Origin: Williamsia soli
GTDB lineage: Bacteria; Actinomycetota; Actinomycetes; Mycobacteriales; Mycobacteriaceae
Assembly (NCBI RefSeq): GCF_017377795.1
Contig: NZ_JAFRDR010000003.1
Span: forward strand, 434,001-498,000
Reading direction: 5' to 3'
Length of the DNA stretch: 64,000 bases
The translations under genes and the position numbers were made by a program. Positions 1 through 64,000 of this stretch are shown piece after piece. How positions within the stretch are numbered: position 1 is the first letter of the stretch; each line of letters starts with the position of its first letter. Below the pieces are notes generated by a model. That model did no database searches, was not told where the DNA came from, and worked only from the letters and a program-made list of their open reading frames with translations.

Positions 1-125
1 AAACTTACCGGCATCCTTGGTCAGCCTGTGAAGTTGCTGTCAAGGACCGGAAGTTGTCGGGAACATTTGTGCCCGCCCCTGACTCTCATCGACACCTACC
101 CGCACACTGCAGAAGGAACATGACC

Positions 126-1019
126 ATGGACGCCGGCACCGATTTCGACTCGCACGACGTGATATCGGTCCCGGACGAAACCGGCCCGACCGACGAGCAG
201 GACAACACGGCTCAGGCCGGCTGGTCGGACCTCGACGGAGTCGAGATCATCGGAGACCGTTCCGACATCTCGCTCGACGATCCTGACATCGACGACTCGT
301 CGGCCGAGCCCGAACCAGGTCACAGCGCAGGCGACTCCGACGAATACTCCGACCACTGGTTCCTGCAGGCGGAGAACGGCACCTGCGTTCCCGCTAGTGT
401 CGCTCAGATCGTCGCGGAGTACACCGGCGAAGACATCCAGGATGAGGAGGCGTTCGTCGAGCTGTCCCAGGAGAACGGATACTTCCTCGACGGCGAGATC
501 AACAACGGGATGTCGATCTACGCAGCGGCAGATCTGCTGGAACAGAACGGAATACCGGCGACCGTGCAAACCGGGGAGATGGACGACCTATCCGTCGCAC
601 TCGACGAGGGCCGCGGGGTGATGCTCTACGTCGACTCCGGAGAGTACTGGGACCCCGAGCAGGAGGCGAAGGACGAGGCCGCTGGACGCGATCAGGGCGG
701 CGACCACTGCGTGGTGATCAGCGAGATCGACTACGAGAAAGGCGTTGTCTACCTCAGCGACCCAGGGCACCCGGACGGCGACCGCATGGAGGTTCCCCTC
801 GACGAGTTCGAACAGGCGTGGGGCGATGCGAACAACACGATGATCGTCTGCGACGAACCCTCACCGAATACCGATACCCACGGCGCACCTGTCGACTCCG
901 CCGATCCGCTACTCGACTCCGGCTATGACAGTGACGATCTCACCGATCTCAAAGCCGCCATCGACTGGCTCACCGAGCGCCCGTGGACGCTGCTGCCACT
1001 CGTCATCGGCGGCAACTGA
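126..1019 (+). CDS. C39-like cysteine peptidase family protein
   Basis: A 297-residue acidic protein. The first ~70 residues are Asp/Glu-rich and low in complexity, with no signal peptide. Residues ~75-250 match the papain-like Peptidase_C39_2 fold: a Cys in the NGTCVPAS motif (C87), a His in GGDHCVVI (H194) and an Asp in YLSDPG (D212) are spaced as a Cys-His-Asp triad. A role in cleaving a peptide or peptidoglycan-linked substrate is inferred from the family; no substrate is visible. I chose the ATG at 126 because AGAAGGA at 111-117 lies 8 bases upstream. An ATG at 120 is too close to that site, and the TTG at 54 has no ribosome-binding site. The gene ends at 1019, directly abutting the stop of the convergent gene at 1020, so there is no intergenic space for a terminator. 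The fold assignment is fairly secure; activity is not. Confidence 0.7.
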   Translation: MDAGTDFDSHDVISVPDETGPTDEQDNTAQAGWSDLDGVEIIGDRSDISLDDPDIDDSSAEPEPGHSAGDSDEYSDHWFLQAENGTCVPASVAQIVAEYTGEDIQDEEAFVELSQENGYFLDGEINNGMSIYAAADLLEQNGIPATVQTGEMDDLSVALDEGRGVMLYVDSGEYWDPEQEAKDEAAGRDQGGDHCVVISEIDYEKGVVYLSDPGHPDGDRMEVPLDEFEQAWGDANNTMIVCDEPSPNTDTHGAPVDSADPLLDSGYDSDDLTDLKAAIDWLTERPWTLLPLVIGGN

Positions 1020-2228
1020 TCACACCTGTTGACTCCGCCGCCTCGGGTGGAGCCACACATAATCCGGGTTCGGCCGCACCGGGCGCCGGCGCAGGCGGTT
1101 CAACAACGGTGACTCATCGATACGCCCCACGCAGATCTCGAGTTGTCGCATCGTCCATGCCCGTCCCGGCCGGACATCGATTTGGTAGGCCCCGAGGTAG
1201 TCGGTGATCTCTTCGCTGAACGCGGTCTTGAACTGGCCGACGCCGTGGCGCTGGTGGGACTCGTCGGTGATGGTCGCCGACGAGGGCGTGCCATCGAGGT
1301 CGTACCACTCGCATCCCTGTTCGCGGGCCCAACGCATGATCTCCCACTGCAACGCGTAGGCCGCACGGCTCCCACCGAGTCCACACTCGGTGGGGTCACC
1401 CGGCCGCTTACGCACCGAACCCGCCCCGAAGTACAACGCAGTCTTCCCGAACGTCGTCACAAACGCACCGACCACCACTTCGCCGCGATGCCGCGCCAGG
1501 AACAATTGGCCGTGACCGAACTGCTCGTAGCGCTGGAAGACGGCGGTGGTCGTCGGCAGGCTCGGTATCCGAAATCGGCCTCCGCTCGTCGCGTCGAGCA
1601 TCTCGTACAGAACTCGACAATTGTCGTCGGTGGCCGGCACGCGGTCGACGGTGACCCCCTCGTGGGCAGCGCGACGAATCGACTTCCGGGCGCGCTTCTT
1701 GAACCGGGCCTGCACATCGAATTCAGAACCTCGCAAGTCGACGAGCACCGTGCTGTCGTCGAGCCAGGTCGGGGCGCGTCTGAGCCCCGCTGCGCGAAGC
1801 GCCATCTCATCGCCCGAGTTCGCTCTGAGCTGGGTACGCAATCGCACCGCGGTGATGCCGTTTCGGGCTCCGAATGCCGCTACCTCGCGCGCGGCAGCGA
1901 TCAGGGCATGTACGTCGGCTACCGGCGGCCCGATCAGCACCCACAGACGACCGGTCACCGGAACGTTGACTTGGAAAGCGGTGACTGCGAAACCGCCCAC
2001 GATCAGATAGACGGGGGTCGCCCCACCCACGACCATGCCGGCGATGTTGTCGCTGCCGCGATAGACGTTGCCTTCGTCGGGACTTCGCAGGATCAGCTCG
2101 TCCCAGTGGAGGATCTCGTCTGCGTCGGCGAACCGTACGTGAGCTCCTTCGACGGCCCGCAGCCGGCGCGCTTCGCGGCGGCTACCGAGTCCGTGGCGGA
2201 TAGGAGGGGTCGCACGCACGGCGCTCAT
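1020..2228 (-). CDS. FemAB/GNAT-type aminoacyl- or acyltransferase
   Basis: A 402-residue soluble protein with the double-GNAT architecture of the FemAB family. A basic motif, RFKKRARKSIRRA, sits mid-protein, as in Fem proteins that bind tRNA or lipid-linked substrates. It is followed by GQLFLARHRGEVVVGAF and YGAGS-type strands, and then by a conserved EWYDLDGTPS segment near the C-terminus. Known FemAB-family proteins transfer amino acids from aminoacyl-tRNA to peptidoglycan precursors; related GNAT proteins acylate other substrates. The specific acceptor cannot be read here. I use the ATG at 2228; a GTG at 2237 is a possible upstream start, and neither has a strong ribosome-binding site. 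It is convergent with, and directly abuts, the C39-like gene. Confidence 0.65.
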   Translation of the reverse strand: MSAVRATPPIRHGLGSRREARRLRAVEGAHVRFADADEILHWDELILRSPDEGNVYRGSDNIAGMVVGGATPVYLIVGGFAVTAFQVNVPVTGRLWVLIGPPVADVHALIAAAREVAAFGARNGITAVRLRTQLRANSGDEMALRAAGLRRAPTWLDDSTVLVDLRGSEFDVQARFKKRARKSIRRAAHEGVTVDRVPATDDNCRVLYEMLDATSGGRFRIPSLPTTTAVFQRYEQFGHGQLFLARHRGEVVVGAFVTTFGKTALYFGAGSVRKRPGDPTECGLGGSRAAYALQWEIMRWAREQGCEWYDLDGTPSSATITDESHQRHGVGQFKTAFSEEITDYLGAYQIDVRPGRAWTMRQLEICVGRIDESPLLNRLRRRPVRPNPDYVWLHPRRRSQQV

Positions 2229-2432
2229 GGGGTCCACGAACCCAAGTGCCGGTAGTCGGGCATGAAGGATCTATCGCGGCCACACCGGTATTTCGGTTGT
2301 GGCACTCCACCGTCGTTCATCTGTAGAAACCCTTCGGGTAGCTCTTCGCGGTGTCGACCACGAAAAGATCTGCCCGACCCTGAGTGAATCTTACCGCTCA
2401 GGGGGCCATTTGATCAGACGACGTGCTGATGA

Positions 2433-2930
2433 TCAGCTGTTGCTCGCCGCGACGGCAATCGAGATGAAGAAGTAGAGGGCCCATCCGACGACGAAGACGT
2501 ATCCCAAGATGAGTCCGGCCAGGGCCAAACCCTCACCGCTCTCGGCCCCGCCACTGTTCTTGACCTGGCTGAGACCGATGTGCCCCAGGATGATTGCGAT
2601 GATCGACGTCACACAGAAGAACGGGAGCAATCCGCAGATCAGCGCGGCGATGGCGAGCCCGTTGGTGCGTTGCCCGGCCACCGGGAATTGCTGGGGATAG
2701 CCCGGCTGACCGAACGGTTGGGGCGCGAACCCCTGGTTCGGTGGGCCGTAGGCAGATCCCGCCGCGGGGTACTGGCCGTAGGGATCGTATGTCTGGCCAT
2801 ACGCAGGCGGTGGCGGGTAGGCCTGCTGCGGGTATCCACCGCCGTCGTAACCGTTGTTGTCCTGACCGCTGTTCGCGTCTTTGTTCAGATCCGGCCGGTA
2901 GCCCTGCGTCGGGTCGTATGGATCGCTCAT
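2433..2930 (-). CDS. DUF4190 membrane protein with Gly/Pro/Tyr/Gln-rich N-terminus
   Basis: A 165-residue protein. Residues 1-~90 are a disordered Pro/Gly/Tyr/Gln-rich cytoplasmic region ([18 protein letters not shown]). Two predicted transmembrane helices follow at the C-terminus ([19 protein letters not shown]... and [20 protein letters not shown]), the layout of DUF4190 proteins common in actinobacteria. The start at 2930 is supported by GAGAAAGG about 8 bases upstream; longer in-frame extensions upstream lack a ribosome-binding site and read through likely promoter DNA. Family members have no settled biochemical role. It is divergent from the nuclease/ATPase unit that begins at 3073, so its promoter shares the 2931-3072 interval. 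Confidence 0.75.
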
Positions 2931-3060
2931 GTCGAGAACCTTTCTCGGGTGGTCGAGTCGACGAGACAACCATAGGCAACTCTGGCCGGCACCAGCGTGC
3001 CCGCCGCTGAACGGTCTGTAGCTCGAATGGATGACGAACCGCGGTGACATCGCAGGCGAG

Positions 3061-3066
3061 TACGTT
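3061..3066 (+). promoter_or_regulatory. possible -10 element of a leaderless transcript
   Basis: TACGTT fits the actinobacterial TANNNT -10 pattern and lies 6 bases before the ATG at 3073, the spacing expected for a leaderless mRNA. No clear -35 or ribosome-binding site is seen. This favours 3073 over the upstream in-frame ATG at 3031. Confidence 0.3.
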
Positions 3067-3072
3067 TTCCTC

Positions 3073-4095
3073 ATGGACTGGTCCGCTTTGCCTGCCTCGG
3101 GCGTGGTCTCTCTGAAAGGAGTCGGTGCAGCCGCCATCGCGCTGGCGCTGGACGACCTTCCCGACGATGCACCTGCCGTCCTGCTGACGCGCATCGATCA
3201 GGTGAGCGGCGCGTCCCAGGTGATCGACGAACTGATCGGCCGCCTCGAACGCACTGCGTACGATCTCTATCCGGCCTGGCTTCCGGGCGCAGAGGTGACG
3301 CCGGGGCGAAGCACGATCGACCGAGTCGCCGCCCGATCCTTGGCGGCGACCATGGCCGCATCGACACCCCACCATCGTCCGTTCCTCATGGACCTGGCCG
3401 CCAATGCCGTTGCCGCGCACAGTGGTGGCGAGTCATCGGAGTTGTCGCTGAAGTATTCCTCGGCCGGCCTCATGGCCGGCCTCGTGCGGGTGATCTCGGA
3501 AAGTTTCGTCCGGGACGCCGTCGTATTCGCTCTCTACCCCGCCGCCGTGTTCACCGCCGCGCAGCAAGAGCAGCTGGCAGCCACGTGCGATTGGTTGGCA
3601 ACCTACGTCGGCGTCTGGCTGCTCGACGACATCACGTCTCCGCTCGACCGTTTCCCGATCCAGAGCCTCGAACCCGGCGACGCCCCGGTGGCAGATGAAC
3701 AAACCTGGACCCTTCCCACTCTCACCTACCCTCCCCTTGCCGGGCGGCCGCATCCAGCGAGCACTGCGGAGGGGAAGCTCGAAGCCCATCTCGCCCGGCA
3801 GCACTGGGCGGGGAGCCGCCGGTGGAACCAAACCGTGCCGACCGGCGATCTCTCGCCGTATGTGAGAGCGGATCTCGTCTGGCCAGAGGCCTGCCTCGTT
3901 GTGGAGATCGACGGCGCCGACCACCGGACCGCCGCCAAGTACGCGGACGACCGCCGACGCGATGTCGCCCTGCAACTGGCCGGCTACACGGTGGTCCGGT
4001 TCACCAACGAACAGGTACTGAGCGATACCCCCCGCGTTGCAGACATAATCGAGAAGCTGCGTTCTGACCGTTTGGCTGCAAAGGAGCTCCCGTGA
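3073..4095 (+). CDS. DUF559/VSR-like nuclease-domain protein, first gene of a three-gene unit
   Basis: A 340-residue protein. Residues ~1-200 form an unrecognised, probably alpha/beta domain. The C-terminal ~100 residues resemble DUF559, a PD-(D/E)XK endonuclease-like fold related to very-short-patch-repair nucleases: an Asp in VRADLVWP (~D267), then VVEIDG (~E278 and D280), then a basic helix ([14 protein letters not shown]) and [10 protein letters not shown]. The catalytic-type residues appear present. The start is uncertain: ATG 3073 has a -10-like TACGTT at leaderless distance, whereas ATG 3031 would add 14 residues. Its stop overlaps the GTG start of the next gene (GTGA), implying translational coupling with the winged-helix-like protein and the dual ATPase. 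A role in DNA cleavage or processing is inferred from fold and context. Confidence 0.65.
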
Positions 4096-4766
4096 CCACT
4101 TCGGACCTCACCGGTACGGAGATGATCGTTCTACTGGTCCTGATGGCCGAGGCACGTGGCCTCACCAACGCCGAGATCAAGGAACGCGGGCCCGAACTCC
4201 GTGCCACCCCGTCCCGAAAAAAGTTGAACGAATTGGGACTCATCGAGAGCGACACTTCCGCGCGACCCCACCGCCACGCGCTGTCCGATCGGGGATGGGC
4301 CCGGTGCAACGAACTCCTCGGTACGCAGCCACCGGCCGGAACCACTCCTCAGGGCAAAGCGCTGTTCACCGTGCTGGCGGGGCTCGGACGTCATCTACGG
4401 AGCAGTGACCTGCGTCTGGCCGATGTCTTTCTGCCTACCGAGGTACCCGACGCCACCCTGCAACCCTCTGCTCCCCCGGTCGACGATTCGGCCCACCTCA
4501 AGCCTGCCGTCGACATCCGGATCGTCGAGGCATACCGGTCGCTGGCGGCGAAGCCTGGTGCGTGGGTATCGCTGCGGCGACTACGGCCCGCCCTCGGCGA
4601 CGTCGAGCGAGATGTTCTCGACGACGCTCTGAGATCGCTTTACACCCGGCCGGGGATCACGCTTATCCCAGAAGAGAACCAGAAGTCGTTGACCCCGGAA
4701 GATCGCGCCGCAGCAGTGTCGATCGGCGGCCAGAACAAACACCTCATCTACGTGGAGACCGTGTGA
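4092..4766 (+). CDS. winged-helix-like accessory protein, second gene of the unit
   Basis: A 224-residue protein without membrane segments or signal peptide. The N-terminal ~75 residues have a MarR/DUF-type winged-helix pattern: LTGTEMIVLLVLMAEARGLTN, then a helix with KKLNELGLIES, then RPHRHALSDRGWARCNELL as a possible wing. The C-terminal half (from ~AVDIRIVEAYRSLA) looks like a second helix-turn-helix/wing module, with WVSLRRLRPALGDVERDVLDDAL. It starts at GTG 4092, overlapping the previous stop by 4 bases, and its own stop overlaps the next GTG by 4 bases. I read it as a DNA-binding or adaptor subunit linking the nuclease-like protein to the ATPase; it could instead be a local regulator. 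Confidence 0.55.
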   Translation: MTTSDLTGTEMIVLLVLMAEARGLTNAEIKERGPELRATPSRKKLNELGLIESDTSARPHRHALSDRGWARCNELLGTQPPAGTTPQGKALFTVLAGLGRHLRSSDLRLADVFLPTEVPDATLQPSAPPVDDSAHLKPAVDIRIVEAYRSLAAKPGAWVSLRRLRPALGDVERDVLDDALRSLYTRPGITLIPEENQKSLTPEDRAAAVSIGGQNKHLIYVETV

Positions 4767-7700
4767 CCTCGACATCCCCGCTCGAAGCTCTCGCCGCTGC
4801 TCGTAGTGGCTTCTCCAACTCCGCACACACGCGTGAAGACGTCTGGGTGTCGCACAACGACATTCATGTCCAGGGGCTGCATGCGAAGGCGTGGCGTGCG
4901 ATCGAACGCGCTGTCGCCGACGCGGGTGACAGCAGCGGACCGAGTCCGCTCGGCGTGGTCCTGCAGGGTTCTGCGGGTTCAGGCAAAACGCATCTCCTCG
5001 GGCAGGTGCGCGAATACGTCCAGGCCCAGGACGGCTACTTCATCATGCTCGATCTGCTGGATCCGAGTGACTTCTGGCGGACGCTGCTCAGTTCGTTACT
5101 CGACTCGTTGAACCGCCAAATCGAACCACCGGTCGACAAGACCCAGCTGCATGAAGTCATGCGCAGACTGGCCGACCTTGCCGGCACCACCCGCAGTGCG
5201 CGTCGCGCGATCTCCGGTGACACGATCATCACTCCCGAAGTGTTGGACGAGTTCGTCAACGGTCTGCGCAAGCCCCTCCCCGCGCTCATTCGAAGCCACC
5301 ACGCGACCCTGCGTGCACTCGTTCTCACCGCAGCGCCGAACTCGCGCCTCAACGATCTGGGTATCGCGTACCTGGAGAACAACATCGAGGAGATCGAACC
5401 GGCGGATCGGGACGATTGGCAGCTGCCACCACGAGCGATGCCGCACGACCAGACCATCCGCGCCATCTCAGAGTTCATGGCCGCCACCGGGCCGTCGGTA
5501 TTGGCGATCGACCAGATCGACACCCTTGTCGCGCAATCGCGGTCGAGCACCGACGCCTCGGCGGCAGATGCCTACGCCAGTTCGATCATCGACCTCTTGG
5601 CCCACGGTCTGATGTCGGTTCGTGAGGTGCTGTTGCGGACCGTGTGCATGGTGTCGTGTCTACCGGCAGTATGGACGACCATCGACACTCTGGCGACTGG
5701 CACAGTCCGTGACCGATTCCGCTCCAACTTCGTCCTCGAAGGCCTTCCCGATGAGGCGTTCGCACGGGCGCTCGTCGAGAGGCGCCTCACCAAAGCCCTT
5801 GCCAAGTCAACCTTCACGCCGCCGTACCCGACCTGGCCGGTCAAGGATCAAGCATTCACCCAGGCATCTGAGCTCAACGCACGCCTGTTGATCAAGCGAA
5901 TCGACCGCCACATCAACGACTGCCTCGACAATGACGAAGTGGTTGAGCTGTCATCGCTCATCGATCAGCCGACGACTGTCATAGACGCCCCGCACCGGCC
6001 TAGGAAGGAAATCCGCGACGAGGCGGCCGCAGGCGACCTCGACGAGGTGTATCAGCGCCACGTTCGCAACGCAATCACCGCTCCGGTCGTGGACCCCAAG
6101 AAGGAAGACGACGTGGTCCCTGATCTGCTGAACGCAGGACTGCGCGCCTGGGCCATCGAATCCGGTTCTGACGCCTTCGAGATCGATCCGGTCGGTGGCC
6201 ACTTCCGGTTACATGCTCGCCTACGGTTGACCCTCGACTCCGATATCGACGACGAACAGCACTGGGCCTTCCGCGCCATCTCCTCACCCAATGCCGTTGC
6301 AGTGCAATCACGTCTGCGCAATGCCGCAATCGAAACCGGCCTCGACGCCAACGTCCGGCGCCGCCGCCTGTTCATTCTCCGGAACATCGACTGGCCGGGC
6401 GGGCCCAAGACTGCGCACATCGTCAGCGAGTTCGCCGCCAACGGTGGTCAGGTGCTGTCCCTGTCGACTGACGACATCTCGAAACTCAGCGCGCTGAACG
6501 AGATGCTCAAAAAGATGCCCGGCGGCTTGGACCGCTGGCTCCAAGAGCGTAAACCGGCACACGACATCGAGTTCCTGAGTGTCGCACTGGGCGACGCCGG
6601 CAGCGAAGCGGTCGCGCCGCTCGATGCAGTGACGCCCCTGGCCCCGCCGATGGAAGAGGCTGAGCCAGAACGGTACACACCTCCGGCATCACCCACGCCG
6701 CCATCGGCCGAGGTGTCCGCAGAGACCACCGCAGAGATCCCGGTGATCGAACCCGAGCAACCACCCTCCCCTGCCGTCGCATCGACTCCCGCGTCCAGCA
6801 GCATCCGATTGGGTGTGGCCCGTTCCGGCAGGGAGGCCACCGTCGAACTCGAGGCGCTCCGCAAACACACCGCGATCTTCGCGGGCTCCGGTTCGGGCAA
6901 GACCGTCATGATCCGCCGGCTCATCGAAGAATGCGCACTACAGGGTGTTTCGGCGATCGTCCTCGACCCCAACAACGACCTCGCCCGGCTGGGGACCGCG
7001 TGGCCCGAAGCCCCGTCGGGATGGTCAGGTGACGATGCTGCGAAGGCAGCGGAGTACATCGCCAACGTCGAGACAGTGATCTGGACGCCGCGACGCAGCG
7101 CAGGCCGCCCACTGAGTTTCCAGCCACTCCCCGACTTCGCTGCCGTACGCGACGACGCGGATGAGTTCGACCTGGCCGTCGACGCCGCGGTGTCGGCGCT
7201 GAAGCCCTACGCCGGGGTGGGCGGTGCGCGCGCCAAGCTCCAGGAAGCGGTTTTGCGGGAATCGATGTCGCAGTACGGACGTCAATCGAGTGGATCATTC
7301 TCCGCGTACGTCGAGTTCTTGGCCGACTTCACCGATGACATGAGCATCCTGACCGGTGCCGCCCGGCTGGCCCAGCCGATGGCGGAGCACCTTCGAGCGG
7401 CGATGATCAACAATCCGATGCTCGGCGGCGAGGGCGCCGCGGTCGATCCCGCGGTCCTGCTCACCCCGACTGTCGGCAAGCGCGCTCGGATCTCGGTCAT
7501 CAGCCTCATCGGCCTACCAGATGAGGGGCAACGCCAAGGTTTCGTGAACCAACTCGAACTTGCTCTGTTCGCCTGGATCAAGAAGAACCCCGCGGGCGAC
7601 AAGCCCCTCGGCGGCTTGTTCGTGATGGACGAAGCCCAGACCCTGGTCCCGTCCGGGCGAGTCACCCCGTGCACCCGAAGTACGGTCGCACTCGCATCCC

Positions 7701-8011
7701 AGGCACGAAAGTACGGGCTGGGCCTCGTCTTCGCGACGCAGGCACCCAAGGGGATCGACGCGAAAATCGTCGGCAACGCGTCAACCCAGTTCTTCGGCCG
7801 ACTCAACAGCCCGGCCCAGATCGACGCCGCCGCCGAGATGGCCGCAGCCAAGGGCACCAGGATCAGCGACATCGCCCGCCTAGGAACCGGCGAGTTCTAT
7901 GTCGCCCCCGACGGGGCAGCGTTCCAGAAAGTCAACACCCCGTTGTGCCTGAGCTTTCACCCATCGTCTCCGCTGTCCGACGAGGAAGTACTCGCTCTCA
8001 GCAGACAGTGA
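4763..8011 (+). CDS. fused AAA-type P-loop ATPase and HerA/VirB4-like ATPase
   Basis: A 1,082-residue protein with two NTPase halves. The N-terminal ATPase has Walker A GSAGSGKT (residues 69-76) and a Walker B-like VLAIDQID near 247. A Pro/Glu-rich linker (~625-690) follows. The C-terminal half begins with Walker A GSGSGKT near 710, VLDPNND after it, FVMDEAQTLVPS (Walker B, ~953) and GLGLVFATQAPKGID with NASTQFFGRLNS (~985-1015), the signature of HerA/FtsK/VirB4 DNA-translocating ATPases. HerA ATPases usually act as hexameric rings with a nuclease partner. The upstream DUF559-like protein would fit such a partner, by inference. The GTG start at 4763 overlaps the previous gene by 4 bases; an in-frame extension back to 4562 would lie inside the previous gene and is rejected. 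The next genes (ribosomal) converge on it. Confidence 0.75.
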   Translation: MTSTSPLEALAAARSGFSNSAHTREDVWVSHNDIHVQGLHAKAWRAIERAVADAGDSSGPSPLGVVLQGSAGSGKTHLLGQVREYVQAQDGYFIMLDLLDPSDFWRTLLSSLLDSLNRQIEPPVDKTQLHEVMRRLADLAGTTRSARRAISGDTIITPEVLDEFVNGLRKPLPALIRSHHATLRALVLTAAPNSRLNDLGIAYLENNIEEIEPADRDDWQLPPRAMPHDQTIRAISEFMAATGPSVLAIDQIDTLVAQSRSSTDASAADAYASSIIDLLAHGLMSVREVLLRTVCMVSCLPAVWTTIDTLATGTVRDRFRSNFVLEGLPDEAFARALVERRLTKALAKSTFTPPYPTWPVKDQAFTQASELNARLLIKRIDRHINDCLDNDEVVELSSLIDQPTTVIDAPHRPRKEIRDEAAAGDLDEVYQRHVRNAITAPVVDPKKEDDVVPDLLNAGLRAWAIESGSDAFEIDPVGGHFRLHARLRLTLDSDIDDEQHWAFRAISSPNAVAVQSRLRNAAIETGLDANVRRRRLFILRNIDWPGGPKTAHIVSEFAANGGQVLSLSTDDISKLSALNEMLKKMPGGLDRWLQERKPAHDIEFLSVALGDAGSEAVAPLDAVTPLAPPMEEAEPERYTPPASPTPPSAEVSAETTAEIPVIEPEQPPSPAVASTPASSSIRLGVARSGREATVELEALRKHTAIFAGSGSGKTVMIRRLIEECALQGVSAIVLDPNNDLARLGTAWPEAPSGWSGDDAAKAAEYIANVETVIWTPRRSAGRPLSFQPLPDFAAVRDDADEFDLAVDAAVSALKPYAGVGGARAKLQEAVLRESMSQYGRQSSGSFSAYVEFLADFTDDMSILTGAARLAQPMAEHLRAAMINNPMLGGEGAAVDPAVLLTPTVGKRARISVISLIGLPDEGQRQGFVNQLELALFAWIKKNPAGDKPLGGLFVMDEAQTLVPSGRVTPCTRSTVALASQARKYGLGLVFATQAPKGIDAKIVGNASTQFFGRLNSPAQIDAAAEMAAAKGTRISDIARLGTGEFYVAPDGAAFQKVNTPLCLSFHPSSPLSDEEVLALSRQ

Positions 8012-8042
8012 CCGCGGCACCAGATTCGTCCCCTACGGCGGT

Positions 8043-8067
8043 CGCCGAGGGTGATATGCCCTCGGTG
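8043..8067 (+). terminator. hairpin downstream of the ATPase gene
   Basis: CCGAGGG (8045-8051) pairs with CCCTCGG (8059-8065) around TGATATG, with one wobble and one further pair outside. There is no T-run, so it may be a weak terminator or an mRNA-end structure. Confidence 0.35.
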
Positions 8068-8089
8068 GTGCGAGATGGGGACGAATGTG

Positions 8090-8132
8090 ATGAAAACAAA
8101 AGCGACCCGCCCCTGGAAGGGACGGGCCGCTT
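8090..8132 (-). terminator. intrinsic terminator of the S10 operon
   Basis: Read on the minus strand, a stem of about 14 positions (8100-8113 with 8119-8132, two mismatches, GC-rich) is followed directly by TTTTGTTTTC. It lies just after the rpsQ stop at 8147, so the operon very probably ends here rather than continuing into further ribosomal genes. Confidence 0.8.
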
Positions 8133-8146
8133 GAGTTACAGAACTT

Positions 8147-8440
8147 CTACTTGGCCTTCTCGAGGACCTCGACCAGACGCCAGCGCTTGGTGGCACTGGT
8201 CGGGCGGGTCTCCATCAGACGGACGCGGTCGCCGATGCCGGCGGTCTCGTTCTCGTCGTGGGCCTTGACCTTGCTGGTGGTGCGGATGATCTTGCCGTAA
8301 AGCGGGTGCTTCACACGATCTTCCAGCTCGACCACGATGGTCTTCTGCATCTTGTCCGAGACGACGTACCCGATCCGCTCTTTGCGGCGCGCACGATCTT
8401 CGGTGGTGGACGTTTCTGTCACCTTTTGGTCCTCACTCAT
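8147..8440 (-). CDS. rpsQ: 30S ribosomal protein S17
   Basis: The 97-residue product is a clear S17 (uS17), with the conserved [14 protein letters not shown] and [19 protein letters not shown] segments. It binds 16S rRNA early in 30S assembly. It overlaps the rpmC stop by 4 bases (ATGA) and is the last gene before the terminator. The N-terminal extension of about 15 acidic and Thr-rich residues is usual for actinobacteria. Confidence 0.97.
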
Positions 8441-8679
8441 GCGTCGTCACCGTCCTTTGCTTCAGGTCCGGCGGCCAGGCCGAGCTCGCGTTCCCGCATG
8501 ACGGTGTACACGCGCGCGATTTCGCGACGCACGGTACGCAGCCGGCGGTTGTTGTCGAGCTGACCGGTGGCCATCTGGAACCGAAGGTTGAACAGCTCTT
8601 CCTTCGACTCACGCAAACGTTCGACCAGTTCTTCGTCGTTGAGCTCACGGAGCTCAGCGGCGGCGATTCCGATTGACAT
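8437..8679 (-). CDS. rpmC: 50S ribosomal protein L29
   Basis: An 80-residue L29 (uL29) with the family core [33 protein letters not shown] and [20 protein letters not shown]. Its ATG overlaps the rplP stop by one base (TGATG). It sits near the peptide exit tunnel, where L23/L29 form the trigger-factor and SRP docking site. Confidence 0.97.
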
Positions 8680-9095
8680 CAGAACAGCTCCTCTCTGGTC
8701 ACGATGCGGGTCTTGATCGGGAGCTTGTGCTGCGCGCGGCGCAAGGCCTCGCGAGCAGTCTCCTCACTGGGGTAGCTCATCTCGAACAGGATGCGACCGG
8801 GCTTGACCGGGGCAACCCACCACTCGGGCGAACCCTTACCGGAACCCATGCGGGTCTCGGCAGGCTTCTTCGTCAGCGGGCGGTCGGGGAAGATGTTGAT
8901 CCACACCTTGCCGCCACGCTTGATGTGCCGGTTGATGGCAATACGAGCTGACTCGATCTGACGGTTGGTGATGTAGGCAGCTTCCAGAGCCTGGATGCCG
9001 TAGTCACCGAACGTCACCTTGGTGCCGCCCGTGGCCTGACCCTTCAGGCTGGGGTGGTGCTGCTTGCGGTGCTTGACCCGACGAGGGATCAACAT
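8679..9095 (-). CDS. rplP: 50S ribosomal protein L16
   Basis: A 138-residue L16 (uL16) of normal length, starting [14 protein letters not shown] and carrying the [17 protein letters not shown] motif. It helps form the A-site region and assemble the peptidyl-transferase centre. It begins 3 bases after the rpsC stop. Confidence 0.98.
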
Positions 9096-9098
9096 GCC

Positions 9099-10342
<1,244 letters not shown>

Positions 10343-10344
10343 GA

Positions 10345-10626
10345 TTACCGGCGCTTCGCTTTCCGGTCGTCCTTGATATGACCTTTGAAGGTGCGGGTCG
10401 GCGCGAACTCGCCGAGCTTGTGACCGACCATCGACTCCGAGACGAACACCGGCACGTGCTTGCGACCGTCGTGGACGGCGAAGGTGTGTCCGATGAAGTC
10501 CGGAATGATGGTGGACCGACGGGACCAGGTCTTGATGACCTGCTTGGTGCCCTTTTCGTTCTGAACATCGACCTTGCCCAACAGGTGGTCGTCGACGAAC
10601 GGGCCTTTCTTGAGGCTGCGTGGCAT
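10345..10626 (-). CDS. rpsS: 30S ribosomal protein S19
   Basis: A 93-residue S19 (uS19) of standard length starting [16 protein letters not shown], with [24 protein letters not shown]. It contacts the A-site finger in the 30S head. Confidence 0.98.
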
Positions 10627-10645
10627 TCTCTAACTCCCTCCTGGG

Positions 10646-11482
10646 TTATCGCTTGTTCTTGCCGGTGCGGCGGCGGCGGACGATGAGCTTGTCGCTCGGC
10701 TTGTTCTTGCGGGTGCGGCCCTCGGGCTTGCCCCACGGGCTGACCGGGTGGCGACCACCGGAGGTCTTGCCCTCGCCACCACCGTGCGGGTGGTCGACCG
10801 GGTTCATCACGACACCACGGACGGTCGGGCGCTTGCCCTTCCACCGCATACGGCCGGCTTTACCCCAGTTGATGTTGCTCTGCTCGGCGTTGCCCACCTC
10901 GCCGACGGTTGCGCGGCAGCGCACGTCGACGCGACGGATCTCACCGGACGGCAGACGCAGCGTGGCGTAGGCGCCTTCCTTACCGAGCAACTGAGCGCCC
11001 GCTCCGGCGGAGCGGACCAGCTTGGCACCGCCACCCGGACGGAGCTCGATCGCGTGGATCTGAGTACCGGTCGGGATGTTGCGGAGCGGGAGGTTGTTGC
11101 CGGGCTTGATGTCGGCGTTGGGGCCGCTCTCCACCACTGAGCCCTGGCCGAGGCCCTTGGGTGCAACGATGTAGCGCTTCTCACCATCGACGTAGTGCAG
11201 CAACGCGATCCGCGCAGTGCGGTTGGGGTCGTACTCGATGTGAGCGACCTTGGCGTTGATGCCGTCTTTGTCGTGGCGACGGAAATCGATGAGGCGGTAG
11301 GCCCGCTTGTGGCCGCCACCCTTGTGACGAGTCGTGATGCGTCCGTGGGCATTTCGACCGCCGCGACCGTGCAGCGGGCGAACCAGCGACTTCTCCGGGG
11401 TGTCACGAGTGACCTCCGCGAAATCCGCGCCGGAAGCGCCACGACGACCAGGCGTCGTCGGCTTGTACTTACGAATAGCCAT
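10646..11482 (-). CDS. rplB: 50S ribosomal protein L2
   Basis: A 278-residue L2 (uL2) of standard length. It starts [15 protein letters not shown] and carries the conserved [13 protein letters not shown] loop that reaches the peptidyl-transferase centre. It is the largest primary rRNA-binding protein of the operon. Confidence 0.98.
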
Positions 11483-11522
11483 GAGTCTTCTTGTCCTCTA
11501 CTTCTTCTGAGTCCGGGCGGCG

Positions 11523-11828
11523 TCAGCCGACCGGGCCTCCGAAGATCTCGATGGGCTTACTGTCGGCTGCCAGGGTCACGATCGCGCGCTTGGTGTCCTT
11601 GCGCTTGCCGTAGCCGGCGCGGGTGCGCTTGCGCTTACCCTGCCGATTCGCGGTGTTCACGCTCGTGACCTGCACACCGAAGATCTCTTCGATGGCGATC
11701 TTGATCTGGGTCTTGTTGGAGTCCGGGTGCACGAAGAACGTGTACACGTTGTCCTCGATCAGTCCGTAGGACTTCTCGGAGATCACCGGCGCCAAGATGA
11801 TGTCGCGTGGGTTTGCCTGAACTGTCAT
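11523..11828 (-). CDS. rplW: 50S ribosomal protein L23
   Basis: A 101-residue L23 (uL23) with [28 protein letters not shown] and [18 protein letters not shown]. It forms the exit-tunnel docking site with L29. It follows rplD by 5 bases. Confidence 0.97.
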
Positions 11829-11833
11829 GTTTC

Positions 11834-12505
11834 TCAGGCCTCCTTCTGCTCTTTGGAAGCACCGTCGATGAACGCGCCCAGGGCCTCACGGCTGAAGACG
11901 ACCTCGTCCGCATCGAGCACGTCGTAGGTGTTCAGCTGATCCGGAGCGATCGGCAGGACGTGCTGCAGGTTCTGCACGCTCTTCCAGGCTGCGATGTCCT
12001 CGCGACCCACGACGAGCAGGAACTTGCGGCGATCAGACAGTTCCGCGAGGAACTGACGGGCCGTCTTGGTCGACGGATCCTGTCCGGCAACGAGTTCGGT
12101 GATCACGTGGATGCGCTCGTTGCGAGCCCGGTCCGAGAGGGCTCCGCGCAGGGCGGCGGCCTTCATCTTCTTGGGGGTGCGCTGGCTGTAGTCACGCGGC
12201 TGCGGGCCGTGCACGACGCCACCACCGGCGAACTGGGGTGCGCGGGTCGAACCCTGACGGGCGCGGCCGGTTCCCTTCTGACGGTAGGGCTTCGCGCCGC
12301 CACCACGGACCTGGGCCCGTGTCTTGGTGGCGTGGGTGCCCTGACGTGCGGCGCCCTGCTGGGCGACGACGACCTGGTGCATCAGCGAGATGTTCGCCGG
12401 TGCGTCGAAGATCTCGGCAGGCAGTTCGACGGTGCCGTCGGTCTTGCCGCCGAACACCTTGACGTCGACCGTGCGGGTTTGCTGCTTTTCAGTGTTGACG
12501 CTCAC
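11834..12505 (-). CDS. rplD: 50S ribosomal protein L4
   Basis: A 223-residue L4 (uL4), GTG start, with [23 protein letters not shown], the tunnel-constriction loop. In E. coli L4 also represses this operon through the S10 leader; whether that happens in actinobacteria is not shown by the sequence, though a structured leader is present upstream of rpsJ. Confidence 0.98.
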
Positions 12506-12508
12506 TGG

Positions 12509-13159
12509 CTACGCACCACCCTTCATTGCGTCGCGAACGATGACGATGGCGCCCTTGCGACCGGGGATCGCTCCCTTGATCAGCAGGAGGCCGGACTCGG
12601 CATCCACCTTGTGAACCTTGAGGTTCTGGGTGGTGACCTTGTCGTTGCCCATCCGGCCGGCCATCCGCATGCCCTTGAACACGCGACCGGGGGTGGCGCA
12701 ACCACCGATGGATCCTGGCGAGCGGTGCACGCGGTGCACGCCGTGGCTCGCGCCCAGGCCCTTGAAGCCGTGACGCTTCATGACACCGGCGAAGCCCTTG
12801 CCCTTGGAGGTTCCGGTCACGTCGACCAGTGCGCCGTCGGCGAAGATCTCGGCCGTCAGTTCCTGACCCACGGTGTAGTCGGACACATCGTGGACGCGGA
12901 TCTCGGACACATGCCGGCGCGGGGTGACCCCGGCCTTGGCGAACTGTCCGGCGACAGGCTTGGTGACCTTGCGCGGATCGATGGCACCGTAGGCGAGCTG
13001 CACGGCGGTGTAGCCGTCGGTCTCTTCGGTACGGATCTGGGTGATCACGTTGGGTCCGGCCTTGACGACGGTCACCGGGATCACCCGGTTGTCTTCGTCG
13101 AAGACCTGGGTCATCCCGAGCTTGGTGCCCAGGATTCCCTTCACATTTCTCTGAGTCAT
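12509..13159 (-). CDS. rplC: 50S ribosomal protein L3
   Basis: A 216-residue L3 (uL3) starting [20 protein letters not shown], with the central [15 protein letters not shown] extension that approaches the peptidyl-transferase centre. It is 3 bases upstream of rplD and 17 bases after rpsJ. Confidence 0.98.
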
Positions 13160-13176
13160 CTGTTAAATCCCGCCAC

Positions 13177-13482
13177 TCACTGGATGTTGACGTCGACGCT
13201 GGCCGGCAGATCGATGCGCATCAGAGCGTCAACGGTCTTCGGCGTGGGATCGAGGATGTCGATCAGTCGCTTGTGTGTACGCATCTCGAAGTGCTCGCGC
13301 GAGTCCTTGTACTTGTGCGGCGAGCGGATGACGCAATACACGTTCTTTTCGGTGGGCAACGGCACAGGGCCGACCACGCGTGCACCCGTACGGGTCACGG
13401 TTTCAACGATCTTCCGCGCCGACGCGTCGATCGCCTCATGGTCGTAAGCCTTGAGCCGGATGCGGATCTTTTGTCCCGCCAC
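13177..13482 (-). CDS. rpsJ: 30S ribosomal protein S10, first gene of the operon
   Basis: A 101-residue S10 (uS10), beginning at GTG 13482 ([19 protein letters not shown]) with GGAAGAGGAC a few bases upstream. The reading frame stays open back to 13593, but that would add 37 residues absent from the family, so the shorter start is used. S10 also acts in transcription antitermination as NusE. The interval 13483-13600 is the leader and contains an 11-bp long-range inverted repeat. Confidence 0.97.
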
Positions 13483-13512
13483 GCTGTGTCCTCTTCCGTC
13501 ATTTTCGGCTGC

Positions 13513-13597
13513 ACAGATGAACACCTCGCGGTCGCGACGCAGTGGCCGCACCCTCGTGACCAAAACCTCGCGGTGGTGATCGACGCTGTTCATCTGT
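13513..13597 (-). promoter_or_regulatory. long-range inverted repeat in the S10 operon leader
   Basis: ACAGATGAACA (13513-13523) is perfectly complementary to TGTTCATCTGT (13587-13597). In the minus-strand leader this would pair as an 11-bp stem enclosing about 63 bases, ending some 30 bases before the rpsJ start. A direct repeat, ACCTCGCGGT, lies on the inside of both arms. A regulatory mRNA structure, possibly autogenous, is inferred. Confidence 0.45.
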
Positions 13598-14020
13598 CAT
13601 TGTTCAAAGCCCGCTTGCGCGAGCCGTTTCGAGCTGCGCCCGCCTGAGCGGGCCTCCGGTCCACGCACTCGGGCGTGTCGCGATCGCTACACACACTTAT
13701 GCGCATGCGCTTACCGCTCGTACCGGGTGCATCCTTGCGAACGCGGGGTCTAGCTTGCATGTTGTGCGCCACGACGGGTGCTCGAACCAGTTCGGAAGCC
13801 GCTTGGTTCGTCCGGTGGTGCTCTCTGATCGACAGGCGCTCTGACGCTCGATGAAGACGCATACGGAGTCGAGCTGCCGATCAAGGCAACCCGACAAGTA
13901 TGCAACAGATCGGGCGCAGGTCCAAATTGCCCCGACCAGCGGCGACCTTGCGCCGGATCTACACAGTCTCTTCACAACATCTGCGCTGGCCGTCGACATT
14001 CCGAAGCTAACGTCGCCTCC
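13598..14020 (+). other. intergenic region between the S10 operon and the two-component genes
   Basis: About 420 bases with no credible gene. It holds a GCCCGC/GCGGGC hairpin (13638-13653) and a perfect 10-bp palindrome GCGCATGCGC (13701-13710). It must contain divergent promoters for rpsJ (minus) and the response regulator (plus), but I see no convincing -35/-10 pair. Short open frames here lack ribosome-binding sites and recognisable sequence. Confidence 0.6.
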
Positions 14021-14743
14021 ATGACCTCACATCCATCCGGGGAACGAACTCCGTCCGTGTTGATCGTGGACGACGAGCCTTTGATCAGGACGTCGATCGC
14101 CGATCGGATGCGGGCAGAGGGGTTCGAGGTGGAGACCGCCGACTCCGGCACCGCCGCAGTAACCCTGCATTCCGAGAGCAGGCCCGATGTGGTGATCCTC
14201 GACCTCATGCTCCCGGGTATGGACGGATTGGAGGTCTGTCGCCGGATGCAGTCACATTCGCCGACTCCCGTCTTGATGCTGACCGCCCGTTCCGGCGAGA
14301 CCGATCTGGTCATCGGGCTCGGCGTCGGGGCGGACGACTACCTGTCGAAGCCTTTTTCCATGCGCGAGCTGGTCGCACGGACCCGGGCGCTGTTGCGGCG
14401 GGCCGAGCGTTACGGGGCACCTGAGCCCGACACGGCCGACGAACCCCCCGTCGCCCAGGTGATCGGAGACCTTCAGATCGATCACTCCGCCCGCCAGGTC
14501 GCCGTCGCAGGAGCAACGGTTCATCTCACGCGGACCGAGTTCGATCTCCTGGCGTCTCTGGCGCGGCACCCGGGCGCGGTGCTCAGCCGCACCCAGTTGC
14601 TCGAGACCGTCTGGCAATGGCCCAGCGCCGGCGAGACCCGGACCGTCGACTCCCACGTCCGGTCGCTGCGACAGAAAGTCGGGGCCCACCGGATCCGGAC
14701 CGTCCACGGCGTCGGTTACGCACTCGACGGCAGCAGGCCATGA
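14021..14743 (+). CDS. OmpR/PhoB-family response regulator
   Basis: A 240-residue response regulator. The receiver domain (~12-130) has the acidic pair D17/D18, phosphoacceptor D61 in VVILDLMLPG, T/S in MLTARS and the conserved Lys in YLSKPF. The C-terminal winged helix (~150-235) shows LTRTEFDLLASLARHPGAVL, a recognition helix with RTVDSHVRSLRQKV and the IRTVHGVGYAL hairpin. It should bind DNA as a dimer after phosphorylation by the kinase encoded next, whose ATG overlaps its stop by 4 bases. Target genes are unknown; the downstream membrane protein gene (15790) is a natural candidate. Confidence 0.93.
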   Translation: MTSHPSGERTPSVLIVDDEPLIRTSIADRMRAEGFEVETADSGTAAVTLHSESRPDVVILDLMLPGMDGLEVCRRMQSHSPTPVLMLTARSGETDLVIGLGVGADDYLSKPFSMRELVARTRALLRRAERYGAPEPDTADEPPVAQVIGDLQIDHSARQVAVAGATVHLTRTEFDLLASLARHPGAVLSRTQLLETVWQWPSAGETRTVDSHVRSLRQKVGAHRIRTVHGVGYALDGSRP

Positions 14744-15738
14744 TGCTCGACTTCCCGCGTCCGCTCGATGCGTTGCACTCGTTCAAGTTCAAGACCGCGG
14801 TTGTCGTGGGGTCCGCACTGACCCTGTCGAGCGTCTCGTTCTGGGTCACCGCCCAGTGGCAGTTCAGGTACGCCTTGCTCGTGGCTCTGCTCGTGGCTTT
14901 CCTGGTGACGCTGGTTCTGGCCCACGGCATGACGTCGCCGCTGCGCGAGATGACCGGAGCCGTGCGGCGGATGTCGCGGGGCGACTACACAGTCCGCGTC
15001 CGCGCAACATCGAAGGACGAGATCGGGACGCTTGCCACCGCGTTCAACCAGATGGCCGACGACCTCGCCGACGAGGACAAGTATCGCCGCGAGGTGATCG
15101 GCAACGTCGCTCATGAGCTGCGTACCCCGGTCGCGGCGCTCCACGCCGTCCTCGAGAACCTCGTGGACGGAGTGAGCGCACCCGATCAGGACACGCTGGA
15201 GCTGACCCTGTCGCAGACCGATCGTCTCGGTCGATTGATCAACGAACTGCTCGATCTCTCGCGAGTGGAGGGCGGCGTCGCCCAGCTCGACATCGCATCG
15301 ATGAACGTCCTGCGTTTCGCCACCGATGCCATAGCCGAATGCCGACTGCGATCGCGCCGCGACATCAGGTTCACGACAGAGATCCCGCCCGATCTCACCG
15401 TTGTGGCCGACGAGGCGCGGCTGCACCAGGTGCTGGCCAATCTGCTCGACAACGCCGCACGCCACTCCCCGCCCGACGGCGTGGTTCGCGTCGTCGGCCG
15501 GCAGGACCTGGATGTGATCGTCCTCGAGGTCGCCGATCAGGGCCCGGGCATCGCGCCCGCCGAACGAAGGCGGATCTTCGACCGGTTCACTCGCGGCGGT
15601 TCTCGAGATGGCGGCACCGGCCTGGGCCTGGCAATCGCCCAGTGGGTGATCAACCTCCACAGCGGCGAGATCGCGGTCGTCGACGACCCCGGCGGATGTC
15701 GGATCAGGATCCGCCTGCCGGTTCGCTCCGTGGCCTAA
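14740..15738 (+). CDS. membrane sensor histidine kinase
   Basis: A 332-residue kinase. A short N-terminus is followed by two closely spaced transmembrane helices (~20-65) with almost no extracytoplasmic loop, so the signal is probably sensed within the membrane or by a partner. Then come a HAMP domain (SPLREMTGAVRRMSRGDY), the DHp H-box NVAHELRTPVAAL and an ATPase domain with N-box LLDNAARHS, G1 VADQGPGIAP and G2 GTGLGLAIAQW. It starts at ATGATG, overlapping the response-regulator stop by 4 bases; an upstream extension to 14617 lies inside that gene and is rejected. Confidence 0.92.
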   Translation: MMLDFPRPLDALHSFKFKTAVVVGSALTLSSVSFWVTAQWQFRYALLVALLVAFLVTLVLAHGMTSPLREMTGAVRRMSRGDYTVRVRATSKDEIGTLATAFNQMADDLADEDKYRREVIGNVAHELRTPVAALHAVLENLVDGVSAPDQDTLELTLSQTDRLGRLINELLDLSRVEGGVAQLDIASMNVLRFATDAIAECRLRSRRDIRFTTEIPPDLTVVADEARLHQVLANLLDNAARHSPPDGVVRVVGRQDLDVIVLEVADQGPGIAPAERRRIFDRFTRGGSRDGGTGLGLAIAQWVINLHSGEIAVVDDPGGCRIRIRLPVRSVA

Positions 15739-15789
15739 CCCCTTTTTTCTTCCAGCACGCTCATCATCACCCTCGAGAGGCGATACCCC

Positions 15790-17298
15790 ATGCCCGAAAT
15801 CGCTCTGCCCCAGGCTCCTCCGGTCTCACTCGAGAAGAAGACCCCACGTGCCTTCAGGATCACGCTGTCCACTGCACTTCCGGGCGCAGCACCGTCGAGG
15901 GTGCTGGCGGTGGTCGCTCTGGTGGCACTCTCCACCCCCATGCTGATGCCGTCATCGCTCATCGGCATCGGCATCGTGCTCATCGGGATCGGAGTGCTCA
16001 CAGCGCTGTTCATCGGCTCACCCGAGCGTCCGACTCCACCGCAACTGATCATCGCCGCAAGCATTCTGGCTCTGCTGATGGTTGCAGGGTGGCGTAGTGC
16101 TGAATGGTTGTCGGGCTGGTGCATCCTGCTCGCCGTACTCGCAACAGGCGTGCTGCTGATCGGGGGCCGGTCGATCCGCGACATGGCGTTCACCCTCGTG
16201 GCACCGATCATGTTGTCCCTGGGCACGATCAGTTGGCTGTACCGCGGTGCCGCAACGGCGCGCGCCGGCAAGCCGATCAGGAACCTCGGGACGATCATCA
16301 AGGTGAGTGCGACAACCGTCGTCCTGCTGGTGGTCTTCGGTGCACTCTTCGCGGGGGCCGACGCCACGTTCGCGTCACTGTTGAGCGCCCTCGCTCCAGA
16401 CCTGGGCGATGCAAGCATCGGACCGAACATCGTTCTGGGACTGATGATTTCCGCGTTCACCGCCCTAGGGTGCTATCTCCGGTTCGCGAAGCCGCAGGTG
16501 CCGCCGCGGCCTCACCGTCCTGTCGGTGACACGTGGACGTGGGCTGTCCCGACCGGCACCGTGCTGGCACTCTACGTCGCCTTTCTTCTCACCCAGGCCC
16601 GGGCGATGTTCGGCGGCGACGATTACGTGCAGCGCACGGCGGACCTGACCTACGCCGAGTACGCACGATCCGGATTCTGGCAACTGTTCGCGATCACCGC
16701 TCTGACGATCGTGGTGGTGTCCATCGGCTGGCAGCGCGCAGCCCGGAACACCGCGGGCCGGCGAGCGCTGGCGCGAACGATCCTCGGTGGGCTCTGCCTG
16801 TGTGCGCTCGCGGTGGTGATGTCGGCGTTGCACCGGATGGATCTGTACATGGACGCCTTCGGTGCCACCCGGCTACGAATGAGTGTGCTGGCCGCCGAAC
16901 TGTGGCTCGGCGCGATTCTCGTCATCCTGATCGCCGCAGGTTTCGGACTGGGCACGCGCCATCTCCCCCGCGTCATCGGCGTCCTGACCATCGCCTCAGC
17001 GCTGGGCTTTGCCGTGTACAACCCCGACCACCGGGTCGCGCAGGCAAATGTCGACCGGTTCGAGAAGACCGGGAAGATCGACCTCGGGTATTTGTCCCAG
17101 CTCTCCCCGGACGCGACCGGAGCGCTGCTCGAGTTGCCCGCGGACCTGCGCCGCTGTGTACTCCGGGCCATCGCCCGGGACGTGCGCGCCGACCGCGGTC
17201 CCATGGACGCCAACATCGGGCGGGCGCAGGCAAAAGAGCAGCTCCAGGACCTACGACTCGCTCCGGTCGGGACATTCACATCCTGCGGATCACGGTAA
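15790..17298 (+). CDS. polytopic membrane protein of the DUF4153/DUF4173 type
   Basis: A 502-residue integral membrane protein with roughly 11-12 hydrophobic segments and a soluble C-terminal tail of about 80 residues (VDRFEKTGKIDLGYLSQLSPDATGALLELP...). The overall pattern, including DYVQRTADLTYAEYARSGFWQLF and the NPDHRVAQANVDRF region, fits the DUF4153/4173 group, whose function is not established. It begins 51 bases after the histidine kinase gene, and the order regulator-kinase-membrane protein suggests co-transcription and a shared cell-envelope function. Confidence 0.7.
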   Translation: MPEIALPQAPPVSLEKKTPRAFRITLSTALPGAAPSRVLAVVALVALSTPMLMPSSLIGIGIVLIGIGVLTALFIGSPERPTPPQLIIAASILALLMVAGWRSAEWLSGWCILLAVLATGVLLIGGRSIRDMAFTLVAPIMLSLGTISWLYRGAATARAGKPIRNLGTIIKVSATTVVLLVVFGALFAGADATFASLLSALAPDLGDASIGPNIVLGLMISAFTALGCYLRFAKPQVPPRPHRPVGDTWTWAVPTGTVLALYVAFLLTQARAMFGGDDYVQRTADLTYAEYARSGFWQLFAITALTIVVVSIGWQRAARNTAGRRALARTILGGLCLCALAVVMSALHRMDLYMDAFGATRLRMSVLAAELWLGAILVILIAAGFGLGTRHLPRVIGVLTIASALGFAVYNPDHRVAQANVDRFEKTGKIDLGYLSQLSPDATGALLELPADLRRCVLRAIARDVRADRGPMDANIGRAQAKEQLQDLRLAPVGTFTSCGSR

Positions 17299-17316
17299 CT
17301 TACCGAGCAGTAAGAT
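17294..17316 (+). promoter_or_regulatory. operator-like repeats overlapping a -10 element
   Basis: GGTAA-C-TTACC (17294-17304) is a perfect inverted repeat. It runs into TTAC-N6-GTAA (17300-17313), a TetR-operator-like arrangement. TAAGAT at 17311-17316 fits a TANNNT -10 element placed 8 bases before the ATG at 17325. The repeat would cover the promoter of the downstream gene. No regulator is identified. Confidence 0.4.
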
Positions 17317-17324
17317 CAGCGCTC

Positions 17325-17813
17325 ATGACCACCACCAGCGCCCCGTCCAGCCCCACCTATCGCTTTCGGCAGAAACTCCCGGCAGGGCGACTCGGCGCCG
17401 TCCTCTTCTCTGCGGGCATGTGTGTCCGCGTCCCCTACTTCGCGACGATCCTGCCCTACGTCAAGACGATGGAACCCGGCTATTGCGAGGTCACCGCGCC
17501 CACATGGTTCGGCATCCGCAATCACCTGGGAACCTTCCACGCGATCGCCGCCTGCAATCTGGCCGAGACGGCGATGGGGATGCTGATGGAGGCAACCGCC
17601 CCCACCACCCACCGATGGATTCCGAAGGCGATGACAACCCGGTACCTGACCAAGGCCAAGACCGGGTTGCGCGCGGTGGCGACGATCACCGAGCCGATCG
17701 ACTGGGCGGAGATCACCGAGGGCCGCGAGGTCGTCGTGAACATCGCGATCACGGACCATCACGGCGTCGAGGTCGTGCACTGCGACATCACGACCTGGGT
17801 GAACCCGGCGTAG
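17325..17813 (+). CDS. DUF4442 hot-dog-fold protein (possible acyl-CoA thioesterase)
   Basis: A 162-residue protein with the DUF4442 pattern: RVPYFATILPYVKTMEPGYCEVTAP, then WFGIRNHLGTFHAIAACNLAETAMGMLMEA, the long hot-dog helix, and later strands including KAMTTRYLTKAKTGLRAVATI. Members resemble PaaI-type thioesterases and may hydrolyse acyl-CoA or acyl-ACP; no substrate is indicated. The ATG at 17325 follows a -10-like TAAGAT by 8 bases, suggesting a leaderless or short-leader transcript; a longer upstream frame (from 16533) overlaps the membrane protein gene and is rejected. Confidence 0.75.
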   Translation: MTTTSAPSSPTYRFRQKLPAGRLGAVLFSAGMCVRVPYFATILPYVKTMEPGYCEVTAPTWFGIRNHLGTFHAIAACNLAETAMGMLMEATAPTTHRWIPKAMTTRYLTKAKTGLRAVATITEPIDWAEITEGREVVVNIAITDHHGVEVVHCDITTWVNPA

Positions 17814-17898
17814 GGACACGCGCCCCTCGACAGGCCGAGCGCCGACATTGGGCCTACGCTTCTCCACATCGTCGTCGCCTGATCGCCTAGAGGAAGTC

Positions 17899-18624
17899 GT
17901 GCCACCTCCCCGCCCCCATCGCCCGCTGGTGTCCTACCTGAACGGCGAGCGCTCAGGCAGCGCCCACGCGAGCGTGCTCGGCGAACTGAGGCGGGTCATC
18001 CTCGACGGCAGCGCAGCGCCGGGGTCGCCCATTCCGGTCGGCGACGTGGCCGACCTGTTCGGCGTCAGCGCGATCCCGGTTCGCGAGGCACTCAAGACAC
18101 TCATCGGCGAGGGGTTGGTGGGTCACCGGACCGGCGGCGGGTATTTCGTCGCGCAGTTGACGTTGACCGAACTGCGGGAGATCTACTTCGTCCGGGGTGT
18201 GCTCGAACAGGCGGCACTCGGACGGGCCTGCGAACTGGCGACCGACGCCGACCTCGACCGGGCGCGCGCCGAACACGAAGCCCTCCAAGAGGCGACGATC
18301 GCCGGCGATCGCCGGGCCTATCACGTGCATTCACGCCGGTTTCACCAGGCGCTCGCGAACCCGTGCGGCATGCACCGGTTGCTCAACATGTTCGATTCCA
18401 CCTGGGACATCACCGAGCCCTTCCAGGTGATGCAGGGCGCCACCGGACCCACGCAACTACAGCTGCACGGAGACCACGAGAAGATGATCGACGCGATGGC
18501 CCGCCGTGATCCGGCTGACCTCATCGCGGTGGCCAAGGCACATCACCTCCGGCTGGAATCCGTCATCATCGAGACCGCGGCTCAACTCAATGTCGCCGGC
18601 GAGGACCCCGCCACAGCCGATTAG
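17899..18624 (+). CDS. GntR-family regulator with FCD ligand domain
   Basis: A 241-residue repressor-type protein. The N-terminal winged helix has LGELRRVILDGSAAPGSPIPV, then DVADLFGVSAIPVREALKTL, the GntR recognition region, and GGGYFVAQLTLTELREIYFVR. The helical FCD domain follows with the usual metal/ligand-site residues spread over RRFHQALA, HGDHEKMIDAMARRD and AKAHHLRLE. Start GTG 17899 has AGAGGA 4 bases upstream; a TTG at 17848 without a site is less likely. It lies directly upstream of an NCS1 transporter and a racemase, with a perfect palindrome in between, so it probably controls those genes in response to a small-molecule ligand such as a hydantoin or ureide. Confidence 0.85.
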   Translation: MPPPRPHRPLVSYLNGERSGSAHASVLGELRRVILDGSAAPGSPIPVGDVADLFGVSAIPVREALKTLIGEGLVGHRTGGGYFVAQLTLTELREIYFVRGVLEQAALGRACELATDADLDRARAEHEALQEATIAGDRRAYHVHSRRFHQALANPCGMHRLLNMFDSTWDITEPFQVMQGATGPTQLQLHGDHEKMIDAMARRDPADLIAVAKAHHLRLESVIIETAAQLNVAGEDPATAD

Positions 18625-18657
18625 GCGCACGAATACAATCAGCCAAATCGCCACTCG

Positions 18658-18675
18658 CGCAGAATATATTCTGCG
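18658..18675 (+). promoter_or_regulatory. perfect 18-bp palindrome, probable GntR operator
   Basis: CGCAGAATATATTCTGCG is a perfect palindrome, and a second GAATATAT copy follows at 18675-18682. It lies 33 bases after the regulator stop and about 135 bases before the transporter start, where an operator for the transporter promoter is expected. Confidence 0.55.
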
Positions 18676-18809
18676 AATATATCCGGTTCCCTGCACTTGT
18701 CGTCGGCAATTTGTTACGCATGTAATCCGAGGGCAACATCGGAGACTTAGGTTTTTCTCAGCCATTGAAGAACCGGGTGACCGGTCCACACCAAGAGCAG
18801 GGAAAGCCC

Positions 18810-20354
18810 ATGACAGACGTCAAGACGTCGGGATCAGATCCCGAGGTACCGACAAGCCACAACAACGGTGCGGGCGAGAGCGTGATCAAGCTCAGCTACG
18901 ACCAACGCCTGACCAACGAAGATCTCGCTCCACTGAAGAACCAGAGCTGGACCTGGTACAACATCTTCGCGTTCTGGATGTCAGATGTGCACAGCGTGGG
19001 CGGATATGTGTTCGCGGGCAGCCTGTTTGCGCTCGGCATCGCGGCCTGGCAAGTGCTGGTCGCACTGGTCATCGGCATCGTGATCGTCAACGTCCTGTGC
19101 AACCTGGTCGCCAAACCATCGCAACAGGCGGGCGTGCCCTACCCCGTCACCACCCGCGTGGCGTTCGGCGTTCGCGGCGCCAATCTACCCGCGATCATTC
19201 GCGGTCTGATCGCCGTCGCCTGGTACGGAATCCAGACGTATCTGGCTTCCGTGGCATTCGGCTTGCTTGCACTCAAGTTCTGGCCGTCGCTCGAGAAGTA
19301 CAGCGAGAGCGGTGATATGGCATTCCTCGGCCTGTCCCCGCTCGGCTGGGCCGGCTTCATGCTCATGTGGGTCCTACAGGCGGTCGTGTTCTGGAACGGC
19401 ATGGAGACCATCCGCAAGTTCATCGACTTTTGTGGTCCCGCGGTCTATGTGGTGATGGTCATCCTCGCCGGTTACCTGATCTGGAAAGCCGGCTGGGACA
19501 ACGTCAGCTTCGACCTCTCCGTCGGACCCAGCAAATCGGGCTGGGCATCGATCACCGCACTGATCTCAGCGATAGCCCTTGTGGTGTCCTACTTCTCGGG
19601 ACCGATGTTGAACTTCGGCGACTTCTCTCGCTACGCCAAGACCTACGGCGACGTGAAGAAGGGCAACTTCTGGGGCCTGCCGGTGAACTTCCTGTTCTTC
19701 TCGATCCTGGTGGTCTGCACGGTCTCGGCCGGCGCCACCGTGATCGGTAAAGACGGCGAGGGCAACATCATCACCGACCCGGTCCACATCGTGGACAAGA
19801 TCGACAACACCACCGCGGCCGTGCTCGGTGTGCTGACCTTCGCCATCGCCACCATCGGCATCAACATCGTCGCCAACTTCGTCTCTCCCGCATTCGACTT
19901 CTCGAATGTGGCGCCGACGAAGATCACCTGGCGTACCGGCGGAATGATCGCGGCCGTCGGCTCCATCCTGATCACGCCGTGGAACCTGTACAACAATCCC
20001 GACGCGATCCACTACACACTGGACACCCTCGGAGCTGTCATCGGGCCACTGTTCGGCATCCTGATCGCCGACTACTACCTGATCAAGAAGCAGAAGATCA
20101 TCGTCGATGATCTGTTCACCATGGATGAGACGTCCACGTATTACTTCCGGGGCGGGGTCAACCCGGTAGCGGTCGTGGCCACCGCCGTGGGCGCGCTGAT
20201 CCCGATCGGCGTCGTCATCTGGGGTACCGCCTACCAAGCCAGCTTCACCTGGTTCATCGGTGCCGCCATCGGATTCGCGATGTACCTGGTCGGCATGAGG
20301 TTCCTGCCCAAGGAGCTCATCTACGGAACCCGCACGACGGCCGCAGCAGTCTGA
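18810..20354 (+). CDS. NCS1-family nucleobase/hydantoin/allantoin symporter
   Basis: A 514-residue protein with about 12 transmembrane segments. It matches the NCS1 (Mhp1-like) family: LKNQSWTWYNIFAFWMSDVH at the first helix, then GVPYPVTTRVAFGVRGANLP, IAVAWYGIQTYLAS in the substrate region and NFGDFSRYAK. NCS1 proteins import nucleobases, hydantoins or allantoin with Na+ or H+. A start at ATG 18810 preceded by GGGAAAG is preferred over an upstream in-frame ATG at 18765. The adjacent racemase of the hydantoin-racemase family makes a hydantoin or ureide substrate plausible, but no hydantoinase or carbamoylase gene is in the window. Confidence 0.88.
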   Translation: MTDVKTSGSDPEVPTSHNNGAGESVIKLSYDQRLTNEDLAPLKNQSWTWYNIFAFWMSDVHSVGGYVFAGSLFALGIAAWQVLVALVIGIVIVNVLCNLVAKPSQQAGVPYPVTTRVAFGVRGANLPAIIRGLIAVAWYGIQTYLASVAFGLLALKFWPSLEKYSESGDMAFLGLSPLGWAGFMLMWVLQAVVFWNGMETIRKFIDFCGPAVYVVMVILAGYLIWKAGWDNVSFDLSVGPSKSGWASITALISAIALVVSYFSGPMLNFGDFSRYAKTYGDVKKGNFWGLPVNFLFFSILVVCTVSAGATVIGKDGEGNIITDPVHIVDKIDNTTAAVLGVLTFAIATIGINIVANFVSPAFDFSNVAPTKITWRTGGMIAAVGSILITPWNLYNNPDAIHYTLDTLGAVIGPLFGILIADYYLIKKQKIIVDDLFTMDETSTYYFRGGVNPVAVVATAVGALIPIGVVIWGTAYQASFTWFIGAAIGFAMYLVGMRFLPKELIYGTRTTAAAV

Positions 20355-20367
20355 CAACCTTCCGATG

Positions 20368-20423
20368 ATGGGGCCTTTTGGCGACCGCGACCTGCGGGTT
20401 TCCTCGCCAAAAGGCCCCATTTT
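20368..20423 (+). terminator. strong intrinsic terminator
   Basis: A perfect 17-bp stem (20368-20384 with 20404-20420) encloses a 19-base loop that has its own CCGC/GCGG stem, and is followed by TTT. It lies 14 bases after the transporter stop and 25 bases before the racemase start, so it separates or attenuates expression of the two genes. Confidence 0.85.
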
Positions 20424-20447
20424 CGGTACCGATGGAAGGATGGACGC

Positions 20448-21182
20448 GTGTTACTGAGCGTGATCAACCCGAACACCACCGTCGCGATGACCGACCAGAT
20501 CGCCGCTGCCGCGCGATCGGTTGCGGCGCCGGGCACCGCGATCGTCGGCGTCACCCCGACGATGGGTCCGGCATCGATCGAATCCCACTACGACGAGGCC
20601 CTGGCGGTCCCGGGGCTACTCGAGGCGATCATCAGGAGCCAGCGCAGCGACACGCCTGCCGACGGCTATCTGGTGGCCTGCTTCGGCGACCCAGGGTTGG
20701 ACGCCGCTCGCGAGATCGCTCCGGTTCCGGTGATCGGGATAGCCGAAGCCGCGATGCATACCGCGTCACTGCTCGGACGGGGGTTCTCCGTGGTGACCAC
20801 GTTGGGCCGCACGATCGGCCGCGCCGAGGAGTTGGTGGAGCGCTACGGGATGACCAAGAGATGCCGCGGCGTCCACGCGTGCGAGATCCCGGTCCTCGAG
20901 TTGGAGACGAATCCGGACACCGCCGCGATCCTGATCGAGGCCTGCCGGGCGGCCGCCGAGGAAGATGGCTCAGATGCCATCGTGCTGGGTTGCGCCGGAA
21001 TGGCGGACCTCGCACATCTCATCGGTCAGAAGATCGGCATCCCCGTCATCGACGGTGTGGCCGCCGGCACACTGTTGCTGCAATCGCTCGTCACGATGCA
21101 GGTGACCCCCGCATCATCGGGCGAACTGGCAGCCCCACTGCCCAAGCACTACACGGGGATCCTCGCGCAGTTCGGCGAGTGA
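20448..21182 (+). CDS. Asp/Glu/hydantoin racemase family protein
   Basis: A 244-residue member of the Asp/Glu racemase superfamily, closest in pattern to hydantoin or allantoin racemases: LSVINPNTTVAMTD at the start, the first catalytic Cys in LVACFGDPGLD (~C78), SVVTTLGRT, the second catalytic Cys in IVLGCAGMADL (~C182) and PVIDGVAAG. These enzymes racemise 5-substituted hydantoins or related compounds by two-Cys acid/base chemistry. It starts at GTG 20448, 25 bases beyond a strong terminator. It pairs functionally with the NCS1 transporter upstream. Confidence 0.85.
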   Translation: MLLSVINPNTTVAMTDQIAAAARSVAAPGTAIVGVTPTMGPASIESHYDEALAVPGLLEAIIRSQRSDTPADGYLVACFGDPGLDAAREIAPVPVIGIAEAAMHTASLLGRGFSVVTTLGRTIGRAEELVERYGMTKRCRGVHACEIPVLELETNPDTAAILIEACRAAAEEDGSDAIVLGCAGMADLAHLIGQKIGIPVIDGVAAGTLLLQSLVTMQVTPASSGELAAPLPKHYTGILAQFGE

Positions 21183-21197
21183 GCTCGGTCCCCTCAG

Positions 21198-21545
21198 TCA
21201 GCCGACCTGTCTGCTCGGCGCTGTCTGCTCCCACCCGGTATCCCCGGTGATTCCGAGCAGAATGTCCGCAACCCGATCGGCGACGCGGCCCGGGGTCTCG
21301 TCGGCCAGCCCCGGCAGGGTGCTCAGGACGGCCGCGAAGACGGCCGCGTTCGCATCCATGCCGTTCGCCTCCATCACCGTTCGATAGGCCTGGATCGTTG
21401 CGTGCAAACGCCCGTACGTGACGAAGTCGTCGCCACACTCCGCCGCGACCCGAGCGGGGCGTGCGGCTGCCACCATCTCGATCACCGCGACCGCGGGAAG
21501 AGCGGATGGGGCGGGGCGCCCTGGCGCCGGGATCGTATCGCTCAC
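21198..21545 (-). CDS. small stand-alone protein resembling an NRPS A-domain N-terminal fragment
   Basis: A 115-residue protein from GTG 21545. Residues ~15-105 align by eye with four other segments in the window: the proteins at 58485 and 59473, and two insertions in the giant NRPS. Shared features are a short helix ending in A(A)RP, an acidic/Gly turn followed by V(T/S)Y or LNY (here DDFVTYGRLHATI), then G(M/I/V)D, and a closing LSTLPGL...RVADRVADIL. The first half looks like the beginning of an adenylation domain (A1-A2 region); the second half diverges. It lacks all ATP- and substrate-binding motifs, so it cannot be an adenylating enzyme. Role unknown. Confidence 0.6.
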   Translation of the reverse strand: MSDTIPAPGRPAPSALPAVAVIEMVAAARPARVAAECGDDFVTYGRLHATIQAYRTVMEANGMDANAAVFAAVLSTLPGLADETPGRVADRVADILLGITGDTGWEQTAPSRQVG

Positions 21546-21643
21546 GAGGATCTACCTTCGGTTTCTGCGCGGGCGCGAGAATGCGCTGTTCTTTATTGGT
21601 GCTATGTGTACAGCACCGTCACAGGCCCTGTCTGCAGGAAAAC

Positions 21644-21678
21644 CATAAGATTTCTTATGACCTGCATCACTGCAGGTC
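21644..21678. promoter_or_regulatory. two back-to-back inverted repeats
   Basis: CATAAGA-TT-TCTTATG (21644-21659) and GACCTGCA-TCAC-TGCAGGTC (21659-21678) are both perfect and share one base. A further CTGCAGG copy is at 21632-21638. They lie in the region between the minus-strand small gene (start 21545) and the plus-strand glycosyltransferase (21877), suggesting a compound operator or tandem hairpin controlling one or both. Confidence 0.45.
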
Positions 21679-21876
21679 AGAGCGTTAGCGGAGGTAAACA
21701 ACGGATCGCAAATAAGTGAGCTTCAGAGTCAGTTCTGTCCGTCAAGTGGAGAAGTCGCGGTGGCACTCGCAGCGTCGTCAGTCGCCCGACGAGCGAGAGT
21801 CGCCTTGATCACAGACGAGCAATCGATGTTCCTCAGACCTGTAGCATAGCTAGTTAGCGTGCCACAATTGGTTCTC

Positions 21877-22752
21877 ATGACTCAGCCAACGCTCTCGCTG
21901 GTGATCCCGGCGTACAACGAGGCCGACACGATCGGATCACTTCTGACCTCTCTGCAGACCGAGCTGGACCACATCGAGGAGATCATCGTGGTCGACAACG
22001 CGTCTACTGACGAGACGGCCGACATCGTCGAGGGTTTTCGCCCGGCAATCCCCCAGCTCAAGGTGATCTCCGAGTCCAGGCGAGGCGTCGTCGCTGCACG
22101 AAACGCCGGCTTCGACCTCGCCAAGGGCGACATCATCGGCCGACTGGATGCCGATGCCCGCGCCAAGCCCGGATGGGCGAAGGCAACGCGTACTTTCTTT
22201 GCGAACGCGGACACATCGATCGGTGCGGGTACCGGTTTCTTCGACCAGTACGACATGCCCCTGCAGTTCTTGCACAAGAAGTTGCTCAGCAAAGCGTTCG
22301 ATCACGCACGAAAGAACAACGGCAACGTCCACTCGCTGTTCGGCGCGAACATGGCCGTCCGCGCTGACACCTGGAAAGAGATCCGGCCACTGCTGCTGGA
22401 GCAAGATGGCATCTTCGATGATCTCGACATAACCCTGTGCGTGAACGAGGTCGGCAAGCGCAGCGTCGTGATCCCGGACATGCACATCAGTGCCTCTGGT
22501 CGACGCATGCTGTCCGACACCAAGACCTACGCAAAGTTCACCGCCTACATGCCGGCCACCCTCGAAGCGCGCGGCATGCCCGCAGCGGCGAAACGATCGT
22601 GGGCAAACGTCAGGACGATGCGAGCCCTCCACCTCATCTTCTGGGTGCCGTCGCGAGCCTGGAATCCGACAACCGAACGTTATTCGCTTCGGCATCTCTT
22701 CTCGAAGCACAAACAACGCGCGTTGCCTTACGCCACGGCGCACGACGCGTGA
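21877..22752 (+). CDS. family 2 glycosyltransferase
   Basis: A 291-residue inverting GT-A glycosyltransferase: LSLVIPAYNEADTIGSLL at the N-terminus, IVVDNASTDETADI (nucleotide-sugar binding), RRGVVAARNAGFDLAKGDIIGRLDADAR (with the DXD-like metal motif DAD), FGANMAVR and a DDLDITLCV acceptor-side acidic motif. No transmembrane segment is evident apart from a weak C-terminal hydrophobic stretch. It might glycosylate an envelope lipid or the NRPS product, but only proximity supports that. Start: ATG 21877 gives a typical N-terminus. A GTG at 21859, 11 bases after a TAGCAT -10-like element (21842-21847), would add six residues and fit a near-leaderless transcript. Confidence 0.85.
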   Translation: MTQPTLSLVIPAYNEADTIGSLLTSLQTELDHIEEIIVVDNASTDETADIVEGFRPAIPQLKVISESRRGVVAARNAGFDLAKGDIIGRLDADARAKPGWAKATRTFFANADTSIGAGTGFFDQYDMPLQFLHKKLLSKAFDHARKNNGNVHSLFGANMAVRADTWKEIRPLLLEQDGIFDDLDITLCVNEVGKRSVVIPDMHISASGRRMLSDTKTYAKFTAYMPATLEARGMPAAAKRSWANVRTMRALHLIFWVPSRAWNPTTERYSLRHLFSKHKQRALPYATAHDA

Positions 22753-23113
22753 ACTGTGGGCGTTCGGGAAACAGGGCCCTATTCCTCCCATCCGAACGCT
22801 CTGCCCGAACATCAATATCCAGCCAGATTATGCGAATAAACGCCGCGACAAAGACCTGCAGAGTTTTCTTGCATTCGGGAGCCCAATCAATTCAATGACT
22901 CGAGGCTGACGTAACTCGACATATGAATTTCTTTTTCCGGACTCGGTGTGGCGACCTCCCCTACCTGCAACGCTTTGCGTTGAGGCGACCATCTACCTGC
23001 GTGATATCGTCACTCGACCAAGCCTGACATTGTGACCTCTCACCACTCGTTCAGCTCAGGAGCGAATGTCGAGTAGAACGACGTGCGGGGCGAACGCTGG
23101 GAGAAACAGTTAG
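22753..23113 (+). other. intergenic region upstream of the lipase
   Basis: About 360 bases, lower in GC than the flanking genes (an AT-rich stretch around 22810-22935). No gene is supported. It probably carries the lipase promoter, but no clear -35/-10 pair stands out. GGGAGAAAC before 23114 is the likely ribosome-binding site. Confidence 0.5.
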
Positions 23114-24034
23114 ATGCATTTTTCGAATCGTCAGATTCGGCCGCTAGTCGTCACCATTCTGGTATGCCTCATCGCGTTGTGCGGCTTCGCCGTGCCGGCC
23201 TCGGCCGATCCTGCGTCTGAATCGCCCGCCGGAGCAAACGACTGGGGCTGCACACCCACAGTCGAGCATCCCCGCCCGATCGTGCTGGTGCACGGGACGT
23301 GGGCTGACATGGCTACGACGTGGAAGACGCTGTCCCCCGCGCTCAAGGAGCAGGGCTACTGCGTGTACGCCCTCAATTACGGAACCCGCGACCCACAGAG
23401 TGGCCAGAACCTCCTCGATCTCGTCGGCGGCAACACGATCAGACACTCCGCCGACGCACTGGCCGAATTCGTCTCCCGCGTCCGGTCGGCCAGCGGTGGC
23501 AGTCAAGTCGACCTCGTCGGTCATTCGCAGGGTGCGCTCGTCGCTCGTGAGTACCTCAAGTCCTCGGGCGGTTCGGACGCCACGCGACCCGCACGCAATG
23601 CAGTGCACTCTCTGGTGAGCCTGGCCGGAACCAATCAGGGCACCAGCTTCAACATCAACCAGCAACTCGGCGCGATCGCCGAGATGCTCGGTATTCCCGT
23701 GGTTCGCCTCGCAGCGGCAACCGTGGGGCCCTCGTATGTCGAGCAGATGGCCGGTTCGCCGTTCCTGCGTGACCTCAACGCAGGGGGCGACACCAGGCCA
23801 GGGGTCCGCTACGTCGCGGTCGCCACCAAGAACGACACCATGGTGACCCCGCCGGAGAACGCGTTCCTGCGGCCCGGGGCCGGCGGCGATGTGACCAACG
23901 TATGGGTTCAAGACGGATGCGCTTCCGCGCGAGTCGACCACATGAAGGTGACCAGCAGCCCGCGCTCGGTGTGGATCGTCCTCAACGCCCTCGACCCGGA
24001 GTACGGCCGCAATCACCCGGCGCCCTGTCCCTGA
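23114..24034 (+). CDS. secreted alpha/beta-hydrolase lipase
   Basis: A 306-residue protein with a Sec signal peptide (hydrophobic core ~11-27, probable cleavage after PASA at residue 31). It is then an alpha/beta hydrolase of the actinobacterial triacylglycerol lipase/esterase type: IVLVHGTW provides the oxyanion region, nucleophile S138 lies in VGHSQGALVA, the acid is in ATKNDTMVTP and the His is in VDHMKVTS. Cys residues in WGCTP, GYCVY, DGCAS and PAPCP suggest two disulfides. It likely acts outside the cell on lipid esters. It converges with the NRPS gene and ends before a strong hairpin, so membership in the NRPS pathway is uncertain. Confidence 0.88.
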   Translation: MHFSNRQIRPLVVTILVCLIALCGFAVPASADPASESPAGANDWGCTPTVEHPRPIVLVHGTWADMATTWKTLSPALKEQGYCVYALNYGTRDPQSGQNLLDLVGGNTIRHSADALAEFVSRVRSASGGSQVDLVGHSQGALVAREYLKSSGGSDATRPARNAVHSLVSLAGTNQGTSFNINQQLGAIAEMLGIPVVRLAAATVGPSYVEQMAGSPFLRDLNAGGDTRPGVRYVAVATKNDTMVTPPENAFLRPGAGGDVTNVWVQDGCASARVDHMKVTSSPRSVWIVLNALDPEYGRNHPAPCP

Positions 24035-24058
24035 TCTGACCCGTACGCGACAACCGAC

Positions 24059-24098
24059 ACATCCGGCATTCCTCTTCGGAATGCCGGATGTTCTGTTT
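24059..24098. terminator. terminator hairpin between lipase and NRPS
   Basis: A perfect 14-bp stem (24059-24072 with 24078-24091), loop TCTTC, is followed by TCTGTTTG on the plus strand. It serves the lipase gene and may also stop transcription of the NRPS gene arriving from the other side. Confidence 0.75.
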
Positions 24099-24112
24099 GT
24101 TCAAGTCTGACT

Positions 24113-24146
24113 GGGCTGTCCCCTCCAGACTGTCCGGGCTGTCCCC

Positions 24147-24148
<2 letters not shown>
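24113..24148. repeat. 13-bp direct repeat next to the NRPS stop
   Basis: GGGCTGTCCCCTC occurs at 24113-24125 and 24136-24148, with a 23-bp period; the second copy runs into the NRPS stop codon. It may be replication slippage or a remnant; no function is evident. Confidence 0.5.
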
Positions 24149-58064
<33,916 letters not shown>

Positions 58065-58484
58065 TCTCGAACGACTGCTCGGCTCGGCCTCAAATCATGA
58101 CGTTTGCGTGCTCCGACAAATGTATCGACCGAAGTCTTCATCGTTTACATTGTGCCGAGCAACGGGTTAGTCCAACAGTAACCACGCGAGCGGGCCGCGG
58201 TTAACAGACACGCGATATGGCGTGTCTATCTGTGACCTATCGACCAGGCTGTCACACGCGTTACAGGAGTTCAAAGCGGCCCTGGACCGGTTCCGCGATG
58301 CAGCTGCAAGCTGCACCAACTTGTAGTTCTCTATGCTAAATATCCCTCATGAGAGGCAATACCGAACAGCAGAGATACCGCAAACGCCTGTCGTGCAATT
58401 GAATGGGTCACACACCCGGCTCATTGGAGACAAATCAAACAACGGTAGGCCGCGTGTGCGGCGACGACTCGGTCGGACGACGGC
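58065..58484 (-). promoter_or_regulatory. upstream region of the NRPS gene
   Basis: About 420 bases without a credible gene, AT-richer than the flanks. It contains a perfect 8-bp inverted repeat AGACACGC-N6-GCGTGTCT (58206-58227) and, next to it, TGTGAC-N14-GTCACA (58231-58256), both plausible operator sites for the NRPS promoter. No unambiguous -10/-35 pair is seen. Confidence 0.4.
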
Positions 58485-58913
58485 TTATGCGCTCGACAAC
58501 CGGCTGGCGATGACGCGGAGGTCCATCTCGCTCGTCCGATTCGCACGCACGGGCTGACGCGGCGGCTCGGTGGCCATGTCCAACTGGTTCAAATCGGCGC
58601 CGATCCGGGCCAACGCGGCGTCTACGACCGAGGCCACGACCGCTGAATCGGGTTCCGAACCAAGGTTGGGTATGCCGGCAAAGATAGCCGCCACCACGGC
58701 CGAGCGATCGTCCATGTTCTGACTGCGGGTGACGGGCATCATCAGGTTGATGGCGGCCAACAGATCGCGGTAGTTGAGCCCGCGGGCGCGGTACCGGACC
58801 ACAACACGATCCGGCGTCACACGAGTCAGTCGTGACACCGCTTCCGGCAGCTGAGCCAGGGGCACGGCGAACTCCGCGGTGACCTCTTCGTTCCGGACTG
58901 TGGAAATAGCCAT
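58485..58913 (-). CDS. small protein with A-domain-fragment-like core, upstream of the NRPS
   Basis: A 142-residue protein, ATG 58913. Residues ~30-110 share the layout of the window's A-fragment-like units: VTPDRVVVRYRARGLNYRDL, a Met/Asp turn (NMDDRSAVVAAIFAGIPNL) and AVVASVVDAALARI. It is the most divergent of the five copies, and its ~25-residue N-terminus (ISTVRNEEVTAEFAVPLAQL) is distinct. No catalytic motif is visible. It lies between the mbtH-like gene and the NRPS on the same strand, which suggests a service role for the synthetase: fold helper, docking piece or regulator. Confidence 0.65.
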   Translation of the reverse strand: MAISTVRNEEVTAEFAVPLAQLPEAVSRLTRVTPDRVVVRYRARGLNYRDLLAAINLMMPVTRSQNMDDRSAVVAAIFAGIPNLGSEPDSAVVASVVDAALARIGADLNQLDMATEPPRQPVRANRTSEMDLRVIASRLSSA

Positions 58914-59155
58914 CTGCTCACCAACCTGTGCGTGTACCCCGACCCCAATTGGGCCAGCGTAGCTATATTCACAGTACCCGAACGAGAAGGGAAGAGAGAA
59001 TGGCTAAGCTGTTACACGATTGAAGTGTGATCCACGCCACACTCAGCGTCCGCTGGGCGCTGACCTGCGAAAACAGACTCGAGCCACGACCGATTGCCGC
59101 ACATCTGATGGTGCGGCAACGTCAAACAGTAATGATCTTGACGATCAACTGTAAC

Positions 59156-59377
59156 TTACTTCGCCGAATCTGCTTCCATCGCATCGATGAGGCTCTGCGG
59201 CCGCAGATCCGTCCAGTGCTCGTTCACATAGTCGAGGCACTCCGAGCGAGACGCTTCGCCGAAGACCTTGTTCCAGCCCGCAGGGATGTCGGCGAACGTA
59301 GGCCACAGGGAATGCTGATTCTCGTCGTTGACCAGCACAAAGAAACGGCCGTCTTCGTCATCGAATGGGTTGCTCAT
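59156..59377 (-). CDS. MbtH-like protein
   Basis: A 73-residue protein with every hallmark of the MbtH family: N-terminal [24 protein letters not shown], then [24 protein letters not shown] and the closing TDLRPQSL. MbtH-like proteins bind adenylation domains and are needed for folding or activity of many NRPSs. Start ATG 59377 has a near-perfect AGGAGGG 7 bases upstream; an in-frame extension to 59416 is rejected. Location upstream of the NRPS on the same strand makes the giant synthetase its likely partner. Confidence 0.96.
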
Positions 59378-59472
59378 GGCAGACCCTCCTGTCGTGTCTC
59401 GCTTCGCGCAGCCCACGACGAGCCCGCCGGATGGTCACCGACGCCCAGGCACCGGGCGTAGGCAACCGCAGG

Positions 59473-59841
59473 TCAGACCTGTTGTGGTTCTGCGAGAACC
59501 ATCATTGCTTGAATACGTATCGCGGTAAGCGTATCCGCGAGCCCCTTCGGTCCCGCAACCGCCAGTCCCGGAACTGCCGTCATCAGCGCGACGGTCAACG
59601 CGGAATCGTCGATACCGGTTTCACTGGCCATCGCGATCGCGGCGCTCTGCGCGCGAGCCTTCAATTCGCCGAAGCTCACGGCGTGGTCGTTGTCGCGGCT
59701 GATCACTGCCGGTTTGTCCCGCGCAGCGTCCGCCGCCGCGAGCACCAGCTGAGTGAGGGTCCTAGTACCCCGATCGCGAAATCCACGTTCGTCGGGTCGG
59801 GCCGACGGTCCCCTGCCAATATGGCGGAGCTGCAGTACCAC
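59473..59841 (-). CDS. small A-domain-fragment-like protein upstream of mbtH
   Basis: A 122-residue protein from GTG 59841, chosen because GGGAGGG lies 4 bases upstream; an ATG at 59889 is the alternative. Residues ~25-115 follow the shared unit: LTQLVLAAADAARDKPAVIS, DHAVSFGELKARAQ, GIDDSALTVALMTAVPGL and GPKGLADTLTAI. The first half reads like the opening of an adenylation domain; no ATP-binding motif is present. It is the first gene of the apparent minus-strand set (this gene, mbtH, the protein at 58485, NRPS) and is divergent from the transporter genes. Confidence 0.65.
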   Translation of the reverse strand: MVLQLRHIGRGPSARPDERGFRDRGTRTLTQLVLAAADAARDKPAVISRDNDHAVSFGELKARAQSAAIAMASETGIDDSALTVALMTAVPGLAVAGPKGLADTLTAIRIQAMMVLAEPQQV

Positions 59842-59902
59842 AACGCCCTCCCATCTCGCCTCGTGCGTCGAATGCGACCTACGAAACACGTTCTCGTTGA
59901 TC

Positions 59903-59934
59903 GGTGACCTGCATTTGCCCCAACCCAGGTCACC
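59903..59934. promoter_or_regulatory. 9-bp inverted repeat between the NRPS and transporter units
   Basis: GGTGACCTG (59903-59911) and CAGGTCACC (59926-59934) are perfectly complementary, with a 14-base spacer and centres 23 bp apart. An AT-rich ACTATAGCTATT (~59937-59948) follows. The site lies in the 264-bp divergent region and could control both transcription units. No regulator gene is in the immediate vicinity. Confidence 0.5.
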
Positions 59935-60105
59935 AAACTATAGCTATTGCTCGACCTTTGAATACCAATTGGCCGACATTACATTCACAGAGACGATATC
60001 GCCGTGTCGCCGCGTAGTGTTACGCCGGGATTTCTGCGCTAGGTTCGCTATGAATCGGCAGGGGCGATCGCATCGCCATGCGACCATGACGATGACGGGA
60101 CGGAC

Positions 60106-61176
60106 ATGCAAGCGAGGCGAGGCCGAGTTACGGGAACCAGCAGTGCGCGGGACGAACCGGCGACAACAGCGTTCGCTTCTGCAGACGACGGGCTCAGGGG
60201 CGCGGGCGGCAACCGCCGGACGAACAGCGTCGTGGCGGACGGTCTGGTCAAACGGTTCGGCACCTTCACCGCGGTCGACGGAATCAGTTTCGCGGTGCCG
60301 ACCGGAACAGTCCTTGGTTTGCTCGGCCCCAACGGTGCCGGCAAGACCACCACCGTCAACATGCTCGCCACTCTGCTCACACCCGACGGGGGTAGCGCCC
60401 ACATCGCCGGCTACGACGTGGTGAAGGATCGCGCGTCGGTCCGAAAGTCCATCATGCTGACCGGCCAGTTCGCGGCCCTCGACGAGTCGTTGACCGGCCG
60501 TGAGAACCTCATCCTCTTCGGCCGGTTGATGGGTCTGAGGAAAAGCGACGCCCTGACCCGCGCCGACGAGTTGCTCGAAGCGTTCAACCTCGTCGAGGCC
60601 GCATCGCGGCGGGTCGGCAAGTTCTCCGGCGGTATGCGCCGGCGGATCGACATCGCGTGCGGACTGGTCGTCCGTCCGGAAGTGGTGTTTCTCGACGAGC
60701 CGACCACGGGCCTCGACCCCCGCAGCCGTCAAGACGTGTGGAACATCGTCACGTCGTTACGCGAGCAGGGCATCACAACCCTGCTCACCACCCAGTATCT
60801 CGAAGAGGCGGACCTCCTCAGCGACAACATCGTGGTCATCGACAAGGGCAAGGTCATCGCGGAAGGCACCGCGGGAGAACTCAAAGAACAGGTCAGCGGC
60901 ACGTTCTGCGAGGTGGTGCCCAGCTACCCCGATGACCTGAAGAAGATCAAGGCATTGCTGTCCGACCTGGTGCCGCCCGACCAGATCCGCATCGACCTCG
61001 CCCGGACATCGCTGACCCTCCCCGCAGTCATGGCGACCCAGACCCTCGTCGAGATAGTTCGGCGCACAGACGCTGCCGGGATCGAGTTGACCGACGTCGG
61101 CCTCCGACGCCCCTCGCTCGACGACGTGTTCCTCAAACTCACCGAGGGCCCAAAGGCCACCGGAGCGCGCCCATGA
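60106..61176 (+). CDS. DrrA-type ABC transporter ATP-binding protein
   Basis: A 356-residue ATPase. A ~40-residue Ala/Arg-rich N-terminal tail precedes the ABC domain: Walker A GLLGPNGAGKTT, Q-loop LTGQFAALDESLTGREN, signature KFSGGMRRRIDIA and Walker B EVVFLDEPTTGLDP, with LLTTQYLEEADLLSD. The C-terminal ~80 residues fit the DUF4162-like domain of daunorubicin-resistance (DrrA) transporters. It should power export by the two ABC-2 permeases encoded next. Its stop overlaps the next ATG by 4 bases. In mycobacteria, DrrABC exports a complex envelope lipid beside an acyltransferase gene; this arrangement is similar. Confidence 0.92.
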   Translation: MQARRGRVTGTSSARDEPATTAFASADDGLRGAGGNRRTNSVVADGLVKRFGTFTAVDGISFAVPTGTVLGLLGPNGAGKTTTVNMLATLLTPDGGSAHIAGYDVVKDRASVRKSIMLTGQFAALDESLTGRENLILFGRLMGLRKSDALTRADELLEAFNLVEAASRRVGKFSGGMRRRIDIACGLVVRPEVVFLDEPTTGLDPRSRQDVWNIVTSLREQGITTLLTTQYLEEADLLSDNIVVIDKGKVIAEGTAGELKEQVSGTFCEVVPSYPDDLKKIKALLSDLVPPDQIRIDLARTSLTLPAVMATQTLVEIVRRTDAAGIELTDVGLRRPSLDDVFLKLTEGPKATGARP

Positions 61177-61988
61177 CGACGCTGACCCCGGCCCGGGTCG
61201 TGTCGTCCGGCGACAACCATCCGACGGTTCGTCCTGTTCGGCAGTGGCTCGCACTGACGACTCGTTCGCTGATCGGAATGAAACGCCGCGGTGAGTTCTT
61301 CCTGTGCGTGACGGCGCCCGTTCTGCTGACGATCTGCTTCTACATCCCGCTGCGCACGATCATGGACGGTTACCCGGGCATGAACTACGCGCAGTTCCTG
61401 ATGCCCGTGATCTGCCTTCAATCGGTCGGCTTCGTCGCGACCTCGGCAGCGATGCGCGCGGCGACCGACGGCAGCCTCGGGTTGACCAACCGGCTCCGCA
61501 GCATGCCGGTCAGCGTGATCGTCCCGCTGATGGCCCGATTGTGCGCCAATGTCGTCCTGCTCGTCATATCGCTGAGCTGGGCGCTGATCTCCGGCCTGGT
61601 GATCGGATGGCGCCCGGAGGCCGGACTGCTGAACTTTCTGGGGTTTCTTTCCGTGTCGATGGTCGTGGGGATCATTCTCGCGTTCGGCGCAGACACCATC
61701 GGAGCGATCAGCAAGAACCCTCAGGCGACCAGCCAGGCGCTCGCTCTCCCCCAGTTGATCCTCGGAATGCTCTCGACCGGGTTCGTTCCGGAGGAGCGCT
61801 TTCCCGACTGGATCAGGCCCTTCGCCCGTAACCAGCCGATCTCCCAGTTCGCAGAACTGATGCGTGGCTTCGACAGCGGGACCGCGACCTGGGACATGGC
61901 CTTGCCGTCGGTGTGCTGGGCCGCAGGTATCGCAGCGATCGGCATCATCGGAGGAGCCTGGGTGACCATCCGGAGCAGCAGGCGATGA
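61173..61988 (+). CDS. ABC-2 type permease (DrrB/DrrC-like), first subunit
   Basis: A 271-residue membrane protein with six hydrophobic segments and the ABC-2 signature region: GLTNRLRSMPVSVIVPLMAR before TM3 and FVPEERFPDWIRPFARNQPISQFAELMRG after TM5. It partners with the upstream ATPase and the following permease; both junctions are 4-base ATGA overlaps, implying equal, coupled production. Confidence 0.9.
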   Translation: MTTLTPARVVSSGDNHPTVRPVRQWLALTTRSLIGMKRRGEFFLCVTAPVLLTICFYIPLRTIMDGYPGMNYAQFLMPVICLQSVGFVATSAAMRAATDGSLGLTNRLRSMPVSVIVPLMARLCANVVLLVISLSWALISGLVIGWRPEAGLLNFLGFLSVSMVVGIILAFGADTIGAISKNPQATSQALALPQLILGMLSTGFVPEERFPDWIRPFARNQPISQFAELMRGFDSGTATWDMALPSVCWAAGIAAIGIIGGAWVTIRSSRR

Positions 61989-63286
61989 GCGACGCAGATG
62001 TCGACCGCCCGGGCGGCGGCTGGAGTTCTGAGCCTCGCCGCCCGCGGCATCGTGGCGACGACGCCGCGCAGAGCGATCATTGGTGGCGGACGAGCGATTC
62101 GGCACCTCGAACGCGCCGGCGAGCCTCTCCCGATGACGAGCCCACCACACGCCTGGACATGTCGAAGTCCCGACAAGAGATCCGTGGCATCGGTTCACGC
62201 CGAACCATGGTCGGGCCGTGGACCATGCTCTCTCCCGGAGCCGCGACCTCGGACTGGACCGCCGAACAGATCGCGGAACGGCATGCAGAGGCGACAGCCG
62301 GTGTCGGCCAGCGCGTCGACCGCCAGGTCACCACGTTCACCGATCGTGGGTCGCTCGACTATGTCGAGTTGTCTCCTGAACTGCAGCAAGCCGAGACAGA
62401 GCGGCTGGATCTGGGTCAGATCGCCGCCCGAGCCGCAGAGGCGGACGCCGCCGAACATGCCACATCGGGCCTGGCGACCCGGTTCCCGTCGGCCGCGGAG
62501 ACCGACGAACGCGGACTCCGGGCATATCTCCGGCACACCAAGATCCTGACCGGTCGACAGCTGCGGGTCGTCACCCGCGACCGGCTCACGCTGATGCAGA
62601 GCATGCTCTTCCCGCTGCTGAGCATGGTGATGTTCAAGGTTGTGCTCGGTGATGCGATCGGTCAGGCGACCGGACAGAACAGCGCGTACGGCACCGTGCC
62701 CCTGGTTGTGCTGGTGGGGGCGATGTTCGGCTCGCTCGCTGTCGGGACCCGGTTGATCAGCGAGCGCAGAACCGGTTTGCTGACAAGGCTTTACGTCATG
62801 CCGGTACACCGCGGGTCCGACCTCACCTCCCGCGTCAACGTCGAGATGGTCAGGATTCTGGCAAGCACGCTCGTGCTCACCTCGGCAGGAATGTTGATCG
62901 GCTGGCGCTTCAATCAGGGCATACTTCCCGCGCTCGGGATCTTCGGTGTCGCGTTGCTCTACGGAGCCGCGTACTCGACCATTGTTCTGACGCTGGCGGT
63001 TTCCGCTTCGAACGCTCCCCTGGTTCCGATCATGTCGCTGTGCACCAGCCTGTTGATGTTCTTCAACTCGGGCTTCTCACCGATCGAGGCCTATCCCGAA
63101 GTTCTTCAACCGCTCGTGCGCAACCAGCCCATGACATGTGCGATCGAGACCATGCGCGCGCTCGCGACCGGGGGGCCGGTCGCGGAGAACCTGACCAAGA
63201 CCGTCCTGTGGGCGGTCGCCGCACTGTTGCTCTTCATCTACCCCGCGATGCGCGGGTACCGTCGTGCCGCAGCTTCGAGAACCTGA
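61985..63286 (+). CDS. ABC-2 type permease with long hydrophilic N-terminal extension
   Basis: A 433-residue protein. The C-terminal ~240 residues are a typical six-TM ABC-2 permease (GLLTRLYVMPVHRGSDLTSR; NSGFSPIEAYPEVLQPLVRN). Unlike its partner, it carries ~195 residues of charged, Arg/Asp/Glu/Ala-rich sequence before the first membrane helix, including TAEQIAERHAEATAGVGQRV and ELQQAETERLDLGQIAARAAEA, which look helical. ATG 61985 overlaps the previous stop; the frame is open further upstream (61913) but inside the previous gene. The extension may be a cytoplasmic docking or regulatory domain. Confidence 0.88.
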   Translation: MSDADVDRPGGGWSSEPRRPRHRGDDAAQSDHWWRTSDSAPRTRRRASPDDEPTTRLDMSKSRQEIRGIGSRRTMVGPWTMLSPGAATSDWTAEQIAERHAEATAGVGQRVDRQVTTFTDRGSLDYVELSPELQQAETERLDLGQIAARAAEADAAEHATSGLATRFPSAAETDERGLRAYLRHTKILTGRQLRVVTRDRLTLMQSMLFPLLSMVMFKVVLGDAIGQATGQNSAYGTVPLVVLVGAMFGSLAVGTRLISERRTGLLTRLYVMPVHRGSDLTSRVNVEMVRILASTLVLTSAGMLIGWRFNQGILPALGIFGVALLYGAAYSTIVLTLAVSASNAPLVPIMSLCTSLLMFFNSGFSPIEAYPEVLQPLVRNQPMTCAIETMRALATGGPVAENLTKTVLWAVAALLLFIYPAMRGYRRAAASRT

Positions 63287-63307
63287 CGACGGCAGAACGG
63301 CGATGAC

Positions 63308-64000
63308 GTGAGACAGATCAACGGTCGCGACGCGGTGTTCCTGTATCTGGGCGACGACGGGTCCGCCTCGACTGTTCTCTCGTGCAACGTCGTCGAGAAC
63401 CCCGACGGTCAACCTCTCCAGATCACCGTCGAGGACATCGCCGCCTGGGCGCAGGTACGCATCCAGATCAGTGATCTCTTCCGGAGCAAGCTCGTTCGAC
63501 TCCCTGGCGATTTCGCGCTCCCGTACTGGATGCGCGATGCCGACTTCGACATCGGTGACCACATCGAGATCCATCGGTCCGGTCGCCGCGACTGGGGTTC
63601 GGTACGCGCGCAGTTGGCCCGGCTGGCAGACGCGCCACTCGATCTGCGCCGCCCACCGTGGAAGTTGCATGTCATACCCGACATCGAGGGATTCCCAGAC
63701 CGCGACGGACTGGTCTCGTTGGTCGCATTCCACTGTCATCACGCCGCCTTCGACGGTATGACGCTCGGTCTGATCTCCACGCAGATGTTCGGGGACGAGA
63801 GGCTCATCCGCCCCGACGAGGTCGTCGGCGAGGCGGTCGTGTCCCGTGCTGCCTTGATCCGGCGTGAGAGCGCCCGATTGCCTGCTGTCGCGTACCGGTT
63901 CATCCGCGGCGCTCACACCGCCTTCCGCGATGCCCGGCAACGACCGTCCGACACTCCGTCGGTTCCGGACACTGCCTGGCCCGTCACCCGCTTCAACGGC
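63308..64000 (+). CDS. WS/DGAT-like (wax ester synthase/acyltransferase) protein, partial
   Basis: An open frame of 231 codons from GTG 63308, running off the window end. The N-terminus INGRDAVFLYLGDDGSAS, then LVRLPGDFALPYW, LARLADAPLDLRRPPWKLHVI and the catalytic HHxxxDG motif in FHCHHAAFDGMTLGL, match the acyltransferase fold of wax ester synthase/diacylglycerol acyltransferases, related to PapA and NRPS condensation domains. It would esterify an alcohol with an acyl-CoA; next to an exporter and an NRPS, acylation of the peptide or a linked lipid is possible. It starts 21 bases after the permease stop, likely in the same operon. The C-terminal part is not visible. Confidence 0.8.
   Translation, partial: MRQINGRDAVFLYLGDDGSASTVLSCNVVENPDGQPLQITVEDIAAWAQVRIQISDLFRSKLVRLPGDFALPYWMRDADFDIGDHIEIHRSGRRDWGSVRAQLARLADAPLDLRRPPWKLHVIPDIEGFPDRDGLVSLVAFHCHHAAFDGMTLGLISTQMFGDERLIRPDEVVGEAVVSRAALIRRESARLPAVAYRFIRGAHTAFRDARQRPSDTPSVPDTAWPVTRFNG

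Follow-up and report, generated by a model that had tools for sequence, protein, structure and literature searches.

What is the role of a domain of ~90 residues that stands twice inside a giant NRPS and three more times, as free genes, beside it? The question was raised by a 64,000-nucleotide stretch of Williamsia soli DNA (contig NZ_JAFRDR010000003.1, positions 434,001 to 498,000; hereafter the window), in which a sequence-only reading had noticed five segments of one layout and had suggested four roles for them (fold helper, interdomain spacer, docking partner or decoy).

The five copies of the window

All five copies, two in-chain and three free, are on the minus strand. The giant NRPS (24147..58064, minus strand; 11,305 aa; nine A-domain signature motifs, from ORF list, translation and motif count) contains copy m3 in module 3 (48576..48848; spaced 49 residues from C and 31 from A) and copy m5 in module 5 (41745..42023; spaced 53 residues from C and 16 from A). 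The stand-alone genes are s59 (59473..59889; domain 59491-59772, stop 5 residues past it; C-terminal, CT, type), s58 (58485..58913; domain 58587-58865, then 34 residues) and s21 (21198..21545; domain 21234-21509; NT-like; 2.6 kb past the NRPS 3' end). An MbtH-like gene, already suspected from the sequence, is flanked by the two upstream genes s59 and s58 (59156..59416, minus strand; PF03621, E 1.1e-29); its true start may be 59377, because the PF03621 match begins at residue 14, a Met. Each segment proposed earlier exists, and one range had to be corrected: 48560-48850, given for module 3, is out of frame with stops inside. The ORF starting at coordinate 59473 runs on to 59889; 21198-21545 yields an unrelated peptide when read on the plus strand and the 115-aa protein s21 on the minus strand.

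Homology of the segments: Profiles built from four segments recovered the fifth in 5/5 cases, near full length (s21, 1.1e-13; s58, 1.4e-5; s59, 7.9e-10; m3, 4.4e-5; m5, 8.9e-13), and the five form one homologous family, as had been supposed. Ordinary A domains of the giant NRPS matched these profiles only up to position ~69; in the case of s58, two partial A-domain matches outranked s58 itself by E-value. The best E-value over 20 shuffles of the window ORFs was 0.014. A whole-genome search (94-row profile, matches down to E 1e-6) gave five full-length matches (E ≤ 5.1e-20), all inside the window; the next match (5.4e-9) stopped at profile position 58. The family was rightly called unnamed: no Pfam or NCBIfam model spans the whole domain (five copies, E up to 10), a PAS_8 match (E 0.0018) being under the cut-off of that model and a RipC match of s58 (E 5.2e-4) reaching 19.5 bits vs a cut-off of 425.

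Relation to adenylation domains and predicted fold

The domain shares ancestry with the N-terminal part of adenylation (A) domains. The A-like first half claimed earlier was confirmed by hhalign (family vs nine A-domain N-termini; probability 96.5%, 54 columns); the CT profile retrieved the LgrA A domain at 6.5e-8 (profile positions 9-70), and 48 of the 50 listed matches of a structural search with the predicted s59 fold were adenylating enzymes. Single segments matched Pfam AMP-binding weakly (m3, m5 and 59473, that is 3/5; best 18.9 bits vs cut-off 29.9), whereas neither 58485 nor 21198 gave such a match (E up to 10). The best PF00501 match spans only model positions 4-47 of 384, short of a full-length A domain. 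An A domain has several hundred residues, the recurring domain ~90 and no A3 signature inside the unit; it is presumably non-catalytic.

AlphaFold predicted a confident single-domain fold for s59 (pLDDT 93.0, pTM 0.84), helix-strand-strand-helix-helix-helix, with two strands and four helices in ~90 residues. The second half had been described as not A-like; this holds by sequence, no counterpart of the common second half being found in the A-domain sequences of the giant NRPS. In the predicted fold, ~77 residues drawn from the entire domain align over an A-domain span of ~200-230 residues, so that the second half may stand in for a later A-domain part. The domain would have arisen from an A-domain start that lost the catalytic part and became a compact unit.

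Functionless scars, left by A domains after module deletion or gene fission, would likewise resemble A-domain starts and would stand where an A domain would begin. A very small chance is given to this explanation: the copies share a second half that was not found in A-domain sequences of the giant NRPS, the predicted fold is confident, the stand-alone genes and their order are conserved across genera, and selection is evident. dN/dS vs four relatives of the genus was 0.02-0.06 for m5; within the genus it was 0.07-0.14 for s59 and 0.02-0.11 for s58 (0.02-0.14 overall, some dS values being near saturation). The genes s59 and s58 and copy m5 are under purifying selection.

Paired copies at C|A cuts of split NRPSs

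Rhodococcus, Prescottella, Rhodococcoides, Antrihabitans and Nocardia carry the domain as paired copies at NRPS splits within a module, in the layout C-copy-stop, then start-copy-A; the copy that opens the downstream subunit is termed NT. A scan of named genomes with a CT alignment returned 44 loci, among which the CT type of Rhodococcus and relatives is over-represented because that alignment was the query; both copies were present in 43/44. The scan match fell on a CT-type copy in 40 loci (39/40 with an NT partner) and on an NT copy in the other 4. In the 43 loci the CT copy lies 37-43 residues past the C domain, with the stop 3-18 residues further on, and the NT copy lies 15-28 residues ahead of the A domain. 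Hand-picked NRPS loci from the family-wide search had the paired layout in 37/38 cases, and N. farcinica also has a copy pair; among plasmid records (tblastn), the CT query matched one N. farcinica record and the s59 query matched nothing. All loci fetched comprise 92 with both copies (a count that includes some contigs twice), corresponding to 67 distinct sequence pairs, with both copies on one strand in 92/92. Over the whole set, CT copies end 3-35 residues before the stop (median 8; 89 rows, duplicates included) and NT copies 15-28 residues before the first A domain. The distance from C to the domain, for CT and in-chain copies together, had a median of 51 residues (n = 88) vs 56 for ordinary C-A (n = 202); these copies begin where the A domain would begin.

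A search of 26 chosen genomes gave 26 adjacent pairs, no lone CT copies among the matches listed, and six NT copies without an adjacent CT copy, each at the start of an A-first NRPS ORF; for two of these lone copies (L205 and L206) the preceding subunit ends in a thioesterase domain. The six lone NT copies, and the in-chain copies of four genera without stand-alone ones, were counted against docking.

Might the splits be unreal, the product of stop read-through or assembly error, with C-copy-copy-A forming one chain? In some pairs, indeed, one TAG or TGA is all that interrupts a shared reading frame. However, 28/80 pairs share a frame, more than one stop intervenes in several of these, and the two domains are 51-239 nt apart. 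Among all loci fetched (most of them covering part of their NRPS), the sole ORF with two full-length copies is that of the window, where m3 and m5 are far apart, and the split recurs across many independent assemblies. This explanation is regarded as highly improbable.

Probable docking at the C|A junction

We favor, with a probability of about 0.72, a docking role for the domain: it would join NRPS subunits cut within a module, between C and A. Because in many genomes the copies cap both ends of split NRPSs where these ends meet, it is probably an undescribed molecular connector; no published description of it was found in the literature searched. Copies at both subunit ends speak for the docking partner among the four roles proposed before. 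In its main form the connector would be a pair: the upstream subunit closes with the CT copy, which follows its final C domain, and the downstream subunit opens with the NT copy, just ahead of its first A domain. As the CT copy occupies the A-start position, the pair most likely serves to deliver the following protein's A domain to the C domain needing it, the CT and NT copies presumably binding each other.

Like a docking class, CT and NT copies occupy the extreme ends of subunits and form matched pairs on consecutive subunits (43/44 and 37/38, as above), while m3 and m5 of the window are in-chain and no end pair of this kind exists there. For a natural CT-NT tandem with its stop read through, AlphaFold predicted two well-formed halves with pTM 0.44, from an alignment of 15 joined rows only; at this pTM the CT-NT interface is not confident. 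Partial Mantel tests gave no CT-NT coevolution in excess of what the neighbouring C and A domains show (r -0.24, 59 pairs; without divergent groups r 0.03, 51 pairs).

Known docking systems: The beta-hairpin docking domain, which we take to be Pfam TubC_N, was rejected, as no such Pfam model was matched by the five copies (E up to 10, HMMER filters dropping most weak matches) and the junction is C|A. The COM domain (E/C junction, short donor helix on C) was set aside in view of the C|A junction and a folded domain of 90 residues, and the PAX type (PCP/C junction, three-helix bundle) in view of the same junction and the predicted two strands and four helices. As described in PMC9113145, COM, PAX and beta-hairpin (bHD/SLiM) docking serves E/C or PCP/C-type junctions between modules, whereas the cut considered here is within a module, C|A; the recurring domain differs further in predicted fold, in A-domain origin and in having partners homologous to each other. 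In the Type S NRPSs, according to PMC8362031, artificial C-A splits are rejoined by SYNZIP coiled coils; the C-A linker cut is the same and the downstream subunit also begins with A, but the coiled coils there are artificial and the pair here is natural.

Copy types and the free copies

CT and NT copies were separable, 62/62 CT and 64/64 NT copies scoring best with the profile of their own type (training rows included). The best profile for 34 stand-alone rows was CT of genera g9/g12 (15), NT of g9/g12 (15) or Rhodococcus CT (4). In trees s59 falls in a clade (support 97/93) with CT copies of split NRPSs from g9/g12; one clade of s59-type and g9/g12 CT copies, the label including three mbtH-linked g9 copies, was not rejected (p 0.106). 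The best profile for s58 was NT of g9/g12, by a small margin. Of the free copies of the window, one is of CT type and the other two belong with a second lineage, linked to mbtH. Copy m3 scored 65 bits with the CT-type profile vs 46 bits and was grouped in trees with class II copies of both types, mostly N-terminal. Two pair classes coexist in two genomes, with between-class identities of 38-41% (CT) and 29-31% (NT); coexisting divergent classes are expected of orthogonal docking.

A simple two-ended scheme does not accommodate the in-chain and stand-alone copies, and the copy number of the window is odd; both points were counted against docking. An even copy number in every system was considered and dropped, the window having five copies and six searched g9 genomes three each.

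The free halves of the window would pair mutually or with the in-chain copies and, as adaptors, would dock or stabilise the C/A interfaces in modules 3 and 5; of the docking reading, this step is the weakest. The free copies could instead be competitors or caps that block docking and thereby regulate which subunits join, as s59 is a CT-type copy without a C domain and ends as CT copies do. The genome of the window, though, has no split-NRPS copy to block, and such a function is considered unlikely.

Distribution and the MbtH-like gene

In 200 genomes sampled from the order and 345 from the class, full-length matches occurred only in the taxonomic family of the window; the other listed matches end at profile position 72 or earlier. 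The family-wide tally (234/251 genomes) includes ordinary A domains and is no count of the recurring domain. In 15 genomes of four genera that carry the orthologous giant NRPS, m3 and m5 were the only full-length copies listed, two each (listing shown down to about 2e-9), and m3 was also present in 5/5 further genomes checked. Four other genera share these in-chain copies, and no stand-alone copy was seen among the matches listed for them. Matches to short frames in G001, G002, G004 and G007 are probably s21 orthologues, as judged from the listing rather than from single alignments.

MbtH-like proteins (PF03621) are likewise small, NRPS-associated and encoded beside stand-alone copies; none of the five copies matches PF03621 up to E 10. 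The proposed co-occurrence was borne out: the mbtH gene lies between the upstream stand-alone pair in 16/17 checked genomes having that pair, and it adjoins a stand-alone copy in four g9 genomes. These neighbourhoods, and the order C-copy-A kept by both in-chain copies, would suit a stabiliser or spacer that acts locally on the C-A interface within its own module, in the manner of MbtH-like proteins, with the free copies as soluble helpers co-made with MbtH. Against it, NRPS copies seen outside the giant NRPS sit at the ends of proteins, and almost all of them have a matching partner on the adjoining subunit. The mbtH gene was found in none of the CT/NT loci checked, which is a weak test because the stretches are mostly NRPS gene, and the lone NT locus L205 has mbtH just upstream. 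A local stabiliser is considered improbable.

Possible switchable coupling and significance

Beyond joining fixed neighbours, the docking pair might permit exchangeable C|A coupling, one upstream subunit feeding several alternative downstream ones and the free halves, as soluble adaptors, re-routing or tuning it; this extension is tentative and somewhat doubtful. Genome G093 has one class II CT copy and three class II NT copies, 65-86% identical and each on an A-first subunit of its own; two of the three are not simply the next link, because the preceding NRPS subunit already ends in a thioesterase. In G072 an NT subunit is duplicated and has no CT copy next to it. If true, exchangeable coupling would be a natural, switchable counterpart of artificial exchange-unit NRPSs.

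As reported in PMC8362031, engineers cut NRPSs in the C-A linker, swap units starting with A and have needed synthetic coiled coils to rejoin them. A natural pair at this linker, with at least two sequence classes in Rhodococcus and relatives, would supply ready-made parts and a means to test directly how C and A have to be held. A fragment of a catalytic domain would here have become a connector, and split NRPS clusters of Rhodococcus and Nocardia would be read anew, with one module across two proteins and one subunit that may serve several partners.

Domain family and its distribution

The sequence-only reading had joined five segments of the window into one NRPS accessory family, with docking among its possible roles; the grouping held in leave-one-out searches, where the profile of any four copies recovered the fifth over nearly its full length (5/5). 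Ordinary adenylation (A) domains of the window NRPS matched the leave-one-out profile no further than its first two thirds; with s58 left out, two partial A-domain matches had better E-values than s58. A whole-genome profile search gave five full-length copies, every one within the window. The unit as a whole was covered by no Pfam or NCBIfam model when the five copies were searched; AMP-binding was matched below the cut-off over the first ca. 50 positions by three of the five, s58 and s21 being without such a match in the Pfam search. The profile search of other genomes, as proposed earlier, was run; with 200 genomes sampled from the order (E ≤ 1e-9) and 345 from the class (E ≤ 1e-12), full-length matches were confined to the taxonomic family of the window, and matches outside it ended by position 72 and were ordinary A domains. 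Within-genus dN/dS was 0.02–0.14 for s59, s58 and m5, some dS values being near saturation. The domain family is real and, as far as the open-licence papers searched go, undescribed.

Arrangement in the window

The giant NRPS of 11,305 aa (24147–58064, minus) has nine A-domain motifs and contains two in-chain copies, m3 (48576–48848, minus) and m5 (41745–42023, minus), each with a C domain before it and an A domain after it. Upstream of it, in the same direction, lie the stand-alone copy s59 (59473–59889, minus), an MbtH-like gene (59156–59416, minus) and the stand-alone copy s58 (58485–58913, minus). The third stand-alone copy, s21 (21198–21545, minus), lies beyond the NRPS 3' end and is separated from that gene by family 2 glycosyltransferase and class 2 lipase genes on the opposite strand (21859–24034, plus), just past the 3' end, which could serve lipopeptide tailoring or be unrelated. 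The coordinates first proposed agreed for all segments other than m3, whose range was out of frame. Genes for a GntR/FCD regulator, a cytosine/purine-type permease and an Asp/Glu/hydantoin racemase adjoin s21 in a row (17848–21182, plus); an ABC transporter ATPase (PF00005) and two ABC-2 membrane proteins (60106–63286, plus), divergent from the s59–mbtH–s58–NRPS genes, might, at a guess, export the NRPS product.

Paired copies at C|A splits in relatives

A search of relatives, followed by a profile search of loci, revealed NRPS ORFs of which some close with a copy after a C domain (CT) and others start with one before an A domain (NT). The order C–copy–stop, start–copy–A–T was present in 37 of 38 NRPS loci (L067–L104) hand-picked from the family-wide search, the exception, L089, having the N-terminal copy only; these came from 40 fetched loci, the remaining two being stand-alone. 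To reduce selection bias, 84,980 named species genomes were scanned with the C-terminal-type alignment; both copies were present in 43 of the 44 loci obtained. The match fell on a C-terminal-type copy in 40 loci (N-terminal partner in 39 of these) and on the N-terminal copy itself in four (L144–L147). Unlike the 43 other named loci, L112 (CP121458.1) has a CT-type copy in a 278-codon ORF without C domain or NT partner, possibly owing to a broken frame or a sequence error. The two sets share organisms, e.g., L067 and L149, whose contigs are of equal length. In the named set, 37–43 residues separate the C domain from the C-terminal copy, 3–18 residues follow that copy before the stop, and 15–28 residues lie between the N-terminal copy and the A domain. 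Nocardia farcinica has the same C–copy–stop/start–copy–A arrangement. Over all fetched loci, 92 contained both copies (67 distinct sequence pairs), on one strand in every case; in a set of 80 pairs, which includes the same contigs more than once, the domains were 51–239 nt apart, 28/80 in one frame, and partner identity was 26–46% (median 38%).

Lone N-terminal copies

Among the matches listed (to ca. 6e-11), 26 chosen genomes gave 26 adjacent pairs, six NT copies lacking a CT beside them and seven stand-alone ones; for two of the genomes there was no copy. All six lone NT copies open NRPS ORFs beginning directly with an A domain. Two genomes (G093 and G028) have two pair classes side by side (between-class identity: CT 38–41%, NT 29–31%), and their lone NT copies fall into the second of these, being 57–86% identical to its NT. 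In G093 the subunit preceding the lone NT ends in a thioesterase (2/2; L206 = G093:C5, L205 = G093:C16); the NT subunit is therefore no simple continuation of that line. In both loci the second subunit starts copy–A without a C domain before it, mbtH sitting between the two subunits in L205; the layout suggests that an upstream C-terminal subunit is used in a branched way. A possible reading is that a single upstream subunit serves several downstream ones. The lone NT of G072 is part of a whole-gene duplicate (identity: domain 93%, A 93%, C 92%), and the resemblance therefore does not speak for selection acting on docking alone.

Stand-alone copies and the mbtH gene

The suggested check of mbtH co-occurrence bore out the link: among 17 checked genomes with the pair (g1, g16, g18; genus labels of the search set), 16 had the order s59 type, mbtH, s58 type, and g12 has the pair without mbtH. 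In g9, the NRPS cluster ends with mbtH and then one stand-alone copy in 4/6 genomes (L194, L195, L209, L211; annotated), a thioesterase ending the NRPS before mbtH in L209 and L211; in the remaining two (L210, L212) mbtH is present and the copy is known from the genome-search listing alone. Fifteen genomes (g23, g6, g13, g10) carry the orthologous giant NRPS, and its two in-chain copies were the only full-length ones among the matches listed for these genomes (to ca. 2e-9); the stretch upstream of it in ten of these (ca. 1.4 kb in one, ca. 5 kb in the others) held neither stand-alone copy nor mbtH. The m3 copy was also found in five other genomes where the family-wide search listing had not shown it. 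In L208 (G148:C2:2064481) a stand-alone copy lies in a 259-codon ORF, ca. 160 residues preceding the domain; no NRPS domains were found within the 11.5 kb fetched.

Subtypes of the copies

For Rhodococcus and for the genera g9/g12, separate subtype profiles were made of the CT and the NT copies. The s59-type proteins scored as g9/g12 CT with wide margins; the s58 and s21 types mostly as g9/g12 NT, with small margins for s58. Best scores of 34 stand-alone rows were g9/g12 CT 15, g9/g12 NT 15 and Rhodococcus CT 4 (two of these s58-type). The quick tree grouped s59-type with CT copies (SH-aLRT 89) and s58/s21-type with g9/g12 NT copies (SH-aLRT 92). The careful tree gave a starred clade of eight s59-type and seven CT rows (97/93) and a second starred set, of 11 rows in all, that unites the s58 and s21 types with the four mbtH-linked g9 rows and contains no NT copies (96/80). 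The tail after the domain is 5 residues in s59, 2–8 in s59-type proteins of 15/16 mbtH-flanking genomes and 7 in g12; L018 (G003) has a tail of 38 residues and an insertion inside the domain, as against 2–8 residues in the 16 other checked genomes. Since profiles and trees place s59-type with CT copies, s59 looks, by sequence, like a CT docking half released from its C domain, and its short tail is CT-like as well. In-chain copies scored best as CT type in 22/23 rows; m3 fell among second-class copies, NT and CT, in both trees, and the nearest neighbours of m5 in the quick tree were A-domain N-termini.

Assessment of the docking reading

The joined CT–NT structure model had good halves but a pTM of 0.44, which gives no confident interface. 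CT and NT distances correlated at 0.73, lower than the correlation of either with the C and A domains next to them; the partial correlation was -0.24 (0.03 without divergent groups), hence no sign of CT–NT coevolution beyond the flanking domains. The window copies are the least typical members, 0/5 standing at a subunit split, and we infer their role from the relatives.

Docking domains of NRPS, as far as covered in the accessible text of PMC9113145, are of the COM, PAX and beta-hairpin kinds, at E/C and PCP/C-type junctions, whereas the present pairs stand at C|A. The part of PMC8362031 available places docking domains typically between two modules and has artificial C–A splits with coiled coils, whereas the relatives of the window carry a natural C|A pair. 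No description of such a natural pair or of the small genes was found in the available text of open-licence papers, including PMC5550956, PMC13324335, PMC4035055 and PMC10212144, which is not proof. Most likely the domain is a docking domain that represents a new class, a new junction and a new origin.
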